Part shown: positions 1-64,000 of the stretch, one piece after another | Position numbering within the stretch: the first letter of the stretch is position 1 | Layout: the number at the start of each line of letters is the position of its first letter | Made by a program: the position numbers and the translations under genes | Assembly: GCA_024998625.1 (NCBI GenBank) | Contig: JACOEL010000004.1 | Location: 124,001-188,000 of the forward strand | Source of the DNA: Nitrospira sp. | GTDB taxonomy: Bacteria; Nitrospirota; Nitrospiria; Nitrospirales; Nitrospiraceae | DNA: 64,000 nt | Direction: 5' to 3' | The notes under the pieces: generated by a model | What the model saw: the letters and a program-made list of their open reading frames with translations, nothing else | Databases searched by the model: none | Told to the model about the DNA's origin: nothing

Positions 1-112
1 TCTCGGAAGTCACCGCAGTCAGTTGAACGTTGGGGTGTTGCGACAGCAGCCGCAGCAACTCCGCTCCGGTGTATCCACTGCCCCCTGCCACTGCTACTTG
101 TACCGACGTCAT
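1..112 (-). CDS. argC: N-acetyl-gamma-glutamyl-phosphate reductase, N-terminal fragment (cut by window edge)
   Basis: ArgC catalyses the NADPH-dependent reduction of N-acetylglutamyl phosphate in arginine synthesis. Only the first 37 codons are present, read leftwards from an ATG at 112. The translation begins [20 protein letters not shown]. The GxSGYTGxEL dinucleotide-binding start is the family signature. The gene lies downstream of the rplM-rpsI terminator on the same strand, so it may have its own promoter in the roughly 55-base gap. Assignment rests on the N-terminal motif alone, but that motif is very characteristic. Confidence 0.85.
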
Positions 113-159
113 GTCACGCCTCCCGGCCTATCGCGAGTTGTTGCTCAATCAGTTGATCG

Positions 160-199
160 CACCCATAAAAAAAGGGAAGGCTGCGGAGCCTTCCCTTTT
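160..199 (-). terminator. Intrinsic terminator of the rplM-rpsI operon
   Basis: A 13-base-pair perfect stem (AAAAGGGAAGGCT and its complement, 170-182 and 187-199) with a 4-base loop ends, on the minus strand, in a run of seven T. It starts 25 bases past the rpsI stop, the classic rho-independent arrangement. Confidence 0.9.
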
Positions 200-224
200 G
201 ACACCCTGTCGCTCCAGTTTCTCT

Positions 225-617
225 TTATCGCTTGGAGTATTGGAAGCGCTTTCTGGCGCCCTTCTGTCCGTACTTCTTGCGCTCTTTCACGCGGGAGTCA
301 CGGGTCAGAAGGCCTTCCTTCTTGAGTGGGCTACGAAAGGCTGCGCTCATGATGACCAGCGCCTTCGAGATGGCATGCCGTAGTGCTCCGGCCTGGCCCG
401 CAGGGCCGCCACCATACACGGTCGCCCGGACGGAATATTTGCCGGCTACGCCGGCCAGCTCAAACGGAAATTGAATCACGTTCCGTAGCGTCGGGCGGGG
501 AAACGCCTTTTCCAGCGGCTTCTCATTGACGACGATGTCGCCAGCGGCGGCGGTCACCCATGCACGAGCGATCGCGCTCTTTCTCTTCCCAGTTGCATAC
601 TGCGTAATTGCTGCCAT
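225..617 (-). CDS. rpsI: 30S ribosomal protein S9
   Basis: 130-residue S9, which contacts the P-site tRNA through its C-terminal tail in the small subunit. The N-terminal block YATGKRKSAIARAW, the central block YGGGPAGQAGALRHAISKAL and the basic tail ending KRFQYSKR are all family hallmarks, and the length is normal. The gene is 42 bases downstream of rplM on the same strand, the nearly universal L13-S9 pair, and is followed by a strong terminator. Start is the ATG at 617, preceded by a GGAGG-like site. Confidence 0.97.
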   Translation of the reverse strand: MAAITQYATGKRKSAIARAWVTAAAGDIVVNEKPLEKAFPRPTLRNVIQFPFELAGVAGKYSVRATVYGGGPAGQAGALRHAISKALVIMSAAFRSPLKKEGLLTRDSRVKERKKYGQKGARKRFQYSKR

Positions 618-659
618 ATCAGGCGGCCTCCTTCACAGATCGAATTCGAACAATAATGA

Positions 660-1091
660 TCACAGCGAAAGTGATTCCAGTTGCTGCGCGTGATGTGGAT
701 GGGTTGAACCTGCGTAGACGCGCAGTTTTTTAGCCATCTGATTCCCGAGGGGGTTCTTGGGCAACATGCCTTCGATGGCGCGCGTCAAGAGCTTCGTCGG
801 GTCTTTCTTGTGGATATGTTCGGCAGTGAGGGTCTTGAGTCCGCCTGGATATCCTGTGTGATACGAATAGGTCTTGTCTTCCATCTTGTTGCCGGTCAAC
901 CGGATCTTTTCCGCATTGACGATGACAACATGGTCGCCCGTATCCACATGGGGGGTAAACGTCGGTTTATGTTTGCCTCGAAGCAAGGTGGCCACCTTCG
1001 CCGCTAGACGACCGAGCGTCTTGCCGTCGGCATCCACCAAGAACCATTTCCGTTTCACATCAGCTGGCTTCTCAAGATACGTTTTTGTCAT
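660..1091 (-). CDS. rplM: 50S ribosomal protein L13
   Basis: Large-subunit protein L13, 143 residues from the chosen ATG at 1091 ([12 protein letters not shown]). An in-frame ATG nine bases upstream (1100) would lie only 3 bases from the AGGAG ribosome site, so the internal start is favoured but not proven. Family features visible are [18 protein letters not shown] near the N terminus, the [12 protein letters not shown] block and [20 protein letters not shown] near the C terminus. It forms the usual L13-S9 operon with rpsI and lies 50 bases downstream of a DUF151 gene on the same strand, so the four genes may be co-transcribed. Confidence 0.96.
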
Positions 1092-1141
1092 GGTCTCCAT
1101 CTACTCCTGCACGAAAGGATTCTAATGTGAGGTATCAGGCC

Positions 1142-1630
1142 TCACGCCTGTTGGGGTTCGATATTCTTAGTGTCGAGTTTATTGATCCAAGCATCCAGGT
1201 GAACGGCCGTACGTCGGTTCAGCACATCTCGTGTGGCATAGATCGGGCAGTCCGCGCGAAGTGCGAGGGCGATCGCGTCGCTTGGTCTGGCATCCAGGGT
1301 ACGGTGCACGCCCTTCGAGGCAAAGGCCACGCTGGCGTAATAGGTGCTGCCTTTCACATCCGTGATCATAACCCGTTCAATTCGTACGCCAAGATGATCC
1401 GCAAAGCTTCGAATGAGGTCGTGGCTCATAGGGCGGGGAGTCACCACGCGTTCCATAGCAAGACGAATTGCGTTACCTTCCGCAGATCCAACCCAGATCG
1501 GCAGCGTCACGCTGGCGTCATCATTTTTCAGTACGACGATGCGGGTATCGGTGTTGCCGTCGTCCAGCACCTGCTTAACGGTCAGAGCGACGAGCTCCGA
1601 GGGTTCATTCTGCTGCTTCGCCGAGTCCAT
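1142..1630 (-). CDS. DUF151 / bifunctional nuclease-type protein, copy 2
   Basis: 162-residue member of the DUF151 (BFN domain) family. Plant and Thermotoga members have been linked to nuclease activity, but the role in most bacteria is unproven. Diagnostic blocks are LPIWVGSAEGNAIRLAME, PRPMSHDLIRS, VMITDVKGSTYYA and LDARPSDAIALALR. The gene begins 3 bases after the stop of a second DUF151 gene upstream, so the two are translationally coupled paralogues. rplM follows 50 bases downstream on the same strand. The two copies differ mostly in their termini: this one has an acidic, glutamine-rich start and a short C-terminal tail ending EPQQA. Confidence 0.88.
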   Translation of the reverse strand: MDSAKQQNEPSELVALTVKQVLDDGNTDTRIVVLKNDDASVTLPIWVGSAEGNAIRLAMERVVTPRPMSHDLIRSFADHLGVRIERVMITDVKGSTYYASVAFASKGVHRTLDARPSDAIALALRADCPIYATRDVLNRRTAVHLDAWINKLDTKNIEPQQA

Positions 1631-1633
1631 GAA

Positions 1634-2089
1634 CTAGGTATCCAGTTTCCCGAAATCTTCCGGCTTCAAATTTTCAAGCCACTGTTCAAGTTCTTCGGAT
1701 GACTGTTTCTTAATGACCTTCTCGCTGGCAAAAATCGGCGCGCTGGTTCGTAGCGCCAGCGCGATGGCGTCACTGGGACGAGAATCGACCGTATATTCAG
1801 AGTCTTCGTACATCAGGTGAATCGTGGCGAAATAGGTGTTCTCGTTCAAATCTGTTATCACCACACTGATAATCTTCGCATCGAACGTTTCCAGGAACGA
1901 CTTCATTAAGTCGTGGGTCATGGGACGTGGCGCGGTGACGCTCTCCAGCGCAAGGCCGATGGCGCTGGCTTCTGATTTTCCGACCCAGATCGGGAGCATG
2001 TCTGAATTCTCTTCGTCCCGCAACACCACTATATAGGCGTTGTTGTAGGGGTCGAAGATCAGACCCTTTACCCGCATTTGTGTAATCAC
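1634..2089 (-). CDS. DUF151 / bifunctional nuclease-type protein, copy 1
   Basis: DUF151 family protein of about 151 residues. Conserved blocks are MRVKGLIFDPYNNAYIVVLR, LPIWVGKSEASAIGLALE, PRPMTHDLMKS and VDSRPSDAIALALR. I chose the GTG at 2089 because AAGGA lies 10 bases upstream and family members normally begin just before MRVKG. An in-frame TTG at 2131 and ATG at 2077 are alternatives. It is the first of two tandem DUF151 genes and may be the promoter-proximal gene of the DUF151-DUF151-rplM-rpsI group. Confidence 0.86.
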   Translation of the reverse strand: MITQMRVKGLIFDPYNNAYIVVLRDEENSDMLPIWVGKSEASAIGLALESVTAPRPMTHDLMKSFLETFDAKIISVVITDLNENTYFATIHLMYEDSEYTVDSRPSDAIALALRTSAPIFASEKVIKKQSSEELEQWLENLKPEDFGKLDT

Positions 2090-2260
2090 GGCGGGATTAT
2101 CCTTCCCGATGTCAGCAAAAAACCTCAACAATAGGGGACTCTAGCACTTCCGAAATCAGAGTGTCAATGAATTCGATCGGGCGCGGATGACGAGAGCGCG
2201 GACGGTTCTCCCCTCCTGAGGCCTCAATGTTTGATCGGACCTCAGGCGAGTGACGAACAG

Positions 2261-2282
2261 GCACCGTTTATATAAACGGTGC
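2261..2282. repeat. 22-base perfect palindrome between YggX-like and DUF151 genes
   Basis: The arms GCACCGTTTAT and ATAAACGGTGC form an uninterrupted 22-base palindrome. Outer CAGGC/GCCTG flanks extend it imperfectly. It lies 35 bases past the YggX-like stop and about 170 bases ahead of the DUF151 start, so it could be a U-poor terminator or a dimeric repressor site. Confidence 0.7.
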
Positions 2283-2317
2283 TGCCTGACACCACGGTTA
2301 GATTGGATGTCGTAACC

Positions 2318-2599
2318 TCAAGAGCCGGCTGGACGAAAGTTTTGATCCAGTTTGGACGTGTCGGTTTGTTCGCCCAGTTTGAGGAACGCCTTCATTTGCT
2401 TTTTAACAAGTTCGCGGCCGCTCTCGTCGCCGAGATTGACTTGATACTCGTTGATCACCATGACCCGCATCCCTTCCCACTTTTTCCAGCAGGGCTTGCA
2501 GACCTTCGCTTTGATTTCGGCTTCGAGCTTTCCAAGGAACAACATATCGGTGATCGCTTCGCCTGCTTGTCCGCAGGTGACACATTGCACATCTGCCAT
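2318..2599 (-). CDS. YggX-like Fe(2+)-trafficking / oxidative damage protection protein with added CxxC motifs
   Basis: 93 residues from the ATG at 2599, which has a GGAGGAG ribosome site 4-5 bases ahead. From about residue 33 it follows the YggX pattern: a helix with KPCWKKW, then MRVMVINEYQVNLGD and a K/E-rich helix ending KQMKAFLKL. YggX proteins are associated with protecting labile Fe-S clusters. Unlike the Escherichia coli protein, this one carries two cysteine pairs, CVTCG at the N terminus and VCKPC in the middle, that could bind metal. The gene stands alone on the minus strand upstream of the DUF151 genes. A minus-strand TAGAAT near 2653-2658 is a possible -10 box. Confidence 0.72.
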   Translation of the reverse strand: MADVQCVTCGQAGEAITDMLFLGKLEAEIKAKVCKPCWKKWEGMRVMVINEYQVNLGDESGRELVKKQMKAFLKLGEQTDTSKLDQNFRPAGS

Positions 2600-2697
2600 A
2601 GTCTCCTCCTCAATCGGCCTGGTCTTCACTCGTCAGTTGTCAGTCGCACGGCATTCTAGCATTCGCATGCAGCAGAAAAAAGAGTGCGCCGTGCCGA

Positions 2698-2726
2698 TTG
2701 ACGCCTACGCAGGATCATGTTAAAAA
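2698..2726 (+). promoter_or_regulatory. Putative sigma70 promoter for tRNA-Leu
   Basis: TTGACG (2698-2703), 17-base spacer, TAAAAA (2721-2726). It is about 55 bases ahead of the mature tRNA, allowing a processed leader. Confidence 0.45.
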
Positions 2727-2784
2727 TGCGTCCCTTCAAAGAGCCGAGTTGCAAGCCAAGGAATTGACGTCGCATGACACACGT

Positions 2785-2871
2785 GCCCGGATGGCGGAAC
2801 TGGCAGACGCGCCGGACTCAAAATCCGGTTCTCGCAAGAGAGTGGGAGTTCGACCCTCCCTCTGGGCACCA
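2785..2871 (+). tRNA. tRNA-Leu(CAA)
   Basis: A class II tRNA with a long variable arm, decoding UUG. The acceptor stem pairs GCCCGGA with TCTGGGC. The anticodon stem CCGGA/TCCGG encloses the loop CTCAAAA with anticodon CAA. The T arm carries GTTCGA. The terminal ACCA is encoded (2868-2871). The length of 87 bases is normal for leucine tRNA. Confidence 0.96.
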
Positions 2872-2978
2872 TCATTTCGACTATTTCGACACCCCTTCCA
2901 TGGTCTCGACAACCACTGCGCGTATGCAGACATTGTCGTCTGGTGCTGGTGTGATGCGAATAAATAGACGAAGCTTTT

Positions 2979-3005
2979 CGACACAACACTATATAGTGGA
3001 TGTCG
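2979..3005. promoter_or_regulatory. Imperfect inverted repeat upstream of the secreted-protein promoter
   Basis: Outer arms CGACA/TGTCG and a 12-base perfect core CACTATATAGTG end about 15 bases before the -35 box at 3020. Position and symmetry suit an activator or repressor operator, but no known consensus is recognised. Confidence 0.5.
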
Positions 3006-3019
3006 TGGCTGAAAACATC

Positions 3020-3048
3020 TTGACATGATGTGGGTGTTAGCCTATAGT
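3020..3048 (+). promoter_or_regulatory. Near-consensus sigma70 promoter
   Basis: Perfect -35 TTGACA (3020-3025), 17-base spacer, -10 TATAGT (3043-3048). It drives the secreted protein at 3142 with a leader of about 85 bases. Confidence 0.82.
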
Positions 3049-3141
3049 TCGCCCGAATTTGCTTGGAACTACTATGGCCAGTTCAGTTTATTGCCGTTCA
3101 TCATCTCTCTTATCAATTCCAACTCACTAAGGAGGCAGCAC

Positions 3142-3924
3142 ATGCGTAACGTGTTGGCACTTGGGGCTGCGGTGCTTTTCATCAGCTCCGTTGGTGTTGC
3201 AGGCGCTCAGGAGCGTTTGCCACAGTCCTCGTCGGGATCAGGTTTCGGTGTCGGCACCGGAGTCGGCGATGTCTCGGGTAACTCCGGCCGTACGGCAGCG
3301 TTTGATCGAACCGCTTTCATGGACCGGCTTGGTCAGGCAGAAACCGTGTTTGGCCGCGTTCTCGCCGTTGATGTTCCTGGCCAAAAATTGCACCTGGAAA
3401 CAGGTGGAAGCTCGCACGACGAAGGTCGTGCTGGGACGGGCGCGATGTCCTCGTTAACGCTCTATCTTGATGGACAAACCAACATGGACCAGATTAGAGT
3501 GCTGAACGCCGGTGATGACATTTCCGTCCAAGTCGTAGAGCCGCCAAATGCGAGAGCGGAGCAGGGAGTCTACGGAACCGGGCGCAAGCTCGTCCGTGAG
3601 GTGTACTTATTCCGTGGTAACGAAAAACTGGCGGGTTTCGGTGGTCTCGGACAGCGTCCGGCCCCGACGACCGAGCGTGGAATTGAGACGTCTTCCGGCA
3701 CCGTTACCGGTGGATTGGTTGGCGGAGTGTTTCCCGGAACGGTTACGACGGGTGTGGTTACCACCAGTGTCGGTGAATTTACCGGACAGGCACCTTGCTG
3801 GAATTGCGAACCGCAGCCAGGATGGGGCTACCAGACTGTCGCTCCGGAAACCAAGGTGCAGAACAAGTCTGACTATGGGACCGATGTTGCCAAGCCAAAC
3901 CTGCAGAAGGGCTTGACCAACTAA
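3142..3924 (+). CDS. Secreted Gly/Thr-rich protein of unknown function
   Basis: 260 residues from an ATG with GGAGG seven bases ahead. Residues 1-23 form a signal peptide (MRN, hydrophobic core LALGAAVLFISS, then VAGAQ-E), so the mature protein is exported. The mature part starts with a Ser/Gly-rich stretch, contains a compact middle (about 60-170) with alternating hydrophobics that looks like a small beta domain, and ends with a Gly/Thr/Val-rich repeat-like tract (about 180-220) and two cysteines in APCWNCEPQ. I do not recognise a family. The strong promoter, upstream palindrome and tight terminator indicate a highly expressed monocistronic gene. Confidence 0.82.
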   Translation: MRNVLALGAAVLFISSVGVAGAQERLPQSSSGSGFGVGTGVGDVSGNSGRTAAFDRTAFMDRLGQAETVFGRVLAVDVPGQKLHLETGGSSHDEGRAGTGAMSSLTLYLDGQTNMDQIRVLNAGDDISVQVVEPPNARAEQGVYGTGRKLVREVYLFRGNEKLAGFGGLGQRPAPTTERGIETSSGTVTGGLVGGVFPGTVTTGVVTTSVGEFTGQAPCWNCEPQPGWGYQTVAPETKVQNKSDYGTDVAKPNLQKGLTN

Positions 3925-3953
3925 GACTTACGCCACGACAGTGGCAGGTGTTG

Positions 3954-3990
3954 AGCGGGGTGCTTCGGAAGAGGCACCCCGCTTTTATTT
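3954..3990 (+). terminator. Intrinsic terminator
   Basis: A 10-base-pair stem AGCGGGGTGC/GCACCCCGCT with a 10-base loop is followed by TTTATTTTG, 30 bases after the stop of the secreted-protein gene. Confidence 0.88.
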
Positions 3991-4016
3991 TGTTCGCACG
4001 ATTTCATGCTCTCCCG

Positions 4017-4045
4017 TTGCAACGCAACAGTTCGGTTGGTACCAT
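4017..4045 (+). promoter_or_regulatory. Possible sigma70 promoter for the TusA-like gene
   Basis: TTGCAA (4017-4022), 17-base spacer, TACCAT (4040-4045), four of six matches in each box, 28 bases ahead of the ATG at 4073. Confidence 0.35.
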
Positions 4046-4072
4046 CAGCCATCACGTCAATTGAGGATTTTC

Positions 4073-4333
4073 ATGTCTGAGGTGCCGGCTAGCGTACATG
4101 TACCCGATGAAGAGCTGGATCTTCGCGGAGTCATCTGCCCCTACAACTTCGTAAAGACGAAACTCAAGCTTGAGAGCATGGCTCCAGGGAAACTGCTGTT
4201 AGTCCATCTAGATGATGGTGATCCGATTCGAAATGTGCCTCGCAGTGTGAGCGACGACGGGCATGATGTGGTATCGCAGGAACGTGCCGATCAGTCTTAC
4301 CGCGTCATGATTCGTAAGCGCCTCGAAGAATAG
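4073..4333 (+). CDS. TusA-family sulfur-carrier-like protein
   Basis: 86 residues from an ATG preceded by TTGAGGA. The TusA fold signature is ELDLRGVICPYNFVKTKLKL near residues 19-38, where the cysteine of the CPxP motif would accept persulfide sulfur. Here the motif reads CPYN, so the usual final proline is replaced. The rest (APGKLLLVHLDDGDP, then a C-terminal strand SYRVMIRKR) is normal for the family. TusA proteins relay sulfur for tRNA thiolation or sulfur metabolism, but the partner is not evident here. The gene is isolated between a terminator and a convergent methylase gene. Confidence 0.82.
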   Translation: MSEVPASVHVPDEELDLRGVICPYNFVKTKLKLESMAPGKLLLVHLDDGDPIRNVPRSVSDDGHDVVSQERADQSYRVMIRKRLEE

Positions 4334-5086
4334 TCATCGCGACTGCTTCACGCTGGTCTTCCTCCTCAATCTGGCGCCTTCTACCACTAGAGCGACGTGT
4401 GACGCGTGTTCGGGGCACGGCTTGTTGGAGAGCAGCTGCTGAACTCGTCCTCGTAGGATCTTCTCCGTGCTCCGGGTCATGTCGATGGCCATCACGACCT
4501 TCCGGTTGCCTAGCGTCCGTTGCAGTAGAGTGAGAAACTGCCGGAGGCCCTGTGCCGGAGGGAAGAAAATCATCGTGCGTGGCTCGGATTGTAATAATTG
4601 AAGCCGGCCCGTGAGCGCTTTAACGCCACCGGTCCAACGCCCGTCAAAGACGAAGGCATTGCCGTCCATTCCGGCGAGGGCCGCTGCCGCCACCACAGCG
4701 GAGGCTCCGGGGATGACCTCGACGGAGATCTGCGCTTTCGATGCGGCTGTGATGAGCAATTGACCCGGATCGTAGACAACCGGCATTCCGCAATCCGACA
4801 CCAGTGCCACTCGACATCCCTGTCGCAAGCGATCCATCAATATTGGAACTTTGTCTGTGGCATTGTTCCGATCGTAGGTCGTGATCGTGGTATGGATTCC
4901 GTGGTGGGCCAGGAGGGCGCGCGTTGCCTGCGGATTTTTAGCGGCAATGAGGTCAACCCGCCGAAGAGTTGCGAGAGCTCGGATCGTCAGATCGTCAGGA
5001 TGTCCGATCGGCACGCCGACGATGAATAACGTTCCTGCCGGATGGGCAGATTGCGTGCGCTTTCCTTGACTCCGTTCTCGTCCCAT
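4334..5086 (-). CDS. Divergent RsmI-like tetrapyrrole-methylase-fold protein
   Basis: About 250 residues from the ATG at 5086. The order of blocks follows RsmI, the 16S rRNA cytidine 2'-O-methyltransferase: GTLFIVGVPIGHPDDLTIRA at the start, then VALVSDCGMPVVYDPG, and VEVIPGASAVVAAAALAG. However, the usual AEDTRxT block is AAKNPQAT, SDAGTP has become SDCGMP, and the protein is short. It is clearly homologous but may have drifted in substrate. The gene converges on the TusA-like gene, with no gap, and its start lies inside the promoter of the divergent heme operon, so the two may compete for transcription. Confidence 0.72.
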   Translation of the reverse strand: MGRERSQGKRTQSAHPAGTLFIVGVPIGHPDDLTIRALATLRRVDLIAAKNPQATRALLAHHGIHTTITTYDRNNATDKVPILMDRLRQGCRVALVSDCGMPVVYDPGQLLITAASKAQISVEVIPGASAVVAAAALAGMDGNAFVFDGRWTGGVKALTGRLQLLQSEPRTMIFFPPAQGLRQFLTLLQRTLGNRKVVMAIDMTRSTEKILRGRVQQLLSNKPCPEHASHVALVVEGARLRRKTSVKQSR

Positions 5087-5095
5087 CGATATAAT
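5066..5095 (+). promoter_or_regulatory. Sigma70 promoter of the heme biosynthesis operon
   Basis: TTGACT (5066-5071), 18-base spacer, perfect -10 TATAAT (5090-5095), with about 50 bases of leader before the first gene at 5151. It overlaps the start of the divergent RsmI-like gene. Confidence 0.75.
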
Positions 5096-5150
5096 TTCCA
5101 GTTGCCGGAAAAAGTGGCTTTGCGCTGAAATGTTGCGAGGATAGAGCACG

Positions 5151-5957
5151 ATGTCTTCGGTGTTTTTCATGCTCACGATGGGCCTGTATTTCGTGAGCAC
5201 GGTCTGCTACCTGGCTTATCTGCTCCGGCGGGCGGAAACCCTGTCGAAGGTGTCCCTCGGGATCACGGCTGTCGGGTTTGCCACCCACACGGTGGCTTTG
5301 GTCGCCCGGATGACCGACACGGCTCAGGCTCAGCTACCGACATTTCACGAAGCCCTGTCGTTTTTCTCCTGGATGCTGATTCTCGTGTTTCTCGCCGTCG
5401 AATTTCGCCGCCAGTTGCATGTCCTTGGTTCCTTCATCGTACCACTGGCGCTCGTGTCGTTGGTCACTGCTGCGGCGTTCCGTTCCGACGAGGCGTCCAG
5501 TCTTCAGCCGGTCTTCAAAACGCTGTGGGTTCATGTCACCCTCAGTATGCTGGGTACGGTCGGCTTTGCCGTCGCATTCGTCGCCGGGGTGATGTATCTC
5601 ATTCAGGACGGTCTTCTCAAGTCGAAGCGCTTCAACGTGCTTTACGCAAAACTGCCTGCGCTGGATTATCTCGATCACTTGAACCAGCAGTCAATTGTCA
5701 TGGGGTTTCCACTCCTGACGCTCGGGATCATCAGCGGCGCTTTCTCGGCGGAGATCGTCCGTGGCACCTATGTGAGCTGGAACCCGGAACAGACATGGGC
5801 CATGGTGACCTGGGGCTTCTACTTTGCCGTCCTGGTCGGGCGTTTGACCATCGGATGGCGGGCCAAACGAGCCGCGTATCTGACGATCATCGGGTTTGCC
5901 GGCGTCATTCTGACCCTGATCGGTGTCGTCATGAAAAGTCACGGGTCGGTGTCCTGA
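5151..5957 (+). CDS. CcsA/HemX-like cytochrome c assembly membrane protein
   Basis: 268 residues with about eight hydrophobic segments, beginning MSSVFFMLTMGLYFVSTVCY and ending LTIIGFAGVILTLIGVVM. It belongs to the cytochrome_C_asm family, whose CcsA/CcmC members handle heme for cytochrome c maturation, while HemX members sit beside hemA and affect glutamyl-tRNA reductase. The tryptophan-bearing loop YVSWNPEQTWAMVTW (about 205-220) matches the heme-binding WxWDPxETW region in reduced form. A conserved H in THTVAL and one in HVTLSM could be heme ligands. The gene is 1 base upstream of hemA, which supports the HemX role, but a c-type assembly function is not excluded. Confidence 0.8.
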   Translation: MSSVFFMLTMGLYFVSTVCYLAYLLRRAETLSKVSLGITAVGFATHTVALVARMTDTAQAQLPTFHEALSFFSWMLILVFLAVEFRRQLHVLGSFIVPLALVSLVTAAAFRSDEASSLQPVFKTLWVHVTLSMLGTVGFAVAFVAGVMYLIQDGLLKSKRFNVLYAKLPALDYLDHLNQQSIVMGFPLLTLGIISGAFSAEIVRGTYVSWNPEQTWAMVTWGFYFAVLVGRLTIGWRAKRAAYLTIIGFAGVILTLIGVVMKSHGSVS

Positions 5958-5958
5958 C

Positions 5959-7365
5959 ATGCATGTCATTGTTGTTGGGCTCAGCCATAAGACTGCCCCG
6001 GTCGAGATCCGCGAGAAACTCGCCGTGCCTGAAAGCCGACTCAGAGAAGCCCTCAGTCGCCTCTGTTCTTATCCCGGTGTGCGCGAAGGGCTGTTACTCT
6101 CGACGTGCAACCGGGTGGAGGTCTACGCGGTCGTTGAAGAGTTGGAAGCCGGGTATGGTCGCGTGCAGGAATTCCTGGCCGACACCCATCTCTCCCTTTC
6201 CTCCGAACATCTGACGCCTCATCTCTATTGGCACGCCGGCGACCGCGCCATCGGTCATCTGTTCCGTGTGGCCTCCAGTCTCGATTCGATGATCGTCGGT
6301 GAATCTCAGATCCTCGGACAAATCAAGGATGCGTTCGAAGTCGCGTTGACGCATAAAGCCTCCGGCCTGTTGCTGAATAAGATCGTCAAGAAGGCCATTT
6401 CGGTGGCCAAACGCGTGCGCACCGAAACCAAGATCGCCGAGACGGCCGTGTCGGTCAGTTATGCGGCGGTGGAGTTGGCTAAGAAGATCTTTTCAAACCT
6501 GACCGAGAAGACGGTGTTGCTGATCGGGGCCGGGGAAATGGCCAAGCTGGCGGCGCGGCACCTGATCGCCAACGGCGTGCGCCAGGTGCGCATTACCACG
6601 CGCAACTTCCAGCATGGGTTGGAATTGGCTCAGCGGTTCAACGGTACAGCCGTGCCGTTTGAGGACTACAAGACGGAACTGGCCGGGGCCGATATTGTGC
6701 TGGTGTCTACCGGGGCCTCGCATTACCTGGTGACGGCCGAGGATGTACAGCGTGCCATGCGCCAGCGGATGAGTCGGCCCATGTTCTTGATCGATATTTC
6801 CGTGCCCCGCAATATCGACCCGGCGGTTCGGCCCATCGATGATGCGTTCCTGTTCGATATCGACGACCTGCACATGCGAGTGGAGCAAAACCGTGAAGAC
6901 CGTCTGCGGGAAGCGGCGAAGGCCGAGCAAATGGTCGTTGAAGAAGTCGCGGTGCTGGGGCAATGGCTACAGTCACTGGAGGTGACGCCGACGATCGTGG
7001 CGCTTCGCAGCCGGACCGAAGAACTCAAACGGCGGGAAGTCGATAAGATTCTGGCGCGGCTGGCGCATCTGTCATCCGAGGATCGAGGCGCGGTGGAAGC
7101 CTTGGCGTCCGCCATCGTCAATAAGATGGTCCATGGCACGATGGTGACGTTGAAAGCTGAGGCCAAGTCCTCGAGCGGCGCGGCGTATGTCGACGCAGCC
7201 CGCCGGTTTTTCAATCTGGAAGAGACGCCCGCCGGTTATCCGCCCGGGCAAGTCGACCTCTCAGAGCTTCCGGACGAGAACATCGCCGGGAACGCAGTTG
7301 GTCGCCTGCCCGAGGCGTCACTGGTCCAGCACACGAGCAAGGAGCAAGGCCGGCGGGTGAGCTAA
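5959..7365 (+). CDS. hemA: Glutamyl-tRNA reductase
   Basis: 468 residues. It reduces glutamyl-tRNA(Glu) to glutamate-1-semialdehyde, the first committed step of the C5 heme pathway. The start MHVIVVGLSHKTAPVEIREK and the STCNR motif with catalytic Cys50 are visible, followed by GHLFRVASSLDSMIVGESQI, an NADPH-binding VLLIGAGEMA (about 184-193) and a helical dimerisation tail. The C terminus (about 420-468) is an extra proline-rich extension without evident function. It starts 1 base after the HemX-like gene and is followed, after 85 bases, by hemC. Confidence 0.97.
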   Translation: MHVIVVGLSHKTAPVEIREKLAVPESRLREALSRLCSYPGVREGLLLSTCNRVEVYAVVEELEAGYGRVQEFLADTHLSLSSEHLTPHLYWHAGDRAIGHLFRVASSLDSMIVGESQILGQIKDAFEVALTHKASGLLLNKIVKKAISVAKRVRTETKIAETAVSVSYAAVELAKKIFSNLTEKTVLLIGAGEMAKLAARHLIANGVRQVRITTRNFQHGLELAQRFNGTAVPFEDYKTELAGADIVLVSTGASHYLVTAEDVQRAMRQRMSRPMFLIDISVPRNIDPAVRPIDDAFLFDIDDLHMRVEQNREDRLREAAKAEQMVVEEVAVLGQWLQSLEVTPTIVALRSRTEELKRREVDKILARLAHLSSEDRGAVEALASAIVNKMVHGTMVTLKAEAKSSSGAAYVDAARRFFNLEETPAGYPPGQVDLSELPDENIAGNAVGRLPEASLVQHTSKEQGRRVS

Positions 7366-7450
7366 CACCGCCGCTCAGAAATTTCATGATCAGATTCGCT
7401 TCCACATGTGACCGGGCATCCGTGGCGGTTCGAGCGAGTGACGGCCACTC

Positions 7451-8383
7451 ATGAGTCGTTCAACACTTATCCTTGGTACGCGCGGCAGCAAGCTGGCCGT
7501 GCATCAAAGTCAGTGGGTGCAGGCACGGCTCCAGGAACTCGTCCCCGGCCTGACCATCTCGCTGCAGCGCATCCAAACATCGGGCGACAAAATCCTCGAC
7601 GTTCCGCTGGCGAAAATCGGCGGCAAAGGAGTTTTTGTCAAGGAAATCGAAGACGCGCTGTTGAGCAAAGAGATCGACCTGGCCGTGCACAGCATGAAGG
7701 ACGTGCCGACGGCTCTGCCGGAAGGGTTGGACATTCTGTGCGTGCCGCCGCGCGAAGATCCGCGGGACGCGTTGATTACGCGCGACGGTTCTCGGCTGGA
7801 CCAATTGAAGTCCGGTGCCAGAATCGGCACCAGCAGCCTGCGGCGCCAGGCCCAGTTGCTGCATTACCGCCCTGATTTCACCATCGAAATGTTGCGCGGC
7901 AATCTGGATACACGCCTGAGGAAACTCCACGAGGGACAATTCGACGCGATTGTGCTGGCCGCGGCAGGATTGCGGCGACTCGCCTGGGATGCGGAAATTA
8001 CCGAATATCTTCCCGTGCATCTCAGTTTACCGGCTATTGCTCAAGGTGCTCTCGGCATCGAAGCCCGCAGCGACGACGCCTTTGTGCGCGAACTGTTGAG
8101 CCGGTTCGAACATCGGCCCACCCGCATCACCGTCACGGCAGAACGCGCGCTGTTGCATCGTCTCGAGGGCGGATGCCAAGTGCCGATTGCGGCGCATGCC
8201 ACGCTTGAGGGAGACAGGCTCACGGTTGATGGTCTGGTGGCCAGCGTGGACGGCCGTCGGGTGATTCGTCATCAAATCCAAGGTCCGGCCAGTGAAGCTC
8301 ATGCTCTGGGGACGAAGCTTGCGGAGCGGCTGCTGGCCGATGGGGGGGATGTGATCCTCAAGGAGATTTACGGGCAGGCCTGA
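7451..8383 (+). CDS. hemC: Porphobilinogen deaminase (hydroxymethylbilane synthase)
   Basis: 310 residues. It joins four porphobilinogen units into hydroxymethylbilane in the cytoplasm. LILGTRGSKLAVHQS at the N terminus, HSMKDVP (about 80-86), the arginine-rich IGTSSLRRQAQL (about 125-136) and LEGGCQVPIAAHA holding the dipyrromethane-cofactor cysteine at residue 242 are all present. The length is normal. It begins with ATG in the heme operon and ends 5 bases before the cobA-hemD fusion. Confidence 0.97.
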   Translation: MSRSTLILGTRGSKLAVHQSQWVQARLQELVPGLTISLQRIQTSGDKILDVPLAKIGGKGVFVKEIEDALLSKEIDLAVHSMKDVPTALPEGLDILCVPPREDPRDALITRDGSRLDQLKSGARIGTSSLRRQAQLLHYRPDFTIEMLRGNLDTRLRKLHEGQFDAIVLAAAGLRRLAWDAEITEYLPVHLSLPAIAQGALGIEARSDDAFVRELLSRFEHRPTRITVTAERALLHRLEGGCQVPIAAHATLEGDRLTVDGLVASVDGRRVIRHQIQGPASEAHALGTKLAERLLADGGDVILKEIYGQA

Positions 8384-8388
8384 GTGGT

Positions 8389-9954
8389 ATGACGACGCGA
8401 GCAGGAATAGTGTATTTGGTCGGGGCTGGTCCAGGAGATCCCAAGCTGCTGACGATACGCGGCAAGGAATGTCTGGAGCAGGCCGATGTGGTGCTATACG
8501 ACTATCTCGCGAATGAAGCGCTCTTGCAGCATGTGTCTTCGACTGCTGAACGTCTGTACGTCGGCCGGCGCGGGCGTGGGCAGTATCGCGATCAGGCGGA
8601 GATCAATCGGTTGCTGATCGATCACGCTCAAGCGGGGAGACGGGTGGTCCGCTTGAAAGGTGGCGATCCGTTCGTCTTTGGTCGGGGCGGGGAAGAGGCG
8701 GAAGCCGTTGCGGCCGCCGGGCTGGATTTTGAAGTCGTCCCCGGTGTGACGGCCGCCGTTGCGGCGCCGGCGTATGCGGGTATTCCGGTGACCCATCGCA
8801 CGATGGCCTCTACGGTGACTTTCGTCACCGGACACGAAGACCCCACGAAAGATCGAAGTGGCGTCGAATGGCGGCGCCTGGCGACCGTACATGGCACGCT
8901 GGTGTTTCTCATGGGCATGACCAACCTGCCGAAAATCGTCCAATGCCTTCGAGCTGAAGGCAAAGAGGGTACGACGCCGGTTGCGCTGATTCGGTGGGGG
9001 ACGCGAGCTTCGCAACGAACCGTGGTGGGAAGCTTGGACGATATTGTGGAGAAGGCGGCGGCCGCTCATATGGAACCGCCCACGGTCATCGTGGTCGGCG
9101 AGGTGGTGCGTCTTCGGGAGCAACTCAATTGGTTCGAGCGCCGGCCCCTGTTCGGAAAACGGATTCTGGTGACGAGGCCGAAGCCTCAAGCGGCGGAGTT
9201 TTCCGATTTGATCGCGGCTCAAGGCGGGGAACCGGTGGAATGTCCGACCATCGAGATCGTGCCCCCCGAAGACTGGGCTCCGCTGGATCGGGCCCTGTCG
9301 CGCCTGGTGAGCTACAATTGGTTGATCTTCACCAGTGTGAACGGAGTTGCGCCATTCATGACCAGACTGGTGGAGACGCAACGTGACGTGCGTGCCTTGT
9401 CCGGCCTCACCATTTGTTGCATCGGGCCGCGCACCGCTGAGGCTCTGGCCGCCTATGGCTTGCGTGCCGACGTGATTCCGGAACAGTTTCAAGCCGAGGG
9501 AATCCTGGAGGTGTTGGCCACCCGGCAGATGCGCGGGGCCCGCGTGTTGATTCCGCGTGCATTGGTGGCCCGGGAGCTGCTTCCGGATCAGCTACGTACC
9601 CAGGGGGCGGACGTGGATGTGGTGCCGGTGTATCGCACGATCAGGCCTGCAGTCGCGACGGATCGCCTCATGGAACAACTCCGTACCGGCGGGATCGACG
9701 TGATTTCTTTCACGAGTTCCTCGACGGTGAGGAACTTCGTCGAGTTGTTTCCAACCAAGGATGAGTTGTTGCGGTCGGTCGGGAAGACGACCGTGGCCTG
9801 CATTGGGCCTATTACTGCGGCGACCGCCCGCGAGGCGGGTCTTACCGTTCAGGTGATGGCCGGAGTGAACACCGTTCCGGCGCTGGCGGACGCCATCGTG
9901 GATTTTGTTGTAAAGCCGACCGAGGGCCGAACCGCTTCGGCGGTGAGCCATTGA
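8389..9954 (+). CDS. cobA-hemD: Fused uroporphyrinogen-III C-methyltransferase and uroporphyrinogen-III synthase
   Basis: 521 residues in two domains. Residues 1-250 are a SUMT/CobA methyltransferase: VGAGPGDP (11-18), GGDPFVFGRGGEE (about 90-102), VVPGVTA and the PTVIVVGEVV end. It makes precorrin-2 for siroheme, heme d1 or cobalamin. From about 257 (FGKRILVTRP) to the end is a HemD synthase domain with a YNWLIFTSVNGV block and a second SFTSSSTVRNF block. A single polypeptide thus makes uroporphyrinogen III and can immediately divert it. Such fusions are known in several phyla. It lies 5 bases after hemC. Confidence 0.94.
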   Translation: MTTRAGIVYLVGAGPGDPKLLTIRGKECLEQADVVLYDYLANEALLQHVSSTAERLYVGRRGRGQYRDQAEINRLLIDHAQAGRRVVRLKGGDPFVFGRGGEEAEAVAAAGLDFEVVPGVTAAVAAPAYAGIPVTHRTMASTVTFVTGHEDPTKDRSGVEWRRLATVHGTLVFLMGMTNLPKIVQCLRAEGKEGTTPVALIRWGTRASQRTVVGSLDDIVEKAAAAHMEPPTVIVVGEVVRLREQLNWFERRPLFGKRILVTRPKPQAAEFSDLIAAQGGEPVECPTIEIVPPEDWAPLDRALSRLVSYNWLIFTSVNGVAPFMTRLVETQRDVRALSGLTICCIGPRTAEALAAYGLRADVIPEQFQAEGILEVLATRQMRGARVLIPRALVARELLPDQLRTQGADVDVVPVYRTIRPAVATDRLMEQLRTGGIDVISFTSSSTVRNFVELFPTKDELLRSVGKTTVACIGPITAATAREAGLTVQVMAGVNTVPALADAIVDFVVKPTEGRTASAVSH

Positions 9955-10005
9955 CCGGATGGCAGTGATCATGAAGATGTTTCTTACCAAGAGGGAGGAT
10001 GCGGC

Positions 10006-10398
10006 ATGGTTCCAGTCAAGTCATTCATGGTTCCGAAAGACAAGTTCATCACGGTTGAACGTGACATGGATGTGCGCTCTGCAGGGCGGGTCATGCGCGA
10101 TCGCAACATCGGCAGTCTGTTCGTCACGAACGGAAAAGATGTCATCGGCATTCTGACAGACACGGACATGGTGCGGCGGGTGGTCGCCACCGGGGCCGAT
10201 ATGACCAAGACGACCGTCGAGCAGATCATGTCGGCGCCGCTTGTGACAATCGAAGAACATAAGACACTGCTGGACGCGAACGACTTGATGGCGCAAACCC
10301 ATCTTCGCCACCTTGGCGTGACGAAAGACGGACAGCTCGTTGGCATGATTTCGGTGCGCGATCTGGTGGTGTTCCTGACCAACCTGCCGAGGAAGTGA
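10006..10398 (+). CDS. Tandem CBS-domain protein
   Basis: 130 residues made of two CBS motifs (about 8-60 and 72-125) with no catalytic domain. [24 protein letters not shown] and [20 protein letters not shown] are the two characteristic beta-alpha ends. Stand-alone CBS pairs usually sense adenine nucleotides and regulate a partner. Here it is placed between cobA-hemD and hemB, 7 bases ahead of the latter, so a role in tuning heme or siroheme synthesis is possible but only inferred from context. The ribosome site GGGAGGA is close to the ATG. Confidence 0.85.
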
Positions 10399-10405
10399 GC
10401 GGACC

Positions 10406-11389
10406 ATGCCCTTTCCGATTCAGCGCCTGCGTCGTCTGCGGGAGACGGAACCGCTTCGGCGGATGGTTCGAGAAACGAGCCTGACGCCGAACGATTTCAT
10501 CTATCCCGTGTTCGTCATCGAAGGGCAGGGTCGTCGTGAACCGATCGTCTCGATGCCGGGACAATCGCGATTGTCGATCGATCTCCTAGTCAAGGAAGCG
10601 CACGCGGTCAAGGCGCTGGGCATTCCGGCCATGATCCTCTTCGGGATTCCCGATCGAAAGGACGAGCGCGGCAGTTCCGGGTTCGACCCCGATGGAATCG
10701 TGCAACGCGCCATTCGTGCTGTGAAGGCGCAGGTGCCGGATCTGGTGCTGATCACCGATGTCTGCATCGATGAGTACACGAGCCATGGTCATTGCGGCAT
10801 TGTGCGGGACGGCAAAATTCTCAACGACGAGACGTTGGATTGTTTGCGGACCATGGCGAAGACCCATGCGGAGGCGGGGGCCGACATGGTCGCGCCGTCC
10901 GACATGATGGACGGCCGCGTGGCCGCGATTCGCGATGAGTTGGATCGCGCCGGATTTGTCGATATTCCCATCATGGCCTACGCGGCTAAGTTCGCGTCCT
11001 GCTTTTACGCGCCCTTTCGTGATGCCGCCAATTCCAGTCCGCAATTCGGCGATCGCCAGTCGTACCAGATGGATCCGGCCAACAAGCGGGAAGCCCTGCG
11101 GGAGATCGACCTGGATATCGAGGAAGGGGCCGACATCATCATGGTGAAGCCGGCCCTGCCGTATTTGGACATCATCAGCGCCGCACGTGAACGGACGCTT
11201 CTGCCGATTGCCGCCTACCAGGTGAGCGGGGAATACAGCATGATCAAAGCGGCGGCACAAGCCGGCTGGTTGGATGAGCGCCGCGCGATGCTGGAGTCGC
11301 TGCTCTCGATCAAGCGAGCGGGCGCCGAGATCATCTTGACCTACTTTGCAAAAGAGGCCGCCAGGCTTCTGCAGTCACGGCCTGTATGA
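10406..11389 (+). CDS. hemB: Delta-aminolevulinic acid dehydratase (porphobilinogen synthase)
   Basis: 327 residues. It condenses two 5-aminolevulinates into porphobilinogen. The Schiff-base lysines are K195 ([13 protein letters not shown]) and K248 (VKPALPYLD). The metal-site loop reads [14 protein letters not shown]: cysteines at 120 and 130 are kept but the middle zinc ligand is aspartate 122, so the site is a mixture of the zinc and magnesium types. The last four bases overlap ribF (ATGA), closing the heme operon while transcription probably continues. Confidence 0.97.
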
Positions 11390-12351
11390 AGATTTTCCGC
11401 GGTCTCACCCCGTCTACGTCCAGACCCTATTCGGTTGTGACCATCGGAAATTTTGACGGTCACCATCATGGTCACCGGGCTCTCCTCGACCAGGTGGTGG
11501 CGACAGCCCGCCGCGAGGCCGGAACGGCGCTCGTCCTGACGTTCGATCCTCATCCCGTCAAGATCCTGGCCCCGCAAGTCAATCTCATGTTTCTGACGAC
11601 ACCGGAAGAGAAGCTGGCCCGTTTCGAAGCCGCCGGTATCGATGAGGTCGTTTTTCTTGAATTCACGACGGCCTTTGCTGCGCTGAGCCCGGCTCAGTTT
11701 GCGAAGCAGGTCTTATGCGACGGTATCGGCACGCGGGAGTTGTATGTCGGGGAGCATTTTGCCTTTGGAAAGGGCCGTGCCGGACGCATTGCGGATCTGC
11801 TCGAACTCGGTGCCCAACTCGGGTTTCGCGTTCACCCGATGGCGCCTGTGACCATCGACGGCGAGGTGGTGAGCTCCACGCGGATTCGTCAGCTGATCCA
11901 GGCGGGGGAACTGCAAAAGGCCGTTCGCCTGCTGGGGCGACCCTATAGTATCGAGGGGACTGTGATTTCAGGTGCCCATCGCGGAACGGAACTTGGTTGG
12001 CCGACGGCGAATCTCCGCCTTCCAGAGGGGCGTGTCATTCCGCCGGATGGCGTGTATGCGGCGCAAGTTTCCTGGAAGGGGAGTGGCTTGAATGCAGTGG
12101 TCTACATCGGGACCAGGCCGACATTCGGCGCCGGCGAACGACTCCTGGAAGTCTCGATCCTCGATAAGCGGCTCGAACTGTATGGAGAAGTGATTCGAGT
12201 CGACCTGCTCGGCTTCATTCGTGAGGATCGCGTCTTTGCGTCAGCGGAAGCCCTGGCCCGGCAAATTGCGCTGGATGTGGATGCGGCCCGTGCACAGTTG
12301 TGCGATACCGGGACCACCGCGTCGCTCTCGGCTCTCCAGCCCCGGTCATGA
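11386..12351 (+). CDS. ribF: Bifunctional riboflavin kinase / FMN adenylyltransferase
   Basis: 321 residues. It converts riboflavin to FMN and FAD. The N-terminal adenylyltransferase domain has [16 protein letters not shown] (about 20-35) and [11 protein letters not shown] (about 163-173). The C-terminal flavokinase domain starts [20 protein letters not shown] and includes [10 protein letters not shown]. The start overlaps the hemB stop by 4 bases and the stop is 3 bases before tilS, so the gene belongs to the same transcription unit. FAD supply beside heme synthesis has no obvious mechanistic link. Confidence 0.95.
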
Positions 12352-12354
12352 GCC

Positions 12355-13839
12355 ATGACAGGTTCTCCGTCAGAATTCCATCACCCGCTTCATAAGCAGG
12401 TCGTCCGGGCTATTCGTGCGCGGAGGCTCCTGGAACCGGGGCAGAAGATTCTGGTGGCCGTGTCCGGGGGGCCGGACTCGCTGGCGCTGCTCTCCATTCT
12501 GCGCCAGCTCGCACCGGCCTGGAATCTTTCGTTGACGGTCGTCCATTGCAACTACGGGTTGCGGGGCGCCGAATCCGACGGGGATGCCTCGTTTGTCGCA
12601 GCCCTCTGCCGCCGCCTCGAACTTCCGTGTCATATCAGACGGCTCGCCGTAGACTGCGCGGGTGCAGGGGAGTCGAGCTCATTGCAGGCGCGTGCCCGAG
12701 AGGCTCGCTATCGGCTGTTTCGAGACGTGCTTACCGAACTCGGTGCAGATCGTGTCGCGCTCGGGCATACGGCGGATGATCAGGCTGAAACCGTGCTCTT
12801 GCGGATGTTGCGCGGGGCCGGTTTGAGAGGATTGGCCGGCATGCCGCATATTCGGGAACGCCTGTTCGTTCGGCCGCTACTCAGCTGTTCGCGTCAGGAG
12901 ATCCTGGCCTATCTCCAGGCCGTAGGGTTGTCCTATCGGACCGACTCCAGCAATGCTAAATCGATCTATCTTCGCAATCGTGTCCGGCACGAATTGCTCC
13001 CGGTGATGCAGTCGTTGGCGCCGGCTGCGGTTCGAATGCTGGCGCGCCAGGCCGATCTCCTGCGGGATGATGATCGGCTGCTGGATCTGTTGGCTGCCCG
13101 TCGTTTGGCGCGGGTTATGCGGAGCCACGATTCGGCTGCGATCGTGCTCGATCGCACAGTGTTGCTCAAACAGCCGTCGGCCCTACAGCGCCGGATTCTC
13201 CGTCAGGCGATCCAGGCGGTCGCTCCGTCAACCGGCGCGCCGCGAAGCGATGCCCTGCTCTCGATGTTGGCTTCGTTGGCCTCACATTCGGGAGGCGTCT
13301 GGCACGTGGGTGCTGCGACGGTGCTCTGCGAACAGGATCAGGTGCGGGTGACGGCGGGCTCTCCATTGCCTCCGATGGGTGGAAAGGGTCTTCAGCCGAT
13401 CAGTGCGGCTTCAGTCCCCGAGGTCGTGACGATAGCCGCTCTCCCCTCGGCTGTTTCCTGGCAATTGACGGGAGCGGTGATTCGTCTGCGCGTGGTGACG
13501 CGCGAGCGGGGATTGATCCTCCTGGAGAAACCATCGCCTTCCGTAGCGTTGTTGGATGCCGACCGATTGTCGTGGCCGTTGACGATTCGGCCCTGGCGCC
13601 ACGGGGATTGGTTTTTCCCGATTGGAATGGCGGGGCGACGAAAGAAATTGCAAGATTACTTCACAGATGCAAAACTGGATCGGTCTATGCGAGAACGGAT
13701 CCCACTGGTATTGTCGGGTGAGGGCATTGTCTGGATCGTCGGGCAGCGGGTCGATGCCCGCTTTGCCGCCAACGGATCGACCGCTCGATTTGTTCTGGCC
13801 CGTGTCACGCAGCCTTTACGCCGGAAAGGAGTCTGCTAG
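12355..13839 (+). CDS. tilS: tRNA(Ile)-lysidine synthase
   Basis: 494 residues. It modifies C34 of the CAU-anticodon isoleucine tRNA to lysidine so that it reads AUA. The ATP-pyrophosphatase loop SGGPDS is at residues 37-42, followed by the GHTADDQAETVLLRMLRGAGLRG block split over about 139-163, a middle substrate-recognition domain, and a C-terminal TilS_C domain with PWRHGDWFFPIGMAGRRKKLQDYF. The length is full. It is followed 2 bases later by hpt, the same tilS-hpt-ftsH order seen in many bacteria. Confidence 0.95.
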   Translation: MTGSPSEFHHPLHKQVVRAIRARRLLEPGQKILVAVSGGPDSLALLSILRQLAPAWNLSLTVVHCNYGLRGAESDGDASFVAALCRRLELPCHIRRLAVDCAGAGESSSLQARAREARYRLFRDVLTELGADRVALGHTADDQAETVLLRMLRGAGLRGLAGMPHIRERLFVRPLLSCSRQEILAYLQAVGLSYRTDSSNAKSIYLRNRVRHELLPVMQSLAPAAVRMLARQADLLRDDDRLLDLLAARRLARVMRSHDSAAIVLDRTVLLKQPSALQRRILRQAIQAVAPSTGAPRSDALLSMLASLASHSGGVWHVGAATVLCEQDQVRVTAGSPLPPMGGKGLQPISAASVPEVVTIAALPSAVSWQLTGAVIRLRVVTRERGLILLEKPSPSVALLDADRLSWPLTIRPWRHGDWFFPIGMAGRRKKLQDYFTDAKLDRSMRERIPLVLSGEGIVWIVGQRVDARFAANGSTARFVLARVTQPLRRKGVC

Positions 13840-13841
13840 GA

Positions 13842-14393
13842 ATGGAACGCATTTTTGGTCGCCCCATTGTGACGCAAGAGCAGATGCGGACCCGCATCCG
13901 TGAACTCGGCCGGCAAATCGCGTCTGATTATGCCGGAAAAGATCTCGTGCTGGTCGGGGTGCTCAAGGGCGCGTATGCCTTCTATGCCGACCTGGCGCGG
14001 GCCATCCGGATTCCGATGCGGGTGGAGTTCATCGTGGTGACCAGTTATGGCGCCGGCAAGAAAAGTTCCGGCAAGGTCAAGCTGGTGTCGGATCTGACGG
14101 AACCCATTGCGTCCAAAGATGTGTTGCTGGTGGAGGATATCGTCGATTCCGGCCTCACGGTGCAATATCTCATGAAGACATTATCCCGGCGAAAGCCCCG
14201 GTCGTTGAAGGTCTGTACGCTGCTGAGCAAACCCGATCGTCGAACCGTCGAGGTGGACCTCGAATACGTGGGATTCAAGATCCCGAACAAATTTGTGGTC
14301 GGGTACGGCCTCGATTATCGGCAGGAGTATCGCAATCTGCCCTACCTTGCGGCGCTCGATCAGGGGGATGAACAGGGACAGGAGTCTGCATGA
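13842..14393 (+). CDS. hpt: Hypoxanthine phosphoribosyltransferase
   Basis: 183 residues. It salvages hypoxanthine and guanine with PRPP to IMP and GMP. LVGVLKGAYAFYADLAR (about 39-55), the PRPP loop LLVEDIVDSGLTVQYL (about 97-112) and FVVGYGLDYRQEYRNLPYLA near the C terminus define the family. The overlap-tight position between tilS and ftsH is conserved across bacteria, which supports the call. The ATG is 2 bases after the tilS stop. Confidence 0.95.
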   Translation: MERIFGRPIVTQEQMRTRIRELGRQIASDYAGKDLVLVGVLKGAYAFYADLARAIRIPMRVEFIVVTSYGAGKKSSGKVKLVSDLTEPIASKDVLLVEDIVDSGLTVQYLMKTLSRRKPRSLKVCTLLSKPDRRTVEVDLEYVGFKIPNKFVVGYGLDYRQEYRNLPYLAALDQGDEQGQESA

Positions 14394-14397
14394 AAGG

Positions 14398-14427
14398 TTG
14401 TTCCCCCTGCGGAACGTATGGTAACAT
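14398..14427 (+). promoter_or_regulatory. Possible ftsH promoter
   Basis: TTGTTC (14398-14403), 18-base spacer, TAACAT (14422-14427) in the 88-base hpt-ftsH gap. Both boxes are imperfect, so this is tentative. Confidence 0.3.
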
Positions 14428-14481
14428 TCTGCAGGGTTAGCTGATTTTTCGGTCTGCCTAATATCCTCAAAGGAGAGGTGG

Positions 14482-16296
14482 ATGAATTCACGTGTAAAGA
14501 ATTTGCTGTTCTGGGTCGTCGTCGGCCTCTTCATGATTCTATTGTTCAATCTCTTTAGCGTGCCGACTCACGCGCCGGAAGATGAAGTCATATTCAGCGA
14601 TTTCATGGCTAAGCTCGACAAGGGTGAGGTCATGAAGGTGACGATCAAGGCCAACCATATCAGCGCAATTTTAAAGGACCAAAGCCGGATTCGGACCTAT
14701 ACGGCCGAGTATCCTGAATTGGTCAAGCACCTGCGCGAGAAGGATGTCCAGATTGAAGCTCGGCCGCCTGACGAGAGTCCCTGGTACATCACCTTCCTGG
14801 TCACGTGGGGTCCGTTTATTCTCTTCCTCGGTCTCTGGTTCTTTCTCATGCGCCAGATGCAGATCGGCGGAAACAAAGCACTCTCGTTCGGAAAGAGTCG
14901 CGCTCGCATGCTGACCGAAGAGCGGAAAAAGGTGACGTTCTCCGATGTCGCCGGCATTGAAGAAGCCAAGGAAGAAGTCCTTGAGATCATCGAGTTTTTA
15001 AAGGATCCCAGAAAGTTTCAAAAACTGGGTGGGCGCATTCCCAAAGGCGTCCTGATCGTCGGTCCTCCGGGAACCGGAAAGACGCTGTTGGCCAAGGCCA
15101 TTGCCGGTGAGGCAGGGGTCCCGTTCTTCAGTATCAGCGGGTCGGACTTCGTGGAAATGTTCGTCGGGGTGGGCGCATCCAGAGTCCGTGATCTCTTTGA
15201 GCAGGGGAAGAAACATGCTCCCTGCATCATCTTCATTGACGAAATTGATGCGGTCGGTCGTCTGCGTGGCGCCGGTCTTGGTGGCGGCCATGATGAACGC
15301 GAGCAGACGCTCAACCAGCTGTTGGTCGAGATGGATGGATTCGACACGACGGAAGGCGTCATTTTGATTGCCGCCACAAACCGTCCTGATGTGCTTGACC
15401 CGGCGTTGCTGCGCCCGGGCCGTTTCGATCGCCAGGTTGTAGTCAACCGGCCGGACTTGCGAGGCCGCTCGGAGATTCTGAAAGTCCACACCAAGAAGGT
15501 GCCGCTGGCTGCCGACGTGGAATTGGAGAAGATTGCGCGGGGGACGCCCGGATTCTCCGGCGCCGATCTGGAAAATCTGGTCAACGAAGCGGCATTGTGG
15601 GCGGCCCGCTGGAACAAGAAAGAAGTCGAGTTGATCGACTTCGAAATGGCGAAAGACAAGGTGTTGATGGGGGCCGAGCGCAAGAGCATGGTGCTCAGCG
15701 ACGAAGAGAAACGCACCACGGCCTATCATGAAGCCGGTCACGCACTGATGGCCAAGTTGCTGCCGGGGACGGATCCCGTTCACAAGGTCACGATCATCCC
15801 CCGTGGCCGTGCGCTCGGCGTGACGATGCAGCTACCCACCGACGACCGCCATAATTATTCGAAGGATTTTCTGTACAACAACCTCGCGATTCTCATGGGT
15901 GGTCGTGTGGCGGAAGAATTGGTGCTGCATGATGTGACGACCGGGGCAGGGAATGACTTGGAGCGGGCCACGGACCTCGCCAGAAAAATGGTGTGTGAAT
16001 GGGGCATGAGCGAAAAGTTAGGACCGCTGACGTTCGGCAGGAAAGAAGAGGAAGTGTTCCTCGGTCGTGAGATGGGTTCCAAGCGGGATTTCAGCGAACA
16101 AGTGGCGATTGAAATCGATCATGAAGTCAGGCGGCTGGTCACGGAAAATTATGAACGTGCAAAGCGCATCCTGACCGACAATATGACGAGCCTGAAAGCG
16201 CTTGCCGAGGCATTGTTGGAAAAGGAAGTGTTGGACGCGTTGGAAATCGATCAGATCCTCATTCAAGGGTCCTCGTCCCAGACGGTTCCCGCCTAA
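14482..16296 (+). CDS. ftsH: ATP-dependent zinc metalloprotease FtsH
   Basis: 604 residues. It is a membrane-anchored AAA protease that degrades misfolded membrane and regulatory proteins. Two membrane spans (about 8-25 and 103-123) flank a periplasmic loop. Walker A GPPGTGKT is at 194-201, Walker B is FIDEIDAVG (about 251-259), the second region of homology includes [20 protein letters not shown], and the zinc site HEAGH is at 416-420. The ribosome site AAAGGAGAGG precedes the ATG. A large hairpin follows the stop, so transcription of this block probably ends here. Confidence 0.97.
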
Positions 16297-16306
16297 GCTC
16301 TGTACC

Positions 16307-16352
16307 GCTGTCGTCGCAGGGGGCTCATTCTTATTGCCCCTGCGACGACAGC
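16307..16352 (+). terminator. Large stem-loop after ftsH
   Basis: Arms GCTGTCGTCGCAGGGG and CCCCTGCGACGACAGC pair perfectly over 16 bases around a 14-base loop, 11 bases after the ftsH stop. The following GCTTCCTAT is only moderately T-rich, so termination is likely but not the textbook form. Confidence 0.75.
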
Positions 16353-16495
16353 GCTTCCTATACAATTCGTGCCGTGGATCGGAACGCAGCTCCTACACCT
16401 GAACGCCGTCGGTTTTGGTTTCTCTCCCGTAGGGGCGTCTTGTCGCAGACTGATGTCCTGTTCCTGATCCGGAAGAGAGAAGGACCTGTCTGATT

Positions 16496-17386
16496 GTGAT
16501 CACGACCTCATCCCCAAGCCCCATCCTCCTAACTGCGGGCTCTCGGACGTTCAGTTTTGAATCAGGCCCGCTCCTCATGGGGGTCCTCAACGTTACCCCC
16601 GATTCATTTTCAGACGGTGGGGCCTTTCTCACGGTCGAGCATGCTTTGCAGCATGCCAGACAGATGCAGGCCGAAGGTGCCGATATCATCGACATCGGTG
16701 CTGAGTCTTCAAGGCCGGGGGCACAACCGATCGACGAAACAGAAGAATTGCGTCGCCTCCTTCCCGTTCTGGAAGCAGTCCATGACGTGGTGCCGCTTCC
16801 TATTTCCGTTGATACGACCAAAGCCGCAGTGGCCCGTCGAGCAATTCGTGCCGGTGCCACCATCGTGAATGACATTAGCGCATTACGCGGTGACCCCTTG
16901 ATGGGCCAGCTGGTGGCTGAAACCGGCGCGGCGGTGGTGTTGATGCACATGCAGGGGACTCCGCAGACCATGCAACAGTCGCCACGGTATACCAATGTCG
17001 TGGAAGAGGTGCTTGGATTTCTGCGTGAACGGGTGCGGGTCGCCATCGCTCACGGCATCAAGGGAAGTCAGATCGTCCTTGACCCAGGCTTCGGTTTTGG
17101 TAAGCTCCAAGAGCATAATCTTCAATTGCTCGCTGAGTTTGACGCCTTCACGAAGCTGGGCTATCCGGTTCTGGCAGGGGTCTCCCGGAAGCAGTTTATC
17201 GGGAACCTGACTCAACAGCCGGTGCAGGAACGGGGGTACGGCACCGCCGGCGCGGTGGCAGTGGCCGTCCTCAAAGGGGCCCGGATCATTCGTGTACACG
17301 ACGTGCGATCAATGCGAGATACCGTATCCGTCGTGTCAGCCATTTCCCGTCACGCGCGTTCTGATGTAGGGGTATCCAATGCGTAA
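16496..17386 (+). CDS. folP: Dihydropteroate synthase
   Basis: 296 residues. It couples p-aminobenzoate to the pterin pyrophosphate in folate synthesis. [16 protein letters not shown] (about 23-38), [13 protein letters not shown] (about 64-76), [17 protein letters not shown] and [10 protein letters not shown]-type blocks are present, with a C-terminal RVHDV. The start is GTG at 16496 with AGAAGGA upstream. The end overlaps glmM by 8 bases. folP-glmM adjacency is a common conserved pair. Confidence 0.95.
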
Positions 17387-18728
17387 ATTGTTCGGCACAG
17401 ACGGTGTTCGCGGGGTGGCCAACCTCGAACCGATGACCAGTGAAATCGCCATGCAGCTGGGGCGCGCGGCCGCCCATATTTTCATGCGGCGCGCAGGCCG
17501 ACACCAGGTGGTCATCGGAAAGGACACACGGTTATCAGGGTACATGCTGGAATCCGCGTTGACCTCTGGCATCTGCTCGATGGGTGTCGATGTCCTCCTA
17601 GTCGGGCCCCTGCCCACCCCGGCGATTGCATTTCTCACGCGAAGTCTGCGGGCTGACGCCGGGGTCGTGATTTCCGCGTCGCACAATCCTTATCAGGACA
17701 ACGGCATCAAGTTTTTTTCGAACGAGGGGTTCAAGCTGCCTGATGAGCTGGAAGCGCGCATCGAACAATTGATCATTTCCGACGAGATCAAACATCTTCG
17801 CCCCACGGCGGACGCGATCGGAAAGGCCTACCGCATCGGTGACGCGGAAGGACGCTATATCGAGTTCGTCAAGCGCTCGCTCCCCAGGGATCTCGATTTC
17901 CAAGGCATCAAACTCGTCGTGGATTGCGCCAACGGCGCGGCGTATAAGGTCGCGCCGGCCGTACTCCGTGAGTTGGGCGCGGAGATTGAAGTGATCGCCA
18001 ACACCCCGGATGGGATGAACATCAATGACGGCTGCGGAGCCGTGCATCCGGAGCGCCTGCAGGATGCTGTGCGCCGGCATAGCGCCCATGTCGGTATTGC
18101 GCTGGACGGGGATGCCGATCGGGCCATTTTTGTCTGTGAGCAGGGGAAAATCGTCGACGGCGACCATGTCATGGCCGCGCTGGGACTCGATTTGCACGCG
18201 CAAGGCCAACTCGCCTGCCGGACCGTCGTGGGAACCGTCATGAGTAATTTCGGGCTGGAAATTGCCATGAAGAAGGCTGGAATCCAGCTCATGCGTACGC
18301 CCGTGGGCGACCGCTATCTCATGGAGCGAATGTTGGCCGACGGATACAACTTCGGAGGAGAACAATCCGGCCACTTCATTTTCCTGGACCACAACACCAC
18401 GGGCGATGGCTTGATCTCAGCGTTGCAGATTCTCTCGCTGATGAAACGCACCGGAAAGCCGCTGTCCGAATTGGCGAAGGCGATGACTGCCGTACCGCAA
18501 ATTCTGTTGAACGTGAAAGTGAAGCATAAGCCGGATCTCAACCAAATTCCGGATATTCAGCAGGCCATTAAATCCGCCGAAGTGACCCTGAACGGGAGCG
18601 GCCGTGTGCTGGTCCGGTATTCCGGCACCGAATCGCTGCTCCGCATTATGGTCGAAGGCGAACGTGATTCCACCATCCGTGAGGTCGCCGATCATCTTGC
18701 GGAGATCGTGCGCGCCCGCATCGGATAG
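17379..18728 (+). CDS. glmM: Phosphoglucosamine mutase
   Basis: 449 residues. It interconverts glucosamine-6-phosphate and glucosamine-1-phosphate for UDP-GlcNAc, the precursor of peptidoglycan and of the nonulosonic acids encoded later in this window. [12 protein letters not shown] opens the protein, the phosphoserine is S101 in [12 protein letters not shown], the magnesium loop is DGDADR (about 243-248), and GGEQSGHFI and [15 protein letters not shown] provide substrate contacts. It overlaps folP by 8 bases. Confidence 0.96.
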
Positions 18729-18754
18729 CATCAGGCCGATGCCGTAGGCGCCGG

Positions 18755-21286
18755 ATGTTACCGACTCTTACGATTCTCTTCGTGCTCGGCCTCGTGCTCG
18801 GTTCCTACGTCACGTATTTCCCACTCAGCATCGCGATGGTCCTGATTACCTGTACCGCGTGCTGCCTGTGGCTTGAGCGTCGGAACCACCTCACATCGCG
18901 ACAAGGCAGCGGGTTGCTGGCCTGTCTGTTCGGTGGATGTCTGTACTGGACCCTGTGTGCATCGTTCACTCCGCACGTGCTGGTACCTGATAGTTCCGGT
19001 GCACTTCCTGTTCGGTTGACCGGAACGATTGTTGAGGCCGTTCGCCATTCACCGGGCCGTCTCACGGCCATGGTGCAGGTGACGGGCAGCGACGCCCCAC
19101 TGTTGCCCACACCCTTTCAGTTGCGTCTGACCTGGCGAGACCCGGACCGAGATCTCCGCCGCGGGGCGCAGATTCGTACTCGCACCCATGTTCATGCGCC
19201 CGCGGGAACCCTGAATCCGCGAGGATTCGACTATGCGGCCTATCTGGATGCGCTGGGCGTCGATGCCGTCGGGTCGGTTTCAGGTGCTGGTTCCGTCGAG
19301 GTACTTGATCCAGGCTGGGAGTCGCCGCTTCATCTGCTCACTTCCCTCATCGAAGAGTGGCGCAGCCGGGTCAGAGCCGTCGCCGAGTCGCTTCCCCAAC
19401 CCAGTCGGGGCCTGTTTCTCAGTCTGACCATCGGTGAACAGGGGTTTCTTGCACCGGAAGTCCGTGAATGGTTCATGACGACCGGGACGGTGCACATTCT
19501 CTCGATCTCCGGCTCGCATCTCGGTCTCATCGCCTTGCTCTCGTTCGCATTGGTCAGGAAGGCGTGCCTGTTGCTGCCGTCTTTGTTTCTGCTGAGCCTC
19601 TCGCGGTGGCTCACGGCGACGAGACTGGCCGCTGTGCTGACACTGCTGCCGGTGCTGGCCTATACGGTGCTGGCCGGCGCGGAGACCGCCACGATTCGTA
19701 GTGCCATCATGATCGCCGTTGCGCTCTGGACCGTATGGCTCGGTTCACCGCACTATCTCCTTCACGCACTGGCTGCCGCCGCCGGTCTGACGCTGTTGGT
19801 TCATCCTGCGGCGCTGTTCGATATTTCTTTTCAACTGTCCTACATTTCGGTCTGGGCGCTGGCCCTGGCACTGGCGCGTGAGAAGCCTGTCGAGGAATTG
19901 CCGCTTCCGCGGGAATCCAACCCCGCACGGATGTGGTACTGGTTTCGCGAGTCGTTGCGACTGACGGCGTTAGTCACGCTTGCCACCGTGCCTCTGGTGG
20001 CCTGTTACTTCAATCAAGTGTCATGGATGGGTCTGTTCGCGAATCTTCTCATCGTGCCCTTCGTCGGGTTCATCTTTTTGCCGATCAGTTTGTTGTCGGC
20101 CGTCTGGGTGATTGCGACGGACAGCAACACGCTCCCTGGCGCTGGGCTCATCGATTCGTTGGGGCAAGGGCTGATTGCTTCGACCCATGTCCTGGCCGGT
20201 TTGCCGGGCACGGAATGGTTCGTGGCCGCACCGACGATTCCCATGATGCTCCTGTTCTATCTACTGGTTTGGGCGCTGTTGGCAGGGTGGCCGGCCCATG
20301 CTGCGCTGCTGCTCAGAAGATCCATGGCCTCGGGCCTTGCTTGTATCCTGCTCTGGTGGCTCTGGTCTCCACGTCCATTCGGCGGAGAGGAGATGGTGCG
20401 GGTGACCTTCCTCGACGTGGGGCAGGGTGATAGTGCGGTCATTGAATTGCCGGATGGGACGGTCACGCTGATCGATGGCGGGGCGACCTATGAGCGGTTT
20501 GACATGGGGCGGAGTGTAGTGGCGCCGTTTCTGTGGAATCGAGGGATTCGACGCATCGATCATGTCATCGGGACGCATCCGCAATTGGATCACGTCGGAG
20601 GGCTGGCCTGGATCCTGGCTCATTTTCAGGTCGAGAAATTCTGGACCAACGGGGCGGCGCGGCAGGAAGAATTCTGGCGCAGGATCGAGCGAGCGATGGT
20701 GCAGCGGAAGCTCGCAGCCACGGTGGCGACGGAAGGCCGATTGATTTCCGATGGACCTGCCTGTCGCATGGTGGTGCTCAACCCACGGCCAAGCCCGGTC
20801 TCGTCGAATTCCACAACAGGCGAGTCACTGAACAATCTGTCGGTCGTCACTGAATTGGTCTGTCGCGAGCAGCGCTTGCTGTTCACAGGAGATATCGAAC
20901 GGGAAGCCTTGACCCGTCTCACCCATTCCGGGAACTCCGCTCATATTGCCCTCTTGAAGGTTCCGCATCATGGGGCAAAGAGTTCGCTGGAACGGAAGTG
21001 GCTTGAAACAATCAGGCCGGCCGTCGCGGTCGTATCCGCCGGTCGGCGCAATCCCTATGGTCATCCGGCCGGGGAGGTCTTGGCGGCCTATCAGGCGGTG
21101 GAGACACAGATCTGGAGGACGGATCAGGATGGCGCCATCTGGGTCGATCTCGATCTCCGTCGACAGCAACTATCCGTACACAGCACCAGAGAATGGATAT
21201 TGCAGCCCGCGCTCCCCTCGGCGGACATGTGGTCCATCGAGCAGAACAATCTGCGCCGCTTATGGCGCCGCTGGAATTGGATGTAG
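18755..21286 (+). CDS. comEC: ComEC/Rec2-type DNA uptake channel
   Basis: 843 residues. It is a polytopic inner-membrane protein that passes single-stranded DNA into the cytoplasm during natural transformation. An N-terminal membrane pair and OB-like DUF4131 region (about 1-190) come first, then the competence domain with many helices (about 210-540, including HILSISGSHLGLIALL). A C-terminal metallo-beta-lactamase domain has VTFLDVGQGDSAVIELPDG and HPQLDHVGG near 607. All three parts of a full ComEC are present. A ComEA-like DNA-binding protein is encoded at 29396, consistent with a working uptake system. Confidence 0.93.
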   Translation: MLPTLTILFVLGLVLGSYVTYFPLSIAMVLITCTACCLWLERRNHLTSRQGSGLLACLFGGCLYWTLCASFTPHVLVPDSSGALPVRLTGTIVEAVRHSPGRLTAMVQVTGSDAPLLPTPFQLRLTWRDPDRDLRRGAQIRTRTHVHAPAGTLNPRGFDYAAYLDALGVDAVGSVSGAGSVEVLDPGWESPLHLLTSLIEEWRSRVRAVAESLPQPSRGLFLSLTIGEQGFLAPEVREWFMTTGTVHILSISGSHLGLIALLSFALVRKACLLLPSLFLLSLSRWLTATRLAAVLTLLPVLAYTVLAGAETATIRSAIMIAVALWTVWLGSPHYLLHALAAAAGLTLLVHPAALFDISFQLSYISVWALALALAREKPVEELPLPRESNPARMWYWFRESLRLTALVTLATVPLVACYFNQVSWMGLFANLLIVPFVGFIFLPISLLSAVWVIATDSNTLPGAGLIDSLGQGLIASTHVLAGLPGTEWFVAAPTIPMMLLFYLLVWALLAGWPAHAALLLRRSMASGLACILLWWLWSPRPFGGEEMVRVTFLDVGQGDSAVIELPDGTVTLIDGGATYERFDMGRSVVAPFLWNRGIRRIDHVIGTHPQLDHVGGLAWILAHFQVEKFWTNGAARQEEFWRRIERAMVQRKLAATVATEGRLISDGPACRMVVLNPRPSPVSSNSTTGESLNNLSVVTELVCREQRLLFTGDIEREALTRLTHSGNSAHIALLKVPHHGAKSSLERKWLETIRPAVAVVSAGRRNPYGHPAGEVLAAYQAVETQIWRTDQDGAIWVDLDLRRQQLSVHSTREWILQPALPSADMWSIEQNNLRRLWRRWNWM

Positions 21287-21656
21287 CCCAGGCCTGCTCA
21301 ACGATCTCCCTCCTATGCAGATGTAGCCGTCTCGGATGGCAGCCTGCTGTCAATTTTGTCGACAGGCAGGAAACGTATCCCGCGTAAGTCGTCAATATTG
21401 CGTAGGAGCCGCGGAGCACCGGCAGGGCATAGCACATGCAGACATGTGGCACTTGTCCAGGCATGCGGTCTACCACAGGCCACAGCAGGTCGCACGGCAT
21501 CCGTCTCATCAGCCAGATACCGGAGCAGTGAAGACTCGACTCGATGGACTCAGACAGTCAGGCTACATAGCCGACAGTATGGTCTGTGCAGTCCTCGACC
21601 GGCGGTACATCAGGCTGGGGGATTATCCGGATGATTGCGGGAGAACAAGCAGCGAG
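21287..21656. other. 370-base intergenic stretch without a convincing gene
   Basis: Open frames extend through it on both strands, including one continuous with the glycosyltransferase, but their translations are cysteine-, histidine- and arginine-rich and lack family motifs. The only structure I see is an imperfect hairpin at 21343-21370 (CCTGCTGTC against GACAGGCAGG, with one bulge). Confidence 0.5.
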
Positions 21657-22841
21657 ATGATGACGAAGCGTCTCTTGTTTCTGGCTCCTGCGCCGCCCTC
21701 CGACCGACAGGTTGGGGGAGCCTTGCGCATGTTGCACCTGGTGCGGTTCCTGGGGAGTCGCTTTCAGGTAGATCTGATCGCTCCGGCGCTCGACGGCGCG
21801 GAGGATGCGCAACGACTGTTGAAGGATGTCTGCGCGGAGATGATGTTTGTTCCGCCGCAAGGGCCCGGTTTCCTCGATCGAATCGGCCAGGTGAGTCCCT
21901 ATGTCAAAGATCGAGCATTGGCTGCCGTCGTCCATGAACGCCTGGCGAGCGGCCAATACGGGGCCGTGCAGTTAGAAAAGCCCGCGATGATTCCCTATCT
22001 CCCGTCCCAGGTGTCGGTGCCGGTGGTGCTGGATGTCTGGTCCTATAGCTCGACGAGTCCGTTGCGGATACTCAGGGGCCGAGGCGGAGCCACCGGTCGG
22101 TCGAGCCAACTGGTTCGGCTCATCAAGGCGGGGATCTTCGACCGACTTTGTTGGCCCATGACACATTGTGTGACGGTCGTATCGGAAGAGGATCGAATCC
22201 GTTGCGAACGTGCCCACCCAGGCCAACGGGTGCTGGTGGTTCCCAACGGCGTCGATTGCCGGACGATCCTTCCCAAGCCCGATCATGCCGCCACGTCGCC
22301 CCTGTTGCTGTTCACAGGTGATATGGGGGCGGAACCGAATGTCGAATCCGCGCTCTTCCTGGCCACGGAAGTGTTTCCTGCGATTCGACGGGATTTTCCC
22401 AAGGCAGAATTGCGATTGGTCGGGAAGAACCCGGACCCCCGCGTGCGCCGCTTGGCTGGCGCCGGCATCGAAGTGACCGGCGCGGTTCCCGACATGCAAC
22501 TCCATCTGCGAGCCGCGACCATGTATGTCGCGCCCCATTTTACCGGCGTCGGGCCCCGGACAAAAATATTGGAGGCCATGGCGGCAGGTCTCCCGATCAT
22601 CACCACGTCGGTCGGGATCGAAGGGATGAAGGTACAACCGGGGAGGGATGTGTTGGTGGCTGACCAGCCCGCCGACATGATTGAGTCGATCCACACCTTG
22701 CTGATGAGCCAGCCCGATCGCGAGCGGTTCGGCCATGCGGCGCGCCATCTGGCGGAGATCTGGTATGACTGGAGCCGCTGTCTCTGGCCCCTGGAACCGC
22801 TGTATCAGAATCTTTTGATTCCGAAGGCCATGGCCTGTTGA
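21657..22841 (+). CDS. Group 1 glycosyltransferase (GT4-type)
   Basis: About 394 residues from the ATG at 21657 (MMTKRLLFLAPAPPS). A cytoplasmic sugar transferase with a GT-B fold is indicated: an N-terminal glycine-rich start GGALRMLHLVRFL, a middle VVSEEDRIRCERAHPGQRVLVVPNGVD, and a C-terminal nucleotide-sugar half with LLFTGDMGAEPNVESALFL, a VAPHFTGVGPRTKILEAMAAGLPIITT stretch, where E is the catalytic-site glutamate of the EX7E type, and GIEGM. The family also includes PEP-CTERM/exosortase-associated transferases (TIGR03087). It is followed by a sugar aminotransferase gene, so it may make a small surface glycan. The start is uncertain because the open frame extends further upstream. Confidence 0.85.
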   Translation: MMTKRLLFLAPAPPSDRQVGGALRMLHLVRFLGSRFQVDLIAPALDGAEDAQRLLKDVCAEMMFVPPQGPGFLDRIGQVSPYVKDRALAAVVHERLASGQYGAVQLEKPAMIPYLPSQVSVPVVLDVWSYSSTSPLRILRGRGGATGRSSQLVRLIKAGIFDRLCWPMTHCVTVVSEEDRIRCERAHPGQRVLVVPNGVDCRTILPKPDHAATSPLLLFTGDMGAEPNVESALFLATEVFPAIRRDFPKAELRLVGKNPDPRVRRLAGAGIEVTGAVPDMQLHLRAATMYVAPHFTGVGPRTKILEAMAAGLPIITTSVGIEGMKVQPGRDVLVADQPADMIESIHTLLMSQPDRERFGHAARHLAEIWYDWSRCLWPLEPLYQNLLIPKAMAC

Positions 22842-23030
22842 GCGCTGCCACCGGCTGGCTGCGCATCGCGTCCGGTGACCTCTCAACGGTCTCACTCCAA
22901 CCACAGTTGGGCCCGGTACTATAGGCATCTGTTGTGTTGTGCCGGGCCACCACGTAATATTTCCCGCCGGCACGATTGCAGGCCCTGATTGCTCCCTGCT
23001 CACCCGGCATGACAAGCGGTTCCTGACGCC

Positions 23031-24098
23031 ATGACGATGATTCCGCATTCAAAACCGTCCCTGGGACAAGACGACATTCGTGCGGCGACTGAGGTGCTCC
23101 GATCCGGCCGGATCGCCGGGGGACCGGTCGTCGGGCAATTCGAGCGCGGCATGGCCGCCTACATCGGCGTGCAGGGCGGGGTGGCGGTCAGCTCAGGCAC
23201 GGTGGCCCTGGAGTTGGCGTTGCGTGCCATGGGAGTCGGACATGGCGACAATGTCATCCTGCCCAGTTATATCTGTTCGGCGCCCTGGCTGGCGGTCCAG
23301 CGAGTCGGCGCACAAGCCAGGATCGTCGATATCGATCCGGTGACCTACAATCTGGATCCACACAAAGTCCGCAAGGCCCGCACGTCACGCACTCGGGCGG
23401 TGATCGTGCCGCACCTGTTCGGGTTACCGGCCGATCTGACGGTGTTGCAATCCCTCGGGATTCCGCTGATCGAAGATTGTGCGCAGACCCTCGGTGCCAC
23501 AGAGCAGGGCCGCGCAGTGGGCAGTGTCGGCCTGCTCACGGTCTGTTCGTTCTATGCCACGAAACTGCTCTGCACCGGCGAGGGCGGCATGGTGCTGTCG
23601 AACGATGAGGCGCTCCTGGAACGGGTTCGGGCCCTTCGGGAGTACGATCAAGCGCCGTCACTCAATGCGGCGGCGTTCAACTGCAAGATGACGGATCTGC
23701 AAGCCGCGATCGGCGTCACGCAGCTCAACCAGCTGGGAGAATTTCTCGAGAAGCGGGCGGTGTTGGCCGCGGTCTATCGCGACAGCCTGCCTACCGAACT
23801 CTTCACTCCGCCCTCGGTTCCGGCAGGACGAACCCATGCCTATTATCGATTCGTCGTGCGGCTGCAGAAAGGATTGCAGTCGTCCGATGAATTCACGGAC
23901 TATCTCTCGCGCATGGCGCATCGAGGTCTGCAGTGCCGCAAGCCCGTCTTCCGGCCCTTGCATCGGTATCTCGAATTGGCTGATTTCCCTGCCAGTGACG
24001 ACGCCGACGCAGTTTCGATTTCGCTGCCCCTCTATCCGTTGTTGACCGAGGAAGAGGTGAAGCTGGTAGCGCAGATCCTGCAGGAAGAGCTCCGGTAA
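23031..24098 (+). CDS. DegT/DnrJ/EryC1/StrS-family aminotransferase
   Basis: 355 residues. These PLP enzymes transaminate keto-sugars bound to nucleotides. SSGTVALELALRAMGVGHGD (about 54-73), LIEDCAQTLGA and the Schiff-base lysine K178 in CSFYATKLLCTGEGG are diagnostic, and the C-terminal half contains YYRFVVRL. No dehydratase or other sugar-nucleotide enzyme lies next to it, so the substrate cannot be read from the context. The upstream glycosyltransferase is 189 bases away on the same strand. Confidence 0.88.
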   Translation: MTMIPHSKPSLGQDDIRAATEVLRSGRIAGGPVVGQFERGMAAYIGVQGGVAVSSGTVALELALRAMGVGHGDNVILPSYICSAPWLAVQRVGAQARIVDIDPVTYNLDPHKVRKARTSRTRAVIVPHLFGLPADLTVLQSLGIPLIEDCAQTLGATEQGRAVGSVGLLTVCSFYATKLLCTGEGGMVLSNDEALLERVRALREYDQAPSLNAAAFNCKMTDLQAAIGVTQLNQLGEFLEKRAVLAAVYRDSLPTELFTPPSVPAGRTHAYYRFVVRLQKGLQSSDEFTDYLSRMAHRGLQCRKPVFRPLHRYLELADFPASDDADAVSISLPLYPLLTEEEVKLVAQILQEELR

Positions 24099-24222
24099 CG
24101 CCGCCTTCGTATTGATCGCTCTCTCGATCGAGACCCGCGTGGTTCCGTACCGCGTATGGGTGGGCACCACGCCATCATACCCTTGACCCGCGCTCTGCTG
24201 ATCGTCATGATGGCACGATTTT

Positions 24223-24247
24223 TCGGCCGTCCTGAGATGACGGCCGA
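24223..24247 (+). promoter_or_regulatory. Hairpin in the mtnA leader
   Basis: A 9-base-pair perfect stem (TCGGCCGTC/GACGGCCGA) with a 7-base loop ends 20 bases before the mtnA ribosome site. It could be an attenuator or a terminator for the upstream gene, though no T tract follows. Confidence 0.45.
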
Positions 24248-24280
24248 TTCCTTCCCCTTACGCAACCGGAGGACATGCCT

Positions 24281-25312
24281 ATGGTGCCCACCGTTGAGTG
24301 GAAAGACGGAGCGGTTCGTCTGCTGGATCAAAGTCGTCTCCCGATGCGCGTCGAATTCATCGACTGTCGGGACTATCGCGCGGTAGCGCAGGCAATCCGG
24401 GACTTGAAAGTCCGTGGCGCGCCGGCGATCGGTGTCACAGCAGCGATGGGGGTGGCGCTGGGCGCGCAGGCAGTGACCGCCACCGAGTACCACGACTTTA
24501 CCGCGCAGGTGGGGGAGATCTGCGACCATCTGGCGGCCTCGCGCCCGACCGCCGTCAATCTGTTTTGGGCCATTGCCAGAATGAAACAGAAACTGACGGC
24601 GCTGAAGGAGCAACCTGTGGCGAACATTCAAGAGGAACTCGTCAGAGAATCGCAGACGATCCTGGATGAAGATATAGCCCTCTGCAAGGCCATGGGGCAG
24701 CATGGGGCCGCGTTGATCCAGAGTGGTCAGACGATCCTGACGCACTGCAACGCCGGTGCACTTGCGACCGCCGGGTACGGAACGGCTCTGGGTGTCATTC
24801 GGGCGGCGTGGGAGCAGGGGAAGAAGCTCCATGTCATCGCCGACGAAACCAGGCCGGTATTACAGGGTGCGAGGCTCACGGCTTGGGAACTGATGCAGGA
24901 TCGGATTCCGGTCACGCTCATCACGGACAACATGGCGGGTGCACTCATGCGCCAGGGGAAGATTCATCTCTGTGTCGTGGGCGCCGATCGAATTGCCGCC
25001 AACGGTGACGTGGCCAATAAGATCGGCACATACTCAGTGGCTGTCCTCGCGCGCGCGCATAATATTCCCTTCTACGTGGCGGCGCCCTATTCCACCATCG
25101 ACCTCACGACGCAATCGGGCGCCGAGATTCCCATCGAAGCGCGCAATCCGCTTGAAGTCACTACCATTCACGGCAGTCATCCCATCGCTCCGTCCGGCGT
25201 GGCGGTGTACAACCCCGCCTTCGACGTCACCCCGGCCGAGTTGATTACCGGTATCATCACTGAGCGGGGCGTGTTCAAGCCGGGAGAACTGGCGGCGCAT
25301 TTTCAGTCGTAA
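24281..25312 (+). CDS. mtnA: S-methyl-5-thioribose-1-phosphate isomerase
   Basis: 343 residues. It isomerises methylthioribose-1-phosphate to the ribulose form in methionine salvage. [19 protein letters not shown] (about 43-61), catalytic Cys156 in [19 protein letters not shown], the Asp236 region [19 protein letters not shown] and VAAPYSTID are family-defining. I chose the ATG at 24281 because GGAGG is 8 bases ahead of it. An in-frame ATG at 24275 is only 2 bases from that site. No other salvage gene is adjacent. Confidence 0.93.
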
Positions 25313-25402
25313 GAGGCGGGCTACGCCTGGCTTTTATGTCACTAAATGCGAGCGGATGGTCGGATCTCCGAATGGTTGTCCGGCATTTCTGCGAGTCCTT
25401 CC

Positions 25403-25432
25403 TTGCCAGCCCTTCCGCCGCTTCTTTATAAT
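25403..25432 (+). promoter_or_regulatory. Sigma70 promoter of ndk
   Basis: TTGCCA (25403-25408), 18-base spacer, perfect TATAAT (25427-25432), 66 bases ahead of the ndk start. Confidence 0.65.
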
Positions 25433-25498
25433 GCCGCGAGACCGTATCCTGAGCCTCAATCTCTATCGACTTTTCTAGCTGAAGGAGCCTGACGATCC

Positions 25499-25918
25499 AT
25501 GAGTGAACGAACGCTTGCCATTGTGAAACCGGATGCCGTGAAAAAGAATGCGATCGGCGACATTATCAATCGCTATGAGAAAGCCGGATTGCGACCTGTG
25601 GCGATGCGGCTGATGCATATGTCGAAAGCCACGGCCCAGGGCTTTTATGCCGTGCACAAGGCGCGTCCGTTCTTCGACAGCCTCTGTACGTTCATGTCAT
25701 CCGGCCCCTGTGTGGTGCTGGTGCTGCAAGGCGACAATGCCATCAAGAAGAATCGCGAGCTGATGGGAGCAACAGATCCGGCCAAGGCCGAGCAGGGGAC
25801 GATCCGTGCGGCCCATGGGGCCAATATCGAATTCAACGCGGTGCACGGCTCAGATGCGCCGGAGACGGCCAGGTTCGAAATCGGGTATTTCTTTGCCGAA
25901 ATGGAGTTGGTCGGGTAG
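25499..25918 (+). CDS. ndk: Nucleoside diphosphate kinase
   Basis: 139 residues. It balances NTP pools by ping-pong phosphate transfer through a phosphohistidine, here H116 in [13 protein letters not shown]. The start [20 protein letters not shown], the [15 protein letters not shown] block and the ending EIGYFF are typical, and the length is standard. A ribosome site GAAGGAG precedes the ATG. It has its own good promoter and is probably co-transcribed with the lipoprotein gene 7 bases later. Confidence 0.97.
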
Positions 25919-25925
25919 GCGCACC

Positions 25926-27485
25926 TTGAGCGCAACCAATGCTTATGTGATCCCGGCTCGACGGTCCTTGCCGGGCCGTCGAGCCGGCCCACTACTTTTT
26001 TTTCTGCTCCCGCTCATGGTCTTCGTGGCTGGTTGTGCCGGGTCGCCGCCGGCCTCGATGCCTGCTGTCGTTCCGCCGACGGAAACCCCGGCAGGCGCGG
26101 CGGAGACCAGCCTCTGGTACCAAGCCTCCACCGCGTTCTCCGATGGCCGGTATTCCGCCGCCATTCATCTCTACGAACGCTATCTCACGACCTATCCGAA
26201 ATCCCGTCGCGCACTGGAGGCCCATTGGGACCTGGGGCAGGCCTATGAACAAATGGGTGAAGTCACGGCGGCGATCAAAGAGTACCGGACGTTGGCCGGA
26301 CCGGAGGGTGTGCCCCTCTCCGCGCAAAACTCCTACGCCGAACGAGCTCAGCATCGAATCGATGCCCTGCGCAACCAGCCGGCTTCGTCGGCCGGCGCGA
26401 GATCGGGTCATACCGCGCTGTATGTCTCTTTCAGCAATCTGCCGCCGATGTCCCAGGTCGAGGCCTGGATCAGGCAACTGAGCGCGCAGGGCATCAGTGC
26501 CATTCTCCTGGATGCCAGTCTGGAGTCATCCTTTACGAGGCCGCTGATTCCCACTAGCCCTCCCACGAGCAGCCCGCTGCCGAATTTGCCAGGCGGGGCG
26601 TTGTTCGCCACGTCGCGTGGGCCTGTGCTCACGGACTGGTACGGGGTCATGGTGCCGCAGGCCCATGAATTGGGGATTTCCGTCTATGCTGTGCTCGATC
26701 TGTATCATGCGCCGCTGTCTGATCATCGCCCGGAATCCAAGATGCTGCTCTACGATCCGACGAGACGCAAGGTGCATCCCTGGACGCAGTTCGATCTCCT
26801 GGCTCCGGCCGTCCAGCAACAAATGGCGCAGCTGCTGGCGGATCTGTTGAAGACCGGTGTCGATGGCCTGGTGTTCCGCAGCCGCGCCGAGAATAGTTTC
26901 GCCTATGAAGTGAGCGACGGCGTGTTGCGCCAGTTCGAAACGCAGGTGCATCAGCCTTCCTCCGAGGTGGCCCAGGCCCTTCGCGATCGCATGGCACTCC
27001 GACCGAACGAGCCCGCTCCGGCTTCCGACAGGACCCTTTGGCGGTGGGTCGGGTGGAAGGCCCGCCAGGAACTCGATACGCTGGCCCGCTTCAAGAAATA
27101 TCTACAGCAAGCAGTCCCGCGTTTGCGGATGGTGATCGAAATTCATCCGGAGGCCTTGTCGAATCCGACGTCCGCCCTGGTGAACTACGGCGAAGATGCG
27201 GCGGAGGCGCGTCGCCGAGGATTCGATCTCTTACTGGGCGGCCCGTCTCGCGAGGCTTCGGACGTGCGCTCGTTTGGCGGTTCATATAAGGGATGGAGTC
27301 GTGATGTCATTCAATCGGAGAAGGGCGAGCCACAAGCCCTTCCGCAGGGCTGGGTGTTGCTCCGCACGCCGGCGGAGCACGGAGGTGGCATGTTCACAGG
27401 GCTCGCGCAGCAGGCGGATGAACTCCGCACGCCCGACATTCGTCACCTTGTGTTCGTTCCGGATGCGCCCGTGGTGATTCCTTGA
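25926..27485 (+). CDS. Lipoprotein with TPR-like N terminus and PgaB/GHL13-like domain
   Basis: About 519 residues from a TTG at 25926. A GTG at 25944 is an alternative. A positively charged start and a hydrophobic helix end in the lipobox VAGC, so the protein is a probable lipoprotein. A TPR-like segment (about 65-145: TAFSDGRYSAAIHLYERYL, AHWDLGQAYEQMGEVTAAIKEY) follows. The rest resembles the C-terminal glycoside-hydrolase-like domain of PgaB: QLSAQGISAILLDAS, a turn to AHELGISVYAVLDLYH, YDPTRRKVHPWTQFDLL and TGVDGLVFRSR. PgaB deacetylates and cleaves poly-N-acetylglucosamine; no deacetylase domain is seen here. The PgaB relation is from pattern only. Confidence 0.65.
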   Translation: MSATNAYVIPARRSLPGRRAGPLLFFLLPLMVFVAGCAGSPPASMPAVVPPTETPAGAAETSLWYQASTAFSDGRYSAAIHLYERYLTTYPKSRRALEAHWDLGQAYEQMGEVTAAIKEYRTLAGPEGVPLSAQNSYAERAQHRIDALRNQPASSAGARSGHTALYVSFSNLPPMSQVEAWIRQLSAQGISAILLDASLESSFTRPLIPTSPPTSSPLPNLPGGALFATSRGPVLTDWYGVMVPQAHELGISVYAVLDLYHAPLSDHRPESKMLLYDPTRRKVHPWTQFDLLAPAVQQQMAQLLADLLKTGVDGLVFRSRAENSFAYEVSDGVLRQFETQVHQPSSEVAQALRDRMALRPNEPAPASDRTLWRWVGWKARQELDTLARFKKYLQQAVPRLRMVIEIHPEALSNPTSALVNYGEDAAEARRRGFDLLLGGPSREASDVRSFGGSYKGWSRDVIQSEKGEPQALPQGWVLLRTPAEHGGGMFTGLAQQADELRTPDIRHLVFVPDAPVVIP

Positions 27486-27510
27486 CAAAGTTTTTCGCAG
27501 CTTTTACGAT
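27482..27510 (+). promoter_or_regulatory. Sigma70 promoter of gcvH-lpd
   Basis: Perfect TTGACA (27482-27487), 17-base spacer, TACGAT (27505-27510). The -35 box overlaps the stop codon of the upstream lipoprotein gene. Confidence 0.72.
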
Positions 27511-27546
27511 CGCGCAGCCCGTTTCCTGTGCGCTTTTATTCACGTA

Positions 27547-27565
27547 GGCCGCTCGTGCAGCGGCC
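27547..27565 (+). promoter_or_regulatory. Hairpin in the gcvH leader
   Basis: A 7-base-pair perfect stem GGCCGCT/AGCGGCC with loop CGTGC ends just before the GAGGAG ribosome site. It might affect translation start. Confidence 0.4.
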
Positions 27566-27580
27566 GTCACGAGGAGAGTC

Positions 27581-27967
27581 ATGATACCGTCCAATCTTCG
27601 CTACCACCAGGAACATGAATGGGTCCGTGCCGAAGGAGTGCAGGCGACCGTCGGCATCAGTCATTTTGCTCAGGATGCGCTGGGCGACATTGTGTTTATT
27701 GACCTTCCGAAGGTAGGCGCCAAAGTCACCGCCGGCCAACAGATCGGCGAAGTGGAATCGACCAAAACCACGTCCACGATCTATACCCCGGTCAGCGGAA
27801 CCGTTGCGAAGATCAATCCCGATCTCAAAGATCATCCTGAGGTGGTCAATTCTGATCCGTACGGCAAGGGATGGATGGCCGTCATCGATCTCACAGCGCC
27901 GGCTGAGGTGGATCAGTTGATGACGGCCGCCCAGTACGAAACATTTCTAAGCAAGCAGAAACATTAG
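27581..27967 (+). CDS. gcvH: Glycine cleavage system H protein
   Basis: 128 residues. H protein carries the aminomethyl group on a lipoyl-lysine between the P, T and L proteins. The lipoylation site is K62 in GEVESTKTTSTIYTPVSG, preceded by GISHFAQDALGDIVFIDLPKVG, all typical. No gcvT or gcvP is in the window, but the L-protein (lpd) gene follows 7 bases downstream, so the two form an operon behind a good promoter. Confidence 0.95.
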   Translation: MIPSNLRYHQEHEWVRAEGVQATVGISHFAQDALGDIVFIDLPKVGAKVTAGQQIGEVESTKTTSTIYTPVSGTVAKINPDLKDHPEVVNSDPYGKGWMAVIDLTAPAEVDQLMTAAQYETFLSKQKH

Positions 27968-27974
27968 GCCCGTT

Positions 27975-29396
27975 GTGAACCACCTTGCCATTCTGGGTGC
28001 CGGTCCGGGCGGATACGTGGCCGCGATTCGTGCGGCTCAGCTCGGGGCGCGTGTCACCGTCATCGAAAACCAGGCTCTGGGGGGAGTCTGCCTGAATTGG
28101 GGCTGTATCCCGAGCAAGGCGCTGCTCTCGGTCGTGGAGCTCGGCGACAAGGCGAAGAAGGCGAAGGATTTCGGGATCCAGCTGAGCGGGCCTGTCACCT
28201 ACGACCCCGCCGTCATGGTGGCCAGAAAAAATAAGGTCGTGTCCACGCTGGTGAAAGGCATCGCCACGTTATTCAAAACGTGGAACATCGAGCACGTGGA
28301 AGGCACCGGTGAGTTGCTGGATGCCCGCACCATCCGCGTGACCAAACCGGATGGCACCGAAACCAGGGTTGTGGCCGACGGTCTGATTATTGCGACCGGC
28401 TCGTCCTGGCCGAATCTCCCGCTGTTTCCCATCGACGGGACTCAAATCATCACCAGCAAGCAGGCGTTGGACCTCACCAGGATTCCCGCGAGCCTGTTGA
28501 TCGTCGGCGGTGGTGTTGAAGGTTGTGAATTCGCCTCGCTGTACAGCGGGCTCGGTACGCAGGTGACGCTGGTCGAACTCGTGCCGCGTCTGTTGCCGCT
28601 GGAGGATGAAGAGATCGGTCAGATGATGGAGCGCGAACTGAAGAAGCGCGGCGTGGACATCCGGACCGGCGTCACGGTTGACCAGATCGTTCGGCAACCG
28701 GAGATCGTCACCGCCCATTTGCGCGACGGCCTGTCGCTCAATGTGGAGCAGGTCCTGGTGTCGGTAGGGCGAGGGTTCAATTCGCGTGGCATTGGATTGG
28801 AAAAGGCCGGAGTGCAGGTCGGGGCGCGCGGTGAAATCGTGGTCAATGACCAGATGGAGACGAATGTGTCCGGGGTCTATGCGATCGGCGATGTGGTCGG
28901 CAAGGCGATGCTGGCGCATGTCGCGTCGGCGCAGGGCAAGGTGGCCGTCGAGAATTTTATGGGCCATCCTAGGACGATCGACTACGATGTCATCCCGACG
29001 GGCATCTTTACGTTACCTGAAATCGGGCGGGTCGGTCTCACGGAGCAACAGGCCCGCGACCGGTGCGTGGCAGCCGGGAAGGATTCACAGCAGGCGATCA
29101 AGGTCGGGCGCTTCCGTTACGGCGGGTTGGGAAAAGCGCAGGCCGCCGGAGACATTCAAGGATTGCTGAAGGTGCTTGCCGATGCGGAGAGCGACCGGAT
29201 TCTGGGTGTGCACATTCTCGGGGCGCATGCCACAGATCTCATTCATGAAGCCGCGCTGGCGATGCATCTTGGCGCGACCGTCTCGCGGGTGGCGGAGATG
29301 ATTCACGCGCACCCGACCCTGGCCGAGGGCCTCATGGAGGCCATGGAGGACGTCCATGGCCACGCCATCCACCTTGCACGGAAACCATCGTCCTGA
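27975..29396 (+). CDS. lpdA: Dihydrolipoyl dehydrogenase
   Basis: 473 residues, GTG start. It reoxidises dihydrolipoamide with NAD+. The FAD-binding motif GAGPGGYVAAIRAAQLG starts at residue 8, the redox disulfide is C39/C44 in GGVCLNWGCIPSKALL, the NAD-binding GGGVEGCEFASLYSGLG follows at about 178, and the C-terminal catalytic histidine is H446 in HAHPTLAEG. The stop overlaps the next ATG by 1 base (TGATG). It serves the glycine cleavage system and possibly a 2-oxoacid dehydrogenase encoded elsewhere. Confidence 0.95.
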   Translation: MNHLAILGAGPGGYVAAIRAAQLGARVTVIENQALGGVCLNWGCIPSKALLSVVELGDKAKKAKDFGIQLSGPVTYDPAVMVARKNKVVSTLVKGIATLFKTWNIEHVEGTGELLDARTIRVTKPDGTETRVVADGLIIATGSSWPNLPLFPIDGTQIITSKQALDLTRIPASLLIVGGGVEGCEFASLYSGLGTQVTLVELVPRLLPLEDEEIGQMMERELKKRGVDIRTGVTVDQIVRQPEIVTAHLRDGLSLNVEQVLVSVGRGFNSRGIGLEKAGVQVGARGEIVVNDQMETNVSGVYAIGDVVGKAMLAHVASAQGKVAVENFMGHPRTIDYDVIPTGIFTLPEIGRVGLTEQQARDRCVAAGKDSQQAIKVGRFRYGGLGKAQAAGDIQGLLKVLADAESDRILGVHILGAHATDLIHEAALAMHLGATVSRVAEMIHAHPTLAEGLMEAMEDVHGHAIHLARKPSS

Positions 29397-29938
29397 TGCT
29401 TCGCTCACTTCTCATCAAGGTTGCGATGTTGGCGGTGACCTTGGGATCCTTGATCTGGATCGGTTCAGTCACGCCGGTCAAGCAGATACCGTCGAATTCG
29501 GTTCAGACTGCGGCTGAGGTTCTGGTTCCCGCAACCGTACGGCAGGATTCGACTGCGCACCCACAGTCTGCATCTTCGTCCGATGGATCGAGCCTCATTG
29601 CCAAGGCCTCCGATATCCCTGTCGCTCAAGCGGTCGAAGAATCCGAAATCCCTCTGCGACAGGAGCCGCCGGTGCACGGCCTGCGTCCGGTTCATCGCGA
29701 GGCGGCACGGCAAATCGATCTCAACCAGGCCACCGCGTCGGATTTGCAGGCCCTGCCCGGTATCGGTCCCAAGTTGGCACAGCGGGTGATCGATCACCGG
29801 ACCGCACGTGGGCCATTCGGAAAAATCGAAGACCTTCAGCAGGTGAAAGGCATCGGCCGGAAGAAGTTCGACCGACTTCGTCCTCACGTGCTCGTCACTA
29901 ATACCCGATCACTGGCTCGGCACAAAGGAACTCTGTGA
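29396..29938 (+). CDS. ComEA-like helix-hairpin-helix DNA-binding membrane protein
   Basis: 180 residues. One N-terminal membrane helix (about 5-23) is followed by a Ser/Pro/Val-rich linker of about 85 residues and then a duplicated helix-hairpin-helix, [20 protein letters not shown] and [12 protein letters not shown], at about 102-172. ComEA binds incoming double-stranded DNA at the cell surface and hands it to ComEC, whose gene is 8 kb upstream. The gene overlaps lpd by 1 base and tyrS by 4 bases. Confidence 0.85.
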
Positions 29939-31152
29939 CTTCCATAGCGCAACAGCTGGATCTCATACTTCGAGGGATTGTTGAGGTTATTAATCCGGCT
30001 GAGCTGGAATCAAAGCTGGCCCGCTCAATCAAGGAGCAGCGGCCGCTCCGGGTCAAGGCGGGCTTTGATCCCACGGCTCCGGACCTGCACCTCGGTCACA
30101 CTGTCCTGATCCACAAGTTGAAACATTTTCAAGACCTCGGGCATCAGGTTATCTTTCTGATCGGTGATTTCACCGGCATGATCGGCGATCCGACGGGACG
30201 GTCGGAGACGCGTGTCGCGCTGTCGAAGGAAAAGGTGTTGGAGAACGCCAAGACGTACGAGCGCCAGATCTTCAAAATCCTGGACCGTCAAAAAACGCAG
30301 GTGGAGTTCAACAGCCGGTGGATGAGTGCGATGACGGCCGATGGGTTGATCGAATTGAGCGCGCATTACACTGTGGCGCGCATGTTGGAGCGGGAGGATT
30401 TTCATAAGCGATATACGGAGGGGAAGCCGATCAGCATCCACGAGTTCATGTATCCCTTGATCCAGGGGTATGACTCAGTCGCGCTCAAGGCCGACGTCGA
30501 ATTGGGTGGTACCGATCAAAAATTCAACCTCCTGATGGGGCGGGACCTGCAGCGCGATTATGGGCAAGACGCGCAGGTCGTCATCACCATGCCCCTTCTC
30601 GAAGGAACCGACGGCGTTCGTAAGATGAGCAAGAGCCTCGGCAATTATATTGCACTGGAGGACAAGCCCGACGACATGTTCGGCAAGCTCATGTCGATTA
30701 GCGATGCACTGATGCATCGATACTACGAACTGCTGACGACGGAAGATTTGGAACGCGTGAAGACGGCTCACCCTATGGATGCCAAACAATCGCTGGCGGA
30801 GCTGATCGTGGCCCGTTACCACGGGGCTGAGGCCGGTCGCGAAGCCAGGGCCATGTTTCAGCAGAAGTTTCAATCGCGGGAATTCCCGGAGCAGCCGGAC
30901 GCCCGTGTGACCCTGACGCCATCCGATGTGAAAGATGCTGCGGATCCAATGATTGGTGTCGTCGATCTGGTTATGAAGACTGGTCTCGTGCCGAGTAAAA
31001 GCGAAGCGCGGCGGTTAATTGTGCAGGGTGGCGTGGAAGTTAATGAAAAGAAACTGACGAATGTGAACGCGAGCGTTGCTCTGTCGGCCGGGAAGTCGCT
31101 CTATATGCGTGTCGGCCGTCGTAAGTTTGCGGTGGCTGAGTATGTGGTGTAA
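29935..31152 (+). CDS. tyrS: Tyrosyl-tRNA synthetase
   Basis: 405 residues with a GTG start overlapping the ComEA-like stop. It charges tRNA(Tyr). The HIGH-type motif is HLGH (52-55), the KMSKS motif is at 230-234, [16 protein letters not shown] recognises substrate, and a C-terminal S4 RNA-binding domain (about 340-400, [19 protein letters not shown]) is present. The [20 protein letters not shown] form indicates the TyrZ/TyrS2 type rather than the Escherichia coli type. Confidence 0.96.
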
Positions 31153-31171
31153 GCGGCGCTCGCCGGTTGCC

Positions 31172-31200
31172 TTGACTTAGCAGCGGCTCCGGCGTAGGAT
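31172..31200 (+). promoter_or_regulatory. Sigma70 promoter of tRNA-Gly
   Basis: TTGACT (31172-31177), 17-base spacer, TAGGAT (31195-31200), 21 bases ahead of the mature tRNA. Confidence 0.65.
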
Positions 31201-31221
31201 TCATTTCCTCTTCCGCTAGGG

Positions 31222-31296
31222 GCGGGCGTAGCTCAGTGGTAGAGTCCTTGCTTCCCAAGCAAGTTGTCGTGGGTTCAAATCCCATCGCCCGCTCCA
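31222..31296 (+). tRNA. tRNA-Gly(CCC)
   Basis: The acceptor stem GCGGGCG pairs with CGCCCGC. The D arm has GCTCAGTGGTAGAG. The anticodon stem CTTGC/GCAAG encloses TTCCCAA with anticodon CCC, decoding GGG. The T arm contains GGTTCAAATCC, and TCCA is encoded. It is the last housekeeping gene before the degenerate IS and the polysaccharide island. Confidence 0.96.
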
Positions 31297-31425
31297 AATT
31301 GCTTCTACCGACAGGGAACCTTCCTTGATTGATCCAGGCGACCCGGAACACTCCTCTAGGGTTTTGCTTCTTCTGATACAAAGCTTGCTCGGCCTGGAAT
31401 GAACTTCCCCCACTTTCGCGGACAT

Positions 31426-32131
31426 CTGGTTAAGCGACTTTCGCCGTTGCCTCGAACTGTGCTGGGGAACAGTCCGAGCGTGGAGAGACGTTGTTGTCTG
31501 TTGTAAGAGGCTTCGATGTATTCAGAGATGTCCTGCATCGCTTCCTGGCGCGTCGCGTACCGGCGGTGGTGGATCAGGTCCCGTTTGAGGGTGCCAAAGA
31601 AGCTCTCCGCACAGGCATTGTCCCAACAGTGGCCTCGAAGTGACATGCTCGCTGTGATGCCGTGCGTGGCAAGCAGTTGATCAAGTACGACGGCGAGATT
31701 CAGCCACCCTTCGGTCGTCCGGACGTACGTGAGGTCGCTGGCCCGCACACGATTAGGGCGATCGACCGTGAATTGACGCGCCAGCGTATTGGGCGCCACA
31801 GGCCAGACGTGTCGAGAGTCAGTCGTCGCCCGCCACTTCGTGATGGTCTTGACCCGCAGGACAGCCGCCTGCCTCACCAGCGCCACCCGATGTTTGCCGA
31901 CTCGCCGCCCGCGCCGTACCAATGCCCGCCAGATGCTAGGACTGCCGTATGTCTCCCGGGCCCCCCGATAAGCAACCGCGTCTCTACGAGAAGCGCCCGA
32001 TTAGCCGCCTGCCACCGACTCTCCAGCCGCCATCGCCAGGCCGAATATCCGGCGGGCGACACGCGAGAGGACGGCGCAAAAGCCGGATGGGATAGCGGCA
32101 GAGATATTCGCCTGAGTTGCGCGATACTTCA
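31426..32131 (-). pseudogene. IS3-family transposase OrfB, frameshifted and internally deleted
   Basis: The coding sequence begins at an ATG at 32131 (MKYRATQANISA), shifts frame near VSPAGYSAW (about 32060), shifts again near about 31950, then reads VRRGRRVGKHRVALV to the rve domain. The first catalytic Asp survives in SDLTYVRTTEGWL and the Glu in ESFFGTLKRDLIHHRRYAT. However, LAVVLD joins directly to QLLATHGITASMS near 31683, so the roughly 60 residues that hold the second catalytic Asp (HSDRGSQY region) are missing. The C terminus is also out of frame. It is not functional. Confidence 0.87.
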
Positions 32132-32410
32132 TGTGGACTCCCGTGCGAAGAACGTTGCCGCACGTCGTAAAAAATCCCGCTCCTGACGCAAACGCTGGTT
32201 CTCTCGCTGAAGCCGGGCCAGTTCAGCGCGCGTCACCGACTGTGGGCCATGCGACTCGGCCGCCTGCTGGGCTACGCGCCGGCGATAGAACCTACGCTCT
32301 GCAATCTCAAGGTCACGAGCGACTTGAGCAATCGGACGTCCCGCTTCCCGGACTAATCGGACTGCTTCCTGTTTGAACTCATCCGTATACTGACGACATG
32401 GTGTCGGCAT
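32129..32410 (-). CDS. IS3-family transposase OrfA
   Basis: 93 residues with the ATG at 32410. The N-terminal helix-turn-helix is YTDEFKQEAVRLVREAGRPIAQVARDLEIAERRFYRRR and a leucine-zipper-like helix (ELARLQRENQRLRQERDFLRRAATFF) follows. In active elements OrfA is joined to OrfB by programmed frameshifting. Here OrfB is broken, so OrfA alone could at most bind the ends. The overlap with the orfB start by 3 bases is as in intact relatives. Confidence 0.88.
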   Translation of the reverse strand: MPTPCRQYTDEFKQEAVRLVREAGRPIAQVARDLEIAERRFYRRRVAQQAAESHGPQSVTRAELARLQRENQRLRQERDFLRRAATFFAREST

Positions 32411-32550
32411 GGGGGGCCTCCGATTTCATTCTCCTTCTTTGCCGAGTGTCTGTGAAATCGGGGGAAGCGCATGGCATCCCAGTGGGAACCAGGGGCAGAT
32501 TTAGGGTGACTGGAGGCGAAAGCAGGTTCCTCGCTGGTTGCGCACTTGTG

Positions 32551-33258
32551 TTACGCCAATGCGGGCGGCCTTACAAGCCCATACCGATGAGCACAGATGA
32601 GCAGTTTTTGTCGATTGGAGACGCCGAGTTTGTCGAAGATGTTGGTGAGGTGATGTCGGACCGTGATGCTTGAAATGCATAGGCGGTCGGCAATGTCCTT
32701 ATTGGAAAGCCCTTCGCTGATCAACCTGATGATCTCGCGCTCTCGTTCGGTTAAACCTTCCGGCCATTTCGGCTGATCTGGATTCCAGGAGTTTTGGATA
32801 GGGATCTCCGGCGAGTTGTTCATATTCACATGCGTAGCCTCGCCTCCGATCGGCAACGTGATAGCGTTGGAAGGACAAGCGAGGTGCGCGATCGTCGCAA
32901 TTAATACGGCCGATGGTTGGACTTTTAGGACAATGCCATCAACCCCGACCGCAATAGCTTGTCGGGTACATTCCGTATTGTCGAGTCCGCTCAATAAGAT
33001 AATTTTTAAATGTGAGGCAGCCGCCTTGATCTTTCGAATGCATCCAGGGACATCGCTTTCAATCTCTGTGTCGACAATCATGATGTGAGGCTGCTCACGT
33101 ATCGGGATGTCATCGATGCTCATCCCGTTGGTGACGTGATCAATGAGCCGAATCCATTGTTCCGTTTCCACAATTTTTTGCAGGCCGAGACGCAGGAGAG
33201 AGTTGTTGCTCATGAGTGCAACCGTCGTCGTGGCTTTTCCTGGTTTGACTCCACTCAT
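32551..33258 (-). CDS. LuxR/NarL-type response regulator
   Basis: 235 residues from the ATG at 33258, with AGGAGG 6 bases ahead. The receiver-like domain (about 13-130) keeps the phospho-acceptor D63 in IVDTEIE and the switch lysine K112 (GIVLKVQPS), but the acidic pair at the start of the domain is replaced by asparagines (MSNN, 18-19). Phosphorylation may therefore be absent or altered. The C-terminal helix-turn-helix (about 168-228) has LTEREREIIRLISEGLSNKDIADRL and VRHHLTNIFDKLGVSNR. It is divergent from the island operon and is the best candidate for its regulator. Confidence 0.88.
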   Translation of the reverse strand: MSGVKPGKATTTVALMSNNSLLRLGLQKIVETEQWIRLIDHVTNGMSIDDIPIREQPHIMIVDTEIESDVPGCIRKIKAAASHLKIILLSGLDNTECTRQAIAVGVDGIVLKVQPSAVLIATIAHLACPSNAITLPIGGEATHVNMNNSPEIPIQNSWNPDQPKWPEGLTEREREIIRLISEGLSNKDIADRLCISSITVRHHLTNIFDKLGVSNRQKLLICAHRYGLVRPPALA

Positions 33259-33779
33259 CATCTGCCTCCTGGGTCAGCATCGGCTTGTCGCACAATCACA
33301 AATACATCTACATAACTCGTAACGATGATACGTATAATATGCTAGGTCAAAAAGGTGATTGGTCCTTCATGCATGGGGATGCATGATTGCATATCAGCCA
33401 GGCGCCGAGCAACCTTAAAGTCAACAGTGAAGTCTCTGTGAGGCCTTTCAGGAAGCCGATTTCCACCGATTGTCGGTATGTAAAAACTTGTCGCCAGGGA
33501 TGTACAGTATTGTGCATTTATCGTGGTGTACGAGGTTCCTTGCTGGTGTATTTCCCAGTCCATTATGTGACCCGTGCTATACATCACCGCAGAATCGAAA
33601 GAGAATTAATGGCCGTATTTTTTCTCTCCAATTCAGCGGCAATTATCGGCATTTCAGCCGGCACAAAAGTATTAGCGTCGCTCGTGGTTTCGATGCGCAA
33701 TAAAGGCACCATTGTCCGATGTGAGAGGGTGACGAAATCTGTAGAACATACCCATTCATGGGACCCAGAGGGCGAAGCT
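33259..33779. other. 521-base AT-richer divergent intergenic region at the start of the polysaccharide island
   Basis: It lies between the LuxR regulator and the NusG-like gene. It contains a TATAAT at 33333-33338 without a good -35, a perfect inverted repeat (separate entry), and an open frame continuous with the NusG-like gene whose translation has no family motifs. I place the true start at 33780 and read the remainder as a long regulatory leader, which would suit an antiterminator-controlled operon. Confidence 0.55.
33367..33386. promoter_or_regulatory. Perfect 8-base inverted repeat, candidate operator
   Basis: TCATGCAT, four G, ATGCATGA. The arms are perfectly complementary. The site lies 109 bases from the LuxR start and 394 bases from the NusG-like start, where a LuxR-family dimer could bind. 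Confidence 0.5.
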
Positions 33780-34331
33780 ATGTTGAATGCCTCCAGTTCG
33801 GACTCTACTGCCACAGTGTCGACGCCGAGCGGCCTCTGTGCCGATCTTCGTTGGTACGCCATCAGCACACGTTCTCGTCATGAAAAAATGGTGCGCGACC
33901 GCCTGGCTGGTATTGGTGTTGAACCGTTTCTCCCGCTGACGAGAACATTGAACCAATGGTCGGACCGAAAAGTCTGGACGGAAAGCCCGCTGTTTTCGGG
34001 CTACTGCTTTGCCAGGTTTGCGCTCACGAACAGTCATGCCGTTCTTCAAACGCCTGGCATTGTCCGAATCGTAGGTTCTGTCATGCCCGAGCCCATTCCT
34101 GACGAGGAACTAGAAGCAATCATGAAGTTGGCACAAAGTGCGCGTTCTTTAGAGCGTCATGATTACTTGACCGAAGGGACGTGGGTGGAAGTGGTACGAG
34201 GTCCTCTAGCAGGACTTCGAGGACAGTTACTGAGAAAGGCAAGCCACGATTGTCTTGTCATCCGTGTGCATCTCATTCAGCAAGCCGCTACCGTCCACAT
34301 CGATATGAGCGAAGTAATCCTAGCGCAGTGA
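33780..34331 (+). CDS. NusG/RfaH-like transcription antiterminator
   Basis: 183 residues from the ATG at 33780 (MLNASSSDSTATV). The NusG N-terminal domain (about 25-120) shows RWYAISTRSRHEKMVRDRLAG, an FLPLTRTLNQWSDRK turn and PLFSGYCFARFAL. The C-terminal KOW part has GTWVEVVRGPLAGLRGQLLRK. Specialised NusG paralogues (RfaH, UpxY, LoaP) travel with RNA polymerase through long capsule or O-antigen operons and suppress termination. Its place as first gene before the export and modification genes fits that job. It ends with a 66-base gap before the small HTH gene. Confidence 0.88.
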   Translation: MLNASSSDSTATVSTPSGLCADLRWYAISTRSRHEKMVRDRLAGIGVEPFLPLTRTLNQWSDRKVWTESPLFSGYCFARFALTNSHAVLQTPGIVRIVGSVMPEPIPDEELEAIMKLAQSARSLERHDYLTEGTWVEVVRGPLAGLRGQLLRKASHDCLVIRVHLIQQAATVHIDMSEVILAQ

Positions 34332-34397
34332 ACCCTCCACTCGTCTTTCACCTTCAAGTTTCTTGGATGAAAGACGGAGAAGATCTAGGAAACTACC

Positions 34398-34676
34398 ATG
34401 GCAAAATCACAATTTACCCAGGAACAAATAGAGGCGGTCGTTCTGGAGATAAATGCGGAGCGTGCGCCGAAGGATATCGCGAGGAAGTATGGGGTCTCGC
34501 GGTCCACTTTGTATCGGTGGCGGGCAAAACTTGCGGATAAAAGAAAGCCTTTGGGGGATCACCTTCGTTCCTTGGAGATTGAAAACGGCCAACTCAGAAG
34601 CAAAATTGCCGAACTGGTGTTGGATTATACGTCACTTCGAGCAGCCTTGGTGAACGACGTCAACAGAACGTGTTAG
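34398..34676 (+). CDS. Transposase-OrfA-like helix-turn-helix protein without OrfB
   Basis: 92 residues with AGGA ahead of the ATG. KSQFTQEQIEAVVLEINAERAPKDIARKYGVSRSTLYRWRAK split over residues 3-44 is an IS3-type OrfA helix-turn-helix, followed by a heptad-like helix with EIENGQLRSKIAELVLDYTSL. The next 255 bases hold no OrfB frame, and no terminal repeats are obvious. It may be an IS remnant or a domesticated DNA-binding protein kept in the polysaccharide operon. The reading frame is intact, which slightly favours retention. Confidence 0.72.
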   Translation: MAKSQFTQEQIEAVVLEINAERAPKDIARKYGVSRSTLYRWRAKLADKRKPLGDHLRSLEIENGQLRSKIAELVLDYTSLRAALVNDVNRTC

Positions 34677-34931
34677 TCTGGAGTAAAGAAAGACCGTCGT
34701 TCTGACTCGCGTGTCAGCCGCGGAGAGGGGAGCGGCCAATCACGGCTCCAGGTTTGTTGGGTTGTATACGTGTCTGCTCAAGAATATCCTCATGGAAATT
34801 CTGGGATGCCTTCCAGGGGCGCACCGTACACGGGTGCGATTGAGGCTACAGGTCTTGCTTCAGGATGCACTGCTTGACCGCTCTTCTACATCCTGCAATC
34901 ATGAAATTGCTCAAGTTTCGGAGGGCTTACA

Positions 34932-35669
34932 ATGCGTTTGTTAGGTGTCCTATTGGCGGGAGTGTTGGCGGGTTTTGGGATAGATTGTGCATTTGCGCTG
35001 TTCCATGGAAGTTCGCCGCTACTGACTGAAGCCCATGCCGCAGATGCCTCGTCATCAACTGGGAAGGACAATGTAACGACATCCTCGACGGTTCAGTCCC
35101 TCTCACCAACTCAAGTCATCGAAAAGCTTTCGAACATTGTCTCCGATGAATACACCATCGGAGCGGAGGATGTGCTGGAAATTACGGTGTGGAGAAACCA
35201 GGACCTATCGAAAACGGTTCAGGTTCGCCCGGACGGCCGGTTCTCCATGCCGGTTATACGCGACGTTGTCGCCGTGGGCAAAACACCCTCTCAACTTGCT
35301 GATGAGATCACTCGAAAGCTCAGAGAATATGTCCAGAATCCGGTCGTAGCGATCAGCGTGAAAGAAGTGAATAGCTATAGCATTTTCGTGCTCGGGGAAG
35401 TCGTCAAGCCCGGCAAGTACCCACTCAAGAGCAGGACTACATTGCTGCAGGGAATTACCATCGCCGGAGGTTTTACGCCGGTCGCGGCCAGGAATCAGGT
35501 GGTGGTGTTCCGATTTGGGGAGAACGGGTCGGGTATGCAGACCTTGACGTCCAGCTATGACGATATCGTGCTTCGCGGAGGCATTGCTCAAAACCTGGAG
35601 CTGAGAGCCGGCGATACGCTGGTTGTGCCAAGCGAAGCCATGGTCGTTTTTCCGGGTCATCCTCAGTAA
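34932..35669 (+). CDS. Wza-like polysaccharide export protein, copy 1
   Basis: 245 residues. An N-terminal signal sequence (RLLGVLLAGVLAGFGIDCAFA) is followed by a spacer, then a Poly_export domain (about 73-165): YTIGAEDVLEITVWRNQDLS, VQVRPDGRFSMPVI, VAISVKEVNSYSIFVLGEV, and an SLBB-type domain ending LELRAGDTLVVPSEAM. Wza family proteins form the outer-membrane or periplasmic conduit for exported polysaccharide. The ribosome site GGAGGG is clear. A second, shorter paralogue follows directly, and no Wzc-type kinase is present. Confidence 0.9.
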   Translation: MRLLGVLLAGVLAGFGIDCAFALFHGSSPLLTEAHAADASSSTGKDNVTTSSTVQSLSPTQVIEKLSNIVSDEYTIGAEDVLEITVWRNQDLSKTVQVRPDGRFSMPVIRDVVAVGKTPSQLADEITRKLREYVQNPVVAISVKEVNSYSIFVLGEVVKPGKYPLKSRTTLLQGITIAGGFTPVAARNQVVVFRFGENGSGMQTLTSSYDDIVLRGGIAQNLELRAGDTLVVPSEAMVVFPGHPQ

Positions 35670-35708
35670 CAGGCGAGTGCCACAACCGGAAAGGACGCGC
35701 TAGTCGTG

Positions 35709-36320
35709 ATGCCGAGAGCAGCTCATCCTATTCTTCTGTTATGGCTAGGCCTTTTCCTCACCCAAGTTCTATCAGGGTGTGCGTCAGGAGTGCTCGTCGA
35801 GCGCGAGTATCCCACTCCGTCTGGATTCCTACTCGGGCCAGAGGATGTGTTGGATATCACCGTGTGGAAAAATCAGGATCTTTCCCGGTCTGTGGCGATA
35901 CGACCGGATGGCCTGATCTCCTTGCCTATCATCGGAGATGTCCAAGCCGCAGGCTTAACCGCAGACGCGTTAGCTCAACGGATCGCTGAACGTTTAAAGC
36001 AATTTGTCGCCAGTAATCCCGCCGTCTCTGTCAGCGTCAAGGATCTGAATAGCTACTCCATCTTTGTCCTGGGAGAAGTAGCGAAACCGGGCAAGTACCA
36101 GCTGAAATCGTACATTACCATCTTGCACGCGATCTCCATGGCCGGAGGCTTCACGGAGTACGCCAAGAGAAACAAACTGCAGGTTGTCCGTACAACGCCA
36201 AACGGAGACCACAAGCTTCATGAAATTCATATTCCCGTCCGATATGACGATGTGGTGGCGGGGAAGGGCGAACCGGGCAACCTGGTGCTGCTATCGGGTG
36301 ATACCGTGGTGGTTCCGTAG
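35709..36320 (+). CDS. Wza-like polysaccharide export lipoprotein, copy 2
   Basis: 203 residues from the ATG at 35709, with a GTG 3 bases earlier. A hydrophobic start ends in the lipobox LSGCASG, so this copy is probably an outer-membrane lipoprotein like true Wza. The Poly_export domain has LLGPEDVLDITVWKNQDLSRS and the SLBB part has NSYSIFVLGEVAKPGKYQL. The two copies share most of these blocks, so the pair arose by duplication. They may build a two-tier channel or have separate roles. Confidence 0.9.
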   Translation: MPRAAHPILLLWLGLFLTQVLSGCASGVLVEREYPTPSGFLLGPEDVLDITVWKNQDLSRSVAIRPDGLISLPIIGDVQAAGLTADALAQRIAERLKQFVASNPAVSVSVKDLNSYSIFVLGEVAKPGKYQLKSYITILHAISMAGGFTEYAKRNKLQVVRTTPNGDHKLHEIHIPVRYDDVVAGKGEPGNLVLLSGDTVVVP

Positions 36321-37599
36321 ATGCTGCAAATTGACGTATCCATACAGCGTCTGGCTAATCACTCTGTTGGTAGTGGGAGTTACTGGTGATCCCAGTCGAC
36401 TCAGCCCTTCGGTTGCCTTTGCGGAAACAAGAGTCATCCCTTCGGTCAGCCTCTCGGAGCGATACGATTCCAACGTATTTTTTGCTCCGGCCGGGTCTGT
36501 TCCAGGACTCAAACCGTGGGATTTTGTCACGACTGTAACTCCCACAGTGCAAGTCCTTGACAAAACACGAGATGTCGAGACTACTCTCAATGTCGGCGGC
36601 AGCGGCAATGTCTTCGTCAATAACTCGAAACTGAATTTTTTCTCCGCCCAAATCAGCGGCTCAGTCAAGCTGGACGGGTTGGTCGGACAACTCATTCCTG
36701 GCCTGAAGCTTAGGATTTCAGATTCGTTTGCGTTTACGCCTGAACAGCCGAGTTTTGTTCAGGCTGGAACGACCTTGCCCACCGAGAATGTATTTGCAAG
36801 AGGCATTCAGACGGTACGTGCAAATACGTATACAAACACCACATCCCTTGTCGCGTCGTATCCCATCTCGCAGTCATTGAGCGTTCGCGGCGACTACGTG
36901 TATTCTATTTTTCGGGTAGGAAATATTGTCTTTGAACAAGCTACGGATGTTCCGGTGGTATTTTTCGACACCGACTTTCAACGATGGTCCATCGGGCCAA
37001 GCTATCGGCTGACGGGCGGAGACCAAGTGAGCCTCAATTTCCAGACCACGACTGCGGATTTCAGGAACAAAAGCAGTGGCTTGGGACAATCCTTCAATCA
37101 AAGCATCACGGCCCGAGGTCTCGAGGCGGAATATTCGACGGGAACTAAACACTGGACGGCAGTCGTCAGTGCCGGTGCGACATTTCTTGAAGATGGAAGC
37201 GGAGGGTTATTTTTCTTTTCGGGAAAGCTGGCTGTTTCCAGAGAGCTCGATCCATCTACACGGGTGTCATTGGACGTGTCCCGGCAACTCGCCCCGGCAT
37301 ATTTCGCTACGGGTGGAGCGTTGATCAGTACGGTGGTTGGGGCGAGCCTCAGCCGAAATCTCGGCGATTCCTTTTCCGTGACCGGCAGCGCAAATTATGC
37401 CCTCAACCAGGCTACGCCCGTCGAGGTTGCCCGATTCGAGTCTTACTCAGGCACGGTCCTCATTAACTACACAGGATGGCGCGACATCACACCCTCCGTC
37501 TCCTACCAATACACTCATTTCGAAGTAAGCCAATCGGGTTTCGGATTCCTGGTTAATCGAAGCGTGGCACTGCTGTCGCTCACGACAAGGTGGAAGTAA
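36298..37599 (+). CDS. Outer-membrane beta-barrel protein of the polysaccharide cluster
   Basis: About 433 residues from a GTG at 36298, which overlaps the previous gene by 23 bases and provides a charged start (WWFRRCCK) before a hydrophobic helix and the AFAET signal cleavage region. A TTG at 36331 is an alternative. The body is full of alternating short strands (SVSLSERYDSNVFF, YTNTTSLVASYP, WSIGPSYRLTGGDQVSLNFQ), and ends in an aromatic-containing strand, SLTTRWK, as in outer-membrane barrels. It resembles barrels found with PEP-CTERM/exopolysaccharide operons. It could be the outer exit pore. Confidence 0.75.
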   Translation: MIPWWFRRCCKLTYPYSVWLITLLVVGVTGDPSRLSPSVAFAETRVIPSVSLSERYDSNVFFAPAGSVPGLKPWDFVTTVTPTVQVLDKTRDVETTLNVGGSGNVFVNNSKLNFFSAQISGSVKLDGLVGQLIPGLKLRISDSFAFTPEQPSFVQAGTTLPTENVFARGIQTVRANTYTNTTSLVASYPISQSLSVRGDYVYSIFRVGNIVFEQATDVPVVFFDTDFQRWSIGPSYRLTGGDQVSLNFQTTTADFRNKSSGLGQSFNQSITARGLEAEYSTGTKHWTAVVSAGATFLEDGSGGLFFFSGKLAVSRELDPSTRVSLDVSRQLAPAYFATGGALISTVVGASLSRNLGDSFSVTGSANYALNQATPVEVARFESYSGTVLINYTGWRDITPSVSYQYTHFEVSQSGFGFLVNRSVALLSLTTRWK

Positions 37600-37743
37600 T
37601 GCATTCTCCTGAATAACAACGATGCATCATTCTCCCGAACTCCAACAGATTGTCTTGGTAGCCGTTCCGCGCCCGATGGGCTGCTAATCGTCGTGTCCGT
37701 ACCACCATCCGACCACCGAATCTGTTTAGAAAGAAGCGTAGAG

Positions 37744-38592
37744 ATGAGCTCATCGACTGAAACTCTCACAGCGGTGCCAAGAATTCGCCTGAAGGCCTCG
37801 AATGGGTGGCGCGCACTGAATTTGCGAGAATTCTGGCAGTACCGCGAACTGCTCTACTTTCTCAGCTGGCGCGATATCAAGGTCCGATACAAGCAAACGG
37901 CGCTAGGAGCCTTGTGGGCCATTCTGCAACCTTTCCTGACAATGCTTGTATTCAGTTTGTTTTTTGGGAATCTTGCCAAGATGCCGTCAGACGGCATTCC
38001 CTATCCCATCTTTGCTTTTGCAGCCTTGGTCCCCTGGACGTTTTTTTCCAACGGACTCACGCAGTCGGGAAACAGCCTCATACAGAGCGCCGGCATGCTC
38101 AAGAAAGTCTATTTTCCTCGCTTGATTGTTCCGATCTCCAGCATCCTGTCAGGCGCCGTTGATTTCCTGTTCGCCTTCCTCGTCCTCATCGGTCTGATGT
38201 TCTGGTACGGGATCGTTCCGACGATCAATATTATATGGTTGCCCGTATTTCTCTTCCTGGCGTTCGGAACGGCATTGGGGGTGGGGTTATGGTTATCGGC
38301 GATGAATGTACAGTTTAGAGATGTTCGTTACACGATTCCTTTCCTGACTCAATTCTGGCTGTTCGCCACCCCCATCGCTTATCCCAGCAGTTTGCTCTCG
38401 GAACCCTGGAGAACGATCTATGGCATCAATCCAATGGTAGGGGTCGTCGAAGGTTTCCGGTGGGCGCTTCTTGGAACCGCAACTGCTCCAGGCCCGCTCA
38501 TCTTTGTGTCTGCATTGACCATGCTCACGATTCTTATAACGGGCATGTTCTATTTCCGGCGAATGGAAAGCACCTTTGCCGATGTGGTCTAG
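37744..38592 (+). CDS. ABC transporter permease for polysaccharide export (Wzm-type)
   Basis: 282 residues from the ATG at 37744 (MSSSTETLTAV). The ABC2-type permease has REFWQYRELLYFLSWRDIKVRYKQTALGALWAIL near the start, six hydrophobic segments, and the cytoplasm-facing FRDVRYTIPFLTQFWLFATPIAYP motif near 210-230, all typical of Wzm and teichoic-acid TagG permeases. The Wzt gene follows 9 bases later. The pair moves undecaprenyl-linked glycan across the inner membrane. Confidence 0.93.
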   Translation: MSSSTETLTAVPRIRLKASNGWRALNLREFWQYRELLYFLSWRDIKVRYKQTALGALWAILQPFLTMLVFSLFFGNLAKMPSDGIPYPIFAFAALVPWTFFSNGLTQSGNSLIQSAGMLKKVYFPRLIVPISSILSGAVDFLFAFLVLIGLMFWYGIVPTINIIWLPVFLFLAFGTALGVGLWLSAMNVQFRDVRYTIPFLTQFWLFATPIAYPSSLLSEPWRTIYGINPMVGVVEGFRWALLGTATAPGPLIFVSALTMLTILITGMFYFRRMESTFADVV

Positions 38593-38601
38593 AAGGGTTT
38601 C

Positions 38602-39924
38602 ATGAGCAAATTAGCAATCTCCGTCGAATCACTCGGTAAACAGTTCAGAGTCGGAGCAGCCACCGGGTCTTACAGCACCCTTCGTGAAAAGCTAGTGGAC
38701 CTCGTGGGGGCGCCATTTTATCGGCTGGCCAACCTGATGCGTCGAAATCGGCAAGATGCTGGGACTGGCGACGATATCCTCTGGGCGTTGAAAGACGTGT
38801 CGTTTCAAATTAATTGCGGTGAAGTGGTCGGGATCATCGGTCGAAACGGCGCCGGGAAGAGTACGTTGTTGAAGATCCTCTCCCAGATCACGGAGCCGTC
38901 CGAAGGCCACGCAGACATGTTCGGGCGAGTCGGGTCTCTACTGGAAGTCGGAACAGGTTTTCACCCGGAGCTCACGGGACGAGAGAATGTCTATTTGAAC
39001 GGCGCCATCTTGGGGATGTCTCGTGCGGAGATTGAGCGGAAGTTCGACGAGATTGTCGCGTTTGCTGAAGTGAAGCGATTCATCGACACCCCTGTCAAAC
39101 ATTATTCAAGCGGCATGTGCGTCCGTCTAGCCTTCGCCGTCGCCGCCCATCTTGAGCCGGAAATCCTGATCATTGACGAGGTGCTTGCGGTCGGGGATGC
39201 GAGCTTTCAGAAGAAGTGTCTTGGGAAGATGGAGGGAGTGGCAAAGGAAGGACGGACGGTCTTGTTCGTCAGTCACAACATGCTGGCGGTCCAGAATCTG
39301 TGCTCGCGAGTAATCTGGCTGCACGACGGAAAGATCGTACGGGATGGAAAGCCGGCCGATGTTGTTTCAAGCTACCTGAGGATGTCCGCGTCGATGTTGA
39401 CGGAACAGGTGTGGAACGACGTGACTCAGGCCCCTGGAAATCACAAAGTCCGCCTTCGGAAGATCAGCGTGCGGGGGGCTGATCGCGACAGGCCCGATCA
39501 GCTCAGCATCGATCAGCCGTGCGAAATCGAAGTCGAATATTGGAACCAGCGCCCGCAGGCCGTGCTCCATGCCACGCTACATGTATACACCGAACAGGGA
39601 ATTCTCGCATTTACCACCGGGTCGGCGGAACAAGCCGCCATGGAAGACGGCGCAATGCCTGCGGGACTCTTTCGCAGCGTGTGCCATTTGCCGGCCAACT
39701 TGCTGAATACCGGCGTGCACAGAATCGTGCTACTGATTGTCGAAAACCGAAGCAGGGTCACGTATCGCCTTGAAGACGCCCTCTCCTTTGAGATGGTCGA
39801 GCTCAGTAAGCGCCACTTCGGATGGCAAGGTCGAGAGCCGGGCGCCGTTCGTCCGGTGCTTAGATGGACGACCATCCAGGTCCAAGCGGACGAACCCGTC
39901 AATATGACACCCTTGCCCCATTGA
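38602..39924 (+). CDS. ABC transporter ATP-binding protein with carbohydrate-binding tail (Wzt-type)
   Basis: 440 residues. Residues about 1-260 form the ATPase: Walker A GRNGAGKST at 80-88, the Q-loop region, a signature-type YSSGMCVRLAFAVAAHL and Walker B ILIIDEVLAVGD. Residues about 285-430 form a beta-rich Wzt_C domain (VRLRKISVRGADRDRPDQL, LHATLHVYTEQGILAFTTG) that in other systems binds the finished O-polysaccharide end and so selects its cargo. The variable tail therefore probably recognises this island's glycan terminus. Confidence 0.93.
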   Translation: MSKLAISVESLGKQFRVGAATGSYSTLREKLVDLVGAPFYRLANLMRRNRQDAGTGDDILWALKDVSFQINCGEVVGIIGRNGAGKSTLLKILSQITEPSEGHADMFGRVGSLLEVGTGFHPELTGRENVYLNGAILGMSRAEIERKFDEIVAFAEVKRFIDTPVKHYSSGMCVRLAFAVAAHLEPEILIIDEVLAVGDASFQKKCLGKMEGVAKEGRTVLFVSHNMLAVQNLCSRVIWLHDGKIVRDGKPADVVSSYLRMSASMLTEQVWNDVTQAPGNHKVRLRKISVRGADRDRPDQLSIDQPCEIEVEYWNQRPQAVLHATLHVYTEQGILAFTTGSAEQAAMEDGAMPAGLFRSVCHLPANLLNTGVHRIVLLIVENRSRVTYRLEDALSFEMVELSKRHFGWQGREPGAVRPVLRWTTIQVQADEPVNMTPLPH

Positions 39925-39969
39925 GGGAGACGCGGCAGGAGCGAAATTTCGCACCGATGCCAGAGATCC

Positions 39970-41049
39970 ATGGGTATTGCGTCCCATGGACAGGGATGCG
40001 ACGATCGTGCAGTTCGTATGTCAGTCGCTCGCCTCAATCCATCTCAACTCTTTCGGTCAGAAACATCGGCTGTGCCGCTGTCGTACAACATGGATCACGT
40101 GATTCCTGAGTTCCCAGGCCAGGTGCATGCCAGAACTGGGCTTGCCCACACTGGGTATGCGCATGCGGACTACGCTGCATCCTTGGCGGGATTTGGAACC
40201 CCTCGCCATCTTCGGCGCTGTGATGGGTGGATTCTCGAGCGTCAGATTCCGGGCACGCCGTATCGAGATGCGATCGGCCCCTATCCATTGTTCAGCTGCC
40301 TGGATTGGTCTCAACTTGCCCAGGACCTGGACGAAGTCGGAACGGATCTGGTCAGCCTCATGGTCGTTCCTGCCCCGTTTGACGGGTATTCTCGTCCGCT
40401 TCTTGAGCGCTGTTTTACGCAGGTGATTCCGTTTAAATCGCACTATGTGACCGATCTTACGCAGCCGCTGGAGAAGATCGTCAAGAAATCTCACAAGGAT
40501 ACGGTGGCGCGCGCGGCGAAAAGGGTAGCAGTGTCACACTGTGTGGACCCGGTCGCACATCTCACAAAGTGGGTCGAACTGTTCGACGTGCTCGTCAAGA
40601 GACATCACATCACGGGCATTCGCGCCTTTTCGCCGGAGGCCTTTGCCAAGCAATTAGCCATTCCCGGCATGGTGATGTTTGAGGCCCAGGCGAACGGAGG
40701 AACCGTCGGACTCGATCTGTGGTATACCCAGGCAGATGTCGCCTATGGACATTTGGTGGCGTTTAGTCAGCTTGGGTATGAATTACGCGCGTCGTACGCC
40801 ACGAAGTGGTTTATGCTCAATCACTTTGCCGGGAAGGTGAGATGGGTCGATCTGGGAGGGGGCGCCGGTGTGAGTTCGAACGCGACCGACGGCCTTTCCG
40901 TCTATAAAGAGGGGTGGAGCACCGGAACCGTCCCCGCTTATCTCTGCTGCCGAATTTTTAATCATTCTCTGTACGATTCATTGTCCGCGGCCCGCGGTAC
41001 AACCGGCAGCAGCTATTTTCCTGCCTATCGAGCAGGCATCCCGTTCTAA
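39970..41049 (+). CDS. GNAT/FemAB-like acyltransferase
   Basis: About 359 residues. The start is uncertain: ATG at 39970, 40018 or 40090, each with a poor ribosome site. The C-terminal half follows the FemAB-like double-GNAT pattern seen in polysaccharide clusters: IVKKSHKDTVARAAKR (a basic helix), FDVLVKRHHITGIRAFSP, MVMFEAQANGGTVGLDLWYT, VAYGHLVAFSQLGYELRASY and a final WVDLGGG. Such enzymes transfer acyl or aminoacyl groups to sugars or peptides. The donor here is unknown. Confidence 0.7.
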   Translation: MGIASHGQGCDDRAVRMSVARLNPSQLFRSETSAVPLSYNMDHVIPEFPGQVHARTGLAHTGYAHADYAASLAGFGTPRHLRRCDGWILERQIPGTPYRDAIGPYPLFSCLDWSQLAQDLDEVGTDLVSLMVVPAPFDGYSRPLLERCFTQVIPFKSHYVTDLTQPLEKIVKKSHKDTVARAAKRVAVSHCVDPVAHLTKWVELFDVLVKRHHITGIRAFSPEAFAKQLAIPGMVMFEAQANGGTVGLDLWYTQADVAYGHLVAFSQLGYELRASYATKWFMLNHFAGKVRWVDLGGGAGVSSNATDGLSVYKEGWSTGTVPAYLCCRIFNHSLYDSLSAARGTTGSSYFPAYRAGIPF

Positions 41050-41277
41050 TCATTTTATCCTCAGGAAGGGTGACGTCAGGACGGCATAGCCGCTTCACTG
41101 CCCCTCCGAATCCTATAGACTCTGACCGCTGTAACGTTTCACGCACGATGGACCGTCGCAGCATTACTCCCAACATCCTGCCTGCCGGAACGGTTCAGTG
41201 AAAAGAGCCGTCGGATACGGCGTGAAGGGCGGGGGGCCTGATATACAACCGTAAGGAGGCCGGAAGGAGGAGCCATC

Positions 41278-42132
41278 ATGTCGTCCCAAGTGTCTCTTGA
41301 TGTAGCCAGGTCCCTGCCGACCGCTGAGGAGTGTATCGCCTCAATCGAGCGCGATGGCTACTGTTACGTGCCGCAGATGTTCTCGCCCGAACAGGTGTCC
41401 ACGGCGCTGGAGCGGATTAAGTACTGGTTCGACAACACGCTGTCGTCCCAATCCGAGCGGATGCCGTATCTCAACAAAGACCAATCGATGGTGTACAACC
41501 TCCAAAGCAAGGATCTCTTTCTTCTTCGGATGGTGCTCGGCTGCGAGCTCATCGAGAAGGTTCTGATGCAGTTTCTGAATGACCGGTGGTTTACCTCAAT
41601 CCCGTCAGATGCACCCAATTATATTCTACGATCGTTTCTTGCCCGAAGCAGCAATCACCAAATGCCTTTGCACATCGACTCGTTCATCCCCTATGCGGGT
41701 CCCCATGTTTTCATCATGCAGTGTTCGATTCCTTTGGAGGATCAGACGGAAGACAATGGTTGTACCGTGCTGATTCCGGGCTCTCACCTTTCGGGAAAAT
41801 ACTGTTCGCAAGATGCTTTCCCTTCCGCCGTGTCCATCAAGGCTCGGGCGGGAGATCTCGTCTTTTGGGACAGTCGAATCTGGCATGGAGCCCGTCAAAA
41901 CACCAGCGGGGGGACGCGCTGGGCCATGATCGCTACATTTTGCCGCTGGTGGATTAAGCAAGCTTTCGACATCCCGGGCAATCTTCCCCAAGAGCTCTAT
42001 GATCAGTTGACCGAACGCGAAAAAAGCGTGCTCGGGTACTGTTCGGTTCCTTATGACAACGAAAAGCATGGCATCGATATGAAGCGGAGCTATTCGTTGC
42101 TGCCCCAACAGGTGGTGGATTACCGCAGGTAA
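41278..42132 (+). CDS. PhyH-family 2-oxoglutarate/Fe(II) dioxygenase, copy 1
   Basis: 284 residues. PhyH proteins hydroxylate or otherwise oxidise small molecules. The iron triad is H132 and D134 (PLHIDSF) with H203 (WHGARQN), and R214 in GGTRWAM may hold 2-oxoglutarate. A perfect ribosome site GGAAGGAGGAG precedes the ATG. It is followed 28 bases later by the MBL-fold gene, forming a likely functional pair. A second PhyH gene, with different surrounding residues, is at 45798. Confidence 0.88.
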   Translation: MSSQVSLDVARSLPTAEECIASIERDGYCYVPQMFSPEQVSTALERIKYWFDNTLSSQSERMPYLNKDQSMVYNLQSKDLFLLRMVLGCELIEKVLMQFLNDRWFTSIPSDAPNYILRSFLARSSNHQMPLHIDSFIPYAGPHVFIMQCSIPLEDQTEDNGCTVLIPGSHLSGKYCSQDAFPSAVSIKARAGDLVFWDSRIWHGARQNTSGGTRWAMIATFCRWWIKQAFDIPGNLPQELYDQLTEREKSVLGYCSVPYDNEKHGIDMKRSYSLLPQQVVDYRR

Positions 42133-42160
42133 GCACATCAGGACAAAGAGGAAACGTACC

Positions 42161-43645
42161 ATGCCAAAAGATCTCACAGTCACTTACGTCTCGCATGCTT
42201 GTCTCCGAATCGACGGCGAGTTTGGCTCGCTGTTGTGCGATCCCTGGTTTTTGAATGAGCCTGTGTACGACTACGCCCTCTGGAAGTTTCCTCCGGCGGT
42301 GATTCCGCCTGAGGTTCTGCTGAAGGACCTTGATTATCTCTACATCACACATTCGCACGAAGATCACTTTCATATTCCGTCGATTAATCGTATCCCCCGT
42401 GACATCCAAGTGCTGCTCCCGGAATACGCCAACCGACCTTGCTTGCGCGCCCAACTGGTGGAACGCACCATGCGGGAGATGGGTTTTCATCGGATCAGAA
42501 AAATTCAGCCGTGGGAAACGATTCACCTCGGGGGAATCACACCGTTTACCGTCGTGCCATCGGCGAAATCGCGCGCTCACGATTGGGAGAATTCCGGCTT
42601 CGTGATCGATCATCCCGGAACGCGTCTTATCAACATGAACGACAACTGTGATGACGAAGAACTCTGTTCGGAGATCCACTCGCGCTGGCCGACCTTTGAG
42701 ATCGGCTTTGTCCAAACCTCCAGTGCCACAGTGTTTCCAGCCTGCTATCGCATGCCGCCTGAAGCCAAGGAGGAAGCCGCCCGGAACAAGTGTGAGACGT
42801 TTACACTGCACAAACGTTTAATCGAAATGCTTCACCTGCAACGCATCGTTCCTTTCGCCGGAGACTTCGGCTGGTATGACGATCGGTATTTCAGCCACAA
42901 TTGGCAGGGCCGGTCCACGCCGAAGATTCTGGAGAATTGGATCCGCGAAAATTATCCCGATCGGGATGTCGCCACGCTCTATCCATCCGACACCTGGTCC
43001 ATTTCCACTGGTATTGTTCGTAATCATCCCGATGTTGATTGGGGGCAATATCTGGACTTCGTCAGAACCTGCAAACAGAAACTTCAGAAGAAGGTGGATC
43101 ACTACAATGCATGGATCGATGCATCGGATCGGAGTAACCTCCTTCAACGCTCGCGTCTGCACACGGAGACCATCAACAAGCACATTACGCAAGACGGCAT
43201 CGTCTTCAGTGGTCGTTTCCGCGTGATCGTGGAGGGAGACAACTCGAACTTTTCCTTTGTGTTGAAAGCCAATCCTCAGGATGGATTTTCCATCGATTGG
43301 GAAGACACGGAACCTGTCGACCAGTCGATTTATGTGCCCGAGCGCCTCTGGGCGGCCATTTTGGAAGGTAAGATCATGTGGGGCATGTACCAATGGACGA
43401 CGGAGATCAAGGAGCATGTGCCGTACAGACTGGATCTTGGCCGCTTCTGGTATTGGTTGGAATACAACCTCGATTTGGGTAACAAAAACTCCCAGGCCAT
43501 CATGGAGCCAAAATTGTTCCCGCACTTGAGCGGTCCGACGATTCGGCCGGAGTGGGGAACGATTGAATTCGAAGACGATTGGGAGTTCCCGTGGCTCAAT
43601 CGAGAAGTGGCCTCGGGGCAGGAGTCGGCTCACCAAAGTGCCTAG
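42161..43645 (+). CDS. MBL-fold protein related to the C-terminal part of CMP-Neu5Ac hydroxylase
   Basis: 494 residues. The metal motif HSHEDH is at 64-69 in LDYLYITHSHEDHFHIPS. A block RIVPFAGDFGWYDDRYFSHN, followed by TPKILENWI and TLYPSDTWS, lines up in order and spacing with the corresponding PFAG-containing part of animal CMAH, as I recall it. CMAH makes CMP-Neu5Gc with an N-terminal Rieske domain, but no Rieske cysteine/histidine pairs are present here, so electron transfer would need a partner. The C-terminal third (about 330-480) may be a separate binding domain. Context beside PhyH and NeuABC genes suggests a sugar-acid substrate. Confidence 0.75.
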   Translation: MPKDLTVTYVSHACLRIDGEFGSLLCDPWFLNEPVYDYALWKFPPAVIPPEVLLKDLDYLYITHSHEDHFHIPSINRIPRDIQVLLPEYANRPCLRAQLVERTMREMGFHRIRKIQPWETIHLGGITPFTVVPSAKSRAHDWENSGFVIDHPGTRLINMNDNCDDEELCSEIHSRWPTFEIGFVQTSSATVFPACYRMPPEAKEEAARNKCETFTLHKRLIEMLHLQRIVPFAGDFGWYDDRYFSHNWQGRSTPKILENWIRENYPDRDVATLYPSDTWSISTGIVRNHPDVDWGQYLDFVRTCKQKLQKKVDHYNAWIDASDRSNLLQRSRLHTETINKHITQDGIVFSGRFRVIVEGDNSNFSFVLKANPQDGFSIDWEDTEPVDQSIYVPERLWAAILEGKIMWGMYQWTTEIKEHVPYRLDLGRFWYWLEYNLDLGNKNSQAIMEPKLFPHLSGPTIRPEWGTIEFEDDWEFPWLNREVASGQESAHQSA

Positions 43646-43680
43646 GTCCCGTTAGAGCTCGCAGACGAAGAGCGACTGCT

Positions 43681-43739
43681 CCGGCCTTGTGCCGGCGGTT
43701 TACAGAAGGAGAGTGGCGCCGCTTCAGGCGGCGCCACTC
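43681..43739 (+). terminator. Two stem-loops between the MBL and formyltransferase genes
   Basis: A small hairpin CCGGC/GCCGG (43681-43695) and a 12-base-pair perfect one (GAGTGGCGCCGC against GCGGCGCCACTC, 43711-43739, loop TTCAG). No T tract follows, so this is perhaps a pause or processing site rather than a strong terminator. Confidence 0.5.
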
Positions 43740-43811
43740 CCGGCCAACCGGTGCTCCATCCGTCACCCAAGCCGCCCACAGACGCCTCTTCATGTTGTGT
43801 GGAGTCGTAGC

Positions 43812-44519
43812 ATGCATAGACAAGATACACGATTCATTTTCGTCGTTTCGACTTCAGGGTCGGTGATGAAGCGAGTCCTGGCAAGCAATTTTCTCCGCGC
43901 CGTGGTTCATTCCGTGGTCGTGGATCAACCATGTCAAGCTGTGGCGGAAGCGCAGGCTTGGGGGATCCCCGTGACATTGTTCGAGGAAGGTTCACCGGAG
44001 GCGTTCTGTTCCAGGTTGAGCCAGTATATGGAAGAGCACCACATCCACTATGTCATTTCTTTTTACACGCAGTTCTATAGCAAAGCCTTCCGCGATGCCT
44101 ATCGGGACCGCATTATCAATTTTCATCCGTCGCTGTTGCCGGCGTTTAAGGGAATGGACGGATTTGGCGACGGGGTGGCCTATCATACGAAGATCATCGG
44201 GACAACGGTGGAGTTCATCAAGGACGTGATGGACGAAGGCAAGATCATTATGCAAACCGCATGCACCGTAGATCCAAGATTGAGTCGCGCAGTGTTGCGC
44301 CACCGTATTTTCGTTCAACAATGCAAGACGCTTCTCCAGGTTGTGAAGTGGCTGATCGACGATCGTGTGCGGGTGGATGGCGATCAAGTGACGATCGTCG
44401 ATGCCGGGTATCATGACCTCGAGTTTGTGCCGGCATTGGAGTGTCGAGAGGCACTCGATCTCCAGGTAGCACTCCCTTCTGTAACGGCAGGGACCGCCAC
44501 TATGGTGACACGGTGGTGA
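43812..44519 (+). CDS. Formyltransferase-family protein (GART-like fold)
   Basis: 235 residues from the ATG at 43812, with GGAG 7 bases ahead. The Formyl_trans_N signature is INFHPSLLPAFKGMDGFGDG (about 101-120) and TTVEFIKDVMDEGKIIMQ, providing the Asn-His-Asp triad (N and H in NFHPS; D in FIKDVMD). It is shorter and more divergent than PurN. In a surface-glycan cluster such proteins N-formylate amino-sugars using 10-formyltetrahydrofolate, as VioF and FdtF do. An aminotransferase that could make the amine is at 46700. Confidence 0.82.
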   Translation: MHRQDTRFIFVVSTSGSVMKRVLASNFLRAVVHSVVVDQPCQAVAEAQAWGIPVTLFEEGSPEAFCSRLSQYMEEHHIHYVISFYTQFYSKAFRDAYRDRIINFHPSLLPAFKGMDGFGDGVAYHTKIIGTTVEFIKDVMDEGKIIMQTACTVDPRLSRAVLRHRIFVQQCKTLLQVVKWLIDDRVRVDGDQVTIVDAGYHDLEFVPALECREALDLQVALPSVTAGTATMVTRW

Positions 44520-44525
44520 CCTGAT

Positions 44526-45752
44526 ATGCCTAAGCCGATCACCCCAGGCATTCGCTCCGTCCTGATGGACGGGGTTGTCATGGCACATTCATGCGTGTTG
44601 TGCGGGGCCGAGGAATGGGTCGAGCTGGTCGAGCCGCATCCCCGTCAGTCCGTTCGGGTCGACGGAGTGATTTCGCCGTCGCCGCTTGGGAGGCGCCAGT
44701 GCAAAGGCTGCGGGGTCGGCTTTCGAATATCCAAAGAAGACCTGGAGGTGATGTACCGACAGGACTACGCCTTATACAGCAACCGCCCAGGCGCCGACGC
44801 GTTCAATCGTCAGCGGTATCCCGCGGTGGTCGATCTCATCGCCAGCTCGATACGGCCTCTCCGGCCCCGTCGAATTCTTGAAGTCGGATGTGGAGACGGG
44901 AACACGTTGAGCGCCATACGGGAACTGTGGCCCGACGCCGAAACGGTGGGTTTGGAACCATCCCGCGATGCCGCAGAAGCGGCACGAGCAAGAGGCCACC
45001 GAGTAATCGAGGGGATGGCGGAGTCGTCGTTGGATGACGCGGCGGAGCAAGCTTTCGATCTCGTGTTCAGCGTTCAGGTTATCGAGCACACAGCTGATCC
45101 GGTCGCGTTTTTAGCGTCGCAAAGATCCTGTCTGGCACCCGGAGGAGTCGTAGTGACGATTTGCCCCAATGGGGTGGTGCCTCATGCAGAACTTATCCAT
45201 TCGGATCATCTGTTCTCGTTCGCTCCGTCTCATCTCGCGGCCGTGACGGCCCAGGCTGGGCTGATCCGTCGTGGTGGGTGCGAATTCTTTCTTGATGAAG
45301 CCTGCGAATTCAATCAACTCGTGGTGGCAAGCAAGGCCGCGGATTCCGAATCACCCGAAGTCGGCAGGATGCCGGTAATCAGCCAGGATGAGGTGGCCCG
45401 GCTGGAACGGGCACGGAATGCGTATCTGCGTCGCTGGTCCTGCCTTGAAGGCGAACTCAGCAAACGAGTCGGACAGTGCGGCACCCTCATCTGTTTTGGC
45501 ACCGGTGGTTGGTCTGCCAATTTAGCCGGGTACGCGCCGGCCATATGGGAGCGCATACAAGCCTGTACGGTTGACCATCCCCCGACAACCACCTACATGA
45601 ATAAACCCGTAATCGAATACTCGAGCCTGCATAAGCAGGAGGCGGACATAGTCATTGTGGCGGTCAATCCTTGTCGACAGGATCTGGTCTCCCAACGACT
45701 GCGCCGAGACGGGTATCGCACCGTTCAGTGGAACGATCTGATCGAGAGATAG
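44526..45752 (+). CDS. Zinc-ribbon class I SAM methyltransferase (sugar C-methyltransferase-like)
   Basis: Up to 408 residues. The start may instead be ATG 44580 (MAHSCVLCG). Two CxxC pairs (CVLCG and CKGCG) form the N-terminal zinc-binding domain. The methyltransferase core has ILEVGCGDGNTLSAIRELWPDAETVGLEPS, SVQVIEHTADPVAFL and LAPGGVVVTICPNGV. The C-terminal domain has ICFGTGGWSANLAGY and VIVAVNP, like the Methyltransf_14 domain of TDP-sugar C-methyltransferases. It begins 6 bases after the formyltransferase gene. Confidence 0.86.
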   Translation: MPKPITPGIRSVLMDGVVMAHSCVLCGAEEWVELVEPHPRQSVRVDGVISPSPLGRRQCKGCGVGFRISKEDLEVMYRQDYALYSNRPGADAFNRQRYPAVVDLIASSIRPLRPRRILEVGCGDGNTLSAIRELWPDAETVGLEPSRDAAEAARARGHRVIEGMAESSLDDAAEQAFDLVFSVQVIEHTADPVAFLASQRSCLAPGGVVVTICPNGVVPHAELIHSDHLFSFAPSHLAAVTAQAGLIRRGGCEFFLDEACEFNQLVVASKAADSESPEVGRMPVISQDEVARLERARNAYLRRWSCLEGELSKRVGQCGTLICFGTGGWSANLAGYAPAIWERIQACTVDHPPTTTYMNKPVIEYSSLHKQEADIVIVAVNPCRQDLVSQRLRRDGYRTVQWNDLIER

Positions 45753-45797
45753 GACTCGCGCTCACGGGTGCGGTGTCGTGACGAAAGGGGAGAATTC

Positions 45798-46649
45798 ATG
45801 CAGGCTATAGCGTCCGCTGCTACTGCTCTTCGAACTACCTTCAATGATCAAGGTTATGTTCTCGTAAGGAATCTCATTCCCGAAGTCATCGGGAACCGAG
45901 TTTTGGAGGATCTTAGGCTCGCGACCACCCAGCTCTTGCAGTGCCGTGATCTCCTCACTCCGGAACTCCATCGTGGAGAACTCTTGGAATTGCTCAAGGC
46001 GGTGTTCAGTCTGGATCTGAACCTGTATCTGAGCATTCTGCGCTTGGGCAGCAAGTTGCAGTCGGTCTATGCGTTGGCCCTGCATGAGCGAATCATTCAC
46101 CTGCTCAATGAATTAGGCTGCAAGGCGAGTGTCTTGCCCTGTGGAGTTGCTATCCATCTTGTGGCCGACGAGTTGAAGATTCCAGGCGGGTACTTCGGGT
46201 GGGGCGCGCACCAAGACTGGTCGTCGGCTCAAGGCAGTTTGGACCAGCTGGTCTTATGGACGCCGCTCATGGATGTGGACAAAGACTTCTATCCCGTCGA
46301 AATCGTACCCGGGAGCCACAAATTGGGTGTGTTACCTGGAGATCGGCAGAATGCCAATAACAGGGGCGCATTGATTACCATTCAACCCGGCTTTGTGGAC
46401 GAGAAGGAGTTTGTGTCCGTCGAAATGAATCGTGGTGATGTCTTGATGTTCTCGGGACTCCTCGTGCATCGGACCGGCACCGGGACTCGCAAAGGACTCC
46501 GTATCGCCTGCGGGGCGCGTTTCGACAATCTTGAAGAGCACACGTTTGTCAATCGAGGCTATCCCTGTGCCTTTCGCCTCCATGCGGAAACGCAGATACT
46601 GCATCCCGGGTTCCCCACCGCCGATGAGGTGCATCGGCTCTTTCAGTAA
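45798..46649 (+). CDS. PhyH-family 2-oxoglutarate/Fe(II) dioxygenase, copy 2
   Basis: 283 residues from the ATG at 45798, preceded by GGGGAG. The iron ligands are H138 and D140 in WGAHQDWSS and H224 in LVHRTGTGTRKGLR, with R235 as the probable 2-oxoglutarate anchor. PVEIVPGSHKLG is the usual PhyH strand. It differs greatly from copy 1 outside the iron site, so the two likely act on different positions or substrates. An aminotransferase gene follows 50 bases downstream. Confidence 0.88.
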   Translation: MQAIASAATALRTTFNDQGYVLVRNLIPEVIGNRVLEDLRLATTQLLQCRDLLTPELHRGELLELLKAVFSLDLNLYLSILRLGSKLQSVYALALHERIIHLLNELGCKASVLPCGVAIHLVADELKIPGGYFGWGAHQDWSSAQGSLDQLVLWTPLMDVDKDFYPVEIVPGSHKLGVLPGDRQNANNRGALITIQPGFVDEKEFVSVEMNRGDVLMFSGLLVHRTGTGTRKGLRIACGARFDNLEEHTFVNRGYPCAFRLHAETQILHPGFPTADEVHRLFQ

Positions 46650-46699
46650 CCGGGTTTACACGAAAGTCCATACACGCGGCTGAGTTGAAGGAGGTGGGC

Positions 46700-47971
46700 A
46701 TGAAGGCATGGGAAAACCTGGCAATTTTCGGAGGGAAACCGACGTTCGAGAAACCGCTCCATGTGGGGTACCCCAACATCGGAAATCGCGCGGCCTTGTT
46801 CGAACGCATCAACGACATCTTGGATCGACGATGGCTGACCAACATGGGGCCCTACAGCCAGGAATTCGAGCAACGCATTTCGGATATGCTCGGCGTCAAA
46901 CATTGTATCGCTATGTGCAACGGCACGGTCGCGCTGGAAATTGCCATTCGCGCGCTCGGCCTTACCGGGGAAGTCATCGTTCCTTCCATGACCTTCATTG
47001 CAACGGTGCACGCGCTCCAATGGCAGGAGGTTACGCCGATTTTTTGCGATATCGCGCCGGGTGAGTTCCACCTGGATCCGGAGAAGGTCGAGGCCATGAT
47101 CACGCCGCGTACCACGGGAATTATTGGCGTGCATCTCTGGGGGCGCCCGTGCCACGTCGAGGCGCTCACCCGAATTGCCCAGAATCGCGGATTGAAACTC
47201 TTGTTCGACGCAGCCCACGCGTTCGGCTGTTCACATAACGGACACATGATCGGCAACTTTGGCAATGCGGAGGTGTTCAGTTTCCACGCTACGAAATGCA
47301 TCAACACCTTCGAAGGGGGGGCGATCGTCACCAACGACGATGAGCTGGCGGAGAAAATTCGTCTGATGACGAATTTCGGTTTCGGGGGCACCGACAAGGT
47401 TATCTATATTGGCACGAACGGGAAGATGAATGAAGTGTCCGCCGCGATGGGAATTACCTCTCTGGAGGATTTTGAGACGTTCATTGAGTTGAACCGATCG
47501 AACTATCAAACCTATGTCAGGGAGCTGACGGGGATTCGCGGGCTCAGGCCGGTCATGTACGATGAGCAGGAACGCAACAATTATCATTACGTTGTCTTGG
47601 AGCTCGACGAGGCTGTAACCGGTGTGAGCCGTGATCAGTTGGTGGACATTCTCCGTACAGAGAATGTGCTCGCCCGACGATATTTCTATCCGGGCTGTCA
47701 CAATATGGAGCCCTACCGGTCTTATTTTCCATTGAGTCAACTGTGGTTGCCGGAGACGGAGCGTATGGCCAAACGGGTGCTGGTGCTGCCCACCGGCGCA
47801 GCCGTGACTACCGAGAGCATCAAGCTCATCGGGCAGATTATCCGAATGGTTGTTTCCAGCGGCCGGGAGATTCGCGATCGGCTGAAGCAACCGGTTCCTG
47901 CGCTGCAGCCTCGGGTTGTCCAGGACCAGAACCACGAATTGTCTGCAGAATTGGAAATCGTACCACGGTGA
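46700..47971 (+). CDS. DegT/DnrJ/EryC1/StrS-family sugar aminotransferase
   Basis: 423 residues from the ATG at 46700, which has AAGGAGG just ahead. The fold signature is CNGTVALEIAIRALGLTGEVIVPSMTF over residues 73-99 and the PLP lysine is K199 in FSFHATKCINTFEGGAIVTND. It transfers amino groups to keto-sugars bound to a nucleotide. With the formyltransferase upstream it could provide the amine that is N-formylated. The C terminus carries a roughly 25-residue tail beyond the normal end. Confidence 0.9.
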   Translation: MKAWENLAIFGGKPTFEKPLHVGYPNIGNRAALFERINDILDRRWLTNMGPYSQEFEQRISDMLGVKHCIAMCNGTVALEIAIRALGLTGEVIVPSMTFIATVHALQWQEVTPIFCDIAPGEFHLDPEKVEAMITPRTTGIIGVHLWGRPCHVEALTRIAQNRGLKLLFDAAHAFGCSHNGHMIGNFGNAEVFSFHATKCINTFEGGAIVTNDDELAEKIRLMTNFGFGGTDKVIYIGTNGKMNEVSAAMGITSLEDFETFIELNRSNYQTYVRELTGIRGLRPVMYDEQERNNYHYVVLELDEAVTGVSRDQLVDILRTENVLARRYFYPGCHNMEPYRSYFPLSQLWLPETERMAKRVLVLPTGAAVTTESIKLIGQIIRMVVSSGREIRDRLKQPVPALQPRVVQDQNHELSAELEIVPR

Positions 47972-48216
47972 AAGGACAGCCGGAAGCAATGCGCCGAGCG
48001 TGCTACGGAATGTGCGGTGGTGCCACATCGCGGAGCGGATATTTACGAGTGATAGTTTCCGGATAGCCGCTTTTTTGCTCAAGAAGGCCCATCAGCTGCT
48101 CACACAAGTCCAAGCGGGGATATGTGGTCCCATCGTTAGTCGGAGGCCGTTCCTGCGAGTTGCTCTGTCAGTCGGGCTCAGATTGCAACATGCACTCAGG
48201 ATAGAGCGACCGCGCC

Positions 48217-49680
48217 ATGCTGTTTAATTCACATGAGTTTCTATTCCTGTTCTTGCCGGCGACGGCGGCGATGTTCTTTCTGCTGGGCGGATTTGGTCGC
48301 CGTCAATTTTCAATAGTTTGGCTCGTCGCCGCGTCGGTGTTTTTTTATGGATACTGGAATGTTTCCTACGTTCCGTTACTGCTTTTCTCCGTGGTGTTCA
48401 ATTACTTCCTGGGGGAAGCGTTAGACGCTGACAAAAAAAAATGGATGTTGGTAGGCGGCATACTGGTCAATCTTGGGTTGCTGGCATACTTTAAATATGC
48501 AACGTTCATTGTTGAGAATCTGCGGTTTCTGCCGATAAGCGATCTACACGTTGTCCTGCCCATAGGGATTTCATTTCTCACGTTTGAACAGATCGCCTAC
48601 CTCATAGACACCTATCGAGGCCAAACACCCCCAAGGGATTTTGTTCGGTACTGTTGGTTCATTACGTTGTTCCCGCGGCTTATTGCGGGCCCTATCGTCC
48701 GAGCTCGAGAAATATTGCCGCAGTATGGAAAACGGTCATTTGGCTCTTTCAACACGACGTGGTTTGCTACTGGGGTGACGGTATTTGTTATCGGGTTATT
48801 CAAGAAAGTTATCTGCGCCGATCACGTCGGTTCGTATGCGACACACGTATTTCAGACTGCCGAAGGAGGAACGGCGATAACGTTTTTTGAAGCCTGGGGG
48901 GGAGCACTGGCGTTTACATGTCAGATCTATTTTGATTTTTCTGGTTATTCCGATATGGCGATCGGCATTGCGCGCATGTTCGGCATTGTGTTGCCGCTCA
49001 ATTTCGATTCCCCATACAAAGCCTGCAACATCATTGAGTTTTGGCGGCGTTGGCACATGACATTGTCGCGCTTTCTTCGCGACTATCTCTATATATCCCT
49101 CGGGGGTGACCGCAAAGGAAAAGTTCGACGATACCTGAATTTAATGATCACGATGCTTGTGGCCGGTTTGTGGCACGGCGCAGGGTGGACGTTTGTTGCA
49201 TGGGGGGCGTTACACGGGCTCTATTTGTGTATCAATCATGCCTGGCGGTCAGCGCGAGCGAGGTTCGGACATGATCTGACCCGGACCACCTGGTGGGGAC
49301 GTGGAAGCGGGAGATTTGCGACCCTTGGCGCTGTTGTCGTGGCCTGGATTTTTTTTAGAGCCTCAAGTTTTTCCGGTGCACTAAATATGCTGACTGGTAT
49401 GGCGGGCATGAATGGGTTAGGCGGTACCTCCACGAGTCTCATGGGGTATTTCATTGCGCCGATTCTGTTACTGGTATGTCTGGTTGCGCCTAATACCCAA
49501 GAATTAGTGGGCCAAGTTGAAGATGAATCACTCGATCAGCCGAACCATGTGAAGTCAGAAGATAAACCCTGGCTCTTGTGGCAGCCCAATCTGAGCTGGT
49601 CGATAGTGATCGGGCTGATGTTTTACCTGGCGGTTGTGTCGCTGACGGAAGAGACCGAGTTTATCTATTTTAGATTTTAA
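48217..49680 (+). CDS. MBOAT-family membrane O-acyltransferase (AlgI-like)
   Basis: 487 residues with about ten hydrophobic segments, start MLFNSHEFLFLFLPATAAMF as in AlgI and related proteins. The MBOAT hallmark FWRRWHMTLSRFLRDYLYI and the conserved histidine in LVAGLWHGAGWTFVAWGALHG are present. It acylates extracellular polysaccharides (for example alginate O-acetylation) with a periplasmic partner, here probably the SGNH-like protein encoded next. Base composition looks lower in GC than the neighbouring genes, with runs such as TTTTTTTATGG, which hints at separate acquisition. Confidence 0.92.
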   Translation: MLFNSHEFLFLFLPATAAMFFLLGGFGRRQFSIVWLVAASVFFYGYWNVSYVPLLLFSVVFNYFLGEALDADKKKWMLVGGILVNLGLLAYFKYATFIVENLRFLPISDLHVVLPIGISFLTFEQIAYLIDTYRGQTPPRDFVRYCWFITLFPRLIAGPIVRAREILPQYGKRSFGSFNTTWFATGVTVFVIGLFKKVICADHVGSYATHVFQTAEGGTAITFFEAWGGALAFTCQIYFDFSGYSDMAIGIARMFGIVLPLNFDSPYKACNIIEFWRRWHMTLSRFLRDYLYISLGGDRKGKVRRYLNLMITMLVAGLWHGAGWTFVAWGALHGLYLCINHAWRSARARFGHDLTRTTWWGRGSGRFATLGAVVVAWIFFRASSFSGALNMLTGMAGMNGLGGTSTSLMGYFIAPILLLVCLVAPNTQELVGQVEDESLDQPNHVKSEDKPWLLWQPNLSWSIVIGLMFYLAVVSLTEETEFIYFRF

Positions 49681-49689
49681 AGCGCCGTG

Positions 49690-50700
49690 ATGGAAGTGAG
49701 TCAGTTGAGTAATACGAGCGAGAGCCAAGATCACGGTTTGTATCTGGTTGGTCTGTTGCAGTGCGTGGTCTTTGTCTATTTGATCACGATGCTTTTTGTC
49801 CATACTCAGAAGATGGTGATTTTAGAACGTGATTATCCAATGTGGCTCAACGCAAAACGGGTTGCAAGTTCTGCTTCACCAAGTCGGCAGGATCTTGTCG
49901 TCATCGGAGACTCGAGAGCCAAGGCTGGGTACATTCCTAATCTGGCAGACAAAAAAACGCTGAATCTGGCACTGACCGGCCAATCACCTATCGAGGGGTA
50001 TTACCTTCTCGTGAATTATCTCAAGGGGCACCCGGCGCCGAAGAACCTACTGTTGAGCTATGCGCCCTATCATCTCACCATGGTCGATGTCTTTTGGGAA
50101 ATGTCGGTCAAGTATGACTTTCTTGATTACAATGATTATCGAGAGGTTTGGGAGACTTCCCGTCGCCTGGAAGATAAGACTCTCGGCGAGAAAAGTTTGA
50201 GATGGCAATACTTCTTCCTGCCCAGCAAATACTGGGGAAGCGTGAGACATGCGGTGAAGGAGCGAAGGTGGAAAACCAACGATGAGACGTATCAGACTGT
50301 GGTCAGTAGTAATGGGCATTTTTACTATGGGAAAAAGTCTGGCTCAATCGACCTGAATGAAGAGGCAGAGCTGAAAAAATTTGCGACATCTCGCTTGTTG
50401 GACGCTTATCTCAATATGTTGATCGATCTTGCGCAATCAAGAGATATCCAGGTGTTTTGGTATACGATGCCGTTTAATCATGAATCATGTAAGAACTTGC
50501 CGGAATCCTTCAACCGGGACTACGAAGCATACCTCTCCGCTCTGGAGTCAAGAAAGGGCATAAAGGTTATTCAGAAGATCTCATGCCTGCCCAACACGCT
50601 GTTTGGTGATAAGAGTCACCTATATTTGGGCGCAGGTGCTAATACATTGGCAATTCTGAAAGCCGTGTTCGACGTTTCTGCCACAAGCCCCCTGTCGTAA
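49690..50700 (+). CDS. Membrane-anchored SGNH-like protein, partner of MBOAT acyltransferase
   Basis: About 336 residues from the ATG at 49690, with a GTG 3 bases earlier, 9 bases after the MBOAT stop. One N-terminal membrane helix (about 18-37, YLVGLLQCVVFVYLITMLFV) anchors the rest outside the cytoplasm. The GDS-type start of an SGNH/GDSL hydrolase fold is VVIGDSRAKAGY (about 70-81), and GDKSHLYLGAGA near the C terminus gives the Asp-x-x-His pair. Such proteins (AlgJ/AlgX, DltD-like) complete acyl transfer. The sequence is AT-richer than the island average, as is the MBOAT gene. Confidence 0.75.
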   Translation: MEVSQLSNTSESQDHGLYLVGLLQCVVFVYLITMLFVHTQKMVILERDYPMWLNAKRVASSASPSRQDLVVIGDSRAKAGYIPNLADKKTLNLALTGQSPIEGYYLLVNYLKGHPAPKNLLLSYAPYHLTMVDVFWEMSVKYDFLDYNDYREVWETSRRLEDKTLGEKSLRWQYFFLPSKYWGSVRHAVKERRWKTNDETYQTVVSSNGHFYYGKKSGSIDLNEEAELKKFATSRLLDAYLNMLIDLAQSRDIQVFWYTMPFNHESCKNLPESFNRDYEAYLSALESRKGIKVIQKISCLPNTLFGDKSHLYLGAGANTLAILKAVFDVSATSPLS

Positions 50701-50813
50701 GCCCATCTGAAGCAGAGACGGTACCAAGGATGACCCGGGTGCAAGAGCCACGAAAGTCAGGATGTTCCCAGGTGTCAGCCCGAGTTCATTGAAGCACCCG
50801 GTGATGTGAGGCT

Positions 50814-52247
50814 ATGAGAGCTGGATTTTCCGAGCGGGATATCACCCCTCCACGCGGTTTGGAAATGCCGGGGGGATCGCGGAGGGCATTTCACGAGGGC
50901 GCGGTTCATGATCCGTGCAAGGTGCGTGCGATGGTATTCGATGATGGCACCGAGCAGGTTGCCCTGGTCAGCGTCGATGCGGTCATCGTGCCTCAGACGC
51001 TAGTGCAATCGGTCCGGGAGCAAATAAAGACTCGTTGCGGTATTCGCCCCTCCTCGGTGATGATCGCTGCCACCCATTCCCATAGCGCGGGTCCGCTGGG
51101 ATTCTATGAACGTGGCCGATTCGATCATGCACCAGAATGGATTCAGCGGCTAGCCTATGAGCAATCGTCCTGCGCCGACACCGGCTACATCAGGCATGTG
51201 AGAGAGCAAATCGTATCGGCAGTGTCCGAGGCATGGGCCAGTCGCATGGAAGTCGAGTGTGGGGTGGCGAAGGGGTGCGAAACCAAGGCGGCCTTCAATC
51301 GCAGATTCCGTATGCGAAACGGACTCACCTACACGTTCCCAGGGCAGGGAAACCCCGATATCATTTCGCAAGCGGGTCCGATCGACCCGGATGTGGGCGT
51401 TTTAGGAGCATGGGACCAGGAGGGGCGTCTCCGGGGCTGTATCGTCAATTATGCCTGCCATCTGACGAGCAAACCCGGCGGTACTTCTGCGGATTGGGTT
51501 TATTATCTTGAACAGGTCATCCGTGCGGGCCTTGGCTCCGATGTCGTGGTTCTGTTCCTCAACGGCGCCTGTGGCGACATTACTCCTGTTGATACGTTGG
51601 GGCGATACGAGAACCAGATCGGCGAGAAGTGGGCTCGGCGTATCGGCGCGCGCGTAGGAGCTGAAGCGATCAAAGCTCTCCTGGATGCCGTCCCGGGCGC
51701 AATGGCGCCGGTGTGCGCTCGGGTGAGGCAGCTGAACATTCCTCGGCGGCGACCGAGTTCGGAAAGAGTTGAACAGGCCAGCCTGCTGCTGATGGACGAC
51801 AGTTCCCGGGAGGAGACGTCTGAAAGGTTCTTTGCGAGAGAAATAGTGTTGCTAGATGCGCTCTTACAGCGCGAATCTGAAGCCGACGTGGAAGTTCAAG
51901 TCATGCAGATCGGTCCGGCTGTGCTGCTTGCCTGTCCAGGAGAGCTCTTCTGTGAATTGGGGCTGAAGCTGAAAACTTCCAATCAGTTTGCATTTGTGTT
52001 TCCCGTCTCACTCGCCAACGGCTTTTGCGGGTATCTGCCCACAATTGAGGCGATGAGCGCCACCGGCGGTGGTTATGAAACACGATTGACGAGTCATTCC
52101 AACCTTGAAATTGGGGCGGGTGACATCATCGTCGAGGCCCTCGCGGAACTGGCTGCTGATTTGACTCCGGGTTCTATGCCGGAGCCTCCCTGTCCGCCTG
52201 GTTTCACAAGAGCTTGGAGCTTCGGCAACGTGCCGGCCGAATGCTGA
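50814..52247 (+). CDS. Neutral/alkaline ceramidase-like protein
   Basis: 477 residues. The neutral/alkaline non-lysosomal ceramidase N-terminal family is shown by AGFSERDITPPRGLEMPGG at the start, the zinc-ligand block MIAATHSHSAGPLGFYE (about 84-100), LNGACGDITPVDT (about 246-258) and NGFCGYLPT. Most bacterial members with this domain hydrolyse amides and are annotated from the fold only. There is no strong secretion signal, so it may act in the cytoplasm. In this cluster it could remove N-acyl groups from sugars or lipids; that is inference. Confidence 0.82.
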   Translation: MRAGFSERDITPPRGLEMPGGSRRAFHEGAVHDPCKVRAMVFDDGTEQVALVSVDAVIVPQTLVQSVREQIKTRCGIRPSSVMIAATHSHSAGPLGFYERGRFDHAPEWIQRLAYEQSSCADTGYIRHVREQIVSAVSEAWASRMEVECGVAKGCETKAAFNRRFRMRNGLTYTFPGQGNPDIISQAGPIDPDVGVLGAWDQEGRLRGCIVNYACHLTSKPGGTSADWVYYLEQVIRAGLGSDVVVLFLNGACGDITPVDTLGRYENQIGEKWARRIGARVGAEAIKALLDAVPGAMAPVCARVRQLNIPRRRPSSERVEQASLLLMDDSSREETSERFFAREIVLLDALLQRESEADVEVQVMQIGPAVLLACPGELFCELGLKLKTSNQFAFVFPVSLANGFCGYLPTIEAMSATGGGYETRLTSHSNLEIGAGDIIVEALAELAADLTPGSMPEPPCPPGFTRAWSFGNVPAEC

Positions 52248-52337
52248 CACCTTTCTACCAGGCTGGTTCAAGTCGTGAGATCCATCGCGCGCGCCAATGA
52301 CCAAGGATAGGCTTCCGGCGATCCATTGAGGTGTGAG

Positions 52338-54146
52338 GTGCGAATCAGTGTGGTGAGCGGCATCGTACTGGGTCTGGTGCTCGGAGCGGCCTGCATCGGC
52401 TTGTATGTGTGGCGGCACCAAGGCACGTCGGATTTTGTGACCGACCTCGTCATGGTGCCGATGCGCGACGGAGTGAAATTGCAAACGGTTGTCTGGCGGC
52501 CGATCGGGGCGGGGCGTTATCCGGTGGTCTTGAGCCGCGGATACAATACGACGGGCCCAGCCCTCGCTAAACCGTTTGTCGATGCAGGTTATGCCTATGT
52601 CGGGCAAGCAACCCGTGGGCATGCAGGCTCGGAAGGGGAACATGGTGTCGCCGATCGCTTCTTTGCCGACGCACGCGATGGATACGATACGCTGACTTGG
52701 ATCAGCGAGCAACCATGGTCCGATGGACAGATTGCCATGTACGGCAAGTCCTACTGGGCTGGGACGCAGTGGCTGGTCGCGGTCGAACAGCATCCGAATC
52801 TGAAGGCCATTATCCCGCAAGTGATGAATGCCGACGTCTGGCAATGCGGTTACCGGTGTAATGGGGCGTTATCCTTGGCGCTAGCGGCCGGAGGGAGAGC
52901 CTATAGCCAAGACAGCATGGCTGAGATCACCGCCCTCGGCTTGCAGAATTTCTTTCGCCATCTCCCGCTCATCACGCTGGACAAACGAGTCGGTGGTACA
53001 CGCCTGCGTGGCGCCCATGAACTGTGGGAACAGTATGTGAGCCATTCCACGTTCGATGAGTATTGGCAAGCAATCACCATTCGCGGAGATGGTCAGGACG
53101 GCAAATATCGAAAGATCAACATTCCCGTCTACCTTATGGGCGGATGGTATGACTACTACGCGGGGGCCGCTTTTACCAGCTTTCAGCAGCTGAAGAAGGC
53201 CGATCCCACGAGGGATGTGCGGATCGTCATCAATCCCTCAGATCATTTGAATCGCGTGGTGAGCGGCCGGGAGTTCGGGGGCCATGCCGGAAAGGACGAA
53301 ATCGCTCTTGCCACCAGATGGTTGGATTACGTGGTGCGCGGGGCCAACAACGGAGTGGAAGCTGAACTCCCGATCAAAATATTCGTCATGGGCATCAATG
53401 AATGGCGATATGAACGAGAGTGGCCCCTGGCGCGCACCCAGTATACAAAGTACTACTTTCACGCCCCGGACGGAACACGGCTCGGGACACTCGACACTCA
53501 CCCCCCGGGCAACGAGCGACCGTCCGCCTATGAGTATGATCCCGACAACCCGGTTCCGACATTAGGTGGGAACCACTCCGTCATCGATGGCGAGTTGGCG
53601 TCGATCATCCGAGCCGGTACGGTGGACCAGCGACCCAATGAAGGACGATCCGACGTGTTGGTTTGGTCCAGTGCGCCGCTCGCGCAACCGCTGGAAGTGA
53701 CCGGGCCGATTGTGGTCAAGTTGTTTGCCTCATCCTCGGCACCCGATACCGACTTTGTTGCCAGATTGATCGATGTGTATCCGGATGGGACCGCCTATAA
53801 TCTGACCGAAGGAATTCTTCGCGCGCGTTTTCACCGCTCCATTTATGGGGAGCCGGAGCTCCTGGTGCCGGGGACCATCTACGAATTTACAGTCACACTG
53901 CAACCGACGAGCAATGTCTTCCTGGCCGGACATCAAATCCGGCTCCATGTCACCAGCAGCAATTTTCCGCTCTGGGATCGGAACCCCAATACCGGGCACC
54001 CTCAAGGGATGGACGCCGAGATACAGCCGGCTACGCAACGGATCTATCACGATCGCGCGCATCCTTCGCACCTGGTTCTGCCCGTGATTCCCGCCACCAC
54101 TGATTCGACCGCTGTCCGACTGACTGGTGCAATGGAGGTGGGCTGA
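52338..54146 (+). CDS. CocE/NonD-family serine hydrolase
   Basis: About 602 residues from a GTG at 52338 with AGG-type ribosome bases 6 bases ahead. An N-terminal membrane helix (about 5-23) suggests export or anchoring. The X-Pro dipeptidyl-peptidase (S15)/CocE fold has VPMRDGVKLQTVVWRP, GYAYVGQATRGHAGSEGE and the nucleophile elbow MYGKSYWAGTQ with Ser138. A C-terminal jelly-roll domain (about 385-595) ends in HLVLPV. These enzymes cleave esters or amides; the substrate is unknown. Confidence 0.87.
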   Translation: MRISVVSGIVLGLVLGAACIGLYVWRHQGTSDFVTDLVMVPMRDGVKLQTVVWRPIGAGRYPVVLSRGYNTTGPALAKPFVDAGYAYVGQATRGHAGSEGEHGVADRFFADARDGYDTLTWISEQPWSDGQIAMYGKSYWAGTQWLVAVEQHPNLKAIIPQVMNADVWQCGYRCNGALSLALAAGGRAYSQDSMAEITALGLQNFFRHLPLITLDKRVGGTRLRGAHELWEQYVSHSTFDEYWQAITIRGDGQDGKYRKINIPVYLMGGWYDYYAGAAFTSFQQLKKADPTRDVRIVINPSDHLNRVVSGREFGGHAGKDEIALATRWLDYVVRGANNGVEAELPIKIFVMGINEWRYEREWPLARTQYTKYYFHAPDGTRLGTLDTHPPGNERPSAYEYDPDNPVPTLGGNHSVIDGELASIIRAGTVDQRPNEGRSDVLVWSSAPLAQPLEVTGPIVVKLFASSSAPDTDFVARLIDVYPDGTAYNLTEGILRARFHRSIYGEPELLVPGTIYEFTVTLQPTSNVFLAGHQIRLHVTSSNFPLWDRNPNTGHPQGMDAEIQPATQRIYHDRAHPSHLVLPVIPATTDSTAVRLTGAMEVG

Positions 54147-54151
54147 CCATC

Positions 54152-55024
54152 ATGGCGTTTGAAATGATGAAACGATCAGGCTTGTATGAGCGTATTGTTC
54201 GACCCCTCGTCTGGGCGCCCATTTGGGCGCACCGCAGGTATCAGGCGATGAAGCGCGCACGGTTGTTCGAGAAGCTGGCCATCGAGGACGGCAAGCTGCT
54301 GGCCCATGTCCGCGGACAAAAGGAGCGTGAGTACCTGGGAGAGCGGTCGCCGCTCGTTAGCATCACCACGCCGACATACAATCGAGGGCAGTTGGTGGCG
54401 GAGAGCACCATGCCGGCCGTCCTGGCGCAGACCTACGTGAATTTCGAATGGTTGGTCGTGGGCGACCACTGCACCGACGACACCGTGGAACGCATGGCGG
54501 CGGTGAAGGATCCGCGGGTGTCTTTTTATAACCTGCCGACGCGTCCTCAGTATCCGAAGAACAAAAGGAAGCGGTGGATGATTGTGGGCACCCAGGCGAA
54601 CAACCTCGCGCATCAGATGGCCAAGGGCCCGTGGATCTCGCACCTTGATGACGACGATGTGTATACACCGGATCACATCGAACAACTGTTGGCATGTGCA
54701 CTGGCCGGGAATCTTGAGTTTGTATGGGGCCGGTCCCGGGTCGAACTCCGGCCCGGTGAATGGGAGGAACGGGGTGCGGCTGTCGGTGCGGACGGAAAGG
54801 CTCCGGGATATGTGTCCCATTCCACCGTGTTGTATCGGAAGTACCTCGACCAGGTCTTTCCCTATGATCCGCACACCCCCCTCAAAATCAATATGGGCGG
54901 CGACGCATTCCGGTGGAGACGAATGGTCAACGCCGGTGTCCGCGTCGGCTTCGTGGACCGTGTTGTGACCCTGATTCCGCTTCGTCCGGGAGAGGCAGTT
55001 CGTACCATTTCGCTGCTCGACTGA
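54152..55024 (+). CDS. Family 2 glycosyltransferase (GT-A)
   Basis: 290 residues. SITTPTYNRGQLVAESTMPAVLAQTYVNFEWLVVGD over about 70-105 and HLDDDDVYTPDHIEQLL (about 164-180, with the metal-binding DxD) define a GT2 transferase. It adds one sugar to the growing glycan. A basic, non-transmembrane N terminus of about 65 residues precedes the domain, so it is cytoplasmic or peripheral. It starts 5 bases after the CocE gene. Confidence 0.88.
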   Translation: MAFEMMKRSGLYERIVRPLVWAPIWAHRRYQAMKRARLFEKLAIEDGKLLAHVRGQKEREYLGERSPLVSITTPTYNRGQLVAESTMPAVLAQTYVNFEWLVVGDHCTDDTVERMAAVKDPRVSFYNLPTRPQYPKNKRKRWMIVGTQANNLAHQMAKGPWISHLDDDDVYTPDHIEQLLACALAGNLEFVWGRSRVELRPGEWEERGAAVGADGKAPGYVSHSTVLYRKYLDQVFPYDPHTPLKINMGGDAFRWRRMVNAGVRVGFVDRVVTLIPLRPGEAVRTISLLD

Positions 55025-55114
55025 CCAGACTGAGGTCTCGCCAGGATCTTTCCACGCGTTTGCTTCGAGAGACGATTTGGCCGGCGTTCGCCGGCGGACC
55101 CAAAGGACCGCTTC

Positions 55115-56134
55115 TTGGCCATCATGACTCACCCTTGTCTCATTATCGGTGAAGTGGGGCAAGCCCACGACGGAAGCCTGGGGTTGGCCCATGCCTATAT
55201 CGACGCGATTGCCAACGCGGGGGCTGACGCGGTCAAGTTCCAGACACATATTGCGCAAGCCGAGAGCACGCCGGGTGAGCCCTGGCGGGTGAAGTTCAGT
55301 CGCCAGGATGCCACGCGCTACGACTATTGGCGACGCATGGAGTTCTCGGAAGAACAATGGCAGGGTCTTCGCGCCCATGCTGCAGATCGTAGGTTGAAGT
55401 TCATCAGTTCACCGTTTTCACTGCCTGCCGCTCAGATGTTGCAGCGTGTAGGGTTGGATGGGTGGAAGGTCGCATCAGGGGAGATTACCAACCGCCCGCT
55501 GCTTGAGTTCATAGTCGCATCCGGCATCCCGATCCTGCTATCCACGGGCATGAGCGCTCTGCCGGAAATCGATGAGGTCGTCGGGTTTTTGCAGACGCAT
55601 CAGGCGCCTACCACCCTGCTTCAATGCACAACGGCGTATCCCTGCCCGCCGGAAAAGATCGGCCTGAATCTTATTCCGATGTACCGAGACCGTTACCGCT
55701 GCAACGTCGGACTGTCGGACCATTCGGGGACGATCTATGCCGGCCTGGCAGCAGCAGCAATTGGGATCGACGCCCTCGAAGTCCACGTGACCATGAGTCG
55801 GGAGATGCCTGGGCCGGACGTGCCGGCGAGTGTGACCGCCGATGAGCTCCGTCAGCTTGTCGAGGGGATCCGGTTCATTGAGAAGATCCGGAATCACCCT
55901 GTCGATAAGGACCAATTGTCGGAAGAAATGCGACCGCTCAGGCGCCTCTTTACCAAAAGCGCCGTGGCGATGTCGGATCTTCCTGCGGGAACGATTCTGT
56001 CATCCGAACATCTGACCTTCAAGAAACCTGGCACAGGGATTGCCGTCGAACGAGTCGGAGAGATTCTGGGGCGCAAGCTGCGACGGCCGGTACCGGCAGA
56101 TACGCTACTGTCGCAGGATGATTTCGAGCCATGA
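55115..56134 (+). CDS. NeuB-like nonulosonic acid synthase with SAF domain
   Basis: 339 residues from a TTG, which has AAAGGA exactly 7 bases ahead; an ATG nine bases in is further from that site. NeuB-type enzymes condense phosphoenolpyruvate with a hexosamine to make sialic, legionaminic or pseudaminic acid. IIGEVGQAHDGSLGLAHAYIDAIANAGADAVKFQTH and FISSPFSLPAAQML and KVASGEITNRPLLE mark the TIM-barrel; LQCTTAYPCPPE and GLSDHSGT follow. An antifreeze-like SAF domain occupies about 280-339. It overlaps the next gene by 4 bases. Confidence 0.92.
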   Translation: MAIMTHPCLIIGEVGQAHDGSLGLAHAYIDAIANAGADAVKFQTHIAQAESTPGEPWRVKFSRQDATRYDYWRRMEFSEEQWQGLRAHAADRRLKFISSPFSLPAAQMLQRVGLDGWKVASGEITNRPLLEFIVASGIPILLSTGMSALPEIDEVVGFLQTHQAPTTLLQCTTAYPCPPEKIGLNLIPMYRDRYRCNVGLSDHSGTIYAGLAAAAIGIDALEVHVTMSREMPGPDVPASVTADELRQLVEGIRFIEKIRNHPVDKDQLSEEMRPLRRLFTKSAVAMSDLPAGTILSSEHLTFKKPGTGIAVERVGEILGRKLRRPVPADTLLSQDDFEP

Positions 56135-57120
56135 GCACCCCTGTTTTCGATGTCCCGCCAGGGACGTATCGTATTCTCAACCTCGAGCCGGAAGGGTACT
56201 GCGGAGAAGCACGTGCGGTTCTGGCGCGGTTAGGGGAGATCAGCGATGGGCCGCTGTGTCGGCGTGAACTGCTGGAGCGTATCTCAGCCTATGACATTCT
56301 GATCGTCCGGCTACACCACCAGATCGATCGGGAAGTGTTCGAAGCGGGCACGAATCTGAAAGCCATCGTGTCAGCGACAACCGGCCTCGACCATATCGAT
56401 CTCGAGACGGCAGAGGCGCGGAATCTTCCTGTACTCAGCCTGAAAGGCGAACAGACCTTTCTGAGCACCATCACCGCGACGGCTGAGCACACCTGGGGAT
56501 TGTTGCTTGCCCTTATGCGACGCATTCCTGAAGCGATCGATTCAGTACAGGCCGGACTGTGGAATCGAGACGCGTTGAAGGGACACGATCTGGAAGGAAA
56601 ACGGCTCGGCATCGTCGGTTTCGGGCGGTTAGGCAGGCAGGTCGCGAGCTATGGATCGGCCTTCCGGATGCGTGTCGCCGCATACGACCCCTTTATCGAC
56701 ATCTGGCCGACAACGGTGCTGCGCAAACCGTCTTTGCTTGAGTTGCTCGCAGAGAGCGATATTGTGACCCTTCACGTCAATCTTCATCCGGGCGCCGTGA
56801 ATCTAATCGGCCGAGCGGAATTGGCCGCACTTCCCGGAGGCGCTGTGCTGGTGAACACGTCGCGAGGGCAGATCTTGGATGAAGCGGCCCTGCTTGACGC
56901 CCTCGTTTCCGGGCGGCTCAGCGGAGCGGCGCTGGACGTGCTTGCGGATGAACGCCGTCACGACCTCCGTTCAAACAATCCGCTGCTGATCTATGCCAAG
57001 CAGCAGCGGAACTTGTTGATTACTCCTCACATCGGCGGAGCGACTCATGAAGCCATGTGTAAAACGGAAGTGTTCATGGCTCATAAATTGACTCAATTCC
57101 TTCACAACCTCCCGGCCTAA
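56131..57120 (+). CDS. D-isomer-specific 2-hydroxyacid dehydrogenase
   Basis: 329 residues overlapping neuB by 4 bases. The NAD-binding Rossmann motif is LGIVGFGRLGRQVASYG (about 154-170); TLHVNLHP, GGAVLVNTSRGQILDEAALLDAL and a final TPHIGG (catalytic His in ITPHIGGAT) complete the family. It reduces or oxidises a 2-keto or 2-hydroxy acid. Its place between a NeuB-type and a NeuC-type gene is unusual and suggests action on a nonulosonic-acid precursor or on a C3 unit linked to it; this is inferred only from operon position. Confidence 0.87.
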   Translation: MSTPVFDVPPGTYRILNLEPEGYCGEARAVLARLGEISDGPLCRRELLERISAYDILIVRLHHQIDREVFEAGTNLKAIVSATTGLDHIDLETAEARNLPVLSLKGEQTFLSTITATAEHTWGLLLALMRRIPEAIDSVQAGLWNRDALKGHDLEGKRLGIVGFGRLGRQVASYGSAFRMRVAAYDPFIDIWPTTVLRKPSLLELLAESDIVTLHVNLHPGAVNLIGRAELAALPGGAVLVNTSRGQILDEAALLDALVSGRLSGAALDVLADERRHDLRSNNPLLIYAKQQRNLLITPHIGGATHEAMCKTEVFMAHKLTQFLHNLPA

Positions 57121-57142
57121 CGCAAACCGGATCGGAGTCATT

Positions 57143-58294
57143 ATGCGGAAAGTGTGTGTCGTCATCACTGCTCGACCGAGTTATTCCCGGATCAAAACCG
57201 TTCTTCAAGCGATCAAGTCTCATCCGGATCTTCAACTCCAGCTCATTGTTGCGGCGTCGGCTCTGCTGGAGCGATACGGCGAGGTCGTGAACGTCATTCG
57301 TGCGGACGGCTTCCAACCGGACGCAATCGTTTACATGGTGTTGGAAGGCGAGAACCTGATCACGACCGCGAAGTCGACCGGCTTGGGCGTGGTCGAACTC
57401 GCCACGATCTTCGACAATATTCGCCCCGATGTCGTGATCAGTGTCGCGGATCGATTTGAAACGATCGCGACGGCCATTGCCGCATCCTATCTCAATATTC
57501 CGGTGGCGCACGTCCAAGGCGGAGAAGTCACGGGATCGATCGATGAGAAGGTCCGGCATGCGGTGACGAAGCTGTCTATCCTGCATTTCGTCGCCAATCG
57601 ACAGGCAGCAGACCGGGTGATCCGCATGGGAGAAGACCCGGAGATGGTCTTTATCACCGGCTGTCCTTCGATTGATCTCGCCGAGCGTGTTCAAGGCTCC
57701 ATGGATAAGGGGTTTGACCCTTTTGCGGCCTATGCCGGAGTCGGAAACCGCTTCGACGCTCGCGACGGCTATATGGTGGTCATGCAGCATCCGGTCACCA
57801 CCGAGTATCGCGATTCGGCATCGCAGATTCACGAGACCATTTCTGCCGTCAGGACGTTGAACCAGCCGACCTTCTGGTTCTGGCCCAATGTGGATGCCGG
57901 TTCGGATCAGATTTCGAAAGGCCTGCGCCAATTTCGCGAGGCCGGAGAGACTTCGCAGATCTATTTTTTCAAGAATATGACACCGGAGGATTTTCTCCGG
58001 CTGCTTGCCGGCGCCCGTTGTCTGGTGGGGAACTCCAGCGCGGGGATCAGGGAGGCGTCGTATCTTGGTCTTCCGGTGGTCAACATCGGCAATCGTCAGC
58101 AGGGGAGAGAACGAGCGAGGAACGTCATCGACGTCGGATATAACGCTGCCGAGATCGTGGAGGCCACCGAGAAACATCTGGCCAATGGCCGGTATCCATC
58201 CAGTCCTCTGTATGGCGACGGCAAAGCAGGCGAGCGTATTGCGCAAATCTTGGCCCGGGTTCCCCTGACCGTGGAGAAGAGGATTGCATACTGA
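57143..58294 (+). CDS. NeuC-like hydrolysing UDP-GlcNAc 2-epimerase
   Basis: 383 residues. It hydrolyses and epimerises a UDP-HexNAc to the free mannosamine-type sugar for the NulO synthase. The N terminus reads KVCVVITARPSYSRIK, replacing the more common GTRADYG, and the core is VAHVQGGEVTGSIDEKVRHAVTKLSILHFVANRQAADRVIRMGEDPEMVFITG over about 121-173, with LVGNSSAGIREASYLGLPVVNIG at the UDP site. The neuA-like gene begins at the last base of its stop codon. The exact sugar (GlcNAc or a diacetylated form) cannot be read. Confidence 0.88.
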   Translation: MRKVCVVITARPSYSRIKTVLQAIKSHPDLQLQLIVAASALLERYGEVVNVIRADGFQPDAIVYMVLEGENLITTAKSTGLGVVELATIFDNIRPDVVISVADRFETIATAIAASYLNIPVAHVQGGEVTGSIDEKVRHAVTKLSILHFVANRQAADRVIRMGEDPEMVFITGCPSIDLAERVQGSMDKGFDPFAAYAGVGNRFDARDGYMVVMQHPVTTEYRDSASQIHETISAVRTLNQPTFWFWPNVDAGSDQISKGLRQFREAGETSQIYFFKNMTPEDFLRLLAGARCLVGNSSAGIREASYLGLPVVNIGNRQQGRERARNVIDVGYNAAEIVEATEKHLANGRYPSSPLYGDGKAGERIAQILARVPLTVEKRIAY

Positions 58295-59028
58295 TGGACA
58301 GGACCCAGAAAGTACTCGCGGTGATTCCGGCTCGGGGCGGCTCGAAAGGGGTGCCTCGCAAGAACATTCGTTCCGTCTGCGGGAGGCCGTTGATTACCTA
58401 TACCATTGAACATGCTCGCGCGGCGCAGCACCTGTTCCACCGTATCATCGTGAGCACGGACGATGAGGAGATTGCGACGGTAGCGAGGGAGTACGGGGCG
58501 GAGGTGCCGTTTCTCAGACCGGCGAATCTGGCCCGCGACGAATCACCCGTGATTCCCATGCTCCAACATGCGGTCGATTTCATTGAAAGACAGGATGGGG
58601 TCCGTATGGATTGGATTTGTCTTCTCCAGCCGACGGAACCGTTTCGGACCGTCTCAGATCTAGAGCAGTGCCTCCGTTTGGGGTTTGCGGGCGGCTGTGA
58701 TTCCGTCATCAGTGTGGTGCGGGTTTTCGCCACACATCCCATCTTGATGAAGCGCATCGAAGATGACGTCCTTCTGCCGTTTTGCGTGGAAGAGCGGGAA
58801 GGCACCAGACGACAGGATTACCAGCCGGCGGCGTACATGCGTAACGGATCGATCTATCTGAGCAGGCGAGACGTCTTGATGGAGCAGGGGTCCATTTGGG
58901 GACAAACGATTCGTCCCTATGTGATGCCTCTGGAACGATCGGTGAGTATCGATACGGAGCTCGATCTCAAGCTGGCCGAACTCATGATGTCGGAGCAAAT
59001 CGCCCTAGAACGGAGTGGAAGCCTCTAA
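58294..59028 (+). CDS. CMP-nonulosonic acid cytidylyltransferase (NeuA-like)
   Basis: 244 residues. It activates the nonulosonic acid with CTP. VLAVIPARGGSKGVPRKNIR (about 7-26) is the CTP-binding start; STDDEEIATVAREYGAEVPF, RDESPVIPMLQHAVD, WICLLQPTEPFRTVSDL and YMRNGSIYLSRRD follow. The end SIDTELDLKLAE matches the family. Its start overlaps the NeuC stop by 1 base and its end is followed 1 base later by asnB. Confidence 0.92.
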   Translation: MDRTQKVLAVIPARGGSKGVPRKNIRSVCGRPLITYTIEHARAAQHLFHRIIVSTDDEEIATVAREYGAEVPFLRPANLARDESPVIPMLQHAVDFIERQDGVRMDWICLLQPTEPFRTVSDLEQCLRLGFAGGCDSVISVVRVFATHPILMKRIEDDVLLPFCVEEREGTRRQDYQPAAYMRNGSIYLSRRDVLMEQGSIWGQTIRPYVMPLERSVSIDTELDLKLAELMMSEQIALERSGSL

Positions 59029-59029
59029 C

Positions 59030-60784
59030 ATGTGTGGCATTAGCGGATACGTCAGCGCAGAGCGAGTCGCTTCGGATCGCACGATTCAACTCATGACCAG
59101 GCCCCTCGCACATCGCGGGCCGGACGGGGAGGGAGTATGGGTTGACTCTCACGTGGCGCTTGGCAACCGGCGCTTGGCCGTGCTCGATCTGTCCCCGCGC
59201 GGTCACCAACCGATGATGAGTCACGATCGGCGTTTCGTCATGACCTACAACGGAGAGGTCTACAACTACCTCGAGTTGAAATCCGATCTTGGGAAGTCGT
59301 TCGAAACCGGAACCGACACGGAAGTCGTCCTTGAAGCCTTTGCCCAGTGGGGCCCCGACAGTTTTCACCGCTTGAACGGAATGTTCGCCTGCGCGATCTG
59401 GGACCGCCTCACCGAACGATTGTTATTGGTCAGAGATCGCTTCGGGGTCAAGCCGCTCTACTATGCCGAAGTGGATGGTACGCTCTATTTTGCATCAGAG
59501 ATCAAGTCACTCGCTGCGGCCGGCGTCCCCTTGGAGCCGGATCAAGACACCTGGTTTGCCTACCTCCGCTACGGTGCGTATGACCACGGTTCCGCTACCT
59601 TCTTCAAGGGAATCAGGCGGGTCCCTCCCGGCCACTATCTCTCATGGCAAGATGGTCGTATCGAGCTGCACCGCTGGTACGACCTTCCGGAACGGGTGAA
59701 GTCAGACTGGCCGGACGAACGTTCGGACAGCACCGTCGGCGAGGAATACCACCGGCTTCTCCAGGATGCCGTGCGTATTCGGTTCCGCTCGGACGTCCCC
59801 GTCGGGGTTTGCCTCAGCGGTGGCCTGGATTCCTCAACCTTGGTGGCGCTGTTGAAGGAGCTTTTCGGTTCGGCCCAGGATATCCAGACCTATCACTTTG
59901 CCTGTGGTGATGCAGCCTATGATGAAACGCCGTGGGTTAAGCAACTGCTCGCAGAAACCCGCTATCCGCTCAACATAGCGTATCTCGCTGCGGCTGAGAT
60001 CCCCGCTCTCGCCGAGGAAGCGATCCTTTCGCAAGAGGAGCCCTTCGGCGGATTCCCGACCTTGGCGATGATTAAGCTCTTTAAACTGGCCAAGACCTCC
60101 GGAACAACGGTGTTGCTGGATGGACAGGGTCTCGACGAGCAGTGGGCCGGGTATAGTTACTACGCACAGGGCGCAGAGAGTGCGTTATCAGGATCCATGC
60201 CCGTCCAGGGCTCTCTCAATGGGTCGACGCGTCATGGGTGTCTCTCAGATGCCTTCACCTCGCTGCGGCCTCGGCCCGTCTATCCGGACCCCTTTCAAGA
60301 TCGGCTGTCGAACCTTCGTTATCGTGATCTCCGGTATACGAAGCTTCCACGTGCGTTGCGGTTTAACGATCGAGCCTCCTCGCAAGCGTCCTGCGAGTTG
60401 CGGGAGCCGTTTCTGGATTACCGGTTGGTTGAACTGGCATTCAAACAACCTGACCATCGCCTCATCCGCCACGATCAGCACAAGTATCTCCTTCGGAAAA
60501 TCGTTCGCCCACTCCTCCCGAAAGACTTTACGGAGGCTCCGAAACGGCCCGTCCAGACACCACAGCGCGAATGGCTGCGAGGACCTCTCCGGGACTGGGT
60601 GGAGAGTTGTCTGGCGCATGCAAGCATCACCCAGAGCGGGTGGTTTGACACCGACCGTCTGCATGAGTCATGGGAGCAATACCTTCGAGGCGAGAGCGAC
60701 AACTCTTTCTACGTGTGGCAGTGGATCAGTGTCGCGCTCAATCACTGTCTTATTGAATCGATGAAAGCCGCTCACAAGACTTAG
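59030..60784 (+). CDS. asnB: Glutamine-hydrolysing asparagine synthase-like amidotransferase
   Basis: 584 residues from the ATG at 59030, which places the glutaminase nucleophile Cys2 (MCGISGYV) correctly. RPLAHRGPDGEGVW and FVMTYNGEVYNY are glutaminase landmarks; the synthetase domain has VGVCLSGGLDSSTLVALL (PP-loop), EEPFGGFPTLAM and YLLRKIV. Paralogues in polysaccharide clusters often amidate sugar acids instead of aspartate. Here, one base after the CMP-NulO gene, amidation of a carboxyl group of the glycan is plausible. Confidence 0.92.
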   Translation: MCGISGYVSAERVASDRTIQLMTRPLAHRGPDGEGVWVDSHVALGNRRLAVLDLSPRGHQPMMSHDRRFVMTYNGEVYNYLELKSDLGKSFETGTDTEVVLEAFAQWGPDSFHRLNGMFACAIWDRLTERLLLVRDRFGVKPLYYAEVDGTLYFASEIKSLAAAGVPLEPDQDTWFAYLRYGAYDHGSATFFKGIRRVPPGHYLSWQDGRIELHRWYDLPERVKSDWPDERSDSTVGEEYHRLLQDAVRIRFRSDVPVGVCLSGGLDSSTLVALLKELFGSAQDIQTYHFACGDAAYDETPWVKQLLAETRYPLNIAYLAAAEIPALAEEAILSQEEPFGGFPTLAMIKLFKLAKTSGTTVLLDGQGLDEQWAGYSYYAQGAESALSGSMPVQGSLNGSTRHGCLSDAFTSLRPRPVYPDPFQDRLSNLRYRDLRYTKLPRALRFNDRASSQASCELREPFLDYRLVELAFKQPDHRLIRHDQHKYLLRKIVRPLLPKDFTEAPKRPVQTPQREWLRGPLRDWVESCLAHASITQSGWFDTDRLHESWEQYLRGESDNSFYVWQWISVALNHCLIESMKAAHKT

Positions 60785-60803
60785 CAGGTTGCGGAAAAAC
60801 TCC
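60785..60803 (+). repeat. Partial arm of the palindromic repeat
   Basis: Immediately after the asnB stop, CAGGTTGCGGAAAAACTCC resembles the outer arm of the element at 60862-60984 (CAGGATGCGGAAAAAGTCC in inverted sense). It may be a truncated copy. Confidence 0.4.
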
Positions 60804-60861
60804 AATTTTGCGCAATACATCGTGATCGGCTCACGTGGTGTGTTGGGATCAGAATAGCCTG

Positions 60862-60984
60862 CAGGATGCGCAAAATGGCCGTCCAGCAAGGCCGCAGCGA
60901 GCGAAGAGGCGAATCGTACTCATGCCGTACGGTGAGCCTCTGAGCGATGCAAGAACGCCGCTGGCGGACTTTTTCCGCATCCTG
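60862..60984. repeat. 123-base palindromic (REP/MITE-like) element
   Basis: Outer arms begin CAGGATGCG and end CGCATCCTG. They pair imperfectly for about 28 bases, and an inner stem (AGAGGC/GCCTCT, then CGTAC/GTACG) surrounds a small loop. The same general sequence is, in my memory, scattered through Nitrospira genomes. It lies in the 293-base gap between asnB and the SDR gene, which otherwise holds no gene I can support. Confidence 0.78.
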
Positions 60985-61077
60985 TTAGGTCGATTCGGAT
61001 CGCTCCCGTTGCCTGCTCCACCCTCGTGCCGTGTGGCGCCACCCTGAAACAGTTGTGATCAACGTGAGACAGATCAA

Positions 61078-61857
61078 GTGAAGACACAGAGAACCGCCGT
61101 CATTCTTGCAGGATCTGAAGGACTCGGTCTCGCTGCCGCGCAATGCCTCGGAGAGGAAGGACATCGTGTGGTCATCTTTTCGCGCTCCAAGGACAAGCTC
61201 GAGGCTGCGCGGACTTGCTTCATCAAACGCGGTCACGACGCACTCATCTTTCCCGGAGACCTGACCTCATCTGACGATCTCGAACGGTTATTCAGCTTTG
61301 TAGAAGAGCGTTTCGGCGGCACCGATATCCTGGTCAACAATACGGGCGGCCCCAAACCTGGGAATATCCTCGATCTGTCCGAGGACGCCTGGCATACGGC
61401 ATTCGAAGAGCAGGCCATCTCCCTGATGAGAGCGATCCGGCGCGTCGTACCGGGGATGCGTGCGCGCCGATGGGGACGCATCATCACCATCGCGTCGCTG
61501 TCGGTGAAAGCTCCGATCGAAGGGCTCGATCTTTCCAACTTCATGCGCGGTGGTCTGGCTGCAGTGCACCGCACACTTGCCCGCGCGCTTGCTCCGCATG
61601 ACGTCAACGTCCACATGGTGTTGCCAGGCTCCATTATGACTGCCCGATCACGCTCATTGATTCAGAAACGGGCGGACACTCTTAAGACCTCGTTCGACGA
61701 GGCACTTTCCACCTCAATCGGGCGCATCCCGAAAGGGCGCCTGGGAACGCCGGAAGATGTCGGCCACGTGGTCGCCTTCCTCGCGTCGGAACGGGCCGAC
61801 TATCTCACCGGAAATTTCATCCGGGTGGATGGCGGCATGTATGCGGGGCTCGACTGA
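61078..61857 (+). CDS. Short-chain dehydrogenase/reductase with atypical catalytic site
   Basis: 259 residues with a GTG start. It has a Rossmann start AVILAGSEGLGLAAAQCLGEEGHRVVIFSR over about 7-36 and NNTGGPKPG (about 92-100). A catalytic-type serine is in IASLSVK, but the usual YxxxK is replaced by NFMRG in SNFMRGGLAAVHRTLARAL, a pattern found in some SDRs of the same NNTGGP subgroup. SDRs of this kind (for example PtmA) occur in legionaminic-acid clusters. The next gene overlaps the stop by 1 base. Confidence 0.86.
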   Translation: MKTQRTAVILAGSEGLGLAAAQCLGEEGHRVVIFSRSKDKLEAARTCFIKRGHDALIFPGDLTSSDDLERLFSFVEERFGGTDILVNNTGGPKPGNILDLSEDAWHTAFEEQAISLMRAIRRVVPGMRARRWGRIITIASLSVKAPIEGLDLSNFMRGGLAAVHRTLARALAPHDVNVHMVLPGSIMTARSRSLIQKRADTLKTSFDEALSTSIGRIPKGRLGTPEDVGHVVAFLASERADYLTGNFIRVDGGMYAGLD

Positions 61858-62879
61858 TGCTGACGCCTCCGTTCACCACCCTCATGAAACATCTCGCTGC
61901 GGGTTATGCTTCGCTCGGGTGTCCGGTCAAGCTCGCCCCGCTCACCTTTGAGTTTCAAGTCAGCAATAATCTGTTCGAATATTCGACGACCGGAGGGCGG
62001 TTCCTGTTAAAGGTAATGGCTCATCCCCAGGCCCTCTATGGAGAGCAGGATGTTGCCGAGCGGCTCGAGGTCGTGGGGCAGGCGGTGTGTGAGCTCCGTC
62101 GTGCAGGCCTCCCGGTTGAAGAGATCGTTCGGGGTGACGATGGCCGTTTCGTGCATCGTTACCAAGGGCACCTCCTGCGTCTCTATGTGTTCAACAGCGG
62201 CAGGACATACGCCGACCCCGATCAGGACAATCGACGCAGTGCCTGTTCTCTGCGCAGGCTTCATACCGAAGGACTCCTATGCCTCAGCGATGCCACGCGG
62301 AAGGCCATGACAGGATTTGAAAAGGCCTATCCGATCCGCCTCACCGCGAGCGAACTTCCCACGCTGCATGGGTTTCTCAAGGACCAGGCCGGCTCACGCC
62401 AGGGTTATGCGCAAATTCTCGAGCAGTGGGACACTGTCGAATGGGCTGTGGAACGAACCCTCAGCCATCGTCCCGTTTCGCCGGACCGCGAGTGCCTGGC
62501 CCATACCGATTTTCACCCTCGGAATGCGTTATTCAGCCAAGACCAAGACCAAGCGACCATGATCGATCTCGACAATATGATTATCGACCGGCGGCTGCCA
62601 TGTCTGGGGTTTAGCATTTTGCGGTTTGCTTTTTTACAGCGCGAGCGGACGCTCGAAGCCTTGCAGGAATCGATCGCAATATTTGCGGAGGATGAGCATC
62701 GGAAGCCGGAATTTCTCGATGCGCTGCACCATGCAATGATTGGCATCGAGATCGAGAAGGTGTTACGGATCCTTCATCGCGTGAGAACAACCGGGCATTA
62801 TACCGGGTTCATCGACAACATCTGCCCGCTCCATCTGGCCAATATTCGATTTCTGAGTGCGAGTGTGGTTTGTGCGTGA
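61857..62879 (+). CDS. Aminoglycoside/choline phosphotransferase-like kinase
   Basis: 340 residues, TGATG overlap with the SDR gene. The APH-type kinase has a hydrophobic start with FEYSTTGGRFLLKVMAHP (ATP-binding Lys in LLKVM), the catalytic HTDFHPRNALF (H216, D218, N223) and the metal-binding Asp in MIDLDNMI, with a C-terminal helical part. Such kinases phosphorylate small amines, alcohols or sugars. Its place in the sugar operon suggests a sugar or sugar-acid substrate. It overlaps the next gene by several bases. Confidence 0.83.
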   Translation: MLTPPFTTLMKHLAAGYASLGCPVKLAPLTFEFQVSNNLFEYSTTGGRFLLKVMAHPQALYGEQDVAERLEVVGQAVCELRRAGLPVEEIVRGDDGRFVHRYQGHLLRLYVFNSGRTYADPDQDNRRSACSLRRLHTEGLLCLSDATRKAMTGFEKAYPIRLTASELPTLHGFLKDQAGSRQGYAQILEQWDTVEWAVERTLSHRPVSPDRECLAHTDFHPRNALFSQDQDQATMIDLDNMIIDRRLPCLGFSILRFAFLQRERTLEALQESIAIFAEDEHRKPEFLDALHHAMIGIEIEKVLRILHRVRTTGHYTGFIDNICPLHLANIRFLSASVVCA

Positions 62880-63663
62880 GGATCGGCTCGCTCGAATCAG
62901 TTGGGAGGGAAAGGTCTGGTACGCCCGGCCGGATGGAACCGATCTGGCGCTCTTGTCCGGATCTCCGCTCGACGGGTTGATTGCAACGAACAGGCGTATC
63001 GCCATGACAGATGTTCAGTTTCTGCCGCCTGTCCCGGCGACGAAACTGATCGGAATCGGCGCCAACTTTCCCGGCGAGGAGCCGCTGGGCCCTGATCCGT
63101 ACCCCTCTTTCTTTATTAAGCCGCCGTCGTCGTTCACAGGTCACCTGACGACCGTCGAACTCCCGCATGTCTTTCGGTCGGTCGTCGCAGAAGGAGAGCT
63201 TGGGGTGGTCGTGCGGCGGCGATGTCGGAACCTGACTCCGGATGAGGTCCCGGGTGCCATCCTGGGGTGGACAGTGATCAATGACCTCTCGGGTCGTGAC
63301 AGCACTCTTCGTGTGGTTCCGCCTGCCGTGAAGAAATCTGCGGATGGATTCGCACCGATGGGGCCCTATATGAACCTCGACGCCTCGATCCGCACGTTCA
63401 CGCTCACCACCCGGCGTAATGGAGAGGTTGTCCAACGAGGAACAACCGCATCCCTTCGATTCGATGTGGTGGAGTGCCTGGTCTATGTGTCGAGCATCAT
63501 GACGTTGGAGCCCTATGATGTGCTGGCGCTCGGCACCCCGCCGCCCAAGCCGGCATTAGTCCCGGGTGACGAGGTTGCCGTCGAGATCGAAGGAATCGGA
63601 CGGCTGGTGAATCGCATCGCAGCCCGCGGCGCATACGGGCACTTCACGGCAGAGATCGTGTGA
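62857..63663 (+). CDS. Fumarylacetoacetate hydrolase-family protein
   Basis: 268 residues from a GTG at 62857. GTG 62863 or 62872 are alternatives that leave less overlap with the kinase gene. KLIGIGANFPGEEPLGPDPYPSFFIKPPSSF over about 64-95, the metal-site ELGVVVRRRCRNLTPDE and WTVINDLSGRDS are FAH signatures. The family cleaves or decarboxylates keto acids such as acylpyruvates. Next to a NulO pathway it could act on a keto-acid side product; that is inference. The next gene starts 11 bases later. Confidence 0.86.
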   Translation: MRVWFVREDRLARISWEGKVWYARPDGTDLALLSGSPLDGLIATNRRIAMTDVQFLPPVPATKLIGIGANFPGEEPLGPDPYPSFFIKPPSSFTGHLTTVELPHVFRSVVAEGELGVVVRRRCRNLTPDEVPGAILGWTVINDLSGRDSTLRVVPPAVKKSADGFAPMGPYMNLDASIRTFTLTTRRNGEVVQRGTTASLRFDVVECLVYVSSIMTLEPYDVLALGTPPPKPALVPGDEVAVEIEGIGRLVNRIAARGAYGHFTAEIV

Positions 63664-63673
63664 AGGGGAGACG

Positions 63674-64000
63674 ATGAAAGTATTGTTCGCAGGACTCGGT
63701 TCAATCGGCCAACGACATGTCCGGAATCTTCGTGCGCTGATGGGCGAGCACGTCGAGATCCTTGCTTATCGGGCCAACGGCGACAGTCCTGTCCTCAACG
63801 CGGACATGACCGTGAAACACGGCGTGACCTTGGAGTCGACGTATAACATCCGATCTTTTTCGAACCTCGATGACGCGCTGGGGCAGAAACCTGACGCGGT
63901 GTTTGTGACGAACCCCAATAGTGTGCATCTACCCGTCGCCCTGGCGGCAGCCAAGGCAGGATGTCACCTGTTTATCGAGAAACCTTTGGCCGATTCCCTG
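63674..64000 (+). CDS. Gfo/Idh/MocA-family oxidoreductase, N-terminal part (cut by window edge)
   Basis: 109 codons remain open to the right edge. MKVLFAGLGSIGQRHVRNLR is the dinucleotide-binding start, and AVFVTNPNSVHLPVALAAAKAG and HLFIEKPLADSL carry the EKP motif typical of the family. Such enzymes oxidise or reduce sugars or inositols and appear as PtmF in legionaminic-acid clusters. A GGGGAG ribosome site precedes the ATG. Confidence 0.9.
   Translation, partial: MKVLFAGLGSIGQRHVRNLRALMGEHVEILAYRANGDSPVLNADMTVKHGVTLESTYNIRSFSNLDDALGQKPDAVFVTNPNSVHLPVALAAAKAGCHLFIEKPLADSL

Follow-up and report, generated by a model that had tools for sequence, protein, structure and literature searches.

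The window, by which we mean the whole stretch of 64,000 nucleotides of Nitrospira DNA analysed here, holds a gene that raises the question whether an enzyme like the CMP-Neu5Ac hydroxylase (CMAH) can do without a Rieske domain of its own and, if so, what it would act upon. CMAH hydroxylates the N-acetyl group on sialic acid, which becomes N-glycolyl (PMC8227644). A sequence-only reading had proposed that the gene encodes a Rieske-less homologue of CMAH within a nonulosonic acid (NulO) island, and that it might form a two-protein system with a PhyH dioxygenase, directed at a NulO.

Motifs, domains and occurrence of the window protein

The gene and the features of its product, referred to below as the window protein, are:

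42161..43645, plus strand: the window protein, 494 aa, a Rieske-less MBL-fold member of the CMAH/NamH superfamily
42161..43015, plus strand: MBL domain, residues 1-285 (Pfam Lactamase_B_2/B_3; VIA-align rows at about residues 1-290)
42350..42367, plus strand: metal-binding motif HSHEDH, residues 64-69
42638..42643, plus strand: N160-D161, with D161 as the presumed bridging Asp ligand (invariant in the 12-sequence alignment)
42851..42862, plus strand: PFAG block, residues 231-234, common to CMAH and the window protein
43133..43468, plus strand: SCP2-like C-terminal domain, about residues 325-436 (separate structure model)

The open reading frame starts with an ATG and the MBL domain is the only one recognized by Pfam (Lactamase_B_2 35 bits, Lactamase_B_3 32 bits). 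The motif HSHEDH, the PFAG block and, downstream of it, TPKILENWI and then TLYPSDTWS are found on the 494-aa frame in exactly the order that the sequence-only reading had given. Across a 12-sequence alignment the residues D27, P28, W29, H64, H66, D68, H69, F109, N160 and D161 are invariant and probably mark the metal site. The four residues of the HxHxDH motif (H64, H66, D68 and H69) are conserved in CMAH and NamH as well, and the Asp at position 161, a presumed metal ligand, is conserved in CMAH. The Cys/His pairs of a Rieske domain, said to be missing, are indeed so: the pattern C-x-H-x(10-30)-C-x2-H is absent from the window protein and its four close homologues, the same scan finds it in NamH, bacterial CMAH and animal CMAH, and Pfam yields no Rieske match in the window protein.

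The C-terminal domain has a predicted SCP2-like fold. An AlphaFold model of the entire protein, built from five sequences, was of middling quality (pLDDT 62) and is sufficient for the fold only; the separate model of the C-terminal domain was of similarly middling confidence (pLDDT 64). Modelled alone, the domain had SCP2 proteins as its best Foldseek matches (E 6e-3) and aligned with 3bdq at a VIA Z of 9.5. One family member showed a weak SCP2 match (E 0.04) and the Pfam domain SCP2_Rv3818 of NamH sits at the corresponding place. Comparison of sequence profiles for the C-terminal domain alone gave no match in any group of interest, and the SCP2 assignment therefore follows from the fold and the Pfam match in NamH.

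Homologues that are close over their full length (46-53% identity) were recovered from only 4 of the 84,980 GTDB species genomes scanned by exact peptide patterns, a procedure that can miss divergent copies. All four genomes are alphaproteobacterial: Denitrobaculum (L001), Pelagibius and two MAGs (L001-L004 together). The protein recurs at 97-99% identity in two congeners of the host, in which the whole operon is conserved; the operon is common to three congeneric genomes. The viral contigs and phages that were searched contained no relatives, and the plasmid search returned only distant kin, MBL proteins of actinobacterial and haloarchaeal origin. In the host genome a single copy is accompanied by a 540-aa paralogue that is nearer to CmlA (L006 871-2490 on contig C8; CmlA 2e-10 in the PDB). 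In around half of the genomes of the order, weak matches to the N-terminal stretch of the window protein were observed, mostly in open frames of ~540-600 aa, which possibly represent a widespread uncharacterised family. More Rieske-free MBL proteins with the same motifs (446-465 aa; L014, L015, L017, L022 and L029) were found in genomes of the host's family.

Kinship with CMAH and NamH

A congener of the host (G039) encodes a 557-aa protein (L048 18-1691, minus strand, contig C10) with an N-terminal Rieske domain followed by an MBL domain. Compared with animal CMAH it shows 40% identity across 568 aa; the animal sequence used was checked by Pfam and by this same identity, and none of the conclusions depends on that sequence by itself. 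Judged by its sequence, the protein is a complete, true bacterial CMAH, encoded by a member of the host's genus. The contig that bears it measures only 6.9 kb and contamination is possible.

Rv3818 is NamH, a muramic acid hydroxylase with an N-terminal UlaG-type and a C-terminal Rieske domain (PMC10050696). The actinobacterial plasmid proteins are of the Rv3818 type according to Pfam, consisting of MBL, SCP2_Rv3818 and a C-terminal Rieske domain. The substrate of NamH is UDP-MurNAc. On a Microbacterium plasmid (L054 2507-4264) the NamH-like gene is annotated in three pieces (MBL, hypothetical, Rieske), and is either frameshifted or accompanied by a naturally separate Rieske protein.

A family profile of five members (the window protein and its four close homologues) scored NamH at 74-89 bits, haloarchaeal proteins at 67-80, the bacterial CMAH at 56 and animal CMAH at 23, whereas 1000 shuffled relatives reached at most 4.9 bits, so that the match to CMAH and NamH exceeds chance. 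In profile-profile comparison the haloarchaeal Rieske-free proteins were found at 99.6% probability over 390 columns, NamH at 99.4% over 303 and CMAH at 98.3% over 246. The alignment of the family with CMAH runs from columns 13-287 against 135-399 and hence includes both the PFAG and the TP blocks. Pairwise BLAST of the window protein with the MBL part of bacterial CMAH gave 25% identity over 241 aa and went no further than the PFAG block (residue 236); the claimed match to the later block of CMAH, in order, thus holds in the profile alignment and is not seen in the pairwise one. The tree sets the window family, CMAH and NamH apart as three 100/100 clades without settling their deep order, and the window protein falls outside the CMAH clade, as the two CMAH rows group at 100/100 without it. 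From these sequence comparisons, the homology with CMAH is real but distant. The special relation to CMAH that had been read into it does not survive, as the matches to NamH and to the haloarchaeal proteins are no weaker and the window protein stands in a clade of its own. It lacks the Rieske domain that defines CMAH and NamH and is therefore not a member of either.

NamH is the closest characterised kin by profile (99.4%). Both have the MBL domain first and the SCP2-like domain (by fold only in the window protein) second, and the HxHxDH and ND motifs are common to both. On the other hand, identity is just ~20%, NamH has a C-terminal Rieske domain that is missing from the window protein, and MurB lies near the NamH-type gene on two plasmids, whereas the gene studied here is part of a glycan island. 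CMAH has the MBL domain with HxHxDH, DPW, PFAG and the later block in the same order, but both CMAH sequences (animal and L048) possess an N-terminal Rieske domain. The haloarchaeal MBL proteins (Halobaculum, Halolamina) give the best full-length profile match, have no Rieske pattern and in one case are encoded near glycan genes; they are, however, uncharacterised and have neighbours unlike those of the window protein.

The glycan island and the neighbouring genes

The following genes surround that of the window protein:

39970..41049, plus strand: FemAB/GNAT-like acyltransferase (matched at 4.5e-10 by a profile of the L001/L003/L004 neighbours)
41278..42132, plus strand: PhyH-type Fe(II)/2-oxoglutarate oxygenase, ending 28 bases upstream of the window protein gene (Pfam PhyH 86.6 bits)
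43689..44519, plus strand: PurN-like formyltransferase, directly downstream of the window protein gene
44526..45752, plus strand: methyltransferase
45768..46649, plus strand: second PhyH-type oxygenase, homologous to the one that adjoins the MBL gene in L001/L002
46685..47971, plus strand: DegT/DesI-like sugar aminotransferase (TIGR04427 553 bits, cut-off 650)
55115..56134, plus strand: NeuB-family NulO synthase
57143..58294, plus strand: NeuC-family hydrolysing UDP-GlcNAc 2-epimerase (above the NCBIfam cut-off)
58294..59028, plus strand: CMP-NulO synthetase (PseF-like)

Immediately beyond the window lies a second NulO-type set (L081 2324-7627) with NeuB, a CMP synthetase, a hexapeptide acetyltransferase, an SDR and a fusion of a KdsC/KDN-9-phosphatase-like domain with a phosphoheptose-isomerase-like SIS domain. 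Considering the NeuB, NeuC and CMP-NulO synthetase genes in the window and this second set outside, the island is, by its gene content, a true NulO island, as had been supposed. A D-2-hydroxyacid dehydrogenase gene (window 56131-57120) separates NeuB from NeuC, which is unusual for a NulO operon, and genes for a neutral ceramidase-like protein and a CocE/NonD-type hydrolase lie inside the glycan island (window 50814-54146).

A FemAB-like acyltransferase is encoded near the gene in five of five lineages. A formyltransferase gene adjoins it in the window, L001, L002 and L003; two types are represented, the window encoding a PurN-like enzyme and L001 an Fmt/ArnA-like one. DegT aminotransferases are found nearby in the window, L001 and L004. 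In L001, as read from the translations, flagellar hook genes flank the cluster on one side and flagellins on the other, and the surroundings also include an OGT-like TPR glycosyltransferase and RmlA. A TylF-like methyltransferase adjoins the bacterial CMAH and has a homologue (29%, 3e-20) near the Rieske-less gene in L001, L002 and L004. As in the window island, a dTDP-sugar aminotransferase is combined with a methyltransferase in the viosamine islands of Pseudomonas, and some strains have a PurN-type formyltransferase there too (PMC3927599).

Proposed reaction and substrate

With the window protein alone as query, CmlA was the first match in the PDB (4e-4), the alignment beginning at residue 7 of the window protein and 255 of CmlA. 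The 12-sequence profile ranked CmlA (2.6e-18) and FrsH (5.9e-13) above NAPE-PLD, the best hydrolase (4.2e-8), and SaxA (1.4e-6), which argues for an oxygenase rather than a hydrolase; queries with bacterial CMAH and with NamH both retrieved FrsH first. CmlA and FrsH, diiron amino-acid beta-hydroxylases, are the best solved relatives by sequence and are oxygenases without a Rieske domain, and the HxHxDH motif and the bridging Asp of CmlA recur in the window protein. They differ in that a large N-terminal part, missing here, precedes their MBL part, which begins near residue 250, and in that their substrates are carrier-bound amino acids. Glu 377 of CmlA, a metal ligand, is not conserved; the aligned residues are A135/K136, of which K136 is not conserved in the clade. 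Taken together, CMAH, NamH and, further off, CmlA would appear to belong to one superfamily of MBL-fold oxygenases.

Should the protein instead be an MBL-fold zinc hydrolase (amidase, esterase, deacylase or sulfatase-like), it would trim a glycan precursor and no oxygen chemistry would be involved. Most MBL proteins are hydrolases, and MBL-fold alkylsulfatases likewise carry SCP2-like domains. UlaG/UPF0173-type hydrolases have the same fold, and the structure search by which the sequence-only reading could have been refuted left 3rpc, UlaG (2wyl/2wym), UPF0173 and CmlA nearly tied at Z 17-19 (18.8-17.6 for the hydrolases and CmlA). The sequence profiles, however, favour CmlA and put it ten orders of magnitude ahead of the best hydrolase; UlaG/UPF0173-type proteins score lower, their extra His ligand is missing from the window protein, and no alkylsulfatase occurs among the PDB matches of the 12-sequence profile up to E 10. 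The His at position 253 of NAPE-PLD, a zinc ligand, aligns with K136, which varies in the clade, and there is no His at this position in CMAH and NamH either. We consider a hydrolase unlikely on these grounds. More improbable still is a hydroxylase that, like CMAH, turns the CMP-activated NulO of the island into an N-glycolyl or otherwise hydroxylated form. The CMAH homology would fit, the NeuB, NeuC and CMP-NulO synthetase genes are located 11-17 kb downstream and kept in the three congeneric genomes, and the second NulO-type set follows. Against this, the 10-kb flanks of the gene in the four other relatives contain no NeuB homologue (all four genomes have one elsewhere), and FemAB, aminotransferase (DegT), formyltransferase or RmlA genes are present instead. 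In addition, the congener that bears the true CMAH yielded no match to NeuB or NeuC at 99% genome completeness, and the gene itself is located in the FemAB/aminotransferase part of the operon. The idea of a NulO substrate is thereby weakened, and an acylated amino sugar is the more likely substrate.

The proposed two-protein system fares no better. It would have PhyH as the hydroxylase and the MBL protein, itself no oxygenase, as the one that binds or presents the substrate. The 28-base spacing is as it had been reported and is kept in two congeners, and a PhyH gene is found just upstream in L001/L002 as well. That PhyH, however, is a homologue of the second PhyH of the window and not of the adjoining one, so that the neighbouring PhyH is not the same across lineages, and for L003 and L004 the neighbourhood of the gene yielded no PhyH homologue. 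Given that PhyH enzymes generally need no partner and that the metal motif of the MBL protein is fully conserved, such a partnership is highly improbable.

We regard the chances as about even that the window protein is a Rieske-less MBL-fold iron oxygenase, which hydroxylates the N-acyl (or aminoacyl) group of an activated amino sugar. To our knowledge, no activity or metal has been established for any Rieske-less member. The main argument against an oxygenase is the human CMAHP product, which is limited to the beta-lactamase-like domain and was stated to be inactive for lack of a Rieske domain (PMC8227644). The main argument in favour is by analogy, as CmlA and FrsH are active without a fused Rieske domain and FrsH was driven by dithionite and methyl viologen (PMC7794379). 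CMAH and NamH both hydroxylate a sugar N-acetyl group, which supports N-acyl hydroxylation by the window protein, and most probably it works like these two. The sequences show the homology, the order of the domains, the absence of a Rieske domain and the conservation of neighbouring genes; for the metal, the reaction, the substrate and the electron donor alike, we infer the following scheme. The MBL domain probably binds iron via H64, H66, D68, H69 and D161, and this site would activate O2 and hydroxylate a C-H bond of the N-acyl (or aminoacyl) group on an amino sugar of a cell-surface glycan. The substrate would most likely be a dTDP-4-amino-4,6-dideoxyhexose that the DegT aminotransferase produces (a dTDP-glucose 4,6-dehydratase is present in the host genome) and the FemAB-like or the formyl transferase acylates, and the SCP2-like domain may help to bind its acyl or nucleotide part. 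Electrons would come from a separate donor in place of the fused Rieske domain. The rest of the host genome contains ten Rieske matches, of which some fall in short stand-alone frames, and such proteins could supply them; the nearest stand-alone Rieske gene lies ~53 kb from that of the window protein and none is linked to it.

In its widest form the proposal is tentative and we give it somewhat less than an even chance: a Rieske-free branch of CMAH/NamH would perform N-acyl hydroxylation with a separate donor, the MBL domain would be the O2 site in CMAH and NamH themselves, and the product would be a new hydroxylated acylamino sugar for surface or flagellar glycans. The site of the oxygen chemistry in CMAH and NamH appears to be still open to structural test, because no CMAH or NamH entry was present among the PDB matches of the window family, bacterial CMAH and NamH. 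A natural relative without the Rieske domain would make it possible to ask if oxygenase catalysis needs no more than the MBL domain. A bacterial CMAH-like sequence should not be taken as proof of Neu5Gc. If the proposal is true, surface glycans may contain a new hydroxylated sugar, and the N-glycolylation of sialic acid, the N-glycolylation of mycobacterial peptidoglycan and the beta-hydroxylation of antibiotics would be linked in one superfamily.
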